This document shows positions 1-64,000 of a stretch of DNA of 64,000 bases, piece by piece. The notes under the pieces are model-generated. The model saw only the letters and a list, made by a program, of their open reading frames with translations, made no database searches and was not told where the DNA came from. Location: assembly GCA_018873225.1 (NCBI GenBank), contig JAEILZ010000004.1:1426001-1490000 (forward strand), given 5' to 3'. The position numbers and the translations under genes were made by a program. Source of the DNA: [Phialemoniopsis] sp. UDSM-2020. Its lineage: Eukaryota > Ascomycota > Sordariomycetes > Thyridiales > Thyridiaceae. Within the stretch, counting starts at the first letter, position 1, and each line of letters opens with the position of its first letter.

Positions 1-1674
1 TCTCCCACCCGCGCTGCCTCCTTGGGCAAGTACCTCGCTGCTCTCGCCAGCTCGGCCACGTCTGGGGGCGACGGCAGATCGAATGGGCAAGCCTCGTCCA
101 CTAAGCCGTCGGCGGCGCGCCGCCCGTCGGCCAAGCGGCAACGTCTACATGCGCTCTACATCCTGAACGACCTGCTCTACCACGTCAAATACCGCAATCA
201 CGATGACGCATTCGCAAAGGCCTTCGAGGCTGTCCTATCGGACCTCTTTCGGAGTGCAGCCTCCTTCAGCAATAGTCCAAAGCACATCAGGAAGGTCGAG
301 GACCTGCTCGCCATCTGGCAGGAGAGGGCATATTTCTCCCGGGATCTTCTCACGAAGTTGCGAGCTGTTGTTCAGGATGCGCCCCTGGCGAAAGCTTCCG
401 ACGAAGACGCTGCAAACGGCCAAGCCAGTCGCACTACGGCAGACTCGATGAGCAAGGCCAAGAATGCGCCATTTGTTATGCCCAGCATGCACGGCGACGC
501 CACGACACCATGGTACGACCTGCCGGCCGGAAACTGGCTGCCTGCCATCCAGCCCAACTCTACACGGCCCATCGACCCCTCGATGGTGAGGCCGCTCCAG
601 CTCGCCGCGGGCCCCGCTGAGAAAACCCTCGTCGAAGCAGTCAAGAAGCTCCTCGTAGATGTTGATCGCATCTACGCCAAGGACCTCCGCCTCGACGCCG
701 ACCCTGCCATCGACATCGACCAGATGGGCGAGCGCGTCGAGGTCGACGAGATCACGGGGGAGGTTCTCAACGGCGACACCTACTACGGCTGGTCCAGAGC
801 CTTCTGCGAGAAGATGAAGGCCCGCCGCAAGAAGGGCCCCCAGGCCGATGACGAAGGCCCGCGTGGCCGCGGACGCGCCCAGGGATCGCGCAGCCCGTAC
901 AGCAGCTCTAGGAGCCCCTCATCGCACAGTCGAGAGCGCCCAGCTTTCAAGAAGCGACGCCTCTCGCGCTCGCCCAGCCGCGGCGATGCCTACACCCCCG
1001 ACCGCAGCCGGAGCCGCCGGCGCAGCTATAGCCGAGACCAGTACCGCCGCTCCTCGCGCAGCCCGCCATCCCGCTCGCGCTCCCGCGGCGCCCGCTACCG
1101 GCGCCCGGACTCGAGATCACCTGCATACTCTCCCCCTCCGCCTCCTCCGCCGGCAGGCGACCCTGCGTACAGCAGCCATCCACATCCTCCACCTCCTCCC
1201 CCAAACGCCTACTTCCAGCAGCAACAACAGCAGCCTCCGCCCCCGAATTTCCCGCCCTTCCCACCGCCTCCGCACATGGCCATGGGAGGAGGAGGAGGCT
1301 TCCCACCTGTACCTCCGCCGCCTCCACCGAATTTCCAGGGGCAATGGCATCCTCCTCCACCGCCGCCTCCGCCGAACATGCAAATGGCCCCCGGCGGGGG
1401 TGGAGGTCCGAGCCAGGGCTGGATGCCGCCCGGCGCCACGCCCGCTGTGCCTTGGAGCGGCGGGTGGGCTCCTGCCGGACAGCCTCCACCGCCACCGCCG
1501 CCACAAATGGGCGGGTATCCGCCGCAACAGCAATCGCAGCAACAACAAGGGTACAATCCTCACCACTATGGGAACAGGGGAGGTAGCTATGGTGGACGAG
1601 GCGGTTGGAATAATGGCCGCGGTGGCGGCGGAGAGGGAGGTTCATATGGCCGTGGGAGAGGAGGAGGATGGTAG
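1..1674 (+). CDS. CID-domain, RS- and proline-rich RNA-processing protein (5' truncated)
   Basis: The reading frame is open from the first base of the window to the TAG at 1672-1674, and no in-frame ATG precedes the conserved part, so the true start lies outside the window. The visible N-terminal part (LHALYILNDLLYH, then an alpha-helical stretch up to about residue 125) resembles a CID/RPR domain, the fold that binds the RNA polymerase II C-terminal domain in the SCAF and CHERP families. A conserved middle region follows (about residues 155-270). The next part is an Arg-Ser-rich segment (about 285-365), and the C-terminus is a long proline/glutamine/glycine-rich tail ending in RGG-type repeats (GGRGGW, YGRGRGGGW). 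By family knowledge such proteins couple transcription to pre-mRNA processing. CHERP-like is the best guess; the exact orthology is not certain. The ORFs on the other strand here are by-products of the repetitive composition. Confidence 0.8.
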   Translation, partial: SPTRAASLGKYLAALASSATSGGDGRSNGQASSTKPSAARRPSAKRQRLHALYILNDLLYHVKYRNHDDAFAKAFEAVLSDLFRSAASFSNSPKHIRKVEDLLAIWQERAYFSRDLLTKLRAVVQDAPLAKASDEDAANGQASRTTADSMSKAKNAPFVMPSMHGDATTPWYDLPAGNWLPAIQPNSTRPIDPSMVRPLQLAAGPAEKTLVEAVKKLLVDVDRIYAKDLRLDADPAIDIDQMGERVEVDEITGEVLNGDTYYGWSRAFCEKMKARRKKGPQADDEGPRGRGRAQGSRSPYSSSRSPSSHSRERPAFKKRRLSRSPSRGDAYTPDRSRSRRRSYSRDQYRRSSRSPPSRSRSRGARYRRPDSRSPAYSPPPPPPPAGDPAYSSHPHPPPPPPNAYFQQQQQQPPPPNFPPFPPPPHMAMGGGGGFPPVPPPPPPNFQGQWHPPPPPPPPNMQMAPGGGGGPSQGWMPPGATPAVPWSGGWAPAGQPPPPPPPQMGGYPPQQQSQQQQGYNPHHYGNRGGSYGGRGGWNNGRGGGGEGGSYGRGRGGGW

Positions 1675-2734
1675 AATTTGACATGGCCAGGCATAGCCAT
1701 CTTTGTTTGAATGAGTAAAAGCCCCTGGGAGGGCACTTGATTGTAACGACTAGTATATACCCGAATCCAAGTACATTTCACTGGACACATGAATAAGTAT
1801 CTGTCTTGGTATTTCGTGTTCCCAACGTTTTTTATTTTGCAACTATTAGATTTATCAAACGAAGCCCCCTTTGCATCATAAAACGCCAAGCTGTTCTCTC
1901 GTCTTTCCCAAGTTTCATTGGAAAGACGCGATGAGAACGGGCAGTGCTGCCACTGCATAACACGAACGAAACGAAAAACGAAACTAGAAGAGGGGAAAGG
2001 GGGGGGGGACAGGCTGTTGTCGGATGGAAACAATGTTCTTTTTGTTTTTCCAGACATGACTCCATACAAAGGTAAGGCTGAGCAGAGACGGGATAGATGT
2101 CCGGCCACTACTCCTGCCGAAAAGACAAGGGTTGACGCCGTAGCGATTGTCGGTGCTGCCATCAACAACCTGCGCAAAGATCCGCGGATTCAAAGAGCGC
2201 AAGACATCGCATTTCCACGCCCATGCAGCTCGCTCCTCCGCCCGTGCCGGTCTCGCACTGTATCCGCTGCCTTGCCCGTCATCGCCGAGCCTCTCAATTC
2301 TAAACCACCAAACCACCGAATTCCTTCTGAAGAACAACCCAGCCTTCGTCGACGACTGATACTCGAGGAACCAAGCTGTTGAAAGAATCCAGGACGTTGC
2401 CGTCCCATCCATGTACGAAGAGCGGTCTTGCCCCTGATAACCATCCTAATCCGCACGCACAGAATCAAAGAAAAAGGCAGAATCGTGGATATGAGCCATT
2501 GTCGTATTTTGTCTGAGCAATAAAGCCGATATATGCATATCGATGTAGAGAACGGCGCCTCCATCTGAGAGCCGGTATCGTGGGATGTGCGATACTTATA
2601 AAACGAGACTGGAGACCGGTACGGTACACCAACGAAGATCCGTAACTTTCGTGAGTTCATTATATGTCGGGACCAGGGTGTTTCCCGATCCATCATCATC
2701 ACAAGCCTCCATCATCCTGACCCACTGCGAGGGG
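1675..2734. other. convergent intergenic region, no gene seen
   Basis: About 1.06 kb between the 3' ends of the CID-protein gene and the B56 gene. It is AT-richer than its flanks and includes a run of nine G at about 2001-2009. I see no exon-like frame or RNA gene. It presumably holds both 3' UTRs and poly(A) sites. Confidence 0.6.
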
Positions 2735-5010
2735 CTATCTTTGCCCCCGTGCAGACCCCGATGAATTCTGACGTTCATGAACCGTTGGCCGGCGGTCCCT
2801 ACGTTCGCCGTCCTGCAGCTTCAACGAGTCGAGTCTTTTCTGATTCTCATCTGAAGCATCCGTTTCATCCGTGCGGGATCTGGGCTTATCGGCAGTGCCG
2901 TTGGTTTTCCTCCGGTTGGCCTGCTCAGCGATCGCTGCCCACTTGTGCTCACGCAGTGCTTCCCGAGAGGCTGCACTGTTTTGCTGCTCGGTATACTCGT
3001 GGGAGCAGTCGTCAAAGAGCTGTGGGTTGATCTCCATGAAGAGTTTCATGGCGTTATAGACCATGCCGTGGATAGTACTGAGGCGCGAGTTAGTATTTGC
3101 CCTGCTCGCGTGCCCAAAGAGCTCAATGAGCACTCACCGGTTCCAATGTCCCTTGGAATTCTCATAGAGAGGCGCAAACATGATAGGCAGAATTATTTCC
3201 ACGTTGTCGCTCACGAGATTGCAGAAGTACTCGTTGTTCCAGAAATACAGAGCGCGTTCAGCGACCTGGAAGTGTGGGCTCGCCACAGACTTGGCAAGCT
3301 GGTGGAAAAGGGGCTCCTGGACCTTGGCAAATTCGGCCGGATCCATGACCTCGAAAATGTCCTCCACCTCGTTCAGGAACATCACCTCCTTGGTGCTATT
3401 GACTTTGGGCCAATAGCGCAAGAGACCCAGAACGACCTGATAGGAGGCAATTAGTAAGATAATTTGTTATTTGGGGGAGACAAAACCAACCTCTTCTGTC
3501 AAGGATGCATCCTTTTCGAGGAACTGCACGATACAGTACGCCAGTTGCGGGTGGTACATGCTTAAGCTTTTCACCTTGTGCATGGGGATCAACACACGGG
3601 TGAGGAACAGCTTATGCTCTTCTTTCAAGGGCAGCGCAAAACCATTGATGATCGACCCAAGGATTTCGAGAAGTTCTGCAATACCGTTGAATCGCTCAGT
3701 CTCGTATGTGAACTGGAAAAAGACGTGGTTGATGGAGCGTCTGATAAACGATCGAAGGTTGAGGAACTTTCCGTAAATGCGGTGTAGAGTAGTCTTCAAG
3801 AAATCCCGCTCTCGAGGATCCTCTGAGTCGAAAAGCTCAAGCAGCTGCAGAACAAAGCTGTGGTCGATGTATGCCTTGGCGATGTTTGTGTTGAAATCTT
3901 GGCTCTCGATGAATCTGAGGAAAAACTCGTAGACGACCTGAATATGCGGCCATGCAACCTCGAGCACAGGCTCGTCTTCCTCGGGATCGAACGCCTCGCC
4001 CTGCGGGTTCATGGGAGGCGGGATAGGTCGGAAGAGGTTCTTGGCGAACATCTCGACGACTCGTGGGTACATGGGCTCCGTGATGACTTGGCGATTGTTG
4101 GCCACATAATCCAGAAGTTCATGAAGAGCCAGTCGCTTGATCTCCTTGGATTTCATGTCACCGCTGGCATCATTGAAGTCGAAGATGACATTGCACTGGT
4201 CGATCTTCTGCATGAACAGCTCCTGCCTTCGGTTTGGCGGCACCTCATGAAACCCTGGCAGTTTCTCCAGCTCGCGATGTGCAGAGATGTCGAACCTGGA
4301 CGAGTGTTGCCTCTTCGGGGTTCTGATCCCCTCCGGCACGTCTTTCGGCGTCGATTGCAGGCGGTCAAACATCAGGGACTTCTGTCCAGCCTTGGGAGGG
4401 GCAAGGTCATGTGGCATGGTTTCGGCGGCGCCTGGAGGAGGCACATGCTGTTGCGGAGACATCAAATTAGCGATCCGCTGCGAGGCCAAGAGCGAGATAA
4501 AGAAAACTACTCACGGGAGCGCTCGGGCTGATGATGACGGTCGGAGGGAGAGTGCCGTGGCGTGTCGGCGTATTGGAACCATTTGCAGCTGAGGGCGAGC
4601 CAGTCACTGCGCCAAACCGGTCCGGCCCACTGGGGTTGTTTGCTGCACCTACATTCCCGAGGTGGGATGGCTGGTTGGCAGCCCCGAGCTCCCCGCTGGG
4701 CTGCGACGTGTTGCTAGGGGGTAGAGGTTTGTTGCGGATATCATTGAGATTTGATGCCGACGACGAGGGCGTCAGAACCGGGGACTGGGTAGCGGAATCG
4801 CGTGAGGTGGCCGAGGATGGTGACGCAGTGCCATCTTTGTGGTCCTTGTTCTTCTTGGAGGCCTTGTTCGGATCCTTGCCGCGCGACAACTACAGTACAA
4901 GAGAGCCAGTCAGTAAGAGGTCTTTCGGGGTAGCAATCAATCGTTTCAATAGCTCTTTTCAAGTCAAACAAAGCTTGGGACTAACAACTCTCTGACTGAA
5001 ACGCTTCATC
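2735..5010 (-). CDS. RTS1: PP2A regulatory subunit B56 family (Rts1-like)
   Basis: Five exons, read 5' to 3' on the minus strand: 5010-4987, 4889-4515, 4447-3491, 3436-3138 and 3077-2735. All junctions are GT-AG and keep the frame. The first exon encodes only MKRFSQRV, followed by LSRGKDPNK, the usual B56 N-terminus in filamentous fungi. A low-complexity Ser/Pro/Asn segment then leads to the B56 HEAT-like body, which starts near [16 protein letters not shown] and includes the family signatures [20 protein letters not shown] and [10 protein letters not shown]. The C-terminus is charged. The protein is about 665 residues. B56 subunits target protein phosphatase 2A to substrates in the cytosol, nucleus and kinetochore, and the yeast orthologue Rts1 acts in stress and cell-cycle control. 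Branch sites (CTAAC/CTAAT) are visible in the introns before exons 3, 4 and 5. Confidence 0.93.
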
Positions 5011-7232
5011 GTGGGCGATGAGGTCTTGTTGCGCGGTGGGGCGGCTAGAGCAGCCCGACTCGCTGATTATGGCGGGGTTGTGCGAATGATGATGACGATG
5101 CGGAAAACAGCGAGACTGCCCGAGGGAGGGGGGAGTGGTTCGAGGACAAAGGTGTCTCGGGAAGCGTTGTGAATTGAATTGAGGGTTTCGGGCGACGGTG
5201 GACTGGGAGAATCCAGGTTGGTTGTGTTTGGACAAGATGGTTGACGACGAGGCGCGAAAGTGGACCACACTACCGCGGACCCAATCGACAGCGAGGGAAG
5301 CGGGAGTCGGGACGCTGAAACCACGCGGGACCGACGACAATGAAAAAGACGCAGGGCGGCGCTTTATGTCGTTGTCGATGTGTGGTATCGAGCAGGCTGA
5401 GTGGGCAAAAGGATTGTCTGTCTTTTTTGGCAAGATGTTGTGGCCGAGAAGAGAGATCGGCAAAGGGGGTTTGAAGTGTGGTGGTGGTGGTTATGGTGGT
5501 TATGGTGGTTAAGGTGGTGTTGGTGGTGATTTATGGTGGGTAGCAGTGCTGGTTTGCAGTGGCAGGAGGAGTTGAGGTAAGGCCTGGTCCACCAGACCTG
5601 ACACTGTCTTTCGGAACACAACAGAGCTGACAGCTTCAAAAGGAACCAACCTCGCGCTTCAATTTGGAGAACATCGGCACAGTTCCAATCCCAAGACAAT
5701 CACCGAGTTGCAAAGTAGACCTTGTCGGATCGAAGGCAGCGTCGGGCAAATGCGGTCGGGACTGGAGTGGATAGGTCAGTCGAAGGCGACGGGGTCCAAC
5801 AGAGGCGACGGTTGGAGCTGACGGTGACGGCTAGGTGTTGTAACAATGGCAAGTAAATATCGGATGGAGATAGCTCTGGAGCTTTTTGGAGGACCTAACA
5901 AAGTCCGGGCAATGAGCGAGTCGACGTCGCAGCTTAGCTGTAGCAATAACTACAGACAGCAGTGGAGAGGGGGCTTCGACGAGATGGGTCGACGCTGGTA
6001 GGTTAAGACGACAATTGTTTGCGGGGCCATTCTCTTAAGGGCACCTTGGAGGTAAAACGCGGGAACCCCTAGTGTCCCTAGGGGCAGTGGTGGGCCTGTG
6101 CACTGTCCTCGGATAGGGTAGATTGGGGGCCCATCAGATGTGCTGCTAAATAAATTCTGCAGGCGTTTCAAGGGTATTGTTTCTGCAAAGCGGTGTGATC
6201 ATTTGGCTTTTTCTTCTCAATGTACAGTACCCAGCATACCATCCCGCTTCTGATTCCGGTTAGATCTTCTGAGAGAGCTGTCCGGGGGGATTGGATCAGA
6301 GTCCTTGCATCTGGCAGCGTTTGCTCGTGCATAAGATCTCATTTCCACTCTAAAACTACCTTTCACTCGGCAAGCAAGAAGACACTTCACTTAATCAGAG
6401 CTGTTGTCAAGGCGTGATGCTAGGAGACGACGACACAGACACAAGACATGTTCTTCTCTTGAAGCACATGCACAGCGGCCTAGGAATGAGCAACAGGATT
6501 TGGATCTCTGACTATGCCAGTGGGCAAACGAGACAAATGCCTGTCCTGCATAGCTAAATGCTAGCTGCAGGCTTAAGGCGGTTTGGTTGTGTTGACTACC
6601 AGGAATGCCGCAACCAAGGACGACATGTCCGTAGGAAGGAGTAGTAGAGACATTGACGCAAGTGGTGCGTTTCATTGGCCACATACAACATCTGTAGCTG
6701 CCTCGGACTCGATCAAGTGTCATAGTCTTTCCGTCATAACAAAGGTTCGTTCGTGTTATTAGGGAGCCAGTTGTCTTTGTTAGTGGATTCACTTGGTTTC
6801 TCGTCGCGGTGTTTTTCTTAGCGTCTTGTGACCCCTGATGACCATGCTTTACGGCAGGCGGCTGGACCCCATACTTTTCCAAGATTCTCACTTGGCACCA
6901 GCTGGTGGAGACTTTCTCTCATTCACTCTCTGCCCATTCCAGCCACGCCCTCATCACTAACACCGGACTTTTTGATGAGACAAACGAGTGACCACCCATG
7001 TCTTGAGAATATCATCGTTCATTGAGCACCCGGACGAGGAGCCGCTCTTACGTCTGCAAGCAACAAGATTCCACTCTTCAACCTTCAAATTCAACTGGCC
7101 CTTCAACAGCCTATTTCGGCCAGGCTTGATACCCCAGACACGGCGCATCATGACTGATTCTTACAGTCTTTGATCTTGCCGAGGGCTTTCCATGACCTAA
7201 GAAAGCAAAGTCCATACCAACCCTTGCGTGAC
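5011..7232. promoter_or_regulatory. long divergent promoter region between B56 and TFIIIC genes
   Basis: This 2.2 kb stretch has no convincing coding frame. Next to the B56 start lies a GT-rich stretch (5477-5535, repeats of GGTGGT/GGTTAT on the plus strand, i.e. CCACCA in the B56 leader), typical of a long 5' leader. The rest is mixed composition. It probably holds the 5' UTRs and promoters of both divergent genes; I recognise no individual binding site. Confidence 0.5.
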
Positions 7233-9418
7233 ATGGCACCGCCAGCGACCGCATCTCGGGGTCCTGGTGTGGCTTTCGCCAACGGAGATCCGAGGGGTCA
7301 AGCTCCCGTCTATCCCATTCCAGATAGAAAAGTCACCGCTCTGGAACATCCCATGATCATCAAAAACGTCGACAAAGCCATCCAGACTCTTGGCCGAAAC
7401 CCAAACTTTCAATCCGTACGTCTCTTAGCTTATCATAATTTCTGCTCACCAACCACTAACCCTCCGTCTAGTTCATCGAAGGCACTGGTCCGCAAGTCTC
7501 CGTGCCCTTGTATCTTCGCCATGATAACCCAGTCACGAGGCCCATCATATCGCATGCGGCTGCTTCACATAACGTGGTTCTCAAACTCACTGTTCCCAAG
7601 AGGACCGGCAGAAAGCGAAAGAGAGGCACCGACGGCCCCTGGATTGGCGGTCCAGCACCAGATGACGTTGAGGCTCATGTACCACCAAGCCACCCAAGCA
7701 TCAGTCCGGTCTCGATAGACCATGATCCCCGGCTCCTCCGGCGAAAGCTGGAAGACAATGTCGGCAGATATAGAGTCGAGTCGGTCGGCCTCATCAAGCA
7801 GACCCACCGGTACAGAGGCCTCACAGACTTCCAGCAGTCCATAACAAACTCTCCGTTCATGTCCGAGTTTGTCAACAAGGTCATCCCTGGAGATGTTTCA
7901 AGACTGCGCGAGTTCAAGTTCGGGCCGAGAACAACGTCACCGCCTCCAAATGTTGAGCTACCCCCTCCTCCCGCAGTGAGCAACATCACACTGCCATTCC
8001 CCTACCACTATAGCCAGAATCCCTATGTACGCGAGGTTGCCGATAAGGACGGTCTTTCGCGAATCATAAACACTAGTGCTCTACAGACTACTAGTGGCTA
8101 CGTCCTGAAGTATGACCAATACCCGGTACCGACAGAGCCTTCTCGGCCGCCGGATCTGTCCGACCCCCAGATGGCGATTGTCTTAGAGGAAATAAAGAAG
8201 GCTATGGAAGCTCGTCCTATTTGGACGCGCCGCGGTCTCATCAACAGCCTCAGCGACATGTCGGGAGCAAATCAAATCTCCGCCAACCTTATTCGAAAGG
8301 CAATTCCTTTTGTCGGCTACCAATTCAAAGGCGGGCCGTGGCGAGATGCTCTAGTCCGTTACGGCATCGACCCCAGGAAAGACCCCTCCTATCGCACCTA
8401 CCAGACTCTGATCTTCAAGCTGCGGTTCTCAGACACGGCTGGACCCGGCCAGAGCTGGCAAAGCATCCGTGCCGCAGACGTCGGGGAGACGAAGCGGGCT
8501 CCCACGGATAATGACCGTGACGACAGCCATATGTTCGACGGCAAGAGCTTCTGCCGTGACGGCAAGGTCTGGCAGGTCTGTGACATCACTGATCCAATGC
8601 TGGCCGATCTTTTTGCCAATGCTGAGGTTCGTGACACGGTCGACGAGTTTGGCAGTGGCTGGTACCACCGTGGGCTATGGGCCAAAGCCAAGGCCATCAT
8701 GAAGCACAAGATGAAGACGATTCATTTTGGCAGAGATCTCGATCCAGAGCAGTACCAGGCCGCGCTGAGGGTGCCGGACCGTACGCCAGAGCCCGGCGCC
8801 AAGTCCATCAGCATTCCCTTGCCAGACCTGAACCTGACAGAAGAGGAGAGAAAGACATACAACATCCGCAAGTATCATCGGGGCCTTCACCAACGGCCTC
8901 GAGATCGGTCAGGTACTGCTTACCGTGTACCCATCCCCAAGGCAGGGTCGGGACAGAGGGCACCCTCTTCAGCCGCTGGCGTGTCCAGCGAAGGGGGGTC
9001 TGAGGTAGCTAGCCCTAGCACCGAAACAAGCGTAGACAACCGTCTACCTACCGTGGAGGAGGAAGACTCGCGTGGTGAAAACGATGAAGATGGTAGCAGT
9101 GATGACAGCAGCACAAGCAGTAGTGGAGACGGCAGTGACGAGGAACAGGAACAAGAGCTGGAGGAAGAGATGGAGGAGGAAATGGACGAGGAGGAGAATG
9201 CGGACGAGGAGGAGAATGCGGACGAGGAAGGGGAAGACGAAGAGGGTGAAGATGACGAAGAAGGTGAAGATGACGAGGATGATGAAGATGAAGACGGTGA
9301 AGGAGAAGAAGACCGCCAAGACTACGACGAAGACGAAGACCTGGAGGGCGATGGAGATGAGTACGGGAATGATCAGTATTCGGAGGAGGGTTTTTCTAGC
9401 GGAGTTGAGTACGCATAG
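7233..9418 (+). CDS. TFC1: RNA polymerase III transcription factor TFIIIC subunit tau95 (Tfc1/Sfc1)
   Basis: Two exons, 7233-7415 and 7472-9418, joined at a GTACGT donor and a GTCTAG acceptor with a CTAAC branch site at 7457-7461. The product is 709 residues. The start is the ATG at 7233; the longer frame upstream opens only with TTG. The N-terminal part (YPIPDRKVTALEHPMII, then PLYLRHDNPVTRPI) matches the triple-barrel dimerisation region shared with tau55. Residues about 305-370 (PIWTRRGLINSL ... KGGPWRDALVRYGIDP) match the winged-helix part that contacts the A box of tRNA genes. The C-terminus from about residue 607 is a strongly acidic tail with a tandem ENADEE repeat, a known feature of this subunit. 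The role is promoter recognition at Pol III genes, notable because two odd tRNA genes lie 30 kb away, though that is coincidence as far as the sequence shows. Confidence 0.92.
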
Positions 9419-10023
9419 TATGGCGAAGGCTGGATAGGGCTTGCCGGTTATAGCTACGTTGATAGAGGTATGATACCCAATATTATTTTCATTATGCATT
9501 TCGAACCAGATGGCTTTTCAGCTTGGAGACGAGGATTTGATCCTATCGATGGGCTCTGTAGAGCAGGCGAAGCAGTAATATATTCAAGTTACATGTCAAT
9601 GACTTCGTCAACTAGATTCTACTCTCCAGACGAACGGTGCCCAACAGATCGGTTGATACCGCAGGCGGTATGGTGGTAGGTTGCCTGTTTAGGAAATACA
9701 TCGCGGCTAACATCACCGTCAGAACTGAAGTCGCATCCCCACTAAAGCGCACAATCACTCTCAATGAAGCAACCACCAGACAAGACTAAGGTAAATCAAC
9801 ATGAGAAAAACTGCTATTTACTACGTCAATTGGTCTACCAAAAATAGAATTAGAGTGAGGCTCCGGCTTTAACCTTACTTCGCTGGACCTTACCTGGAAT
9901 GCGATCCGTGGGTATAAATGCTCCATCCCCCGGGTGTCAAGTAGTCCTTGCATGCACATTCTACCATGCCCGTAGCCTTTGAACCGGCTAATAGCATATT
10001 CATAGTCATTGAGATACTAGGCT
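9419..10023. other. intergenic region between TFIIIC and PKS-fragment genes
   Basis: About 600 bp with no coding frame. It contains the 3' UTR of the TFIIIC gene and, near its right end, a TATA-like element before the PKS fragment. Confidence 0.5.
9913..9918 (+). promoter_or_regulatory. TATA-like element of the PKS-fragment gene
   Basis: A TATAAA hexamer lies about 105 bp upstream of the ATG at 10024. Its position fits a core promoter for the methyltransferase fragment and hints that the fragment can still be transcribed. No expression evidence is available. Confidence 0.35.
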
Positions 10024-11920
10024 ATGGCAGATAGAAGAGATGCTTCTACGCGGAGGCAGCATTCTGGCGGCTCGCCCTACCAGAATGAGACGACCCCTTT
10101 TCAGCGCAAGACGAACCATGGAATTGTTTGGGACGACGATATAGATCTGCTTTCGCAAGCACAATTCCATCAACTAACGATATCCAATGAAATCCCATCT
10201 CCCCTGAAGTTATCACCCTCCGAGGAGCTCGAGCTCAACGAGAGGGCAGCCGCGATATACATCAGTCGACATCTTGCCAAGAGTCCAAGTCCAAACAACA
10301 CAAACACTCGCCATTTGTCTCATCTTCACCAGTGGCTTGAAGACTTTTCCAAGTCTGCGAGGTACAAGGAACTCTTGAGCTTTTGCAAGTCGGATGACGA
10401 GAGAGACACGCTCCTGAACAAGTCTCTCGCGTCCGGGGTCGAAGGTCAACTCCTTGCCCGAGTCGGAAGGCAACTGTCATCGATCCTGGACGGAGAGGTC
10501 GACGCTCTGCAAGTCATGATGCACGACGATCTGCTCATTCACTACGCCGGGGGCCTCTTCTCCCGAGCCTACACCCATATAGCCAAGCTCGGCCGGCTTC
10601 TGGTTCACAAGAACCCGCAGATGAACATCCTAGAGGTTGGTGCCGGAAGCGGAGGTGCTACTTTACCACTTTTGCAAGCCCTCCAGCGAAACGGTGAAGC
10701 CTTGTTCAACAAGTACTCTTACACAGACGTATCCAGCAGCTTTGTCAGACTCGCCAGGAGCGGAGTCGGCGGCGCTGCACCAAAGGTGGATTTCAAGGTG
10801 CTGGACATCAGCAGGAATCCCACCGCGCAGGGCTTCGAGGCCGGCCATTTCGACCTCGTTATCGCGTCAAACGTCCTCCACGCAACACCGGTATGCGCCG
10901 AAGCAATACAGAACGTGAGAAAGCTTCTGAAGCCTGGCGGAGTTCTGGTCATGGCCGAGACTACCAGGAAGACCGCCATGGTGAACATGATCTTCGGGAT
11001 GCTACCAGGGTTGGTCAACTACTCCAGAAGTCTCGCGAGGAGCCGAAGTTTGTGTACTAATTTGGGATTTATGTAGATGGTGGTCCTTCAAAGACAGCCG
11101 TAGAGGGTCGCCTTTGTTAACACTGGACGAATGGCACAACGTGTTGCTTCGTAAGTCCTTTAGTGGTGTCGAGCTCGCCTCTGTCGAGAACGACGGATCG
11201 TCCCCCAGGGTGTCCGTCATGGTTTCTAGAGCGATCAATACACCGGAGATCCAAGACCTGGTCAATAAAAGCCTAGGCCGGGTCAGGATCGTGCATCGAG
11301 GATTTTCATCGATGGTGCAGCAGCAGCTGAGCATGCAGCTTTGTCTTGCAGTAGGTTCCGTCGGGCATTCCTGTTCGATCAAAACCTGGGATTCAGTGTC
11401 TAAGTTGGACGAAGAAACGGCGGCAAAGACCCTCGATATCGTGCTTGACTGTATAGACGACACAATCTTGATGCAATCTTCGGAGCGAGCGTCTGAGGGC
11501 GTCAAGTCCCTGACGGCTTCCAGCAGAAATATCCTCTGGATAAGCTACAAGAGCCAATCTTGCCCACCCGAAGCCGAAGACTCGATGGAACTAGTCACTG
11601 ATCTCGCCAGAGTTGCAAGCAGTGAGGATGGCGATCTTCGCTTCGTCACTTTTGAAGTAGAAGACCCGGTTGAATCCGAAGTTGGCGTGCGTGGACTGGT
11701 AGCTGCAATGCTCAGGCTCATCGACACTGTCTGGATGGGCAGAGGTGGGAAGCCGTGCTCGTCAGAGACACAATTCCGACTCAAAAGCGGCCATTTCCAG
11801 ATACCCAGGATCATTTCCAATAAGAGTTCCGACCGCCGGACTGGTCGTATCAACCGGAACGGTCGTTCGCCTAAGGGGACTCTTGCCAACCCAGCAGCGG
11901 ATCAGACACAACGGGCATGA
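10024..11920 (+). CDS. orphan highly-reducing PKS fragment: C-methyltransferase plus pre-ER region
   Basis: Two exons, 10024-11009 and 11077-11920, give 609 residues. The intron starts GTTGGT, has the branch site GTACTAAT and ends ATGTAG. Removing it restores the conserved FGMLPGWW block of PKS methyltransferases. The protein starts in the linker that follows the dehydratase in highly-reducing fungal PKSs. It then has an intact CMeT domain: SAM motif ILEVGAGSGG at about residue 202, YTDVSSSF, DLVIASNVLHAT at about 277, and LLKPGGVLVMAE. It continues through the pseudo-KR structural region to a motif like GHFQIPRI that normally precedes enoylreductase. KS, AT, DH, ER, KR and ACP are all absent, and an in-frame TAG sits two codons upstream of the ATG. 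No internal stop is seen. It is either a relic of a deleted synthase or a stand-alone methyltransferase. Confidence 0.82.
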
Positions 11921-14364
11921 CTGAAGGAGCATGCGGCGGCCTAGGTGGTACTGGGGGTTCCATTAATATAGGCTGCGGTGATTTACTGTCAGCTAGTTTG
12001 CTTAGAAGCCGGTCACATAATCTACATGTCGCTGGCTACCTAACGAGGCCAATCAGCGTGGACTGGAAATCGAAAAACTGAACGGAATAGGGACAAAGCT
12101 CCGCGTAATGAGGATTGATGAGAGATATATCAAATCAAGAGAGAGTCAAGCCAATTGTTAGACTCTGTCGAGATTCGGCTTCCCTCCTTTCACGGGGGAC
12201 ACTCACATCAGAGTATATCTTCAGTCGAGTATCTCTGGCAGCCTCATCGCACAAAACACCTCCCCATCATCTGCACCGTGTGGCCGCTCCCGATCAGATT
12301 GAGAAACCAAACTCAGTCAGAGCTATACTCTGGGATCAAAGGCCGGGGGCCAAATTGTCGGTTAAACAGCCAGAAAGGCAGAGATCACACTCTGTAGGTC
12401 TAGCAACTTTACCTAATCTTGATTGGATCTAGGACCTTGGCCATACAGACAGACAATACACAACTAGTTGACTGGTTCTCAACCGAACATGGGTATGACA
12501 ACAGTGAAGGGGGTGACGGGACGGGCCGGCGAAGGCACACGAGGAGACAAGAATACTCGGTCTCGGGTCCGTGACTTTTAGTCAAAGTAGATTCAATCGG
12601 TTCGATCCGAAAGATGACTGCAAGACATCCAATCAATGTTCGTTCCAAACAATTTTCCACAAGTGAGTTGACAAGAGCTTAATGTTGGTGCTACGTGATA
12701 GTTGCATTTTCAGGACCGCATTAGTTTACTTTTGTGCATACCGAGACTAACCAACGGCGAAAACATTTCACGCTTTTTGTGCACTCTCTCTGGATCGAGC
12801 ATGTGCTTCACAAACGTCCCTGCATGAAGTCTGCACAAACTCAAGCGTTATGTAGCGCCGGGACGCTGACGTGGCTGCTGTTTTGTACAACCACGGATCA
12901 ATGAATCTGCTTTGGCGGCGAATATGCACATTCGGAAGATGTCTGTGCGTTATCCGCTGGCAAGAGGCACGCGGACACCGACGTATTGGGGGCCAAGGTC
13001 TCCGAGGTCAGCGAGAGGCCAAGCAATTGTGCACATTGGCCCAGAGTTGCATTGAGGTTTAACGCAGCAATACATACATATTCTATGCTCGAGACCCAAC
13101 AATTCTTTGGCCAAATGCAATGCTGGCTTGATGTGGTGGCTGGATGGTGCGCGATCCGGGGTGCGCGCCCGGTTTCGGTGTAAGTGCGTCCGGGCCGGCG
13201 GACCTGTGGGTCGGGGCTCGGCGCGGGGCTGTTGGGATTGCTGCCTGAACTCGGCATACCGCATCCGGCTCGAAGATGACAGCGGCAATCATCGGCCGCG
13301 TCAAACAAGGCTCTCAAGGCTCAGGACAGATCATAGAATGCTCTCGTTTCCTATATAATATATGGAGATATGTCTAAGGCTGCCCGGCGAGTGGAGATCA
13401 GGCGGTCTGCTGCCTGAGAATGACTCGACGACTCTTATACCACACGTCGTATCTGACAATCTCAATGGTCAACAATGAAGGGCAGACTAATGCAACCCCT
13501 GCCACCTCTACTTCAATGCCTGGGCGTTTGTTGTACACCCCTCCAACCACAGACACACACCAATCAGGCTGTGTCTAGGCTGCCGTGGAGGTTTAGCAGC
13601 GAATTCGAATTCTGATCACTCCTTCACACCTGCAGTTCACCCCATATCTCGGCACTTATGTCATGCAGATATGCATATATGTGACCATTTGAGAGTGGCG
13701 CCAGTTTCTTGACTTGCAGGGCACTTTCTTTTCGAGGCTCGAGGGGGGGTGTAAGTATTGATAGGTGTGAGGATTGTCTGACATGGGGGTGCTTGACCTT
13801 GTCACTTTATTTCACCCCTCCCAACTTGGAGGACTAGAAATAAGACGACAAGAGGCGGTTCTTGGTTCATGAATGAGTGTTCACAGTCCTGAAAACCTGC
13901 AATAGTCAACTCGGCCGAGGTGTCCAAGTGTCTCCGAGACAGTAGCGCTGGTTCATACACTCACTAGGCGGTCCGTCTGCCTGCTTGCAACCAAGTTGTA
14001 ATTCGCCACTTTGATCAACACACGTCAGGCCCCCCAAATCGTTACGAGGCAGACCGACAAGACAATACTCGTTGCCCACCGCCCAATCACAAACATAAAA
14101 AGTACTTGAGTTTCCTGAAGTACGGATTTTCTTCACTTTACTTTCACAAGAACATCTCTATTCTGAGGCCTTTCTCAGTTCTAGCGAGTTTGGCTTGTGC
14201 TGGTTGGTTCTTTGCGCCTTGGACTTATTTATACGTTGCCTTCCTCACCTGTCACCACTTTCAAAACGGCTCAAAGTGCCGAGACTGTTCACAAACCTTT
14301 CACTTTCACTTTTGATTCGGAAAAGATTTCAATCTACAAAAATCAACTCTAACGTCTTTGAAGC
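11921..14364. other. 2.4 kb region with no recognisable gene
   Basis: The short frames here have no family resemblance and no fungal-type splice structure. If a PKS once continued past 11920, no ER, KR or ACP motif remains here in any frame I read. A TATA-rich patch (CTATATAATATAT) lies at 13351-13363. The right end must contain the promoter and 5' UTR of the BCS1-like gene. Confidence 0.5.
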
Positions 14365-16272
14365 ATGGATTTCAACTCCATGCTCAAGGGCGCCCTGCCC
14401 TCCTTTGGCGGCAACGGGACCAGTTTTGGAGGCAACATGAGCAGCAAACACCTGCCGGACGGCATGGCACAGCTTCTGCCACTCCTCGGCGGCCGGTTCA
14501 ACCCGCTCGTACAGTTCTTCGTGGTCGTGTACGAGATGCTCGGCAGCCGCCTGGGCCTGGACCCGGGTGTCATCCTGACCTTCTTTGGCTTCCTCTGGGC
14601 GTTCAATAAGGTCGGGCGCCAGATATACACCAACATCTACAGCCTCGTCCAGGACCACCTGATGGCGAGCATCCACATCAGCAGCAGCGACGAGATCTAT
14701 CTGCACCTGATGAAGTGGCTGGCGCGGCAGCCGAGGATGGTCAGCTCTCGGTCCCTGATGGCTGAGACGGTAGGCAAGACGGCGTGGGAGGACGAGGACG
14801 AGTCCGACGTCCTCAAGACGAGAATCTCACCTGACGGAAGTGGTGTCTATCTGAACTTCTCGAATCAGGAGGCTAAGGCCCCTCCTCGATTCATTCCGGC
14901 CATGGGAACTCACCAGTTCTGGTTCGACGGCAAGTACTTCCGTCTGCGCCGCAAGCAAGAGTCCTTCATGGAGGACTCGCCGCAGTCGGGCGGCATGACG
15001 CTCAAGGATAAAGAAAACCTCGTGGTCTCGTGCTTCGGCTGGTCGCCGAACCCGATCAAGAAGCTCCTCCAGCACTGCAAGGAGCAGTACTACTCGGACC
15101 ACCACGCGCGCACCATCGTCAAGCGGCCCAACTCGCAAAACGTCCGGCGCTTCGGCGGCCGCAACGCCTGGCTGCAGGTCGCCAACCGGCCGGTGCGGCC
15201 CATGAAGACGGTCGTCCTCGACAAGTTCCAAAAGGTCCAGGTCCTCTCCGACATCAACGAGTACCTGCACCCGGCCACTCCGCGCTGGTACGCCAACCGC
15301 GGCATCCCGCTGCGCAGGGGTTACCTGTTCCACGGCCCTCCCGGCACGGGCAAGACCTCGTTGTCCTTTGCACTCGCTGGCGTTTTCGGTCTCGACATCT
15401 ACGTCATCAGTCTACTTGAGCCCTCCCTCTCCGAGGAGGATCTCTCGGCGCTCTTCAACACCCTACCACGCCGCTGCGTCGTCCTGCTTGAGGACATCGA
15501 CACAGCGGGCCTCAGCCGGCCCGCTGACCCCAACCAGCAAGGCAGCGGCCCAGACGGCAAGGGCGGCGGCGCAGGGGGCGACGGCATCCCGCCCAACGAG
15601 TGGAAGGTGGCCGACCTCGCACGCGCGCTCAAGGAGAAGGGCAACGACCCCAACGAGAAGAAGGGCATCTCGCTGTCGGGCCTGCTCAACGCCATCGACG
15701 GCGTCGCCTCGCACGAGGGCCGCGTGCTCATCATGACGACCAACAAGCCCGAGTCGCTCGACGAGGCGCTCATCCGGCCCGGCCGCGTCGACCTGCAGGT
15801 CGGCTTCACCAACTCGACGCAGGAGCAGGCGCGCGAGCTGTTTGAGCGCATGTACGAGGCCGACAGCGGCCACGCGCGCGGCGGCAAGCCTGCTGCTGCA
15901 CCTTCTGGTGTTGCTGCTGCTGCTGCTGCTACGACTAATGGGCACGTCGTCGATAACTTCGCCGCGAGCCAGATGAACGGCAGTGCTCATCATCATGATG
16001 GTGGCGCTAAGGGCCAGGAGAAGGAGGAAGCGACTACGACGGCCGAGATCAGCCACGACGAGCGCCTCGACATGGCGCCCGAGGAGTTGCAGCGCATCGC
16101 CGTCGACTTTGCGGGCAAGATCCCCGACGGTCGCTTCTCGCCGGCCGAGATCCAGGGGTTCTTGCTGAAGCGCAAGAAGAACCCGCGCAAGGCGCTCGAG
16201 GAGGTCGACCGGTGGGTCGAGGCCATGGTGCAGCTCAAGGAGAGCAAGACCAAAGTGCTGCAGGTGCAGTAA
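14365..16272 (+). CDS. BCS1: BCS1-like mitochondrial AAA ATPase
   Basis: A single exon of 635 residues. The N-terminal third has a hydrophobic segment (PLVQFFVVVYEMLG and LTFFGFLWAF) followed by the BCS1 N-terminal domain, with YFRLRRK at about 190-200. The AAA core has Walker A GPPGTGKTS (about 324-332), Walker B CVVLLEDID (about 371-379) and the sensor region MTTNKPESLDEALIRPGRVD. Bcs1 inserts the Rieske Fe-S protein into complex III. Filamentous fungi carry several Bcs1 paralogues, and this protein is longer than yeast Bcs1 (456 residues). The extra length comes from a Gly-rich insert after Walker B (about 388-412) and an Ala/His/Gly-rich insert in the lid region (about 508-565). It may therefore be a paralogue and not the complex III chaperone itself. 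Confidence 0.85.
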   Translation: MDFNSMLKGALPSFGGNGTSFGGNMSSKHLPDGMAQLLPLLGGRFNPLVQFFVVVYEMLGSRLGLDPGVILTFFGFLWAFNKVGRQIYTNIYSLVQDHLMASIHISSSDEIYLHLMKWLARQPRMVSSRSLMAETVGKTAWEDEDESDVLKTRISPDGSGVYLNFSNQEAKAPPRFIPAMGTHQFWFDGKYFRLRRKQESFMEDSPQSGGMTLKDKENLVVSCFGWSPNPIKKLLQHCKEQYYSDHHARTIVKRPNSQNVRRFGGRNAWLQVANRPVRPMKTVVLDKFQKVQVLSDINEYLHPATPRWYANRGIPLRRGYLFHGPPGTGKTSLSFALAGVFGLDIYVISLLEPSLSEEDLSALFNTLPRRCVVLLEDIDTAGLSRPADPNQQGSGPDGKGGGAGGDGIPPNEWKVADLARALKEKGNDPNEKKGISLSGLLNAIDGVASHEGRVLIMTTNKPESLDEALIRPGRVDLQVGFTNSTQEQARELFERMYEADSGHARGGKPAAAPSGVAAAAAATTNGHVVDNFAASQMNGSAHHHDGGAKGQEKEEATTTAEISHDERLDMAPEELQRIAVDFAGKIPDGRFSPAEIQGFLLKRKKNPRKALEEVDRWVEAMVQLKESKTKVLQVQ

Positions 16273-16759
16273 ACGGAATAGGGGCAGAGGTCACATGGGC
16301 AGGGGATCGGTTTCCATCATCATCATTACATGAACTGCATGCGAGGCATACGGCGTTTTCGTTCTCTCTCTCTCTCTTCTCTGCTTGCATTTACACGCGA
16401 GACAGGTGGTTGATGGGTTGCATGGATGCATACATGGCGGTGGCGGTGTTTCCTCAAAGATTGGACTCTCTATCTCATCCTAGACTGGACATAATAAAAC
16501 GTCCCTGACACGCTGATATGACCATGTTCCTGCGATGTTCGCTCTTACCAATATCTGAACCATGCTGATGATAATATCCCCTTTGGATCATACGCTGCCC
16601 GGGCCCTAATACCAAAGTCCTAGGATATTAAATGTTGGATGAACCTATAGACCGCTGCTCTTCCATATCGATGATGCTGCTCAGGGGCCCGCCAAATTCT
16701 AGATCCGAATAGCATCCAAAAACCAGAACCCCCGGTGATCTCCCTCCCCTCAAGCCCCT
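16273..16759. other. convergent intergenic region
   Basis: About 490 bp between the 3' ends of the BCS1-like and asparaginase genes. It includes a CT repeat at about 16362-16380. No gene is seen. Confidence 0.5.
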
Positions 16760-18331
16760 TCAAGCCTTCGCCGCCCCGCTCGCCGTCTCGCTCTCCCAGA
16801 GGTGCGCCCCGGCCTCCTGGAGCAGGCGCGCGTTCTCCGCGAGGCCCGACTTGTCCGCCAGGAACAGCGGCGTGTTGTTGGCGCGGTTGCGCACGTGCAC
16901 GCTCGCGCCCCTCGTCAGCAGCTCGCGCAGGACGGCGGCGTCCGGGCCGACGGCGGCGAGGTGCACGGCCGTGTTGCCCGCGTAGTCGGCGCGCTTGAGC
17001 AGGCCGTGCGCGTCGTCGCGGTCGCAGTCGATGATGTCCCTCACGGAGACCAAGTCGCCGCGCTGGATGGCGTAGCCCAGCGCCGTGAAAGCCGACTCTG
17101 CGGGCGCCAGGCGCACGGCGACGGCCTCGACGTCGCCGCCCGGGTGCGTGAAGACGGGAGAGGCCATCTCGGTCATCTCGCCGCGGATCGAGTGGGCCAT
17201 GTCGGCGCGGACGCTCTCGGTCGAGAGCCCGCGGAGGTCCTTGAGCGCGAGCAGGTACGAGAGCTTGGTCAGGGCGGCCTCGGTCGTCAGGTCGTGGCCA
17301 AAGACGACGCCCGCGCGGCCGAGGGCGGTGCCGGGCGCGTAGAGCGGCGAGACGAAGCCGTTTGTGCACTGGCTGACGTTGACGACGACGATGCCCCGCT
17401 CGCAGGCCTGCTGGATGACCTTGGTCAGGCTGCCGTCGACGCCGCCCGGCGCGTTGCCCATGCCGAACGTCTCGAGGATGAGGCCGCGGAGGTTGGGCGC
17501 CCTGAAGACGGCGTCGAGCATCTCGGGCATGATGCCGGGGAATATGCGAAAGGCCGCGACGTGGGCGGTGTCCAGGTACTTTGTGATGTCGAACTGGGTG
17601 ATGCGCGTCGGCCTCCGGACTAGAGACCAGTTGACATCGACACCCAGGCTTGTGACTTTGGCGAGAGGCTCGCAGTTGGGGCTGTCAAAGGCTTCGAAAG
17701 CCGAGGCGGACACCTTAGTCGTCCTGTTGCCCCGGAACAGAGTGTGATGGAAGAATAGGCAGACCTCCGGGATGACAAAGGTGCCGGCGATGATGAGCGA
17801 GCCAAGCAAGTTGTCCACGGCATCCGACTGCAGGGCGAAGATGGACGCTTGGGAACCAGTTAGGATGACAGGCTTGCCTAGGTCTGACATCATGAAAGAC
17901 AGAGCCGAAGCTGTGTAGGCTAGCGAGTCTGTGCCGTGGAGAACAACAAAGCCATCGTACAGATGGTAGTTCTCCTTGACCGTGAGTGCTATCTCAGTCC
18001 AGCCGACAGAGGAAATCGAGCTCGAGTCCAGGAGTGGTGAGAATTCCAAGATGCCGTATCGGATGTGCCGTGAGTATGCGCTCGGAGGCGTCCTCAAGCT
18101 CGGGAGAGTGATGCGCTCTCCATTCTTGTATGCGACCAGCTCGATCGCAGGAGATGTTGGATCGTTAAAGGACGGCCGCGGCGCCATGGCATTCTTCAAA
18201 AACCCCGTCATGGGAATCAGACCGTCCGCAGAAGGCTGCATGCAGATGGTTCCTCCAGTCATGATGATCAACACCCGGGACTCGGGGTAGTTGGAGGTGG
18301 GCAGGTCCCCCTCTACCGGTAGGTGCCCCAT
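16760..18331 (-). CDS. cytosolic-type L-asparaginase with C-terminal ankyrin repeats
   Basis: A single exon of 523 residues. The asparaginase/glutaminase domain spans about residues 18-370. It has the first catalytic motif IMTGGTIC (nucleophilic Thr28) and the second motif LHGTDSLAYTA (His132-Ser136), followed by VILTGSQ. The C-terminal part (about 415-515) contains ankyrin-type repeats, for example GNTAVHLAAVGPDAAVLREL and NNTPLFLADKSGLAENARLL. This domain order is that of the human 60-kDa lysophospholipase/ASPG and of many fungal type I asparaginases. There is no signal peptide, so a cytosolic enzyme hydrolysing asparagine to aspartate and ammonia is expected. The start at 18331 is supported by MGHLPVEGD running directly into the domain. 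Confidence 0.93.
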   Translation of the reverse strand: MGHLPVEGDLPTSNYPESRVLIIMTGGTICMQPSADGLIPMTGFLKNAMAPRPSFNDPTSPAIELVAYKNGERITLPSLRTPPSAYSRHIRYGILEFSPLLDSSSISSVGWTEIALTVKENYHLYDGFVVLHGTDSLAYTASALSFMMSDLGKPVILTGSQASIFALQSDAVDNLLGSLIIAGTFVIPEVCLFFHHTLFRGNRTTKVSASAFEAFDSPNCEPLAKVTSLGVDVNWSLVRRPTRITQFDITKYLDTAHVAAFRIFPGIMPEMLDAVFRAPNLRGLILETFGMGNAPGGVDGSLTKVIQQACERGIVVVNVSQCTNGFVSPLYAPGTALGRAGVVFGHDLTTEAALTKLSYLLALKDLRGLSTESVRADMAHSIRGEMTEMASPVFTHPGGDVEAVAVRLAPAESAFTALGYAIQRGDLVSVRDIIDCDRDDAHGLLKRADYAGNTAVHLAAVGPDAAVLRELLTRGASVHVRNRANNTPLFLADKSGLAENARLLQEAGAHLWESETASGAAKA

Positions 18332-19671
18332 GGCGACTTGGACGGCTCAAGATGAATTATTCCCAAACTTGAGTAGTGTTTGCGCTTGCTTTGTCCTGAG
18401 TAATTGAACACGGGTTCCTCGAGGACAGAGTTGTTTTAAGAGCTGAGCTTGAATAACAACTTGTTCGATAAGAAATAAAGCGTGGGAAGAAAATAGCAAA
18501 TGTTGAATCGCAAGTGCGTCTGTTGCCCTTTTGGGGATGAAATGGGTGTTAGTCGTGTAAGAGGAATCGTAAGTAGTCGAGCGGCGTTTCCTCCGACAGG
18601 CACTCTGACAGTCTTGGCGACCTTACTTCACTGGGGTTTAGGATGGATTTCGACTATTTCGATTCAAGAGAAGCCGGCGTCCACTCTTTTTGTATCGAAA
18701 TGTCGTCTCCAAAACGCTAGAGTTCGTGGTGACAAAACTAAAAAATTCTCAGTCCCACGGCATCGCCCGGCTTGGTTGACCGAATCGCGCTCCACCCCGA
18801 CGCAGACGACGGCGGCGGGAGCTATGCTTTTGCGTCTAAAAAGGTATCTGTATCGCGCAGAAGGGCAGGCCGGTGCCCCGGTGCCCACCGCGTTTCGAGG
18901 TAATATGGACTGGAAAAGTGGCGATAACTATTACCCCATTGTAACTCCCATGGTCGAGGCGGGTGGTCGCAGGATCCGGGGTGGCCTCAAACTTTTAGTA
19001 ATGGGTTCGGGACGGAATGGTCTTGCAATGGAGCAGGTCGAACATGACCGGGTTCCGATAGGATGGGCATCCTCCATGATGGGGTAATTGCTGGGCTCAT
19101 TGACGGCAAGGGAAGGCTTATCTCGAGCTCATGGTGTTGTTCTTCCAAGCTGGGAAGAGCCGCATAGATCCTCCAGACCGGGAAATAGCGGCTGTCCAGG
19201 ATCAGACAGCGACTGACATGGCCCTGGTGCGTAATCCCTTGACAAGGATATCCGCTGCTCCTGACTCGTCTGATTTGTATGGACATTTCACATGCTTAGA
19301 GCCCTTGGATCCAGTTGCAACATCACCAATCTCTCGAGTAAAGGAAATTTCAATTCATGCATTATCCATAGGTCTACCTGAGATGAGAGAATGGCAATAT
19401 GTCACTCGGCTTTCGACTCATTAGGAATCATGATAAAAACCTCTCTTGACAAGATATTAATGTAAAACATTACAAAGAGGCGTCATAACCAATTCATATG
19501 ATGTGTAAGTCCCTCCAAGAGCCACGGCATGTCAGAAAGCAGTCTTCCCCGCTTCGCCTTGGTGTCCCTCACCGACTCCCTGAGTGCAATTCGTAAACCT
19601 CGTGGTAGCAAGTCTGCGCTACTGATGTCATGTGTTGGTACAATGTCTTCCCCATCTGCCGGTCCCAGCTC
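18332..19671. other. intergenic region upstream of asparaginase and downstream of the Shg1 gene
   Basis: About 1.3 kb. A plus-strand frame of 195 codons at 18500-19087 is present but has no family features, and I do not call it. The region probably carries the asparaginase promoter on its left and the 3' UTR of the Shg1-domain gene on its right. Confidence 0.45.
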
Positions 19672-22264
19672 CTAGGCTCGGCTCCTGCTGCGACGTCGGC
19701 TGCGTGACCTGTCGCGTCGCTCCCTCCTTGGCGGCGAAGCAGTCCTGTCGCGCCTCGGCCGATGCCTCTCGCGATCACGGTCTCGCGACCTATCCCGCGA
19801 CCTGTCCCGAACGCGGTCCCTGTCTCTGTCGTCTCGATGGCGTTCGCGATCTCTGTCTCGGTCACGATCACGATCGCGTTCCCTGTCCCTATCCCTATCC
19901 CGGTCTCCATCCCTGTCACGCTCCCGATAAGAGGGCCTTTCACGGCGCGGGCTGCGACTGCGGCTCCTAGTACGATCCCGCCGTCTGTCGGTCCGGTCGT
20001 CCCGGTGTCTATCCCGATCCCGCTCCCGGTCTCTCGAGCGGTCCCTATCCCTCGGCCGATCGCCTGTAACGTGCCGGTCGATGGTGCGACTCTTGCGGTC
20101 TGCCGGGACGTATCGGTCGATCTCCTCGGGTTTGTTGGACCGCCTGACATCCGGGGACTGCTCCTCAGCAGAAGGACGCTTGTCGTCGATGCCGGGGATG
20201 GGCATGCCCTTCTCGCGAGCCTCGCGCTGTGCGGCCAAATAAGCCTTGGCCTCCTTCTCGCGCTCTTTAACCTGCTCTTGCTTCCAGGCTTCTTTCTCGT
20301 CCTTGTCCAGGCGTGATGGCGGGCGGACGTATTCCGTCCTTGACCTCGACCTACTTCTTCGGTCCCGGCTCTTTTCACGTCGGTCCGAGACTCGCACAGA
20401 GTCTCGCCTGTCCAAATCTCGCCGCTCAGGCTCCCGCCGCAACGATTCCCGCCTGTCGGACCTGACCTTGGACTTGCTACGGTCACGCCTGTCACGGGGT
20501 GATCTGCTTCTGTCTTTCTTAGTCGCACGATCGCGATCTCGTGAGGCACTCCGGTCGCGCCTGTCGGTAGTCCTTCGGGACCGACTTCGTTCACGGCGGT
20601 CCGTTCGCGCTCTGGAACGGCTGCGGTCTCGCCGTTCCGTCCTATGTCGAGATCTGCTCCGATCTCGCCGGTCATCCCTTCTGTCGTCGCGACGATCCGT
20701 CTTCGCCCTTGACCGACTTCGTTCTCGTCGATCTTCTCGCCTATCCGACCGATAGCGGGACCGGCTCCTATCTCTGCGATCTCTGTCATCGCGTCTGCGC
20801 GACGGAGAACGATGGCGTTTGCGATCATCGGCGTGACTTTGGCGGCTGCGGTCTCTGTCCCGAGCCCGATCCTTGTCCCGATTATTGTCCTGGTCGCGAT
20901 CCTTATCCCGCTCGGACTCCTTGTCGCGGTGGCGTGAACGTTCACGACTCTTGGGCCGTCGGCTTTCTTCCCTGGGCTTGGGTGTAGTCGATTCTTTCTT
21001 GACCTCGGCGCCGTCGCCTTCGTCCCTTGATCCAGCCCTAGGTTTGCTCAGGCTAGCCTCCGGCTTGAGGCTGCTCTTTTCGGACGCCTTGCGAATCGGT
21101 TGGATTGCAGAGGCTGGTTTCGTTTTCCGTGGCGGCGGTGCCAGGGTCTCGTCAATTTCCATCTCGGGCTGCTTCTGCGAACCGCGTTTGCTCTCCCGCA
21201 ACAAATCTTCCATGGCCAGCTCTTCCAGCCGCGCATGCTCCTCTTTGGACAGCTCCTTTTTGGTATCTCCAGAACGATGATGGCGGCTGTCATCGCGATC
21301 TCTGCGATGGCGGCTGTCCCTGTCGCGGTCGCGATCACGAGAGTAATGACGGCGCTCACGACTGCGCTCGCGGTCACGATCACGCGAACGACGGCGTTCC
21401 CTGTCGCGATCCCTGTCCCGGTCACGTCGTTCCCGACTGCGCTCGCGCTCCTTCTCTCGCTCACGGCGTCGTTCCTCCCTCTCTTTCTCCCTCTGTTCTT
21501 CCCGCTCGCGCTCCTCCTTTCTCCTCGCCTCTCGCGCCTCGCGTTCCTCTTCACGCCGCTTCATCTCTTCCTTCTCCCGAATTTCGCGCTGCAATTTCTC
21601 CTTCTCATCCTCGATCTTCTTGAGCTCCTGTCGAACCTTCTCTCTCTCTTGCTGTCGGGCAGCGGTCTCGGCTGCGTACTCTTCGTCCGTCTTGGAGCCC
21701 TTCTTGCGTTCCTCCTCGGCGACTTCGTCACCAACCTCTGTCCGCCGCAGCTCACGCATGTGCTCCTCGATGGCCGCAGAATCTATCAGACCTTCGATAA
21801 CGGCCTGGGCTTTCTGGTAGACCCCGCTCCTGTCCAGAGCACCGTCAATGAGAGCTGCTGCCTTGCCACGGTCAAGGGTGAGCAGCTGAGATGGGTTGCG
21901 CTCGATTTCTTGTTCGGCGACCTCCAGTATCGATTTAGTGACCTGTGCTTCGTAGTCCTATAGCCCTGATTGTCAGCATGCGACGAACATCATTGAAATA
22001 AAGGGCCAATGCCCAGATCCATGTGTTGCAACATACACTAGCCTCGAACTTGTCCCAGACCTGCTTGCGGATCGCATCGTAGCCTCCCTTCTTTTTGAAC
22101 GAGTGTGCGAGCCCCTCAATTGCAGTCCGCACCGCAGAGGTCAAGGGAAGGTCGGACGCCTTGTATTTCCTGGGCGCGGGCGCACTTGCAGATGCAGCTG
22201 CAGGGGCCACGGCTGGCTCTTGTGCTTCGAGAGAAGGCATGGCGACGGGAGCAGGAACCGCCAT
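19672..22264 (-). CDS. SHG1: Shg1 (COMPASS component)-domain protein with long RS/RD/RE tail
   Basis: Two exons, 22264-22037 and 21957-19672, with a GTATGT donor and a TATAG acceptor, give 837 residues. The first about 150 residues form the Shg1/BOD1 domain: LAHSFKKKGGYDAIRKQVWD, then VTKSILEVAEQEIERNPSQL. Yeast Shg1 is a small subunit of the Set1/COMPASS histone H3K4 methyltransferase. Here the domain is followed by a coiled-coil-like charged stretch (EEMKRREEEREA). Then come more than 550 residues dominated by Arg-Asp, Arg-Glu and Arg-Ser dipeptides, as in splicing regulators. The RS/RD tail contains a few Lys- and Pro-rich breaks (for example LDKDEKEAWKQEQVKEREKE). The repeat composition makes several other frames open by chance. 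The chromatin role comes from the domain; a role in RNA processing is inferred from the tail. Confidence 0.85.
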
Positions 22265-22942
22265 CAGCGCCGCGGTTGCGCGCGCGCGTGTTCGGTTACT
22301 TCTGGCTTTGAGACGTGTCCGTCATACAGACAGAGGGTGATCGCGTGCGCGGAAAGGAAGAGACGCTGAAGGATTGATTATGAGCTGGACGAGGTGAGCA
22401 GGGTTACAAACAAGGTCCGTTCCGAGCCGTCTGGACTGTTTGATTGCTGCAACACCGGACCTTTTGAATATAGCCGTTTGATGGATAGACAACTTTCCAG
22501 AGTGGGAACCCCAGATTGGCAGGCCAGAAACGCGACAAGTCGTGAAAGGTCCCGCTAAAAAGTCGCTGCAAGTGGGCGATCCATGGCCCCTGTACCCACT
22601 GGATTACAGCACGCTACGCACTGTTGGGACGAATCAATCTGATCAGCCGGCGTCCCCACTTTGCGGCGAGCAGCCAGCTGGACAAACATCTTTTCCGAGC
22701 CGTCGACCAATCCCAGGCGCCCCGATACAACAGAACATTGAATTCCCGGCAAGTGGGTGCTCAGATGTCAGAGAGACGACCTTGCTTTGAAGATAGCTTC
22801 ATCGACTCACACATTCCCTACGAGCTCCGACCGCCTTCTCTCGCACCAGGGCGTCAGATCACACCTTCATTCGATCAAGACATCCCGAGCGTCTTGTTTT
22901 TCATACCGTTCACGGCGCATCCGGCGACCTACTGCCTCCAAA
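22265..22942. promoter_or_regulatory. divergent promoter between the Shg1-domain gene and the small complex I-like gene
   Basis: About 680 bp with no coding frame of interest. It should carry the promoters and 5' UTRs of both flanking genes. No specific site is recognised. Confidence 0.45.
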
Positions 22943-23318
22943 ATGGTTTCAAGAGTCCTCTTCTGGTCCGGCTTCGGTATGTTCTCCCACCATACTCGGC
23001 ACCTCTACGGCCTCTGTATAGCTTGTCGCGAGTCAATTGAAACACGGCCGTATCTGGAAGCTCTTTTGGATGGTTATACTAATCCATAGCACAGGCATTG
23101 CCGTGCGAGCATGGCAGCTCGGCCTCGAGATGCGACCCCTCTTCAACAAGAGCTCACTATGGGCCTACCCCGTCTTCGCAGCATGCGGCGCGAGCTTTGG
23201 TTATTACATGCAGGGCGTCGATGACCGACAATCGGCAATCTTGGAGGAGAGGAAGCGGGCTATCCTGGAGAAGAGGGCGAGGAGGGCACTGAGGGAGGGT
23301 GAGGCCGCTACCGCATAA
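22943..23318 (+). CDS. small mitochondrial membrane protein, probable complex I accessory subunit
   Basis: Two exons, 22943-22976 and 23095-23318, encode 85 residues. The donor is GTATGT, the branch site TACTAAT and the acceptor CACAG. The protein begins MVSRVLFWSGFGIAVRAWQL and has a second hydrophobic stretch (LWAYPVFAACGASFGYYM), followed by a charged, Arg/Lys/Glu-rich helix (EERKRAILEKRARRA). Size and layout match short fungal proteins usually named as a 14-kDa NADH:ubiquinone oxidoreductase accessory subunit. I recall that family from memory and did not verify it. The first exon is only 34 nt, so the model would be missed by single-exon calling. Several other mitochondrial genes lie within 5 kb. 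Confidence 0.7.
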
Positions 23319-23605
23319 GCCGCTTTGAGAAGATGGGAAGGCGGATAGTCGGACTTGTACATTTTTTCTTATTGTCAGATATAGTGTCACAGCATTCAAG
23401 ACCATATCATGATATTTGGCACAGCCATTTCAATTCTGTTTGTCAAGTCTTGGTGTGATGGTACATAAAACGATCGGTTCTCTCGACCGAACCGTCGACT
23501 AACAGGAAAACGCCAATTGACACAAACTCCAGAATTCCCGAACGCTTTTATGTCAAACTGCAGGCCATCTGCTTGAGTTTAGCGGAAAGCATATCTTCCC
23601 GACTT

Positions 23606-25060
23606 CTAGTTGGGATCTTCTTGCTTGCGCAGGATGGCGAGGATGGCTGTGGCTGGCGCATCGCCGGTGATGGTCTCGTACTCGGTAACGACAACGTTCA
23701 AGTACTTGTCGCGAGTGGTATCAAATAGTAGACGAAATGACTCCTCGGTACACCTCTCCGGGTCGATCTCGTTGTAAGTCCCAGAGTCGGTAGCCACACG
23801 ATCACGGTCGAAATTGATCGTCTCGCACAAGGCGATGACAGGCAGCTCAAACGACTGTGCTGCCAGTGCGATGTCGCTGGTACCAGCTGGGCCGTAGAGG
23901 GAACCGTTGGCAAAGACTGCCTCAGCTCCGATCATGACCTTGGTAGCATGCTGCAGATGGCAGGAGACCCCGCCCAACTGGGGATAGTAGGATACCCGGA
24001 TGCCCCGTTGGCGCAGTGACTTGGCCATGGCTTGGCCGGTACGGTCGCAGGGATCGTCAATGATAGCAACCTCGAAGTTCTTCCCGTCCGCCCATGCCTG
24101 CTCCAGAGCCTTGCCTACCAATCTCGCGCCACCGTAGGTGAGAATGTGATCGCCTTCAATGATCAAGTCTGCCGCATTCCTCGCGATGATGACCTCCGCA
24201 TAGTGAATTCTCTCTTGAATGAATCCCTCGATGGACTCACAGAGAGTCTTAATGGCTTCCTCGTCGGACGTATCTGGGTCTAGCTTGGAGATGCGGGCTT
24301 TGAGTAGACGAATAGCATTGCCCATAGCGAAGCACATGGGCCTGCACTCGGTCAAGTACTCGATTTGCGGGTTCAGGGCGTGAGGTACGAAATGACGAGA
24401 GAAGGCGCTGCTAGGCGGAGCCTCATATGATTCAAGCACCTACAAAGTCATCAGCAAATGATGATTGCTAGACATCATGGCCGGCCAACTCACCTTCTTA
24501 AACGCATTGAGCGTAGCCTCCAGCCTTCGAATGTTGTCTCGTAGCGCAAATGTGGCCATCTGCTGGCCGACCGCCAGTACAACCGGATGTACATCCTTGT
24601 CTGCCTCCGAGAGCGGTATCCTCTTTGCCATGGGCAGGTGGCTGAAACATTCCGGAATCAAGTCCCGCGGGTCCTTTTGCTTCGGAGGTGCCGGCGGCGT
24701 TATTGTAGGCTTTGCTCCGACGCCAGACGGACGCCGTGCAGCTGGCTTTCCTCCTGCCTCCGGCTTGCCCTTTGGTTTCGCGCCGCCTTTATTCGTGGCT
24801 CCTGGCTGCGCTGGCCCGCCAGGAGCAGCCGCTGCTTTCTCTGTTTTCGCTTGGATCGCTTGCGCTCTTCTAGCCGCCTTCTCGGCCTGCTTCTTTGCCT
24901 TGATCTCGGCTCCTGTGGGCTTCTTTGCTGGTTGCGCCTGGTCTTGAGCCTGGGCTGGAGCGGGCTGCTGTGCGCTTGCGCTTGCCGCATTCGCAGCCGG
25001 TGCAGGCGCCTCTGCAGCAGGCGCTGTCGGTGTTGGCGTTGAGCTTGTCTCGGCCGTCAT
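23606..25060 (-). CDS. GCD2: translation initiation factor eIF2B subunit delta (Gcd2)
   Basis: Two exons, 25060-24494 and 24439-23606, encode 466 residues. The donor is GTGAGT and the acceptor TTTGTAG, and the join gives NAFKK/VLESYEAPP in frame. The N-terminus is Ala/Pro/Gln/Lys-rich with a basic stretch. The conserved eIF2B alpha/beta/delta domain starts near residue 135 (DLIPECFSHLPMAKRIPL) and includes the family blocks HFVPHALNPQIEYLTECRPM, ILTYGGARLVGKAL and MIGAEAVFANGSLYGPAGT. The protein is part of the regulatory subcomplex of the GDP-GTP exchange factor for eIF2 and responds to eIF2 phosphorylation. The frame is open upstream to a TTG at 25105, but the ATG at 25060 is the natural start. 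Confidence 0.94.
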
Positions 25061-25491
25061 TTTGGAGGTGTGTGGTTGATTGTGAGAGTGATTGTGCTGC
25101 TGCAATGGCTCCTCTGCACTTCCAATTTATTTGGTCGTCTTTGAATTGAGTCACACAGATGACTCCTGGTCCCCAATGAGAGTTGAGCAGGAAAAAAAGT
25201 GCCCCGCGCTAATGTAGACAAGCGCCAAAAGCTGGAGCACTTAGGCAGTGAATGCAGTGGGTTGCAGCGGGCCGCAGGCCCCAAGCTCAGCCGCATCAGG
25301 GGCCAGTACATCTGGAATCTTAGCTTTCGTCATTGGCCGCATCATCCTTGGATTTGTTCTGGGCTGCTTCGTTTGGACGTGATGCCAAGTTTCCTACAAA
25401 CAGGTGTGCCAAAAGTGCTTGGGCAAACAAAGGTATCCAGGAATTTAGCAAATTGGTAAATATTTGACTCTTTGGAGTAGGGTTTTGAATT
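25061..25491. other. intergenic region between eIF2B delta and mitochondrial IF3
   Basis: About 430 bp. It holds the eIF2B-delta promoter and the 3' UTR of the IF3 gene. No further gene is seen. Confidence 0.45.
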
Positions 25492-26409
25492 CTAATTGGT
25501 TTCAGCTTGCTGTTGTACACCCCCATTCGGGCCCTCGATGAACAAGCGCAGAGTGCTGAGTATTTGCCCGTCCATTGCCTTGCTCTCCTTGGCCCCTGGT
25601 ACTTCTCCCATCGTCTCCTTAATCTTGCTGACCACCTCATTGGCTTCGTCCTGGCTCGCTTTCCTCTTCTTGCCCTTCTTGTTCAGCAGGATGACCTCCA
25701 CCTTGAGACCCTTCTCTAAGAAAGCCCGCAACTGCTTCAGCCGGTGTTCCAAGTCGTGCGAGCCGATTCCCCAGTTCAACTCAATCTCTTTAGTCTGGAC
25801 GGCCTTTCTGCGTAGCTCCTTCTGCTTCTCGACAAGAGCCTGCTGCTCGGCTTTCTTGTCGGCGATCTTGCACACTGGGTACCGAGGGCCGTCCTGGCTA
25901 CCGGCCTTGGGCAAGGCGAGCACGACAAGCGACTCAGTGCGTCTGTTGAGCCCCAAAAGCACTGTCTGTGTAGGGGTGGGCTCTGAAAGCCGCCCATCCT
26001 CTTGCCGAATTTGCACGAACCGATATGTAATCTCTTCGTCCCTGGGCAGACGGCCCTTGACTGCTTTGGTATCGCCTCCTTTTCCACGCGCAGGAAGCCG
26101 GAGCGTCCGCACCTGGGCAGCCGCCGTCAGTGACGGCAGAAAGATGTTGGATAGTTGTGATCTGGACCCAGCCCGTTCAAGGGTATTGACGACGAACACC
26201 CTTCGGAGGGCGCGTGCCGAACTGAAGGCGCATTGGTGAGCGCGCATGTTGAAAAGACCGATAAAAGAACTCCTCGCAATGTTTTCCCTTTGCTTCCGTA
26301 CCAGTTCTGCTGCCGACCCTGTCCCGGCTCCGTCTACCACGTATCGAACGAAGTGTGAATGGAGTCGGGTAACCATGGTACACTTGGAGCTTGAAGAAAG
26401 ATGGAGCAT
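25492..26409 (-). CDS. mitochondrial translation initiation factor IF-3
   Basis: A single exon. From the ATG at 26409 the product is 305 residues. An in-frame ATG at 26247 (residue 55) begins MRAHQCAFSSARALRRVFVV, a typical basic, Ser/Ala-rich mitochondrial presequence, so a 251-residue product may be the real one. The body shows the IF-3 plan: an N-terminal half with RLPRDEEITYRFVQIRQEDG, a lysine/glutamate-rich linker helix (VEKQKELRRKAVQTKE), and a C-terminal half with LNWGIGSHDLEHRLKQLRAF, KGLKVEVILLNKKG and a variable tail. The protein helps place initiator tRNA on the mitochondrial small ribosomal subunit. The gene is divergent from IMP1, about 230 bp away, and likely shares its promoter region. 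Confidence 0.85.
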   Translation of the reverse strand: MLHLSSSSKCTMVTRLHSHFVRYVVDGAGTGSAAELVRKQRENIARSSFIGLFNMRAHQCAFSSARALRRVFVVNTLERAGSRSQLSNIFLPSLTAAAQVRTLRLPARGKGGDTKAVKGRLPRDEEITYRFVQIRQEDGRLSEPTPTQTVLLGLNRRTESLVVLALPKAGSQDGPRYPVCKIADKKAEQQALVEKQKELRRKAVQTKEIELNWGIGSHDLEHRLKQLRAFLEKGLKVEVILLNKKGKKRKASQDEANEVVSKIKETMGEVPGAKESKAMDGQILSTLRLFIEGPNGGVQQQAETN

Positions 26410-26634
26410 TAGAGCTTGATAGGTCTGTGCACTAGTGACTAAGCTCAGCGCTCATCAGTGCTGGTAGCATACTAAATTATGCTGGTGTCTTATCGATAAA
26501 CCTCATCACGAATATCACATCCGAGCTCATCACACGACACTTGAGCTCTCGACGTACAGGTCAAGGGTCGCTTGGCATACCAATATGAGTTTCCCGTCAT
26601 AGCCTTACTCAGCTTCCATCTCCATACGCCAGAG
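26410..26634. promoter_or_regulatory. divergent promoter for mitochondrial IF3 and IMP1
   Basis: Only about 225 bp (390 bp if IF3 starts at 26247) separate two head-to-head genes for mitochondrial proteins. A shared bidirectional promoter is inferred from this spacing. I recognise no specific element. Confidence 0.4.
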
Positions 26635-27214
26635 ATGCCTCTGCCGCGCTTTGCAGTACCTCTGCTCGGCCACCCCTGGCGCTGGACTCTGCTCACGGCC
26701 AAGACGTTGGCCTTTGTCCACTGCTTCGTGACCTACGGTTACAGCCTCGGCCCAGCGTATGGCCCGTCTATGCTCCCCACATTCGAGGTCCTGAGCGAGT
26801 GGCTTCTTATCTCCAAACGCCATCGGCATGGTCGGAATCTGAGCGTAGGCGACCTCGTGGTTTACAAGATCCCCATCGAGCCCAACGCCGACGGTATAAA
26901 ACGGGTTCTTGGTTTGCCCGGCGATTATGTGCTCATCAACTCTCCCGAGAGTGAAAGGGACACCATGATTCAGGTGAGGGCACATGACTACCATCAGCTC
27001 GTGCATGAGATTCCAGAGCCAGGTCACTCACAGCCGGTACTAGGTACCTGATGGTCACTGTTGGCTTGTGGGAGACAACCTACCAGCATCGCGCGACTCA
27101 CGGACGTTCGGCCCTGTGCCTATGGGGCTCATCAGGGGCAAAGTCATCGCAAAGACATGGCCCTTGTGGGACTTCAAGTGGATTGAGAACCCTATGAAAC
27201 CGCCACAGTCATGA
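26635..27214 (+). CDS. IMP1: mitochondrial inner membrane protease subunit 1 (Imp1, signal peptidase type)
   Basis: Two exons, 26635-26973 and 27044-27214, give 169 residues. The donor is GTGAGG and the acceptor GGTACTAG, and the join gives DTMIQ/VPDGHCWLVGDN in frame. The catalytic serine is in AYGPSMLPTF (Ser45). The general-base lysine is in DGIKRVLGLPGDYV (Lys89). The second exon supplies the family block VGDNLPASRDSRTFGPVP, followed by MGLIRGKVIAK. A hydrophobic segment near residues 17-35 fits the single inner-membrane anchor. Imp1 trims intermembrane-space sorting signals. The second exon is short, so a single-exon reading would truncate the protein before its essential SRD block. Confidence 0.92.
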
Positions 27215-27875
27215 AGTGTCCTCTGCTCTGGATAATGTTCTTTTCTAGACCAAGCCGCGGAGTCATACATGCTAGACATAGGAATGGCGACGTATTCCCG
27301 TCCCGAGGCAAAAGAGCACAAGACGCGACTTGTCGAGGGTGAGCCCTGGTGGAATGGGCATTGATATGCCTACAAACAGCCCAGACAAGCAAGGCACGGA
27401 GAGCAGGTCAGCACTTCATGAGTGCTCGGGATTGTATTAATCTGCTATAGCAGAAGTGTATTTCAAGAGGATCCGCTGTCATCGGATGCGTGACATTCGG
27501 AGATGTTTGCGACAGGTATCGCGTCAGCGCAATGCTGGCGTCTTGGAGAAAGATACAACAAGCGTTACCTCTCTATCAGGCATGCTCAGTACAAAGTCAT
27601 CCCATTTCAGGGCATGAGAAGTCAAATGTCTAACCCCGTCCGCAAAAACATGGCTCGTGCCAAATATGCTTCCCATGAACAGTAGTAAAAATGAATATCG
27701 GCCAACGCGACCGGCGGCAAAAACGACCAGTGCCCCCATCCGTATATAGCTCTTACGCCTTGAACTCCACGCCGTTCCCATGTCCAGGAAGAATGCAGGT
27801 GACAGCCTTTCGTGTGAAATAGAACAAAGAAAATGAATGAGTTAGGTGACCCAGAGGGATGGATCCATGTGAGAA
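27215..27875. other. convergent intergenic region between IMP1 and VAC8
   Basis: About 660 bp holding two 3' UTRs. No gene is seen. Confidence 0.45.
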
Positions 27876-29936
27876 TTAACCCTCGATATGAGCCTTCTCC
27901 GAGGTCTGGCCCAGGAGTTCTAGGCAGCGTTGTGCAAGATTGACGACCTCTCCTTCATCGTCCTCCTCGAACTCGTTGTCATACTCGACAGGTCGGGTTG
28001 CGATTTGCTTGATCATGTTGACAATGTCTTCGGACTTGGCAATCAGGCTCATGAGCTTCTTGTCCTCCGATTCAAGGAGCTGAAGGAGTGTCCAGATGGC
28101 AATGTGCTGGAATGTCGCATCGCCGCTGTCAAGAAACCGGCTTAGATACCCATGGATACCGCCATGTGGCTCAAGCCAGTCCTGGATAAAGATAGAGTAG
28201 TCACCGACTAATCACAGGGTTAGTAAAGACTGCCGTCCAGGGGTACAGAGGAGAGCTCGCATACCTTTCGAGGATAAGTTGCCCAGCGCGGCGGCACTGT
28301 TACCTTGGACTTCGATGCTCGGGGACTGGGTCAAGGGAATCAGGCAGTCGAATACACCTAGACTGAGGAGATGCGTCTTCAGCTCGTCGCTCAAAGCTAG
28401 AACCGCAATAGCCGCGGTCATCTCTGATTGAACCGTGACTGGGACGTCAAGCACAAGCTGCTTGCACTTCTGTACTGCGCCTGCTTCAAGAACCAGGGCC
28501 TTGTTTCGATCCGAGCTAGCTGCGAGGTTTCGGAGAGTAGAAATTGCATGGCACTGTATTTCCTCGTTGTCGGTAGATCCAAGAAGTTCCACTAAAGGCT
28601 TAAGGAAACCGGCTTCGATAATTGGCGATTCGTTGAGCGGGTGAATGGAGATGTTCCGTATGCAGGCCACAGCGGACAAGATCAGCGGCAGGTAAGAGGA
28701 CTGGAGAAGACGGAGAAGTGGCCCGAGACCCTGGGCTCTGACGATATCTAGTTGATATTTCTCATCGGAAGCCAGGTTTCGAAGGGCCAGGGCTGCTTGG
28801 CATTGGACCTTTGGAGAAGACGAATCCATAAGGTTGACCAGAGACTGAACGAGCTTGGGCTCGGTCTGCGAAAGCTTCCTTCGATTGTTGGAATCGACGG
28901 CAATGTTGCTGAGTGCGGTCGTACAGTAGTATTGGACATCGACATCGGGTGAGGAAAGGAGCTGGACCAGAACGGGGATGGCACCAGCGTTGACAAGCTG
29001 CTGGCGGTTCTCGTCTGCGCACACGTCAGCTTGGGCTCGGGGAGGGGCAACATGGATATTTCTTTACCAGAGTGCGTCATGTTCAGGAGAGCACCCGTCG
29101 CATTTCTTTGCACCCGCATGTCTCGAGACTTTGCAAGACGGGTCAGCGGACCCAGCGCGCCGGACCGCGCAATCTTGGCTTTGTTCTCTTCATGTGTTGC
29201 TAGATTTGTGATGCACCCAACAGCATTGCATTGCACCTCAACATTGGGAGAAAGCATCTGCCTGATGAGTGGCGTTAGACCACCCAGCTGCACGATAAGT
29301 ACCTTGTTCTCGGCTGCGAATAGCATTAGCGAGATTTTCTGGGATCTTGTGGAAGCGGGACGTACTATTGACTGCCAGGTTGCCAAGTGCGGCACTGGCT
29401 GCTCTCTGAACCTCGATATCGGGGTTTTGAAGAAGGAATAATATCGGCTCGAGTGTGTCTCTGTCGACCTCTCTCACATCTATCATGAGAGCCTGTCAGT
29501 CAAGACCGTTTCGGGTCTGGCTATGGCCGCATCCGATGAGGAATTCGGTGCGGACATGGCAACGGCGACGTACCTCTCTCTGTGATCTCGGCAAACGTCA
29601 GACTTGCGCTGCGCTGTAGGTCGATGTTGTCGGAGAAGACCAAGGTGCTCAAAGCTCGTAGAGGTTCACCAGAGAAGAAGTCGGTCTCGCCGCGCTATGG
29701 CAAATTAGCCGACCGCCATTCGGGCACATTGTGAGTCTGGAATTAACAAACGTTTTCAAGATATTGAAGGAGGTCCGCCACAGCTTCGCGTTCATTGTCG
29801 GCGAGGACAGGCTCGTAGAGGCCATCGCGAGACTTGGCTGGAGTGTCTGTTAGCGACAGGACCCGAGAGCCAGGGATAAGACCATGCGAGGCCGGAGTGC
29901 CATACCTCCGCAACACGAGGAGCTGCAGATACCCAT
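27876..29936 (-). CDS. VAC8: vacuolar armadillo-repeat protein Vac8
   Basis: Seven exons on the minus strand: 29936-29906, 29837-29752, 29694-29574, 29479-29366, 29313-29068, 29014-28265 and 28207-27876. All junctions are GT-AG and phase-consistent, giving 559 residues. The N-terminus MGICSSSCC carries a myristoylation glycine and palmitoylation cysteines, as in yeast Vac8. It is followed by [20 protein letters not shown] and about eleven armadillo repeats, with recurring motifs such as [35 protein letters not shown] and [13 protein letters not shown]. Vac8 sits on the vacuole membrane and supports vacuole inheritance, nucleus-vacuole junctions and Cvt/autophagy traffic. The junction [16 protein letters not shown] restores the canonical repeat 3. 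Length is close to the usual 555-580. Confidence 0.95.
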
Positions 29937-31662
29937 TGCGACCTCGCTCGAAATATGATGAATATGTATTTGGCGACGTAGCTTGGTGTGTTACGGTGAC
30001 TATGCTTGCGGGGACGTCGTGAAGGCGGAGATGGGCAGCAATGCTTGCTTATTTACTGTCTAATTTGATGGCGTGCGGGCGCTGGCAAAAGCTATGCTCG
30101 GTTGCTGAAGCTTGTTTGTGGAAATGGATAGCTGATACGGCCAGCAGCCGCTTCCGGTTGGTGATGGTCGTGTACAGGGGTCAAGGAACGGTTGAGCTCA
30201 TTGTTGTTGATGCAGGCTTGGAGTATTGAGGCGGATGCGTTTTGGGGGGGAGACAGGATAAGAACAGGGCAGGTCTCATCGCGGTCATTCGAAGCTGCCT
30301 CGCTGTTGCATGGGTCGGAAACTTGGGGCAACCAAGGACCGTGCACCTGCCCACCCTTCATCTTTGGGTACCTGCCTTGCATGCCCGTAACGGGTGGGGT
30401 TGGAAGTAACTTACCGGACAGCACACACATCACAGCACAGCACAACCCCAAAAACGGCACTTGACCCTGTAGCGGTACCTTCTGACAGGTACACATCAAC
30501 GCCAACCTTCAAGGCATTTGGGGTGCCATTCCCTGATTCCCCAAGGGATCAATACTCTACAGCAAGGTACCAAAACATGCTCGCACCCATCCATCCCTTT
30601 GCTCAATGCCAAATCACTAACACGAGGCAGCCAGTTGGCCCACGCACCTTTTGCAGGTCACGCATATCAACGAGCCACCCGTGAGTGCCGTGCGACCACC
30701 CAAGGAACACCCAAGGAACACGCGCGTTGACTCCTCTGGCGCCAATCCCTGGCATCTCATGCCAGTGCCAGGTCCCTGAATCCATTATCAATCGCGATGA
30801 ACCACATCACATTCTTGCCCTCGTCTTGAATGTCTTGGTTCTCACACGCTCCTGGGGCCTGCCCCGGCTTGACTTTCATCGAAAGGGATCTTGATACATA
30901 TCCGGTCTGCTAAGAGTCCTATTCAAATTTCCAAAGTAACAGGCTTATGAATACACGCTTGCCACTTTTCTCGACAGTTGAGCAGTCTCGACCCAAACCA
31001 CCACAAATTCTAGGGGTGACTCTGCGAGTGACTAAGATGATCACAAGAACCCTCGAATAGGCACCCCCTCCCTACCGATGCGTGGCTATTGTATTTGGCA
31101 TTTGAAACCCTGTGACAGGCGCCTTGGCTATCAACGTGCCGTGCTAGACATGCATCATTCAAGCTTCACACCTGAGCTTGTGTGTTTGCCTGCTCAAGGT
31201 CTATCTGTCCTACCAACCATGTAGTTAGAGCGCTCGAGAGTGTGCAGATCCCCGTTGAAAAGGCAAGAGTCAGACTGTAAGCTGTCTACGTCGCACGTCT
31301 ATGTATGTCGATCAATGTCAAACTCGACCTCTCTTGAGGTGGACCCGCAGAATAAAGTGCACCGGCAATACCAGAAGTGCCCGTGTCTTTGCGCGAGAGT
31401 TGCCGTATCAGAGGTCCAGCGAGGCTTATCTACCCTACCAAGCCTACCAAGTAGCCTTATTAGTTGGGGTTGGCGAGCAACCCCAGTTTACCTTCTCAGT
31501 ACAATACTGGAGTATTTTAGGTAGAAGCGATGCCAATCGCTCCATTCTTCGTTTAAATTTCCCCGCCAAAGTTGCTCCCCATCTTCGCACCTCACTACTT
31601 TCTTGCCAGTCCCATCCGGCAAGAGAAGCGCTTCCCAATGAGTGTTCAGTTTGCGCCCTAAG
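29937..31662. promoter_or_regulatory. divergent promoter region between VAC8 and SNF4
   Basis: 1.7 kb with no convincing coding frame. It includes a G-rich run at 30242-30251, and a short direct repeat (CCCAAGGAACA) at about 30699-30720. The stretch should hold both 5' UTRs and promoters. Confidence 0.45.
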
Positions 31663-33098
31663 ATGGAGGACGTCCACGCTTCGGCCGCCAAGGCCAATCC
31701 CGACGACAGACCTGGCGCGGGGTCACAAGTTCCAGCCGTCGCTGCGAGACATGTCGGTCACGAGCTTCCCTTCGTAGCTCCCTCGTCATACCTTCGCCCA
31801 AGGCCAAACAGCCGCGCCATGCCCGAGGCTCAGCCCAAGCCCGTGAGTCCGCTGGACAAGGAGCAGATGCAGGGACTGGTAAGCATGACTCCCGCCGACC
31901 CCTTGTTGCCTATCGATTCAGCTGCCGCTCCCTCCTGTGATTGATGCCGGATGCCGTGGCCCAACCGGAGCGGGGTATCGCAAGATTGGTCCAGGTCGCA
32001 AACTGTACGAATTGGCCATGGGCGAGTGCTAACAGATCCTGCAGAAACAAATTCGAGACTTTCTGAAGGTCCGGACGAGTTACGATGTCCTCCCGCTCTC
32101 CTTTAGGCTCATCATCCTCGATAACGATCTCCTTATCAAGAGAAGCCTCAACATATTGATCCAGAACAGTACGAACTCCAGCGCATGGGCCTCGGAGCCA
32201 GCTTGAGAACTAACAGTTTCTCTGTAGACATTGTTTCTGCTCCTATTTGGGATTCGCACAACTCGACTTTTGCTGGCCTTCTCACAAGTACCGATTACAT
32301 CAATGTGATCCAATACTATTATCAATTCCCCGACCAGCTCAGCCAGATCGAGGACTTCCGCCTCAACCGGCTCCGAGGTAACCACCTACGGCCCCAATGC
32401 GCGCGCCCATTGTATCTTGGAAGTAGCTAACATGCGGTTGTCCGATAGATATCGAAAAGGCTATCGGGGTTGTGCCTCTGGAAACTCTCTCCATTCATCC
32501 GATGCAGCCACTCTACGAGGCCTGCCTACAAATGCTGCAGACCCGATCCCGGCGTATCCCCCTCATTGATGTGGATGACGAGACAGGGAGACAGACTGTC
32601 GTCAGTGTCATCACACAATACCGCATTCTCAAGTTCATCGCCGTCAACAACGAGAACAATACAGTGATGCTGAAGAAAACTGTGCGGGAGATCGGCTTGG
32701 GCACATACACGAATCTGGCGACGGCACGGATGGGCAATACAGTTCTAGACGTCATTCATCTCATGGTCGAGCACAACATTTCGGCCGTCCCCATTGTCGA
32801 CAGAGAGAACAAAGTCCTCAACGTCTTCGAGGCCGTCGATGTGATTCCCTGCATCAAGGGTGGCGTCTACGACGAGTTGGAATCGAGCGTCGGCGATGCT
32901 CTCTCAAAACGAGCAGAAGACTTCCCGGGCATCTATACTTGCACCGAGGAAGATCGTCTCGATTCCATCTTTGATACCGTCCGCAAGTCGCGCGTTCACC
33001 GTCTCATCGTGGTCGATGATGACAGCCACCTAAAAGGCATGATCTCACTCTCAGACATCCTGAAATACGTTCTACTGCATGGCGAGGAAGACGAATAA
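31663..33098 (+). CDS. SNF4: AMP-activated / Snf1 kinase gamma subunit (Snf4)
   Basis: Four exons, 31663-31878, 32045-32168, 32228-32377 and 32449-33098, give 379 residues. Branch sites GCTAAC and ACTAAC are visible before exons 2 and 3. After a Pro/Ala-rich N-terminal extension of about 70 residues come the four CBS motifs. CBS1 begins with [18 protein letters not shown] and includes [23 protein letters not shown]2 has [20 protein letters not shown] and [17 protein letters not shown]3 has [23 protein letters not shown]4 has [20 protein letters not shown] and ends near the C-terminus. Snf4 binds adenine nucleotides and activates the Snf1 kinase for growth on non-preferred carbon sources. The splice NN (A/AC) at the exon 2-3 junction restores the conserved IQNNIVSAP. 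Confidence 0.95.
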
Positions 33099-33702
33099 AG
33101 CCTAGAAGGCGGGACTGTCGGCAAGGGAATTTTGCAGGTCTACAGATGGTCCCAATAGTGAAGGTGTTACCGTGTGGTCTGGGTTTTTGGTAATGGTTTG
33201 GTTTGCATTTGCGAGGCGTCTAGGCCAGGATGGCAGGCGATGGAATACCATGGGCCTGTATATGGTTCTTTGATGAATCTGCTTTTCGGTATATAGATCC
33301 GTTGAGGCGAGAGAGATGGGTGCGTAGAGATTTAGTACCTGGCTGGCATTTCTGGGTTAGACAGTCCCCAATAATCAAGACTTTCATTGTGAAATTAATC
33401 ATGCTCTACGGAGCTGTTCTAGCCAAGTGCTGATCATCGACAGCTGAAGAAAAGGGATCACCATCAAAATGTGATTGATGGTTGCAATAGCGAAGGATTG
33501 AGGCTGTATGACAGGCATGTTCAGCCGCCCTCTCCCCACTGCGGGACGCTAATGCAGTCGAGGACCCCCAGCCACGGTGACTTCACAAAATTTAGGAGGC
33601 TACTTTACCTGTTCGCATCATTCTGATGCTTGGCTTTCTCCCACACATTAGCGACATTTCCCAATCAACCTCCACACGTCGACCGTCGAGGCCTATTCAA
33701 AG
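33099..33702. other. intergenic region between SNF4 and MFAP1
   Basis: About 600 bp in tandem arrangement, expected to hold the SNF4 3' UTR and the MFAP1 promoter. No gene is seen. Confidence 0.45.
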
Positions 33703-35172
33703 ATGCCGCCCAAAATGACGGCGAACCCGGTGAGGCCGGCGCGATACCGCGCCGGCAAGCCGACCGGTGCAGAATCATCCTCCTCCGAGTCCGAGGCGAG
33801 CGAAGACGAGACCGCCGCCCAGCAGCAGCAGCGCAAGCCACGCAGGACCGCGCCCGCCCCGGCCCCGAGACAGACCGCCGGTAAGGTCATCAGCACCGGC
33901 GCCCTGGGCAAGCTCAACCTAGACCAGCGGCGGCAGCAGGCCGAGGAGGACGAGAAGGCGCGCAAGGCGCGGCTGGAGATGGAGCGCAGAGCCGCCGAGG
34001 AGGGCTTCGTCACCGAGTCGGAGGGGGAAGATGAGAAGAAACCGGGCGGCCCAGTGGGCGAAGAAGAAGAGGATAGCGAAGAGGAGGAGAGCTCAGAAGA
34101 AGAAGAGAGCAGCAGCGAGGACGAGGCGCCGAGGCGGCTCATGGCGCGGCCCAAGTTCATCAGCCGGGCGCAGCGCGACGCCGGGGCCGGCGGCGCCGCA
34201 CAGGCCCAGCGGTCGCGCGACACCGAGGCCGAGGAGCGGCGGCGCGAGGCCGAGGAGGCCGAGGCGGAGGAGCAGCGCAAGAGGGCGGCGGACGAGCTGG
34301 TCGAGGAGCAGATCCGCAAGGACCTGGCGGCGCGGGCGGCGGGCAAGAAGCACTGGGACGACGACGAGGACGCGGCCGACGACGTCGACACCGAGGACGA
34401 CGCCGACCCGGAGGCCGAGTACGCGGCGTGGAAGCTGCGCGAGCTGCGCCGCATCAAGCGGCACCGCGAGCAGATCGAGGCCAAGGAGCGCGAGCTCGCC
34501 GAGGTCGAGCGCCGGCGCAACCTCACCGAGGACGAGCGCCGGGCCGAGGACGAGGCGCACCTCGCCCGCCAGCGCGAGGACAAGGACTCGCGCGGCAAGA
34601 TGAGCTACATGCAAAAGTACTTCCACAAGGGCGCCTTCTACCAGGACCAGGCCGAGGCCGAGGGGCTCGCCGGGCGCGACATCATGGGCGCGCGCTTCCA
34701 GGACGACATCAAGAACCGCGAGCTGCTGCCCAAGGCGCTGCAGCTGCGCGACATGACCAAGCTGGGCAAGAGGGGCGCGAGCAAGTACAAGGACCTCAAG
34801 ACCGAGGACACGGGCCGGTGGGGCCAGTTCGACGACGTGCGGCCCGGCAAGGGCGGCGGTTTCGACAGGTACGGGGACGACAGGTTCAAGTCCGACTTTG
34901 AGGGCGGCGGCGGGAGCCGCAGCGGGCAGGGCGCGAATGCCATACCCCTGGGCGACAGGAAGCGGGATGACTCGCGAAGGGATAGAGACAGGGACAGCTA
35001 CCGGAGGCGGGACGACAGCCGCGAGAGGCGGAGGACACGATCCATGTCCAGATCTAAGTCCCCGAGGCGGGACCGCCAGCGGGACGAGTACAGGGACCGG
35101 AGGAAGAGGTCCTCATCACGGGAGCATGACCGTCACGATTCTGACAAAAGGCGCAAGGTCGAAGCCAGTTGA
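33703..35172 (+). CDS. MFAP1-family spliceosomal protein
   Basis: A single exon of 489 residues with high GC codon choice. The N-terminus (MTANPVRPARYRAGKP) is that of fungal MFAP1 homologues. An acidic, serine-rich middle (EEEEDSEEEESSEEEE) and long charged helices follow. The conserved MFAP1 C-terminal domain begins near residue 300 (MSYMQKYFHKGAFYQD) and continues through DIMGARFQDDIKNRELLPKA and LGKRGASKYKDLKTEDTGRW. The last 80 residues are RS/RD-rich. MFAP1 is a component of the pre-activation and B-complex spliceosome (family knowledge). An alternative start four codons in (ATG at 33715) is possible. Convergent with POL12, only 164 bp away. Confidence 0.92.
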   Translation: MPPKMTANPVRPARYRAGKPTGAESSSSESEASEDETAAQQQQRKPRRTAPAPAPRQTAGKVISTGALGKLNLDQRRQQAEEDEKARKARLEMERRAAEEGFVTESEGEDEKKPGGPVGEEEEDSEEEESSEEEESSSEDEAPRRLMARPKFISRAQRDAGAGGAAQAQRSRDTEAEERRREAEEAEAEEQRKRAADELVEEQIRKDLAARAAGKKHWDDDEDAADDVDTEDDADPEAEYAAWKLRELRRIKRHREQIEAKERELAEVERRRNLTEDERRAEDEAHLARQREDKDSRGKMSYMQKYFHKGAFYQDQAEAEGLAGRDIMGARFQDDIKNRELLPKALQLRDMTKLGKRGASKYKDLKTEDTGRWGQFDDVRPGKGGGFDRYGDDRFKSDFEGGGGSRSGQGANAIPLGDRKRDDSRRDRDRDSYRRRDDSRERRRTRSMSRSKSPRRDRQRDEYRDRRKRSSSREHDRHDSDKRRKVEAS

Positions 35173-35336
35173 GCTAGATCCTGGTACATCACAACATTCG
35201 CTGCATCGCAGCCATGTATAGCAACCACGTTAATGCAATAAATGATACCCAAAACTCCGCAATGATTCATTCCTCTCTAGTCCGGCCATTTAGTGATTCA
35301 TCCCACTCGTAACACATTGTTGAATACATGATGTTC

Positions 35337-37515
35337 TTAGATCCTTGTGATCTCCACTCTCGCCCGTTCATACACCATATGGCCCAGCATCCCGCCGGCC
35401 TGTTCAGTGCCCGATGTTGATGGAGGGTAGAGGATCATTCTTGCATACGTTCCAGCTCCTCGCCGCTTCGACAAATAGCCAGGGTTGATGACGAGTACAC
35501 TCTCGACGACCTTCACGGATGAATTAGCCTTTGAGCCCATGCTGTACTCGAGATGAGGATTGGTGTACAAACCTTTGCAAAGGGGGGCAAAATACTGGGC
35601 ATGATCAAAACGTCCGGCCGGACGTTGACCATCTCTCCCAGCTTGAGGTAGCTCAGATCGAGCATTGCACCTGTGGCCACGCCTTCGGTCGTGCCAGTCT
35701 TGGGCAGCTTCTGCCTGTCTGTAGGTGGAAACAGAGGGAAGTAATGCCTCTGCTCGATCAGATACCGGCTAAGACGCTCAAAGATGTTTGGAGACAAGAT
35801 CTTGCCACCGACAAGCTCTTCAGTCCGTAACTCATAGAGTACATCCTGGGATGAGATTCCTAGGACCATCTCGTTCATGGATAGAGTCATCGGGTTGCCA
35901 ATGATTTTGGCAGCTTTCGGTAGCCCGAGCTCCTTTTTCGAGAAAGCGTCCTGCGGCCATGAGACATGCTTGTCAATGATATCGCGTACAGATGGCACAA
36001 GAAGAATAGTCATGTGGGGGTTGGCAGCGGCGAGGCGGTTGATGGCAGGAGAGAACATGTACTTGAAGACGGTGGACATTGTTGCCGTATCCGGCTCCAC
36101 CACGGCATCATCGGGCAGGTCGAAATCACCCGTGGCGATCAGCGGATGGTCTATATCGATAAAAGGACCCGTCAGTATCAAGGCGTCAGCGTAGGTGTCG
36201 GCTGCGTGATCGCAGAGAGCGTGCAGCGGCTCAAAGTCCAGGTTGTCGTCGGCGGTGTAGGGGCCGGCAGCGTAGATGATGTTGAGGGGCATCGGGTCCG
36301 AGTCCGAGTCCATCGCATCGGGGTCGCCCCTCAACCTCTCCCGGTGCGCCTCGAGGGTGGCCGGGGTTGAGGCTGCATTCGGCAGCATGGGCGCTTCCAG
36401 AATTTCGGTGACAGTGAATGAGTGGCCCGAAGCATTGCTGCCGCGAAGAGCGACGATCTGGCCCGGGAAAAATTGGAAGCCTCGCAGCTTGCCAAGATCG
36501 AGGGTCACCCGTAACCCACTGCCCATTCTCCTCGACGTCTCCAAGACAACAGAGGCAGCATTGAGCTTGCCCTCGGGCGAGTCTGATGCAATCCGACCAA
36601 CAGCAACCACTTCTGACGTGCTCTGACTTGCTGCACTACCGAACGCCGAGTAGTCTAGTTTGTGATGCTCCATAATCAAGTTCTGGAACTCGTCTATCCT
36701 GTCGTCGAGGATCTCTGATGCCTCGGACAATTTCATTGCTAGAGGCTTATACCCAAGCTTCTTTTGGTCAGAAGCAGCAGTAAGCTTGATTCGCGACTCC
36801 CCAAATGGTGCGATGGGAGGTTCGGCAGGGGAAAGCGTGTCGTTAAGGACTTCGATAACTTCGCCAGCGTTCTTGCGGTCGACAAAGGAGGAAGGCCTAT
36901 AATTCAATCAGTCTTTAGGCCATTGCGGCTAGATCAGGACGGCTCACGGTATGGCGCCCATGTTGTTCATTTGCTCTTCCAACTTGATGTTAGGAGAGCT
37001 CTTGTAGTCTGGAGAGCTGCTGGCTACGCCATTCTTCACGCGCGAGATTGAAGGCGTCTCCAACTGCCTCTTCTTGATGGAGCCGGTCTTGTTGAGTTTG
37101 GCCGTACCAGGAGTGTTGGGCATCAGGCCATCGATCCTAGAAGTCATACATGAGCATTCATGATATCTGAGATGCTGCCTCTTCGTGTGGCGACTCACAT
37201 GCCGAAGACATCACCGCCTTTGGCACTTGCCCGTGGCGTTGCGCCAACCCGCTTCTCCGTCTTGATGTGTGTTTGGGTCCGGTTGTTCCTCTCCAGTGCA
37301 TCCAGGAGATCCTGCTTGAAAGCCTGGAGTCTCTCTATAGACGGTCGCATCTCCTCCGAGTCCATCTTGATGCAATAAGACTCCCATTTGAAGAACAAGT
37401 CCTGCACCGTCAGCTCATGTGTGCGCATGATGGACTGCAGCGCCACGACGACATCGGGCTCGAGTTCCTTGCCGCCAACGGCGAAGCGCTCGTTGAGTTC
37501 GGCCGTCTCCGCCAT
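35337..37515 (-). CDS. POL12: DNA polymerase alpha subunit B (Pol12)
   Basis: Four exons, 37515-37199, 37136-36948, 36896-35573 and 35510-35337, give 667 residues. Exon phases agree at all joins; the last intron ends at a CGTGAAG acceptor with an upstream GGCTAATTC branch site. The N-terminal globular domain (ELTVQDLFFKWESYCIKMDS) is followed by a linker, an OB-fold region (SGLRVTLDLGKLRGFQFFPG) and the calcineurin-like inactive phosphodiesterase domain (LNIIYAAGPYTADDNLDFEP, ALILTGPFIDIDHPLIATGD, MTILLVPSVRDI). The C-terminal piece VVESVLVINPGYLSKRRGAG closes the family fold. Pol12 tethers primase to polymerase alpha for replication initiation. Without the last exon the protein would lack this C-terminal strand. 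Confidence 0.93.
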
Positions 37516-38103
37516 ATTGTCTCGAATCTAGTCGATGACTCTAAAAGCCAAGTCCGTGTCTTTGGCAAGGTCGAAAACTCCTCTGCAATCGATTCGGAAA
37601 TATGTTTACTGAATTTTGGTGTGTGAGAAGTAGCTTGGATCACGAATTGGCGGGGAGACGCGACTTGACGCGTTAAGTGGTGATCCACTCATTGTATAAG
37701 AGCGGAGCACTACCGCACCCAACAGCGGTTGATACCACCAATGACTCCGCTCCCGTTGATCAACCGATGCCCCTGTCGCACCCCTAGAAAAGCGTTCCAC
37801 TGCGACGGGCCGCCCAGCCTACGATAAGACATTATCGCTATTCGTCTTCAACAAATTTCCGGGACAACCTTGGCGGCTTCTCCTTTCTTCAACAAGGGTC
37901 TCACCATACCCGCTCCTTGTAGTAGCCGTGCATTACAGAGGGTAATCTGGCGTGTCTCTGTACGATACATCCCAGATCTTTATGACCGGTATTATCGTTT
38001 CTCAAAGTCGAAGCCCGAGCAAGCATCGGAGACGAAAGCCGATCCAGTGCCAGCCGCTAAGACTGGACTTTTGGCTTCGACCTCAGGACCAACAGAAAAC
38101 ATC
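37516..38103. promoter_or_regulatory. divergent promoter between POL12 and the Sec14-like gene
   Basis: About 590 bp. From 37828 to the ATG at 38104 the Sec14-like frame is open without any ATG (92 codons); see the findings. No specific sites are recognised. Confidence 0.4.
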
Positions 38104-39281
38104 ATGGCAACTGCTATAGCTACATCTCAAGCCAACACCGACGTCATGCAGGAGAAGGTCGCAGGACCTCTCAAGACGCCGATCCTCGCACCTACGGCGA
38201 GCAGCAAGCCGGAGAAGCGTGCCGCCTTGACTGTCGACCAGCGGGAGAAGTACGAATGGCTTCTTGAGCAGGTCAAGGGCTGGACAGAGATCAAGTCCGA
38301 CAAGGGCAAATCTGGCCCGCTGACCGACAGCGAGCGCATGTGGCTCACCAAGGAGTGTCTGTTGCGGTACCTCAGAGCAACCAAGTGGCACCAGAAGGAG
38401 TCGCTGAAGCGGCTGCACGACACCGTCCTTTGGAGGAGAGAGTACGGCGTCGAGGAGCTGACCGCCGAGCACATTTCTCCCGAGAATGAGACTGGCAAGC
38501 AGATCCTACTGGGTTATGACAAGGAGGGACGTCCATGCCACTACTTGAACCCAGGTCGACAAAACACCGACCCGACTCCACGACAGGTTCAGCATCTCGT
38601 GTACATGGTGGAGCGTGTCATCGACCTGATGCCTGCCGGACAGGAGATGCTGGCGCTGCTCATCAACTTCAAGACGAGCAAGTCTCGCTCAAACACTGCC
38701 CCAGGCATCAGCACCGGCCGCGAGGTCCTGCACATTCTCCAGACACACTATCCCGAGCGCCTTGGTCGTGCCCTCATCATCAATGGTTCGTGAACTTCCC
38801 TCCCCTGAATTGGATGACTACCTTTACTAACTCTCAGCCAGTCCCCTGGGTTGTCTGGGGTTTCTTCAAACTCATCACTCCTTTCATCGACCCGCACACC
38901 AAGCAGAAGCTCAAGTTTAACGAAGACATGACACAATACGTGCCCAGCGAACAGCTCTGGACCGAGTTCAGTGGTAAGCTCGAGTTCGAGTACGACCACG
39001 ACGTCTACTGGCCAGCCTTGCAGAAGCTGGCCCAGGAACGCCGAGAGGCCAGGACCAAGCGGTGGACTGAGGGCGGAAAGCAGATCGGAGAGTCCGAAGA
39101 CTTCCTAGCTGGTGCGCTCGAGCACGGTGTTGCGGGACTCGCTGAGACGAAGGTCGCTGACCCTACCGCAAAGATTGACGATAGTGCGGCCGATGCAAAG
39201 GTCGAAGACCTCAAGGTGGACGAGCTCAATATTACTGAAGAGGCGAAGGCCGAGGAGAGTAAGACCGAGGCGACCTCATAA
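38104..39281 (+). CDS. Sec14-like phosphatidylinositol transfer protein (Pdr16-type)
   Basis: Two exons, 38104-38785 and 38842-39281, give 373 residues, with a GTTCGT donor, TTACTAAC branch site and CAGCCAG acceptor. The N-terminal CRAL-TRIO-N helices (LTKECLLRYLRATKWHQKES) precede the lipid-binding CRAL-TRIO domain (LLGYDKEGRPCHYLNPGRQN, VYMVERVIDLMPAGQEMLAL, ALIINVPWVVWGFFKLITPF). The C-terminal tail is charged and repetitive (EEAKAEESKTEATS). The last part of the lipid-binding pocket comes from exon 2. Pdr16-type proteins move phosphatidylinositol or sterol between membranes and influence azole tolerance in yeasts; that role is by family. The start is the first ATG of the frame. Confidence 0.88.
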
Positions 39282-39461
39282 TTCTTAGGAGCCTCATCCC
39301 TGTAGATGTTAAAGCATAGATAAATGACTTGTAATACTAATCAATTCATCGCACTAAATCTGGCAGGGGTCCAAGGGGTGTGAGGTCTTGCATTTTGGAG
39401 ATATCAATGGTGATGCTCAGGACTAACAGCAAGATGAGAGAGCCCCAGAAAAAAAAAGATT
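39282..39461. other. 3' region of Sec14-like gene up to the tRNA terminator
   Basis: A short stretch of 180 bp between the stop codon of the Sec14-like gene and the Pol III terminators of the minus-strand tRNA gene. The two transcription units converge here. Confidence 0.4.
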
Positions 39462-39468
39462 AAAAAAA
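39449..39468 (-). terminator. Pol III terminator of tRNA-Lys copy A
   Basis: Read on the minus strand, a run of seven T (39468-39462) is followed after four bases by a run of nine T (39457-39449). This is the expected Pol III stop signal, about 40 nt downstream of the tRNA 3' end. Confidence 0.7.
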
Positions 39469-39477
39469 CAGGTGCGT

Positions 39478-39494
39478 TCCAGAGTGACTCTGGA
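39478..39494 (-). repeat. trailer hairpin of tRNA-Lys copy A
   Basis: Minus strand TCCAGAG-TCA-CTCTGGA, a perfect 7-bp stem with a 3-nt loop, located between the mature tRNA end and the T-run. The same stem occurs in copy B with a different loop. Confidence 0.65.
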
Positions 39495-39517
39495 GCATCG
39501 GGAATTGAGCCCGATGC
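39495..39517 (-). repeat. inverted repeat joining tRNA-Lys copy A 3' end and its trailer
   Basis: GCATCGGG at the tRNA 3' acceptor side is followed after seven bases by its exact complement CCCGATGC in the trailer. The precursor could form this 8-bp hairpin in place of the acceptor stem. Confidence 0.65.
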
Positions 39518-39638
39518 GGGGGTCGAACCCGCAACCTTGAGATTAAGAGTCTCACGCTCTACCTATTATGATTGTTAGTGGCTTGTCTGGTAGAGAGAAA
39601 CCATGGGAATAGAAGCTTACCGATTGAGCTAACCGGGC
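39508..39638 (-). tRNA. tRNA-Lys(CUU), copy A, interrupted in the D-loop by a GT-AG intron
   Basis: The gene has two parts on the minus strand: 39638-39621 (18 nt) and 39562-39508 (55 nt). Joined, they give a canonical 73-nt tRNA: acceptor GCCCGGT/ATCGGGC (one G-U), D-stem GCTC/GAGC with loop AATCGGTA, anticodon stem TGAGA/TCTCA with loop CTCTTAA (anticodon CTT, lysine), T-stem GCGGG/CCCGC with TTCGACC, and discriminator T, as in yeast tRNA-Lys(CUU). The 58-bp insert (39620-39563) lies between G18 and G19, not at the usual 37/38 site. The A box (TAGCTCAATCGG) stays intact because the insert begins with G; the B box GGTTCGACC is normal. Ordinary tRNA finders may call this a broken gene because the split is in the D-loop. 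Confidence 0.85.
39563..39620 (-). other. 58-bp spliceosomal-type intron in tRNA-Lys copy A
   Basis: The insert begins GTAAGCTTCTA and ends CATAATAG. It has a CTAAC branch motif at 39578-39574, whose A lies 12 nt from the 3' end. These are the donor, branch and acceptor features of fungal spliceosomal introns, and the length is typical of them. No bulge-helix-bulge form for the tRNA splicing endonuclease is apparent. Confidence 0.75.
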
Positions 39639-41388
39639 TGGTTGTCGGAGTGTTGCGTTAAACTACGCTACCCGTGTTATGCGTTGGATGCTCGGATTGT
39701 CGTGAGCCTCTTGCCCCTGGTCTCACTTATCTCTTCCCCGAGAGCATGCCATTCAATACCTGAGCTGTGTCTCACATACCTCCTATACTTATGCTGTACA
39801 ACTGTGACCAAACATCTTCCAAAGACTTCTTGTTTTGACCTTGGGCCAGCATTTCAGTCTTCTGCTGCCTTTGAAGCTCGCTTTATGGCTCGCTGTCTTC
39901 AAAAGACAGTCCCATAAGGCTGAGAGTGTGGTGTGAGAAGCCTGGTATTTTGTGCTGTAGTGTGCTTCTAAGTAATATTTCTCTGGAACAAGATCGAGTT
40001 ATTATGCAAACATCTTCTGTGCTTTGTGTATACGATTTGAACGCTGTGTTGATCAGCTGATACTGTAAGTGATTTGGCCCTTGCAATGTTGGTTTCAGAC
40101 TTGATTTCAAATGCGATGCTTTTCCGTCAAGCCTGCCTCGCACTAAATGTGCTACTGTTTGTGTTCATCTTGTGAGGATTTTGGATTGATAGGTGGTGAT
40201 ATGTAATATAGAATTCATGCTGAGGCTGAGGAGGGCAAATACCTAACCCGAAACTATTACACATCAGCAAGTTGTGCACACACTCACAATATCATAATGC
40301 GCAGCCCATCTGCCATGGCTGTACTGTCACGATCTTGAGTAGCCGCCGGCCTGCTGCGCAAGCCGCAATTTTCTGTATCTTAGAGTAGCTTCAACAACTA
40401 TCTGCCAACTGGATGTGCAGCCCTGTTTATTTGAGGCGCTGAACGGGCTCCCGACCCTGTGGTGCAGGCCCCTGAGCCGATTGAATGTCAGCCGGACTGC
40501 TACCCTGTTACAACGCAAAGCTGTATGTAGATCTAGACCGATGTTCATCATTTTGTTTGGGCTCTCTCTAGAGTGGACATTGTGTAATCCTAAATGGATG
40601 CATTGTGTTGACTGTGTTATATTAAAGTTTGTTCATTGTGTTGACGGGGTATTGCTTTCTGTCATATGAATAATTAATAACCTTTGGGCTTCAGCTTCTT
40701 AGAAAAGATAATCAGATCTAGTAAAACAGATTTAATGCAATCTACACAATAGAACCTGAACGGGTTAGAGTTCGAGACGCAGACAACGACCTGGGGGATC
40801 ATACTGGCATTGGTGAAGAGGGCTCATCCGCCTGCGAATAGGGTTATTGGCCAATGCTATGTCGAGACCAAGAGAGATGTAGTTTGCACATCGCATTGAG
40901 ATCTGGTGAAGTCTGTGACTGTATAGCTGTGACAAGAGGGCGATGGATTGAGAGTAAGGAGTGGATTGTAGAATAGCTAATGGCTCCAGGATATCATGCC
41001 TTGGTGCGTCCCCTCCTCATTGTCAACTGCGAGCATGGTTGACCTCTCACTCAGGGTTTCTTGAATCATACCGTCTTCTCTTCAGCATTATTGTCCAAGA
41101 CTACCACTCACCTTTGCAACCTTTCTTACTAAACTCTAGTCCCTCTTGAATCTTACAAGTGTTCTTTGAATGCACTTACACCAAGTTGGATTTCTTTCAT
41201 CAAGCAAGGATTTCATACCATTCGAAGCCCCTCCCTTAGTGAGCATGAAGTTGCTATACTGAGCCTGGAGGCCTTTGAGCCTGCTAATTGTATGTCTTGT
41301 GGGCTTAAAAGTCGAGTGCTAATTGTGTCAAGAACACATGAAACGCATAACGTGCGTAGCGCAGATTAGCAAAACTTTCTGGCATTCA
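39639..41388. other. AT-rich gene-free spacer between two divergent tRNA-Lys genes
   Basis: About 1.75 kb bounded by the 5' ends of the two tRNA genes. No coding frame is convincing. The outer about 47 bp on each side are related to each other (inverted). A short direct repeat CATTGTGTTGAC occurs at 40601-40612 and 40634-40645. The composition is AT-rich with many TG/TT steps, compatible with decayed repeat DNA, but I recognise no transposon domain or terminal repeats. Confidence 0.5.
40601..40645 (+). repeat. short direct repeat CATTGTGTTGAC, two copies
   Basis: Exact 12-bp copies at 40601-40612 and 40634-40645, spaced by 33 bp, inside the spacer between the tRNA genes. A partial third copy (CATTGTGTAA) lies at about 40578. 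The meaning is unknown. Confidence 0.55.
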
Positions 41389-41515
41389 GCCCGGTTAGCT
41401 CAATCGGTAAGCTTCTAGGTCTGGTTCCTCGACGAGATAAGCCTCTAACAACCATAATAGGTAGAGCGTGAGACTCTTAATCTCAAGGTTGCGGGTTCGA
41501 CCCCCGCATCGGGCT
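41389..41515 (+). tRNA. tRNA-Lys(CUU), copy B, interrupted in the D-loop by a GT-AG intron
   Basis: Two parts, 41389-41406 (18 nt) and 41461-41515 (55 nt), are identical in sequence to the exons of copy A and fold into the same 73-nt tRNA-Lys with anticodon CTT. The 54-bp insert (41407-41460) is at exactly the same position, between G18 and G19 of the D-loop. The copy lies in opposite orientation to copy A, so the two genes are transcribed away from each other. Identical exons combined with diverged intron middles indicate that the mature tRNA sequence is under selection, and hence that both copies are probably functional genes and not pseudogenes. Confidence 0.85.
41407..41460 (+). other. 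54-bp spliceosomal-type intron in tRNA-Lys copy B
   Basis: The first 11 bp (GTAAGCTTCTA) match the copy A intron. The 3' part has CTAAC at 41445-41449 with its branch A 12 nt from the end, and the last 8 bp (CATAATAG) match copy A. The middle differs in length and sequence. This pattern of conserved splice sites and a free middle is what spliceosomal constraint produces. Confidence 0.75.
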
Positions 41516-41528
41516 CAATTCCCGATGC
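41506..41528 (+). repeat. inverted repeat joining tRNA-Lys copy B 3' end and its trailer
   Basis: GCATCGGG, seven bases, then CCCGATGC, identical to the arrangement at copy A. It could form an 8-bp hairpin that competes with the acceptor stem. Confidence 0.65.
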
Positions 41529-41545
41529 TCCAGATATACTCTGGA
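41529..41545 (+). repeat. trailer hairpin of tRNA-Lys copy B
   Basis: TCCAGA-TATAC-TCTGGA, a perfect 6-bp stem. Copy A has the same stem with loop GTCAC, so the stem is kept while the loop changes. Confidence 0.65.
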
Positions 41546-41557
41546 ACAAGCACCTTC

Positions 41558-41564
41558 TTTTTTT
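41558..41564 (+). terminator. Pol III terminator of tRNA-Lys copy B
   Basis: A run of seven T, 43 nt after the mature tRNA end, matches the spacing at copy A. Confidence 0.7.
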
Positions 41565-41718
41565 GCCCTTGTTCTTTTTCTATATTTCTTTTTGGTCAAT
41601 TCTCTCTTCTGGCTGGAAGAGTGAATTTTATGTAAAGCACAGTCTTCTCTTTGCTTCTAATTTGTATCATATGAATTTGGGCGGGCAATAGAGGGTGTAT
41701 GACTGCGGTCAATGTAAG

Positions 41719-41728
41719 TACCTAGGTA
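41719..41728. promoter_or_regulatory. TACCTAGGTA palindrome
   Basis: A perfect 10-bp palindrome in the TRS31 upstream region, about 160 bp from its ATG. The same palindrome occurs at 63358-63367, and half-sites occur in several other intergenic stretches of this window. Confidence 0.4.
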
Positions 41729-41883
41729 TTGAGAGGCCTTTGGTGTACTGTCACCAAAACGGACCCACGCGAGGCCTGCCTACTGTTGCTGGTGTGTGTC
41801 CCGCCGTTAAGTCAAACGTCCAAGCTCCGGTCAGAACTTGGACTTACCCAACTTGTAAGAACAGACAGAGCCTTGCGCATACA

Positions 41884-42667
41884 ATGGCAAGCATACCGAC
41901 TGGCAAGACGCCGGTCAAAGACCAGCCAGGTCTACGATACCCTTCAAATGGCAAAACCATCTACCACCGACCGCTAAATCGCACCCGCACCGGCGAGCTC
42001 AGCCAGGCCAGCTTTGCCTACCTCTTCTCCGAGATGATCAGCTACGCGCAGCGCCAAGTGCGAGACATTCAGGACCTGGAAAAGAAGTACGCATTGCCCC
42101 CTCGTTCGTACCCTCGAGGCATCTCTCACACAAGGCGATGTCTTCCCTCCATCACCTCAAGCAAAAGCGTCGATCCGTGCTAACCTCGTCGCCTCCTTCT
42201 CTCTTCACTGTAGGCTCAATCTCCAGGGCCACCCCATCGGCCTCAAGCTGCTCGACCTCCTCCTCTACCGCGAGCCGGCGCGCACGCAGACGCGCCCGCT
42301 GACCGTCATCACGCTGCTGCACTTCATCAAGATCAACGTGTGGCAGCACCTCTTTGGCCGGCAGGCCGACCGCCTCGAGCGCAGCAGCAACCCAGACACG
42401 CCCGACGAGTACATGATCATCGACAATGAGCCCCTCGTCAACCAGTACGTCAGCGTGCCCCGCGAGATGAGCCAGCTCAACTGCGCCGCCTTCGTCGCCG
42501 GCGTCGTCGAGGGCGTCTGCGACGGCGCCGGGTTCCCCGCCCGCGTGACGGCGCACAGCGTGGGCAAGGCCGCCGAGGAGGGCGAGATGTGGCCCGGCAA
42601 GACTGTGTTCTTAGTCAAGTTCGAGGCCGTCGTGCTGGAGAGGGAGAACTACATGGGCAAGGCGTAG
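41884..42667 (+). CDS. TRS31: TRAPP complex subunit Trs31 (Bet3 family)
   Basis: Two exons, 41884-42086 and 42214-42667, give 218 residues. The donor is GTACGC and the acceptor CACTGTAG, and the join gives DLEKKLNLQGHPIGLKLLDL in frame. Family blocks are YHRPLNRTRTGELSQASFAY, LFSEMISYAQRQV, LLYREP and VITLLHFIKINVWQHLFGRQ. A short acidic loop (RSSNPDTPDEYMIID) and the Bet3-type C-terminal half (FVAGVVEGVCDGAGFPARVT, KTVFLVKFEAVVLERE) follow. Trs31/TRAPPC5 is a core subunit of the TRAPP tethering and Rab-exchange complexes of the secretory pathway. The start is the ATG at 41884; the frame upstream contains only near-cognate codons. Confidence 0.93.
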
Positions 42668-43059
42668 GGGAGAGACGGAACCCAAGAGCCGGAGGGGTAG
42701 GCGGGGGAGAGAAATGCGGTCTACCCAAGAGAGGACAGCGAAGCAGACGATGCTGTCGCTACTGCATGGCAACGGCGTTTTGGAGTTTATATATCTCACG
42801 ATTTCGGGGCCTGTGGCCTACATCTGATGTGCCAAAGAAAGTTCCATGGTTCTCAATACGCTATGCCCTGATTGAAAGCACGACACAAAAAACACGCAGC
42901 CGTTCACCTGGTATCATGCTCCTCTAATGTGGCTCCAAAGACCTCGCGCCATCCGAAACGCCAATGTGACTGTCCCATAACAAGTTCCGATCAACCTCTC
43001 AGCAAGGAACACACCGCCATCGAAGCCCAAAATGCCCATTCCTTTCATTCCTCCAGATA
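42668..43059. other. convergent intergenic region
   Basis: About 390 bp between TRS31 and the small acidic protein gene, holding two 3' UTRs. No gene is seen. Confidence 0.4.
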
Positions 43060-43456
43060 TCACCTCGGTAGGCCCTTGTACGCAGCCGCCTTGCCCTTCC
43101 GGCTCGCGTTGCCCTCGGTGGGACCTTTGCGCATCAGCTCGCCGAGCCCGAGGTCTTTCCACGCCGGCTCCTTGGTCTTCTGGGTGGCCTTTTGAATGCC
43201 AAACGCGGCGTGCTGGTCCGGGACGACATCGTCCTCGTCCTCCGGGTTGATGGGCTGGTGCTGCGGCGGGACGTAGATCTCGTCGTCGGGCAGGCGGTCC
43301 TTGCAAAAGTCCTCGAATAGGTCGGCGTCGCGGGCTCGCTGCATGTGCACGTACGTGTAGCAGCCGTCTTTGTTCTGTCGAGAGAGCACGGGGATGCGTG
43401 AGTACGTATCGGAGTGTGGGTTTTGCGCGAGCTGCGGGGGGCAGAGATCTTACCAT
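43060..43456 (-). CDS. small acidic hypothetical protein
   Basis: I do not recognise this protein. The main exon is 43374-43060 (acceptor TCGACAG) and encodes NKDGCYTYVHMQRARDADLF, then an acidic stretch (INPEDEDDVVPDQ) and a basic C-terminus (ASRKGKAAAYKGLPR). The simplest model takes the start from an ATG followed at once by a GTAAGA donor (43456-43454), so the first coding exon would be one codon long and the protein 105 residues. A longer 5' structure is possible, because the frame before that ATG is also open. There are no membrane segments and no cysteine pattern. Confidence in the second exon is higher than in the start. Confidence 0.55.
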
Positions 43457-44546
43457 TTTGACGGACTCTTCGCGCGTATTTCGTGCGCACAGGCAAATCA
43501 AATCAAGTTAGGCTTGTGTTTGGCCAGGTCCTCGCTCCTGGTAGCTGCAAGCAAGGAGGCTGGCTGCTGAAGTGGTGACAGGAACAGGAGATGAGGGAGA
43601 GTGCATGTCTGGTGCACGCGTGCTGCGCTCGTTATCTTATCACCATAGCCAATCTCAGTCGTAGTGGATACAGGTAAAACACTCGACTAATACGCACATG
43701 CGAACCTCAGTCTGGCCACCTACCATAACAGGGGCGACAATATATTTTAGCATTAATAGGATGGATAATGCTACTAATTGATTATCTGGAAGCAATGGTC
43801 CGTCGGCCTGTGTCACTACAATGACCTAATTTGACTTTGCTGGTCAAGCCCGCGCAGCGGCATGCTTCCAGGAACACCTCGGTTCCCTCGTCGTCAAACG
43901 TACCAGTTGATGATGTGAAATAGTCGTAAATTCTGGCATAGGACATTTGCAACAGCTCAGGTAAGGAGCTATCATCCTCTAAAGATATTTGAAGACGTCT
44001 AGAGTAAGGCTTCACTCACTGGATGCCTTCAGGTGAAGGTCGTTAACAGTTCGATCTCGGACCACAGTCCCAACTATAAAGATCAACTATTTCAAATTCA
44101 GAAGGCAAAGTCTCGATCCCCCTCTCATACATATACTGAGAATGTTATTTTTTATGTTAAGACCAGCTTCTCAGATGCAACTCTACTTTTCGTACCTGTA
44201 GGTAGCGCACTGCTTCGCGCAAGGCACCACCATCATGCTAATCCCAACTCACACCAATACTCACGAAGAACTGGACCACTGCCCTCGGTTCAAGAAATCT
44301 GTTTTGAGTCTGAAGTCAAATAGTTCTTTGTGTTAGTTCGCAGAATTGGACACAATCGTCCTGGAAACCAGATCCTGGGGTGCGCGTCCCGGACAACACA
44401 ACAACCCTCTCCCCCTTTCACATGCACCAATGTTTCCATCAAGGAACTCCCATACGCTTCATCTTTTGCTTTCAAACTGCAAAATCTAAGTATATTTTCT
44501 TGGAAACTCTTCTGAAAAGTCCAGGAAGAAATCACGGCCAACAGCG
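43457..44546. other. divergent intergenic region
   Basis: About 1.1 kb without a coding frame, AT-rich near 43740-44130. It should hold the promoters of the small acidic gene and the PY-motif membrane protein. Confidence 0.4.
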
Positions 44547-45212
44547 ATGTACTCCCGCAGCCTCTCGGCTGCGAAACCCCACGGCACCATGGAGTCCTAC
44601 CAACACTACACTGAGCACGCTGTGACCAAACGTTCACGAACAGAGCTCAGCGACGAGTGCATAGCTATGTTTGTGGTTCTGGCTCTCTACGTCACATTCG
44701 TGGTCGCGTATATGCACAATGAGCGCTTCTGCGGACGTGTTGGTCGAGCCCTGGGTGCTGCACGATCTCACCGATGGACGCGAAGCTGTGGCACACCGGT
44801 CTGCGCGGTACTTCTCGTCTTCTACACCGCCAAGGCAGTATTCATTCTCCCGTTTGGTCTGGTATACAGCATTTTGCGGAACATCTGTCTGGTTCGCACC
44901 TGCGTCACGCTGGATTTGGACACCTGTGTGGATCTGAGTACGCGTCGCGATGGGGACTTCTACTATGGGGTTTTGGACGACAGTGACTCGACGAGTGACG
45001 ACGTCTCATCATTGAAAGACAGGAACATCAGCCCTCCACCGCCTTATCAGCCGTGGAATTCCTGGCATGGACGAGTACAGGACCTGGAGGCGCAAGTTGC
45101 CCAGGCGTCTCCGCATCACTCAGATGTAAGATACTTACAACCACCGTCATACGACGATCTCACACCCCCGACTGAGGCGCCACCAGATGACAGCAACAGT
45201 TTGACCACATGA
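44547..45212 (+). CDS. hypothetical two-pass membrane protein with PY motifs
   Basis: A single exon of 221 residues with no family I recognise. There are two hydrophobic stretches, about residues 38-56 (CIAMFVVLALYVTFVVAYM) and 83-110 (VCAVLLVFYTAKAVFILPFG and on). An acidic, serine-rich cytosolic segment follows (LDDSDSTSDDVSS). The tail carries two proline-tyrosine motifs, PPPPYQPW and PPSYDDL. PY motifs bind WW domains of Rsp5/Nedd4 ubiquitin ligases or their arrestin adaptors (family knowledge), so the protein may be ubiquitin-regulated or act as an adaptor; this is inference. An alternative start is the ATG at 44589. Confidence 0.65.
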   Translation: MYSRSLSAAKPHGTMESYQHYTEHAVTKRSRTELSDECIAMFVVLALYVTFVVAYMHNERFCGRVGRALGAARSHRWTRSCGTPVCAVLLVFYTAKAVFILPFGLVYSILRNICLVRTCVTLDLDTCVDLSTRRDGDFYYGVLDDSDSTSDDVSSLKDRNISPPPPYQPWNSWHGRVQDLEAQVAQASPHHSDVRYLQPPSYDDLTPPTEAPPDDSNSLTT

Positions 45213-45393
45213 GTATCACAACAAGCTATATGTGGCTTAGCAAGCAGAATTTCAGAGGGGGTTAGCACTTTGTGTTGGGGTATAGAGCCTTGTAGGCCCA
45301 TAAACATATGGTATTCAATGATCAAGACACGCGATGTCTTGAGTTGAGAAGATGAGATCTCTCATCCTCTCCTAGTAAAGTCTAGCACCGAGT

Positions 45394-45516
45394 CTAAACG
45401 GCATCATCGGCTGGCTTCTTCTGGCTCGGGCGGACACAGCAAAAGTACATACTGATCATCCAGGCGACTATGCCAATGAGGCTCAAAATCAGGATGAGTA
45501 TCTCGTTGTTGTCCAT
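45394..45516 (-). CDS. 40-residue single-pass membrane microprotein
   Basis: The frame starts with ATG at 45516, preceded by CAACC, and ends with TAG at 45396-45394. It encodes MDNNEILILILSLIGIVAWM, then ISMYFCCVRPSQKKPADDAV. One hydrophobic segment (about residues 6-25) is followed by a cysteine pair next to the membrane, which suits palmitoylation, and a short basic then acidic tail. The start context is good and the layout is that of a genuine small membrane protein, but conservation cannot be tested here. It is convergent with the PY-motif gene, whose stop lies 182 bp away. Confidence 0.5.
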   Translation of the reverse strand: MDNNEILILILSLIGIVAWMISMYFCCVRPSQKKPADDAV

Positions 45517-46436
45517 GGTTGATGAGTCCTGGGTTTTTTATGGTTTGGTTGTGTTAAGATTTGGAGCCGTTGAAGCGAGGTAATGTCTGTTCCGCCAGAT
45601 GAAGAAGAGACCGGTGAGGTTTGGACGTGTTGGTGTTTGATTTGAGTTTCAAGTATTTCGAAGGACGGGAGCATAGTCGGCTTTAAATACGCGACGCGTC
45701 TTTGTGCACTTGAGCAGAAAGAACGCACACAACGGCTTTATGTCCGACATGTTACCTTTGAGCTGTATAGCTATTGTTTTGTATGTTAAGAACACAATAA
45801 CTTGCACATAATCGAAACAAAGAAACCCTCTCCTGCACATAAGACACCCGTCCTCAAGTGCGTGCTAATACTCATTGTGAAGGAAGTCTTGTCGGCACAT
45901 ATGTTGATCCTGTCAAAGGAACAAGTGCGAGGATCGGCCCCTCTATCAAGATTGTTGCCACCTGGACTCTGTCGGGTTCTCGTTGGAGTAGTAGCTCTAT
46001 ACTCTGACTGAGCGACATGGGGACGTAATTTCAAGTCAAATTCTGCGAAAGCATGTCGGAACAGGAGAGTCAAGTCGAATCTGCATCGCACAGGCTATTC
46101 ATCAGCTCACAAGCAACTATTCACTGGGATGGCCAAGTCGAGACTTTCGCGGACCACATTGGCAAACTACTTTTGAGTAGAGACAATCAATACAGCCAAT
46201 GTGCTGCAAATCATTGAGGATATTCTCTGTGCTTCTATCTTATCAAATGTGAAGGTACATGCTCACAGATACATTTTAAGACGTGGAGCGGGCAAGATGT
46301 ATCGCAACTACATCGCCAAAACCTGATATTGCTCAATCTCTTCTACTTGGTCTGCACCGAAAAGCAGACTAGTAGTATACATCTAAATATTTTCCTCTTT
46401 CCCATTGCCTCATTCTAAACCCCCATAACCCAATAA
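45517..46436. other. intergenic region
   Basis: About 920 bp between the microprotein start and the thioesterase stop, AT-rich around 45780-46380. No gene is seen. Confidence 0.4.
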
Positions 46437-47983
46437 TCACTCCGTGACACTGACCCCCTCGCCCGACTTCTTCTCCTGCCCGCCCTTGCCGGCCCCGCCG
46501 CCCTCGAGGATCTTCTTTTGCTCGTCGCCGATCTGCACCCTCCTCCGCGCGTCGACGTACATCATCATCTCGTTGTACGAGTGCGGCAGCACCTTGATGT
46601 CCCGCGGCACGAGGAACGTGTAGTTGAACTGGCCCGTCGGCCGCGCGTTGCCGTGCTCGACGTCGCGCACTTTGCTGTCGACGCGCACGTGCACCCGCGT
46701 CATCGGCCGCTCCGGGTCCGCCTGCCCCGGCTGGCTGCCGTCCTCCTCGAGTAAAGGCGGGTCCGTGTACGCCACCGTCGCCGTCAGGTACAGGACGCTG
46801 CCGACGGGGACGGGGCTGCGGAAGGTGCACGGGTCGGCGCTGACGAAGACCGGGCGAGCGTGCGCGAAGCTCGCGGCGCAGCAGAACGCGAGCTCAAAGG
46901 TGAGCTTCAAGTGGTACCCGCCAAAGACCATGAACTGGTGGCGGTTGCGCACGGTGGGCTGGGCGATGGTCGAGGTGGCGAGCTTGGTGTGGGCCATGGG
47001 CACGACGTTGCGCGGCTGGCGCAGGGGCCGGTTCGGGTCGTGGTACTCGAGCTGCTTGAGCCAGATGCGGTGGATCAGGGCCGACTCGGCGTCGTTGGGC
47101 TCGACCTCGAGCAGCGACGTCTTGCGCTTCTCCTTCTTGCGCAGGGCCTTGGCCTCTCCCGCGCGGTAGACGGCCTCCTCCTCGGGCGTCTCGCAGATGA
47201 GCGCGGGGACGTTGGTCGGCTTCTTGGTCAGCGGGTCGAGGGCCACCATGGTGAAGGTGCAGGTCAGCAGCACGTCCTCGGGCCGGCTCGGCTCGTCGTC
47301 GGCGCGCGCCCTGGCAACCTTGCAGGTGATCTCGACACTACTGCGGCCCGTGGCGTACGTCACCTGGCCGCTATACTCGAGATCGCAGATCTCGGTGAGC
47401 GGGTTTTCGATGGTAATGCGGTCGACGGCGGCAGTTACGGTCGTCACGCCCGGTCCGGTATGCTTGTACACGATGATACCAGCCAGAGCGTCCAGGTCCA
47501 TGAACAGAGTTCCCAGACTGCACTAAAGCATCAGTGCCGGGGCCACGGACGACTATAAAAAGCAGGACTTACCGTATTTGTCCAGTGGCGTTGATATACG
47601 TGTCCGAGAGCCACGGATCTTGACCGAGGGGCAGAACCTGCCGACGTGTCAGTTTGATTACTCTCGCAGCTTTTGGACTTGAGTATATGACTCACCACTC
47701 TATGATAGCTGTCCTTCATCTTCTTGGGAGAAAGATCGCGCTCCTGTTGCTGTGCTTCCGGGAAGTGAGGGGTCTGGCCCTCCTGCTTGAGCTTGAAGGC
47801 CTCAATCCAAGGCATGGGGAGCCTCTCATCCGTCAATCCACGGAAAACACCGTGTGTTCCCCGGCATAGGGGTGCCCCGGTGCGAAAAGATCGGGCTTGA
47901 ACATAGGAGCGCAGGTCCGGCGACTGCTTGCAACGGCGAGTCAGACAACGCGCCGCGCGTAATGAGGAGTGCTGTAAAGTCAT
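46437..47983 (-). CDS. mitochondrial acyl-CoA thioesterase, ACOT9-like
   Basis: Three exons, 47983-47696, 47637-47573 and 47517-46437, give 477 residues. All joins keep frame: YHRV/VLPLGQDPWLSDTYIN and ATGQIR/LGTLFMDLDALAG. The N-terminus (MTLQHSSLRAARCLTRRC) is a basic presequence suited to mitochondrial import. Two hotdog domains follow. The first includes GTLFMDLDALAGIIVYKHTG. The second begins near TVRNRHQFMVFGGYHLKLTF and includes AFCCAASFAHARPVFVSADP. The second domain is followed by a Gly/Lys-rich C-terminus (GGGAGKGGQEKKSGEG). ACOT9-type enzymes hydrolyse acyl-CoAs to free acid and CoA in mitochondria. The product is similar in length to animal ACOT9. Confidence 0.9.
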
Positions 47984-48750
47984 GGCTGCGTTGGATTTCT
48001 ACCAGACTCCAGATGGCTTTGGGAGGAGTTTTGGAGATGGTAGAGTGAGATCGATGTATCAGATCGTGACTCTATAAGAAAATTCGGCAGTCGCCGAGGT
48101 TGGATCGGGATTGCGCTCGGGATGGGGCGCGAGTCGACGGAAGACCACGGAGGTGTGTGCCCACTTTTACGCGATCTTTTTCTCCACTCTCGACGACGAC
48201 GGCCATTCTTTGAGTATAGACTTTCTTCGCCCTATTACGTACATCGCGATTCTAAACCCTGCCAGGCAAAGGCCAAGAGATACAAATATACCATTGGAGT
48301 GTATTCACTGGAGTGAGCATGATTGTAATTGCTCAGATTGCCTCTACGACTAGGCTTAGGCCGGGGTTGACAGGCTGTAAAGAGTTGGCCTCGGTTTGAG
48401 CGTCTCATGTGTATAGTTATTAGTGCTGTTCTGAAGTTCACCAGGTCTTCCTTGACAAAGCCTTTGTCTCCGTACTCAACCATGACACAAAAGACCGAGA
48501 ACAAAGAATAAAACTCTTTGATTGTGTCTTTTACTTGGACACAACCTCGAGTCTCACTACTGTATCCTCACGTAGTCCTGAAGTATAAAGTGCCAGCTTG
48601 CCAGTCTTTGAAACTTCAACAGGGATATGCATAACCAAAGAAGTTTTCATCCCGGACCGACACTCCCTCTTGCACGCAGTATATTGAAAAGGTATTCTCT
48701 ATACAAGTACCTATCAGCACTTATATATATCTCAACTCAACTCAAATACC
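47984..48750. promoter_or_regulatory. divergent promoter between thioesterase and single-pass membrane protein genes
   Basis: About 770 bp with no coding frame of interest. It should contain both promoters; no specific site is recognised. Confidence 0.4.
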
Positions 48751-49665
48751 ATGTCGGTCGAGCCAGCAGGCATGGCCAGCATCACGGTCACCGTAGCGCC
48801 GGCGCCAGCCCAGCCCCCGGCGTACGCACCGGCCGACAACTGGAACCCGGCATACATTGCCATCATAGTATTGATCTCCATCATTCTTATCTGCGCTACT
48901 ACTCTCACGATCTTTCTGACTCGGAGGCACCGCAGGACAGACACAGCTCACCCACCGTACGCCGTCCCCGTCGCGCTCACGTTGCCACAATACTACTCCC
49001 CGCAGTCGTCACAGCAAAGCAACAGTGGCCTTGGCGGTAGTACTGGCATTCAGTACGTGGCATCCGGTGTCTACCGCCCCGCCCGCACGGTCGATACACA
49101 GCTCCCTCATCAGGCGCCGGAGATGACGACAGTCCAGCCGGTGCAGCACGTGGAAGAGCCCCATCACGACCAGGGCGAAGCCGGCAATAGTAACGGCAGC
49201 AGCAGCGGCATCGTACGGCCCGTGATCCCCGAGATTCGCTTTTCGGAACCCCTGGACGACTACCTCGAGCGGAAGGAGTTGCCGCCGCCGCCCAGGTCCA
49301 CGCCCGCCAAGAAGATGACCCTGGACCAGCTACTCAACCAGCCGGAGAACAGACGGCAAAAGTATCCGCCGGGCGTAAACCCGTACAGGTGGGAGCCTTC
49401 GGAGGATGAGAACATCCAGGCACAGTCTGCTACCGCTAAAAGACAGGCCGAGGAGGTGAACAGGCCTCTGCCTTCAGCAGCATCGACGGTGTACAGCTGG
49501 AAGAACCGCGCGACATGTGATACGGCCGACTCCGACGCTACTCACGGCCCGGAGGGATATCCCGGTCGTAGAAGGAGCAGCTTGCGGAAGATTGGAGGAG
49601 TCTGGATTACTAGGGAGCGGATGCGCAAATGGATGGGAGGGATCTCTAGTCCGGACGCGGTCTGA
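48751..49665 (+). CDS. hypothetical single-pass membrane protein, proline-rich
   Basis: A single exon of 304 residues that I do not recognise as a family. The short Ala/Pro-rich N-terminus (PAPAQPPAYAPADNW) leads to one strong hydrophobic segment at about residues 34-57 (AYIAIIVLISIILICATTL). A basic stop-transfer run (TRRHRRTD) follows, so the N-terminus is probably extracellular or lumenal. The long cytosolic tail is Gln/Ser/Pro-rich. It has motifs RFSEPLDDYLERKELPPPP and KYPPGVNPYRWEPSEDEN, and a basic C-terminus (GRRRSSLRKIGGVWITRERM). RRRSS resembles a basophilic kinase site. It is arranged like fungal mid2/WSC-type tails but lacks a signal peptide and a cysteine-rich ectodomain. Confidence 0.6.
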   Translation: MSVEPAGMASITVTVAPAPAQPPAYAPADNWNPAYIAIIVLISIILICATTLTIFLTRRHRRTDTAHPPYAVPVALTLPQYYSPQSSQQSNSGLGGSTGIQYVASGVYRPARTVDTQLPHQAPEMTTVQPVQHVEEPHHDQGEAGNSNGSSSGIVRPVIPEIRFSEPLDDYLERKELPPPPRSTPAKKMTLDQLLNQPENRRQKYPPGVNPYRWEPSEDENIQAQSATAKRQAEEVNRPLPSAASTVYSWKNRATCDTADSDATHGPEGYPGRRRSSLRKIGGVWITRERMRKWMGGISSPDAV

Positions 49666-50373
49666 GGATTGATGGAGACAAGGGGGCTCATGGCGTAAAA
49701 CAAAGCGAGCATTGTCACACAACAGATTGGACCAGATACATGCCATGCTTTGTTCATGATTCTCTAGATCAGCAGCGTTCTATCCGCTAGCATCGACACA
49801 AAAAAAAGACCCTCTCTCTTCACCTGCTTTCTGTGTCCTGTGAGCCAAGTGGCTAATTCTGACAACGAGATCATCACCTCCTTTTCGGTGCCATGTCTTG
49901 TTTGTGTAAAACAGCAATTCTTCTCTCTCGCCTTGCTTGAAATGAGGAGCCTAATGCTCGTTGATGTTATCCCGTGGATTGGTCGACTGAAGGTTGTATA
50001 AACCAACTCCCGACGCCAGCTTTCGTGTCTAAAGCAGTAATGGTGAAAAAAAAAGAAACGCCGAATGGTGCCCCGGCGCCGCGGGGTCGCCATCATGTCG
50101 AGTAAAAAGTATATGTGGGCAAGTATATACAGAGAATCGAACGTGAAACGTCGAGTGGGTATCGAATGCAGCTTTTTTGATTGACCAAGTTCTGGGTCAG
50201 GTCCGTCGGGCGTGAAATCAGATATGCGCTGTCCGTCGAAACAAGGTGGCAAGCCGTTGATGGCTGTAGCTGATGCCATTTCGTGTTTGATGTTCGTGAG
50301 TGTGTGGGTTTCGGTGGGTGGATAAAAAGGTCACCACGTAGATGAAGGAGGAGCTAGGTGCGGGTAGCACAGC
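49666..50373. other. convergent intergenic region
   Basis: About 700 bp of 3' UTRs of two converging genes, including A-runs at 49797-49807 and 50046-50055. No gene is seen. Confidence 0.4.
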
Positions 50374-50865
50374 TCACTGGTAGTCCTTAGAGTGCCAGAT
50401 GCCGGCGCCGAGAGGCTTGCTGATGCCGAGGCCGACAGCAACGGCGATGCCCACAATGAGCACGACGATGAGGACCTTGGCGATGATCCTGTTGCGCTTG
50501 CTCAGGTGGGATAGGCAGCCAAAGGCGCGCTTCCTCTTAGCTGCCTTGGCCTTCTGCTTCCAGTGCTCTCTGCCGGGCCAGACCTCGCAGTCGCCGCCCC
50601 GAGACTTGCGTAGTTCGCATTTGGTCGAGGACGGAGTGATGCAAGCCTCCACGTCTGTCTCGAAGGGGTTCAGGCGGTTGGATGAAGGGGAAGACACGTC
50701 CGACGGACGAGGGCACTCATGGCTAGTGTGTCCCTTCTTCTCGTCGGCAAGCGTCGGGGCTTGGGAGCTGAGCGACTCGCGCGAGCGCTTCTCGGAGACT
50801 CCGTGAGACGTCTTGACGTGCAACGGCTGAGGGACAGCGGGCTCTTGGGTGTTGACGGAAGACAT
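50374..50865 (-). CDS. hypothetical tail-anchored-like membrane protein
   Basis: A single exon of 163 residues. The ATG at 50865 follows CTCAAA. The first 120 residues are hydrophilic, rich in Ser/Pro and charged residues (SRESLSSQAPTLADEKKGHT), and end in a basic stretch (WKQKAKAAKRKRAFGC). A single hydrophobic segment at about 126-148 (IIAKVLIVVLIVGIAVAVGL) is followed by a short 15-residue end. This gives a type II or tail-anchored topology. I do not recognise the family. A long, gene-free 5' region precedes it. Confidence 0.6.
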   Translation of the reverse strand: MSSVNTQEPAVPQPLHVKTSHGVSEKRSRESLSSQAPTLADEKKGHTSHECPRPSDVSSPSSNRLNPFETDVEACITPSSTKCELRKSRGGDCEVWPGREHWKQKAKAAKRKRAFGCLSHLSKRNRIIAKVLIVVLIVGIAVAVGLGISKPLGAGIWHSKDYQ

Positions 50866-53800
50866 TTTGAGGGCGTAGAGGAATGTCTGAACTTCCAAGA
50901 GTTTACGTAGATTGCGTAAGAATGTTCGAGAGTCTCAACCAAAATGGTGAAGTGGTCAAGGACTGTTGGGGATGGGCACCGGACTGTGCACCGATGAGAC
51001 AAATAAAAAGGATTCGAGACAGGCCTGGGGTTGCAAAAGTTAGAGATAATGAACACGTCGTTTCGGCCGCAAGAGGAAACAAGACGGTTGGTGCGCTACC
51101 AAGAACCAAAAACAGCGAGTGAATGGCTTTGGTAGGAGGGAAATGTTTCAACGGACAAAGCAGTGGCGCATGGCGATATGCCGGCCGGACGTTACTCACC
51201 TGGTCTCTCGTACAGATAGCAGCACAAACAACGGCAATAACCAACAAAAAAAGAAGCCTTCGGCGGACGAAGGCGAGGTCGAAGAGATGCGTAGACCGTT
51301 TGGGGTTTCCCGCGGTGGGCAATTGAGGGAGTTTAGGACTGGCCTAGGATCGCCAAAATGCGCATGAATGTGTTGATTGGGTTGGGGGTGGGTTCCCTCC
51401 TTTGTCGTGATGATGGCCGACTGCTGCCCGTTTGCCCTTGAAGGTCTTCACTTGGTCACGACGCCCCGACTGAAGCGATCACTTCCTGCCTGTGGACAAG
51501 CTGACGAAGGACTGAATCAGAAGAATGAAGGACTGACTGACCGACAGGTGAAGAAAATCAAAGAAGCAAAGAGGAGCGGCACCAGCAATCAAGAAAAGGC
51601 GGGAGAGGGAGCAGGTAGAGAGGGAAATGAGAGACGACATGGATGATAAGGGGGTACGTACCTACCTGGGCCTACCTACCTCTCCATGTTGGCTGCAGCG
51701 TCCTAGGTAGCCTGTACGTACTGTAGGGCTCATGGGCAGATTGGCCAGGGGTGCACGCTAAAGGGGGATCAGGCCAGACCAGGCCAGACCGGGGGGGTTC
51801 TCCCGCCGCTTGGGGCACTCTCCGGTGGGGAACTTTCAGGTGGTGCTGGTACTTTCCAGGTGCTGGCTGTATGCACCAGCCAGCCAGCGCACATGGGTAT
51901 CGCCTATCTGTCTGTCTATCTTCCTGCTCATGTTGAGAGCTTTTTCTGCTACGAAGCAGGGAGGCGACAATCCGAGTGCTAGAGCACCTCAAAGGCCCCA
52001 GAAAAAGCATGGGGTTTAGTGCAGAGCTTAGCCTGCCTCTGGGCCTGGTTCGGTTGCCGTTTTGGGGAGCTCGAAGGGCTAAACAGCGGCCATGATTGGC
52101 CTGCAACGGGACAAAGTTGCCAGCAGCGCGACGTCCAAGGCTTTTAGCCCGGCCCTACTGCGGGCGCGCCGCCCTTTCATGCAACCTCTACCTCGACTCT
52201 CTGTGCCATCTCGCTATCTTGGTCCTGTACCACTCAACTCGTGCCACTCTAGCCTAGCTCCTAGCGCTGGGCCTCGCGTCGTCTCGCACCGCATCGCGTG
52301 CAGGCTAAAGGGTCAACAAGCGCAGCGCCGACCAGGGAACTTGGAGAAGAGGCTAGACCTGCCTTCAAAGATAGAGCTACGGCCAACTTCAGAATGGACT
52401 TCCCCATCTCAGAATGACGCCAGAAAGGGCCAATTGCCGACAATGATGATAACATGACCAATATCCACTTGTGACACCAGTTGTCTGTCCGTCCTGGTCT
52501 GCCCCCCGTACGACGGTGGCTCAGAATGCGTACGACAAGAGGCCCTGCCCCGGCCTGGTCTTTGTGGACAGACAGGCATAGCAGGCCAGATTAGGCAATA
52601 CCTGGCCGCTATGCGAAGGGAGCAGACGAGGGGGCCCTGGCCAATGGCAATGCGATTGGAGGGGTTGGACGAGCTGCCAGACGCCGCGAATAAATCAATT
52701 TGTATCTCGCTCTCGTTTCGTCAATGGGCAAAAGCCAAGAGAGGGCCGTGGTGCCGTGCGACCATACAAGCCAGCCCAAGTTACATTAACTAACGACCTG
52801 TCGCTGTGTCGCAATCGAGACGCAGACAGGGACCGGACAGACAGCATCAACTGGGACAACTTGCCCCGAGGGAGCGGTGCTCTTGCAACCACACCTCATG
52901 CAGCAAATCGACGAGCTAAACCGCGTTGGAATTACTTACGTACAAGCAGGCAATTGCATGGATACCCACTGGCCGCAGCTTCACAAAAGTCTAGCCAGGT
53001 TTATGGACCATGGATAAGAGAATAAGCTCGCCACAAAACGGGCATGCCCCTGCACAAAGCTAATGCTAATGCAGGTCCCCCGCGACACACCAAAGAAACC
53101 CACCAACCAGTCGCCCCAGCCGCGCTGCCAGAATGCCTTTTTGAGCTTGGATCGAGGCAATTGACCTCTGAGTGAGGGGTTTAGTGCAGACAGAAGCGAA
53201 ATGGGGTCTCGACGCCGTCAGCCGCGCTTCGCAAACGGCCATGTCGTAGCTCGTCGATAGTCGCACACTGGATGTTTGCTTTTCGACCTCACTGCTGCGC
53301 GTGATCGATAACGGCGACCGTCCTTGCCGTGGATTGTTGTTGTGACGCAAACAGGCGGCTATCGGCCTGGAACTCCTGGGCTTGCTGCCATACCAGGCCC
53401 GTGCCGATCTGCCGCCCACACTCGACGGCGGCAAGGCGAGCGTAGTGAGTGTCTACGAAGTAGGTACTAAGTTAGTCGATCTCACCGCTTCCGCCATCTG
53501 TTGAGCCCGTCGAGATCGCTGAGACAAATCACTGGAGTTATGACGCTGTTTTGGATCCAAGCGACGAGCTTGAGTCGACGGATCGCTCGCGAAATTCCCT
53601 TCTCTCGTCGCACTTCAGAATACTCGTATCGTTCGGCGAAGCAAGGGAGTGTTTTGCGAGGACCCAGCGTGCCAACCCGCGTATTGGTTCCCCCAGCGCC
53701 TAAAATAGAGATGTGCGCAATAAACCGGAAACTCCCAATTTCACATGTGGTGCGTCCCCAACCTCTTAGCTGATCTTAGAGAGCCACACAAAGCAGCAGC

Positions 53801-54944
53801 CGCCCTGATGTCATTCTCTACCGGTTTCTCATATTGCAAAGGCGTCAACGACCAGGGAAGTTTGTGTATTGAAAATTCTGCCTTCGCCCGCTAGCTACGG
53901 GCTTGGCCGATCTACATACCTACCACGTGGGTGAAGAGTCTGAGTTTTCCCACTACTCCGTACAAACAGAGCGAGAAAAGGATTTGTGCCTTGGCGCATT
54001 CGCCCCCATGCGGATCTTGGCAATTGTACAAGTAGGTAGCTGATCCCTCCAAGACGTCGAATTCATTGGGAGAGCGGGCGTACCCGAGACCCGTACGAAA
54101 TACCCTGGCCAGCAAAAGCTGGCAAGCTGGGTGGCTGAGGTTGCACCTTTGACTCTTTGCCACGCGATGATCAGGGGTTCCAGACACCACCGACTCATCA
54201 CATCAAAAGATATTCTTTTCTTTTTTCCTCAATTGTTTGCATATCTGACATCTGACAAGTGAAACCCGCGTGTTCCAAGACACTTGCGGTGAGAGGGGAC
54301 CTGGTGTTTTACTGGGATTGGTCTCCTGTCACTGTTCTTGGCAAAATGTCTTTGCCTGGTCCATGCTGAGAGGGTATTTGTACTTTCTCGCCAAACCCCT
54401 GCTTCGTTCGCTAACAAAGTTCTTACGTACGCGCGGGAAAGGAACAGCCCATCTCGGCTGTTGAGCTCTCTTTCATCAGGGTTTTTTGATCCGTTTGGAT
54501 ACGAACATGTGCGTGGCTAGCTTGAGCACCTGTTCAAGTGATGTTTACTCGTACTGCCATGCCGGCGTAATAGCAGGCACGGCGGCGGCAGACACTCAGC
54601 TGCCGCCGAGACAGATCACTGCCAGAAAGAGTAATCTTCCAGAACTCCTGCCGGACGACCAATGACACACTCGGGGGCAGACATTCACACCAAACAAGCA
54701 CAACAGTAATAAGCAAGGAAGCTTGATCTTCTTGGACAAAGTGAGATTATTGATTAGTCTAGGTAGGTACGGCGATAGCTGCCAGAGCAGAGTCTATATG
54801 TTTTCATGTCCTGCTTCCTTCGTGTGTGCGTACACATATTTCGTAGCGCGCGAGCTTGTGACATCTTTGCGAACGGCCAATGCAAGTAAGTAATGATACA
54901 AGAGAGAGAACCTGACTGTTCCCTCATCACCCACCGCCTCCTCA
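50866..54944. other. 4 kb gene-free region
   Basis: No exon-like frame or RNA gene is recognised on either strand. It contains GTACCTACCTGG/CCTAGGTAG-type clusters at 51655-51712, a 10-bp tandem repeat AGGCCAGACC at 51771-51790, further TAGGTA elements at about 53460, 54032 and 54760, and a pyrimidine-rich tract at about 54213-54232. It probably includes a long 5' leader for the 50.4 kb gene and the 3' UTR of the transporter. Confidence 0.5.
51771..51790 (+). repeat. tandem repeat AGGCCAGACC, two copies
   Basis: Two exact adjacent 10-bp units, followed by a run of seven or more G. The function is unknown. Confidence 0.6.
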
Positions 54945-57071
54945 TCACACCTTGGACACCTCGTCTTTCTTCCCATCTGCGTCCGCCACGGGGGCAGAAG
55001 AGACCTTCTCATTCTCATCCGTATCCGTCCTCTCGGCAGAAGCAGCAGCAGAAGCAGCGCCCTCCTCGCCGTCCACCACCCCGGCCGTCTTGGCCGCCCC
55101 TTCCTCCCTCTCCTTGGCGTCCGCCGCCTTCTTAGCCGCGATCTGGTGCTTCTTGACGGTGCGCCACTCGAGCCCGAGCGCGCCAAAGATGACGACGCAA
55201 GCGACGGCGAGCCCGATGACAAACGTCATGCGCAGCGAGTCGTTGTACGCCTTGATGACCGGCACCCTCAGGCTCTCGGGCAGGTCGACGATGCTCGTGG
55301 CGCCCGCGTGCTGGATCTGGCCCGGGTCGCCGAACCCGGGGATCCGCGCGACGCGCTTGATGAGCTCGTTGCTCAGGACGTTCTGGCCCACAGACACAAA
55401 GACGGCGCCGCCGAGCAGCTGGGCGAAGAGCATCAGCGCCGTGCCGATGGGGACGTCGCGCTGCGGCAGGACGGTCTGGGCCGCGAGGTTGGGCGCCTGG
55501 AAGGAGGAGCCCAAACCCCAGCCGTAGAGGATCTGGTAGCCGATCCACTTGGGCGCCGGGGTGTCGACGTCAAAGGTCGTGATGAGGCCGGCGCCGACGG
55601 ACATGAGGCAGACGCCCCAGAGCATGAAGGGCGTGTAGTAGCCGATGCGCGAGACGAGGATGCCCGTCGTGATGGAGGCGATGACCATGGAGAGCACCAT
55701 GGGGAGGAGCCGGATGCCCGAGTCGACGGCCGAGACGCCCTTGATGGCCTGGAACCAGACGGGGACGAAGTAGACTGGACGAAGATACCGTGTTAGCGAG
55801 TTTGATTCTCTGCGCCGCGGGGATAGGAAGAGGTTTGAGTTGGTCTTTTACTTACCAAAGATCATCATCTGCGAACCGATGCAGAAGCTGGAGAAGAAAG
55901 CGCAGTAGATGCTCCTCTGCTTGAAGATGTGAGGAGGGACAGTGGCCGTTTTAGGGAGGACGACTTGGATCACCACAAAGGCGATGAGGAGCACCCCAGC
56001 CAAGACGAACAGAGCGATGATACGCCCGTTGTTCCACTAGACACATGTCAGTATATCAAAGCCACCGATAAGTTGAACGGGAGAAAGGGTTTACTTACGG
56101 GGTAGTTGACACCGCCCCACTGGAGCGCCAGGAGCAGGCAGACGACGCCGGGCACAAAGACGGTGGTGCCGGCGGCGTCGAGCTGCGAGAGCTTGGCCCT
56201 CGTGGGCTGCTTGGTCGTCTCGCGGTCCGGGATCTTGAGCAGGAAGAAGATGAAGGCCATGGCCACGCCGCCAAAGGGCAGGTTGATGTAGAAGCACCAG
56301 CGCCAGGTGACGTGCGAGGTGAAGGCGCCGCCGACGAGGGGCCCGATGATGGACGACAGGCCAAAGATGGCGCCGAAGAGGCCCTGCAGCATGGGACGCT
56401 TGTGGAGCGGCACGGCGAAGACGATGCAGACGATCTGGGTGTTCCATGGTTAGCTCTCTGCATGGAAAAGGGGGTAGGGGGTAGGACTGAGGGCTTACAC
56501 ATCCAGAAAAAATACCGGCTGCTCCCACACCGGCGATGGCACGGCCGATGATGAACGCAGTAGAGCTAGGTGCGGCACCACAGACGACCGAACCGACCTC
56601 GAATAGGACGATGGTGGTCAGGAAGGTGAACTTGACGCTGTAAAAGGTGTAGATCTTGCCGAAGAGCAGCTGGAAGGCGGCCGACGTGAGCATGTACGCG
56701 CTGCCGTACCAGCCGATGTCCGTGACCGACTTGAACTCGTCGGTGATTCGGGGGATGGCGGTTGAGATGATCAATCGATCCTAGGACCACGTTAGTCTTC
56801 GTGCTCCCGTCGCATCGGAACGGTACAAGGGAAAAGGGGTTAGGGGAAAGCATACCAGGGAGACGAGGAACATGCTGACGAAAACGGACACCAAGAGGAG
56901 GACGAGCTTGACGCCCTGAGGGTAGTCGTCTGGGTTCTCTGTGTCGTGATTTGGTGCTGGAGCTGTCGCGCCTTTCTCGAGTTCTGACGGCTCCGGAACG
57001 GAGGGCGGAGCCTCGCCGGCCTTGTCCACCGGGTCCGGGTCGGCGACCGCCTTGTCTCGTTTGAACAACAT
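54945..57071 (-). CDS. MFS multidrug transporter, DHA2 (14-spanner) type
   Basis: Five exons, 57071-56856, 56780-56499, 56434-56099, 56036-55856 and 55774-54945, give 614 residues. All introns are GT-AG and in frame. The hydrophilic N-terminus is acidic. The first helix joins to [16 protein letters not shown], the DHA2 signature, then [20 protein letters not shown]. Other blocks are [57 protein letters not shown] and, late in the protein, [20 protein letters not shown]. The C-terminus is charged and long ([15 protein letters not shown]). The family exports toxic compounds or amino acids across the plasma membrane by proton exchange. The start lies about 2 kb from the 3' end of the Zn2Cys6 gene on the same strand, so joint control is possible but not shown. 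Confidence 0.93.
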
Positions 57072-59051
57072 TCTTGCTGCTCCTTGACTAACTGTGCTGT
57101 GCCAACTAGTAACACAATGTCTCGTCGCTATATCCCAGCTATATGTCGAAGCCTACAAGAGGTGGCAATAGATGGCGCCAAGACGTGAGATCGATGCCTG
57201 TAAGACGATGTGCGATACACAGGGAGAGGGTGAATTTGATTGGCGGCTTGGATGTTTATTGACTTGAAGTACACAGTTCAATATAAGAGTGATCTCAATT
57301 CTGCCGGCACTCCGTTCGCGACGTACACGAAGGGGAGGGGGGAACAAAGGGCGAGATATTTATTTACATCATGGGAGACAGGAGGAGCCATAAAAAAAGA
57401 CAGAGAACAGACACCAGAATGTCCGTCATGTCACATTTGCTTCGCTAAACCCGTGCCGTATGGTCGTCGTCACCGCACACCCACGCGGTCCTTGCAACAC
57501 CATGCAAATCAGAAACAAGCGCTAATCACCGACCGAACAGCCTAGATTAAGGCAGAGAGTGGTGGTGGGCATTTCTGGTCGATGCCTCATGATAATCTAG
57601 GTAGTGCGGACCCTCTCGACGGCGGGTGGAGAGGTGTCGCTCAATCCACACCCCGAGTCGCGCCTAGAATGACCTGCCCTCCATCAGATCAAGGTGTAAT
57701 TCCACTGGTACGCCGTCTGATTGGTGCGCGAGGTGTGCTTGTATCGACATCGGGGGCGTGCCTTCGGGGCCCGCAGCGCCTGTTCGCGGGTGTCACCCCC
57801 AGGAAGCCAAAGCTTGTTCGGGTCGAGACGCCTGAATTTCGACCCGAGCAGTGTGGCTCTCGGGCCCGAGTTCATTACAGAGCTGCTCTCTCCACTGCCG
57901 ACATCACCAATGCTCCAGCCACAGGCCCTTAATCTCAGTCATTATTTGTCCGATGAGGCTCAATTCCTAGAATTTAGATACCGAAGAGTTTTTCGATGCC
58001 GAGCAAGTTTATCTGATCTTGTCCATTGCCCCGGGTAGGCTGCCCGGTGTCATGCACCGCGTCTTTCTTCCGGAGGCTCGTAACCTCGAGAGGCACACAT
58101 CCATGATGGCTGGCCCGTTCTTTCGGGTCTTTTGGTCTACTTTTGCCTGCTAACAACATAGGATGCTCATTGAATCTCTCCGTGCTTACATTCGTCAATT
58201 ACTGTGAAGAGTTTAGTGTACGATCTTGACCATGAAAGCCAAGTGACATCGCATCAATTCATTTTTACTGCTTTCCGCGGATAGAGCGATGGGGTTCATT
58301 AACCCTCGCTCATGTTTCGTAACAGCTCCAGCGTCATTTGATTGACATGCATTTAGCTTCCATGGTGCCCTGAGAGATCTTGTTACGTTGACTTCCGAAT
58401 TCTGCTTAGTGTACGAGCGACACTGCGAGATGCGAAGTGGGTGCAAGGGGAAATAAGCACTTCATACACGATGATTTGACGGGGCTCGCGGGGGGGACGT
58501 GTCAGTTGACGTATCCTCCCGTACGAGTCATTGACTCATCCGACGATCGACAGCAGGGATTTCTCTCGTGCATCAAAATAGCTGCAACATGTGCTTGTAT
58601 GGATGTGGATGTTGATTAATTATCTGGCGGGAGATTTATCGACCTCTTCAAACTCCTTGAATGTATGTCCTACGCCTTTCCGATCCATAAACACCCGGAA
58701 AGCCCCGACATTCGCAGGCTGGCTGGCCCCTTTCCAAAACACAAAGACCAATGATCGTCAAATCGTACACTGATGACGCCCTGCTTGCTCGCCCAACCCG
58801 CTCGCCTTTTGCACCGTGCTCGTAAATCAATCCGCCTTCTGTATCCCTTCTGTGAGAGTGGAGGATGACCATATAAACGAAAGACAGCATCAAACTCAGA
58901 ACCTGCTGATGGTAGCAAGCCACCAGACAACTGACGTATTGACATGAAGCCGAGGAAACCCCTTGAACGCCGCCCTGGAAATCGTGAGGCTGAGCTAAAT
59001 CGTACACTCGGTACCCCGATCACCCTTTGTCGTACACCGTGCCGGGCCATC
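57072..59051. other. 2 kb intergenic region between transporter and Zn2Cys6 gene
   Basis: No gene is recognised. It should carry the transporter promoter on the left and the regulator's 3' UTR on the right. A CTAGGTA element lies at 57597-57603. Confidence 0.45.
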
Positions 59052-61359
59052 TTACCATTCCGTCGATGGGCCCATCCCGAAGCCGCCGAACGCGGCCATG
59101 GCCGAGTTCGCGGGCACCATATTCCCCCACATGTCCCAGTCGATACTGTTGACATCGAGATAGCTGCCCAGAAGGTTGTCGAAGGCCTGGTCTTGCTGCG
59201 GCATCATGACCTGCTTGTCGCTTTCGATGTGCGTATTCGAAGTCGGTGCCGGCGTGGGCCCTGTCGACGGGGCCTCCGACTTGATCTCGTCCTGGGGGAT
59301 CAACTGCTGTAGTTTGAGAATACACCTGGGAATCTCAGGCTGACAGCCCGTGCGCTCTCGCAGCACCGCCTCTCGTTTCCGCCACGCCTTGAGCGTAAAG
59401 ATTGCGGTCTGGTAGTGGCCCTTGCGCGAGATATCGTAAAGCTCCGGGTACATGTCGAATGCTTGCGGGACAACCTCCCATGCCTTATCCACCAATTTAC
59501 CCTCCGTCCGGTAGTAGAGTTGTCCCACCACGTATTGAAAGAGATTTTGCTGGAAATGCAGTCTCGAAAACCAAGCAAACCCAAGGTCCTTGGTCCTGAA
59601 CTCCTGCTCTATGCCGTGTTCTATTGAAGCGACAGCGATCTTGAACGCGTTGTCGGTGGGGGTTTTGATCTCGTCGTTATACTGCTGTTCCTGGGGAGGC
59701 AGCAGCAGCAACTGGAGTTTCTCGATGACCTCATTCTTGATGTCGCTTGCCATCTCGTGCAGGGGTCCCGCAGCTGGGTCGCAGAACCTGTCAATAGTCT
59801 CGACAAGGATTTGGCCTAGTTCCCCGACCTTCTGGCGATATGTGTCGATATGTTCCTTGGTTGGCGCACCATCGACCCCCTTGAAGGCTTCGGCCGAGTA
59901 GCTCATGAGCATGATGGGCTCCATGCCTGGGACCTCGTTGAAGAAACGAGCAACCTTGTTGGTGATGAGGATTATGATCATCTCTGTCGGACCTTCCCTG
60001 TCCTGAATTGGCTCGGTGCCCATGGGGAACAGGTCGGCGTCGTTGACGTTCTTGGGCTCCTTGGTATCCCAGTGGCGCGGGAGTTGCGAGTAGTTCAGTC
60101 CCGACAGCATTGCGTACTTGGTGTCAAGCATGAGAATCTGCCACCAAACGCGGCGTCTCATTTCAGTCTCGAACGGCGTCAGACCCAAAGCCTCGCCGTC
60201 TCTGTGCAGGCCCATCTTCTGTGCGATCCTGATGACAACGCCGTTCAGGATCCAAGCGGCATGTGGATTATAGCGGTTTTGAAGAGAAATCTGAGTAAAA
60301 TTTAGATGAAACATATTCTAAGAAAGAGGATCAGAAATGCCCGGGATCCAGTCGGACCCAGAAATTGAGACGACTTACGAGATATATGACCAGCGATTGC
60401 AGTGTCTCGAGGGTGTGGTTTTTGAGGAAGCCAGAGCGACTTAACGTGATCCGCACTCCCGCTGAGAACTTCTGCAGCGCCACCTCTCTCGGGATGCCCA
60501 AGAGATTTTGGCATTCGTCAGGGGTCATGGAAACGGTCGCGAGAGCGTATATGGAGAAGAGCAAGGACTCGATTTCCTTGGGTAGCGTCTTGGAACCGGC
60601 AGTTGCTTCCACCAGATAGGGCTGTAGTGACGGCACGTGGATAACCTTGGTCAGAGGGTTGACGCGTTCGAGGAATATCTGCCACAACCGGAATATGTGT
60701 CCCGGAGCGGGCTGGTAATCGTCGAGGTCTACCGAAGGAAAGTCGCTCCCCATCAGAAGATCGCTGTTCTCATCTGCGGGAGTTGTGATGCTGTTATCCG
60801 GAGTCGCGTCGTCCATAGAGTAGTCCTCCTCGTCAACAATGTCGCGCATAGCTTTCAGCTCGTCGTAGACGGTCGTCAGCAGGAACGAGTCCATAAACTT
60901 GACGCCGGTCTCCTCTCGGACCAGCCGCCCCGCCGGCTTCCACTTCATCGGGGTTTCCCGCTCTGGGAATGCGTGGGACGGACTGCTCGTGCTGGAGCCA
61001 TCTTCGGGTTTTGCGGTCGCATACTCCTTGAGAAGCTCCTCACACCGTGCCAGCCGCTCCTGTAGATCCTGATTCGGTCTCCGACGCTTCCGGGCCGGAG
61101 CTGGGGTGCTAGGCGTGCAAGTGACTTTGGCCTGGTGTAATCACGGTTATCAAGTCGGCGGGGGTGCTACAATAGTAGAAGGGGAAACTGCCGAGAGGCG
61201 ACGCCCCTCTGGTCTACTTACCTTTAGACAGTTGGCGCAGGGAAAGGACCGATCGCATTTGATCTTGCGGTGCTGACAGAGGACACAAGCCAGAATGCGG
61301 GTCGGCTTGTGCGCCCCCGGCGGTGCCGGTTGTGTTGGGGAGGGAGCGATAGAAGACAT
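59052..61359 (-). CDS. Zn2Cys6 fungal transcription factor
   Basis: Three exons, 61359-61222, 61131-60379 and 60290-59052, give 709 residues. The binuclear cluster is complete only after splicing: Cys25-x2-Cys28-x6-Cys35-x5-Cys41-x2-Cys44-x6-Cys51, with the last cysteine on exon 2. A basic linker ([20 protein letters not shown]) and a coiled-coil-like dimerisation helix follow. The fungal-specific transcription factor domain is seen in [40 protein letters not shown] and [20 protein letters not shown]. The C-terminus is Pro/Thr/Gln-rich ([19 protein letters not shown]) and then Met/Gly-rich, suited to activation. The target genes are unknown; the neighbouring MFS transporter is a candidate by position only. 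Confidence 0.92.
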
Positions 61360-64000
61360 GGGTCAGAGTAGGAGGGCGAGAGGAGGATAGTAAGTCCAAG
61401 GAAAAGATGGGTATGGTTTGACTACCCCACGATATCCAGAGGTAGATGCATCTGCGCGCCGTTTGACGAGGCTGATGAGAGTGCGCGGTGGTGGGGGAGG
61501 GGAAGATTTGGACGGAGTTAAGTTTTGCGATATGCCGCCGTGTATGCACAAAGGGAAAGAAACCTCAGGAAGTCTTGGTAGATTCAAAAAAGTGCAAGGG
61601 CCGGATCAAGAGACCAAACAGATTCAGATCAATGGTGAAGCAGAAGAGTAATAATTATGAAGATGGTGACAAAAGGTGAGAGAGAAGTGTCACAATGACA
61701 TCGTCTCGTCCTTTTTGGTTTGTAGGGAAGTCGAGTCGTCGAGTCGGAAGTAAGTTTGCTGGGGGGTGTGGGAAGCGAATAAGTCCTGGTCCTGGTCCTG
61801 GTCTCAAGTTTGCTGGCGCTGCCTGTGACGGTGCCCACAGCTAAGGATTTAGCAGCTGACAGGAACGGCGGGACCGGGAAGTAGGGCGCGCGCACTCGCT
61901 TCACAGCGCAAAGTTCTTGTGTGTGTTGGTGGTGTGTGCTAGGTGCGAGTCGGGTGGAAAGTCGGATAGATTCTACTAACCGGCAAGCCTAAATCTCGCC
62001 GAGCTTCTGGACCAGCAAGGAAAAAAACTGACATGCGTCACGTCAAAACCGTTTATTTTCAACCAACAAGGTTAAGACCAAAACTCCGTTGCAAGATCTG
62101 GCGAGTAAGGACTACTTATAGTCTTGTCTAGTTTCTCCACCAAGAGAGCAACTTTTGAAGGGCCCTTTCCAGCCCCCGCGCGCGTATTCGTACCTATGTG
62201 TGTAAGTCGGATCGGATAGATAGCTAGTCAGGTTACAAAGGACACTTCAACAACAGATAAGTAGATATCCAAGACTTTCTTGCACCTTCTGCAACAGCCC
62301 TCAGGCCTCCCATCCAACCTGGCTCCTGCTGACGAAACCCTTGCCAGGGGGTGGGTTGTGGCGCCCCCAGCCTGCCAGCCTGCTAAACTCGAAACAGACG
62401 CTGGTTGACTCTCTTGACATGTTTCAAGTGGTTGGATCTGGGGACGCCATGGGCTTTTTAAATTACCATTATCTCAATGTGTCCTACCCAACACGCGGCC
62501 TCGTGTAGCTGAATTAGGCATCCATATATTGCACAGCACGCAGCTCATTCCGCCATGTGTTTGCGGTACTTTGTCACTATCTGGCCTACCCGTGTCTCGT
62601 TGCGATATTTCCTGTCGCGTGCTGTGTATCGGTATGTACGGCACACACCAGGCTCTAGCTACCACACACCACTCGGCACTTGGGACCATTTAGTTCCTCT
62701 GTCGACGACAAGTTCGCTAGTTACTTTCTTGACGGAGACATTTCTGGACTGCGCCAGCTTTGCTAATGACAAATGTGACGACCAAGAGGGAGGACCAAGT
62801 CGGAGCAACAGACGATCCTAGCATCAACCACCAGGCTTCTCTCCTATCACACAAGCGGCCGCGGCATCCGGGCTTCTCGGACGGACGACTTTTTAGTTAC
62901 ATCATTGCCAGCAAATATGGCCAAGATTCCTTCCCGCTCCGACTGGGGTGCGTGTGTTCTTTAATTGGCCGCCCAGAGGACCCATACGGATCGAAACGTA
63001 CCCGAGCCAGCGTCCTTTCGGCGGACATCAAGGCCCGAAAGGGGCGCGCCCGAGCGCCCATGCGGAGGGTGAACCACTTCATTCGGCGGAGTAGCGCCTC
63101 GTTGTACCTGAAATGTTATGCTCCAACGCAAATCCATCCGACCCAAGTGATTGATGCCATCCCGTCATGACCTGCAGCCACGTTTGCCCACACTTGGCCG
63201 TGACCATGGAACTCCGACCCCTCCGAATCCCGGGGGTGGAAAGAATTGACCAGAATACTTACTTATCTCACAGCGCTCTCCGTAGTGGAATTCGCCCCAA
63301 TCCACCAAATTCCGCCGTCCATTAAAAGGGTGGCCGTTTCGCCGCTGATTCAGCGGCTACCTAGGTACTTGTTTGCAGTGACCCCAGACAGTCCCGCCGC
63401 GAAATCTGTGTTTCCCCAGCCCGATATGACCTAACTTTTTAGAACAGCGCCTGGTGCTATTTGTTCATGCATGTGAACAGCTTGCAGCGTCCCACAACAG
63501 CATATCTCCAAAAGTCTCCGAACTACGCCCCCGCCAATGAGACCATCCCAAGTAATAACGACTAGACTGTACCCTAGCCCACCTCGTCCGGTATGACAAG
63601 TGTGCTTGCTAATTCGATGCTCGAGGCGTTCGGCAGGTGTGATCGTCTAGAACATTCGATTCCATGACAGTTGGTATCCGCCATCGAATGGAATGTGATA
63701 AGGAGTGCCGTGTTGAAGCTCATTGTGCAAGTCCTGGGCTGAATGCCGCTAACATACTTAATTGTAAGGCCGCGGAATCCGGCTGGGATTTAGATTTAAG
63801 GACATCAAGATCCTTCGGGGATGTTGATGATCAAATCATCTACTCTCGAACCTTCTCTGCACAGCGACTTCGGAGCAAGCAATTCCTCATGTACATGCAT
63901 TCGTGCAAGTGAAGTGTACGGCCCAAAGCGATGGAGTCGACTGTGTTATATGCCAACGCCAAAACCTATTCTCCGTAGCTAGACTAACAACGCACGGCAA
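61360..64000. other. 2.6 kb promoter and gene-free region to the window end
   Basis: No coding frame with family features appears in any of the frames I read. The left part must hold the regulator promoter and 5' UTR. A repeated TCCTGG motif is seen at 61786-61800. A perfect TACCTAGGTA palindrome occurs at 63358-63367. A gene may begin beyond 64000. Confidence 0.45.
63358..63367. promoter_or_regulatory. TACCTAGGTA palindrome
   Basis: A second perfect copy of the palindrome, in the gene-free right end of the window. No bound factor is known to me. Confidence 0.4.

Follow-up and report, generated by a model that had tools for sequence, protein, structure and literature searches.

Transcripts of RNA polymerase III (Pol III) are unusual substrates for the spliceosome; spliceosomal introns are known in the U6 genes of some fungi, and Canzler et al. 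2016 reportedly described a spliceosomal intron in Pol III-transcribed U6 genes. The Pol III-made U6 of Schizosaccharomyces pombe has a spliced intron of the mRNA type, thought to derive from reverse splicing (PMC10484740). Fungal U3 snoRNA genes also carry normal spliceosomal introns (PMC5832005). Splicing of nuclear tRNAs is described as an endonuclease-ligase process that takes place without the spliceosome (PMC13149111, PMC3400036). In Cyanidioschyzon merolae, ectopic tRNA introns with BHB-like sites are described, including introns in the D-loop (PMC3978253). The program tRNAscan-SE 2.0 seeks noncanonical introns in its archaeal mode with BHB models (PMC8450103), and should therefore not report the inserts that we describe here. 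Our searches of an open-access paper library turned up nothing on tRNA genes with spliceosomal introns, which is not proof of absence.

The window analysed here is a stretch of 64,000 nucleotides, C6:1426001-1490000, in a genome of 44,176,824 bases on 11 contigs (written C1, C3 and so on). It has a GC content of 52-58% and contains intron-bearing coding genes. An asparaginase encoded in the window shares 92% identity with one of Thyridium curvatum and 70-82% with the other 119 matches listed, which points to a Thyridium-like filamentous ascomycete as the host. Two tRNA-Lys(CUU) genes are found in the window, 1.75 kb apart and in divergent orientation. The gene on the plus strand covers 41389-41515, with exons at 41389-41406 and 41461-41515 and the anticodon CTT at 41476-41478. 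It is interrupted after G18 by a 54-nt intron of spliceosomal type (41407-41460), in which we read GTAAGC at 41407-41412, CTAAC at 41445-41449 with the branch A at 41448, and TAG at 41458-41460. The gene on the minus strand covers 39508-39638 (exons 39621-39638 and 39508-39562), and its 58-nt intron of the same type, also after G18, is located at 39563-39620, with GTAAGC, CTAAC at 39574-39578 (branch A 39575) and TAG. The preliminary description had claimed two Lys(CUU) genes with D-loop inserts of 58 and 54 nt, and its coordinates and motifs proved correct to the base upon direct reading.

The exons of the two genes are identical over all 73 nt (73/73). The inserts share GTAAGCTTCTA at the 5' end (11/11) and match at 18/20 positions at the 3' end, and in both the branch A lies 12 nt from the 3' end, whereas in their middles only 18 of 28 aligned columns match. 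This agrees with the earlier observation that the insert ends and CTAAC are conserved while the middles have diverged. Outside the genes, 42/65 positions match upstream and 61/124 beyond the trailer. Internal boxes were read in the sequence of the plus-strand gene against the known consensuses, giving an A box TAGCTCAATCGG at 41396-41407 (from T8) and a B box GGTTCGACCCC at 41494-41504. With the A box taken as tRNA positions 8-19 (PMC3978253), it remains unbroken despite the insert, as in the other Lys genes, because the first G of the intron replaces G19. A search of the window with Rfam matched each Lys gene at model positions 9-63 only, and ARAGORN called no tRNA on the whole window. When the insert was removed, ARAGORN named both genes Lys(ctt) and the MFE fold of both was a cloverleaf, confirming that a whole 73-nt tRNA-Lys is obtained upon its removal.

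When the joined exons were searched against the genome, five Lys(CUU) genes and a remnant were recovered. The three additional full genes are located at C7:3.50 Mb (minus strand; 59-nt insert, GTCCGT..CTAAC..CAG), C1:8.45 Mb (minus strand; 59-nt insert, GTTCGT..CTAAC..CAG) and C7:1.21 Mb (plus strand; 57-nt insert, GTATGT..CTAAC..CAG), and each also has an intron at 37/38. Their split point is identical to that of the window pair and their insert sequences are quite different, so that each of the five full Lys(CUU) genes found is split after G18. The 5' sites GTCCGT at C7:3.5 Mb and GTTCGT on C1 are weak at +3/+4; in these copies GTAT is found four bases inward and is a possible alternative 5' site, the use of which would lengthen the D-loop by four. 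The remnant (C5, approximately 1106450-1106492) is a break product in which a T arm and trailer directly abut a second, inverted trailer, head to head.

Three pattern scans of the genome were done in addition. With at most one mismatch, a pattern of the Lys anticodon and T arm was matched at four places, two of them Asn genes and the others the pair in the window. No place matched a pattern built from an intact Lys D arm joined to the anticodon half, with at most two mismatches. The pattern from the 3' side of the D arm to the anticodon, with at most one mismatch, gave seven places: the five Lys(CUU) genes, a Lys(UUU) gene and one other sequence. Thus, neither these three patterns nor the joined-exon search found an uninterrupted Lys(CUU) gene in the genome. 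The preliminary description had said in advance that many intact Lys(CUU) genes elsewhere would speak against it; the patterns and the exon search gave no such gene. The Lys(UUU) gene (C7:2845926-2846023) has an unbroken D arm and an ordinary 37/38 intron, and is named Ile(TAT) by ARAGORN; therefore, of the Lys genes observed here, those for Lys(CUU) alone carry the D-loop insert. In 11 open reading frames of the window, taken from stop to stop, there are 174 AAG codons versus 38 AAA. Without Lys(CUU), one route for reading AAG remains, which is wobble by Lys(UUU). A scan for the Lys arrangement in viral contigs and in contigs of prokaryotic genomes, the latter being a set that says little, gave no matches.

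Inserts of the same kind are present in four other isotypes. Those of Ser and Gln were recognised in two genes from the list of the tRNA family (RF00005), and the Met gene adjoins a listed gene and was shown by ARAGORN. The Ser(GCU) gene (C10:2992201-2992353) has a 48-nt insert, GTGAGT..CTAAC..CAG, between G34 and C35, and a 37/38 intron too; the two introns are separated by a three-base exon, CTA. The Gln(CUG) gene (C4:6073465) has a 59-nt insert at 34/35, GTACGT..CTAAC..CAG, and the Met(CAU) gene (C8:1427974) a 51-nt insert at 33/34, GTAAGT..CTAAT..CAG. We take this Met gene to be of the initiator type, as it has A1-U72, three G-C pairs below the anticodon loop and an ATCGAAA T-loop. The Leu(CAG) gene (C10:1364101-1364248), located through a pattern of an A box followed by a 5' site, has a 56-nt insert in the D-loop, GTACGT..CTAAC..TAG, as well as a 37/38 intron, and its exons without the insert equal those of an uninterrupted Leu(CAG) gene on C5. 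Searches with single tRNAs gave two genes each for initiator-type Met, Gln(CUG) and Ser(GCU); in every case one of the two lacks the insert, and Met and Gln are 96% identical to their uninterrupted paralogues.

In total, nine interrupted genes of five isotypes were found (five Lys and one each of Leu, Ser, Gln and Met). They are 9 of the 54 nuclear tRNA genes seen (47 from the RF00005 list plus Met, Leu and the five Lys), a number that is not a genome-wide share since 63 of 930 candidates were scored in the RF00005 search and the list is incomplete. Contig C3 (28,924 bases), with 15 of the 62 tRNA matches, was taken as the mitochondrial genome.

All nine inserts, 48-59 nt in length, begin with GT and end with YAG, and all contain the branch motif CTRAY (CTAAC in eight, CTAAT in one) with the branch A 10-15 nt from the end. 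They are located in the D-loop (five Lys, Leu), at 34/35 (Ser, Gln) and at 33/34 (Met), none of them being at the canonical 37/38. These varied positions fit a signal carried by the insert itself. Five of the nine genes have a separate, ordinary 37/38 intron that lacks spliceosomal signals. When random segments of the window in six matching lengths were drawn, 62 of 2,000,000 carried GT, YAG and a CTRAY 8-18 nt before the end, while the eight inserts known at that point all passed the same test and the ninth (Leu) fits it too. None of eight ordinary tRNA introns passed; we placed their boundaries by eye, and the set omits at least four more introns, of Leu and Asn genes. A chance origin of the signals was ruled out by the random-segment control (62/2,000,000), and an accident confined to one duplicated pair by the seven additional genes elsewhere.

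It should be noted that the splice signals were not used in finding the Lys genes, which came from homology, or the Ser, Gln and Met genes, which came from a tRNA model or ARAGORN. The Leu gene was located by way of its 5' site, and the evidence from it is therefore limited to the branch, the 3' site and the restored exons. A pattern of a 3' splice site before a D arm matched 11 places versus 58 in a reversed control; the 11 are the five Lys genes and six that we deemed chance by eye from their context. The pattern of an A box and 5' site, which excluded two of the Lys genes by design, matched 59 places versus 107 in the reversed control, three Lys genes being among them. Among the remaining 56 places we looked for a T arm whose 5-bp stem is perfect, a requirement that may miss some, and retained one, the Leu gene. 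Because the matches are fewer than in the reversed controls, the splice-signal patterns alone prove nothing.

As a yardstick for coding introns we used the 56-nt intron of a CRAL/TRIO (Sec14-like) gene at 38786-38841 on the plus strand of the window, which reads GTTCGT...CTAAC-11 nt-CAG. Joining the exons across it restores the whole Pfam domain (E 3.3e-46). The 5' site GTTCGT is common to this intron and the Lys insert on C1, and in length (48-59 nt) and 5' site the inserts are within the range of coding introns, as judged from this one well-supported 56-nt intron.

The interrupted genes are easily mistaken for other tRNAs. Cutting out no more than an intron at 37/38 would leave GGT, CGT and GTA at positions 34-36 of Ser, Gln and Met, which is why ARAGORN names these Thr, Thr and Tyr; overall, it calls the interrupted genes Thr, Tyr, Ile or Pro, or misses them. 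Since tRNA finders miss or misname such genes, others may be hidden in fungal genomes. ARAGORN also misnames two genes with ordinary introns, Ser(GCU) on C1 and the Lys(UUU) gene, and a misassigned name is therefore not in itself evidence of a spliceosomal intron.

Several features suggest that the interrupted genes work. With the inserts removed, all nine are named by ARAGORN as expected: Lys(ctt) five times, Gln(ctg), Met(cat), Ser(gct) and Leu(cag). Of the eight spliced sequences folded, three (the window pair and Met) have the full cloverleaf as their MFE structure, and the rest need the usual tRNA constraints. Four Lys lineages differ at the anticodon-stem pair 28-42, with G-C, A-T, C-G and T-A, and compensated changes are also seen at pair 29-41 (A-T or T-A) and at the T-stem pair 49-65 (G-C or A-T). 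In Met, pair 7-66 is G-C versus A-T in the paralogue, changed on both sides. These compensatory changes in Lys and Met imply selection on the structure of the tRNA. Internal A and B boxes can be read at all nine loci, and a run of at least five T is found within 55 nt downstream of all nine genes; for a run of at least six T this is the case for eight of nine, the background being 0.76% of random places. From the sequence we infer that the interrupted loci would be transcribed by Pol III, and that their transcripts would be spliced, charged and used.

The motif WATAA is found at -40 to -20 (around -28) in five of the eight interrupted genes examined, compared with 6 of 45 among other nuclear tRNA genes (Fisher p 0.006). 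It is absent upstream of the ninth interrupted gene, Leu, and we place no weight on it as it was picked post hoc.

The Lys genes share an unusual 3' trailer. In the plus-strand window gene it covers 41516-41564 and contains CCCGATGC (41521-41528), a second hairpin and a terminator-like T7 (41558-41564). CCCGATGC is complementary to GCATCGGG (41506-41513), the end of the T stem plus acceptor, 7 nt away. The trailer of the minus-strand gene (39462-39507) has the same complementarity (39495-39517) and a T7 at 39462-39468. The pairing of CCCGATGC with GCATCGGG is 8/8 in four full Lys genes and the remnant, and 7/8 at C7:1.21 Mb. The trailer covaries with the tRNA, such that where the T-stem pair 49-65 is altered the trailer is altered too. 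In MFE folds of spliced RNA plus trailer, the trailer hairpin displaces the acceptor stem in four of five copies, with an advantage of 2.2-4.4 kcal/mol versus a fold in which the cloverleaf is held, and in the same four copies it also forms in the unspliced RNA. The Ser, Gln, Met and Leu trailers are unlike that of Lys. One idea is that the Lys trailer might delay folding of the acceptor stem until splicing.

We suggest, with a probability of roughly 0.86, that these loci are working nuclear tRNA genes, transcribed by Pol III, that carry spliceosomal introns. In brief, Pol III would transcribe them from the internal A and B boxes to the T-run, the spliceosome would excise the GT..AG insert via the branch A of its CTAAC motif (CTAAT for Met), the tRNA endonuclease would separately remove an ordinary 37/38 intron if the gene has one, and RNase P, RNase Z and CCA addition would complete the tRNA. 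The proposal of spliceosomal-type introns in nuclear tRNA-Lys(CUU) genes is supported at the level of sequence, by the lack of an intact Lys(CUU) gene among the searches above and by the same signals in seven more genes. This suggests that the mRNA-splicing machine also takes part in the making of tRNA in this fungus. The Lys(CUU) intron is probably old, because five copies share its site and the splice signals were kept while the interior diverged. Leu, Ser, Gln and Met each have an insert-free paralogue, so there the insert would have been gained later or lost once. Such introns may have originated, for example, by reverse splicing, as proposed for U6.

Alternatively, the inserts might be cut out by an endonuclease, either that of tRNA splicing or a different one, as is presumed for the ectopic introns of Cyanidioschyzon merolae, among which D-loop introns are described (PMC3978253). 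The BHB score gives 3-6 of 10 pairs for the inserts and 6-8 of 10 for ordinary 37/38 introns; as the two are not clearly separated, the score leaves room for structure-guided cutting and was not used for the main claim. A complete 4-bp central helix was seen in none of eight inserts (Leu lies outside the eight), a count that discriminates poorly. Such an enzyme would have no use for GT, CTRAY and YAG, and these are nevertheless the parts that persist while the interior changes; a separate intron at 37/38 that lacks them is present in five of the nine genes. An unknown D-loop endonuclease had been considered as the alternative in the preliminary description, and the spread of the inserts over three kinds of position and five isotypes speaks against it. 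We consider cutting by an endonuclease quite improbable.

The interrupted copies could also be dead relics whose introns were acquired by retroposition or recombination, while other genes supply the tRNAs. Uninterrupted paralogues do exist for Met, Gln, Ser and Leu, and one truncated Lys remnant is found on C5, but such relics are hard to reconcile with five of five full Lys(CUU) genes being interrupted, with compensated stem pairs, with intact boxes and T-runs, and with splice signals retained in diverged inserts; we regard it as very improbable. Barely credible, in our opinion, is that Pol II transcribes the loci into RNAs that are spliced, contain a tRNA-like portion and function outside translation. 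The spliceosome usually acts on Pol II transcripts and the conserved trailer of the Lys genes is unusual, but all nine loci have T-runs and A and B boxes, the products are exact tRNAs of five isotypes, and another full source of Lys(CUU) was not found.

If the genes are spliced by the spliceosome as they look to be, it would accept tRNA precursors whose 5' exons measure 18-34 nt, AAG decoding would depend on pre-mRNA splicing, and the intronless paralogues would provide a natural system for studying intron entry into non-coding genes. We speculate further, at somewhat less than even odds, that the spliceosome is an obligatory tRNA-maturation enzyme here: all Lys(CUU) would pass through it, two splicing machines would work one after the other on the same precursor (on either side of the three-base exon in Ser(GCU)), and the covarying Lys trailer would keep the acceptor stem open until the RNA is spliced.

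Three U6 matches are found in this genome (C6:154783, C5:1318111 and C9:709155), all uninterrupted. One of them scores low (47.9 bits) and has a divergent sequence, perhaps being a pseudogene, and two have AAATAAC approximately 21 nt upstream.

The tRNA inserts resemble the U6 intron in being short spliceosomal introns in a Pol III transcript, but the host there belongs to the spliceosome itself, whereas the hosts here are tRNA genes of five isotypes. With the introns of fungal U3 they have in common that spliceosomal introns occur in a structured non-coding RNA; U3, however, is not a tRNA, and here the splice sites are found within genes with 72-92 nt of exon. The ectopic introns of Cyanidioschyzon merolae and archaea are similar in that they may lie in the D-loop and that a gene sometimes has more than one intron (PMC3978253, PMC9602550). 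Those introns are tied to BHB motifs, whereas the inserts here have spliceosomal signals and, by a weak score, a complete BHB in 0 of 8. The ordinary eukaryotic 37/38 intron occurs in the same precursor in five of the nine genes and differs from the inserts in position, sequence signals and presumed enzyme. The type of intron is known; as far as we could see, tRNA genes are new as its hosts.
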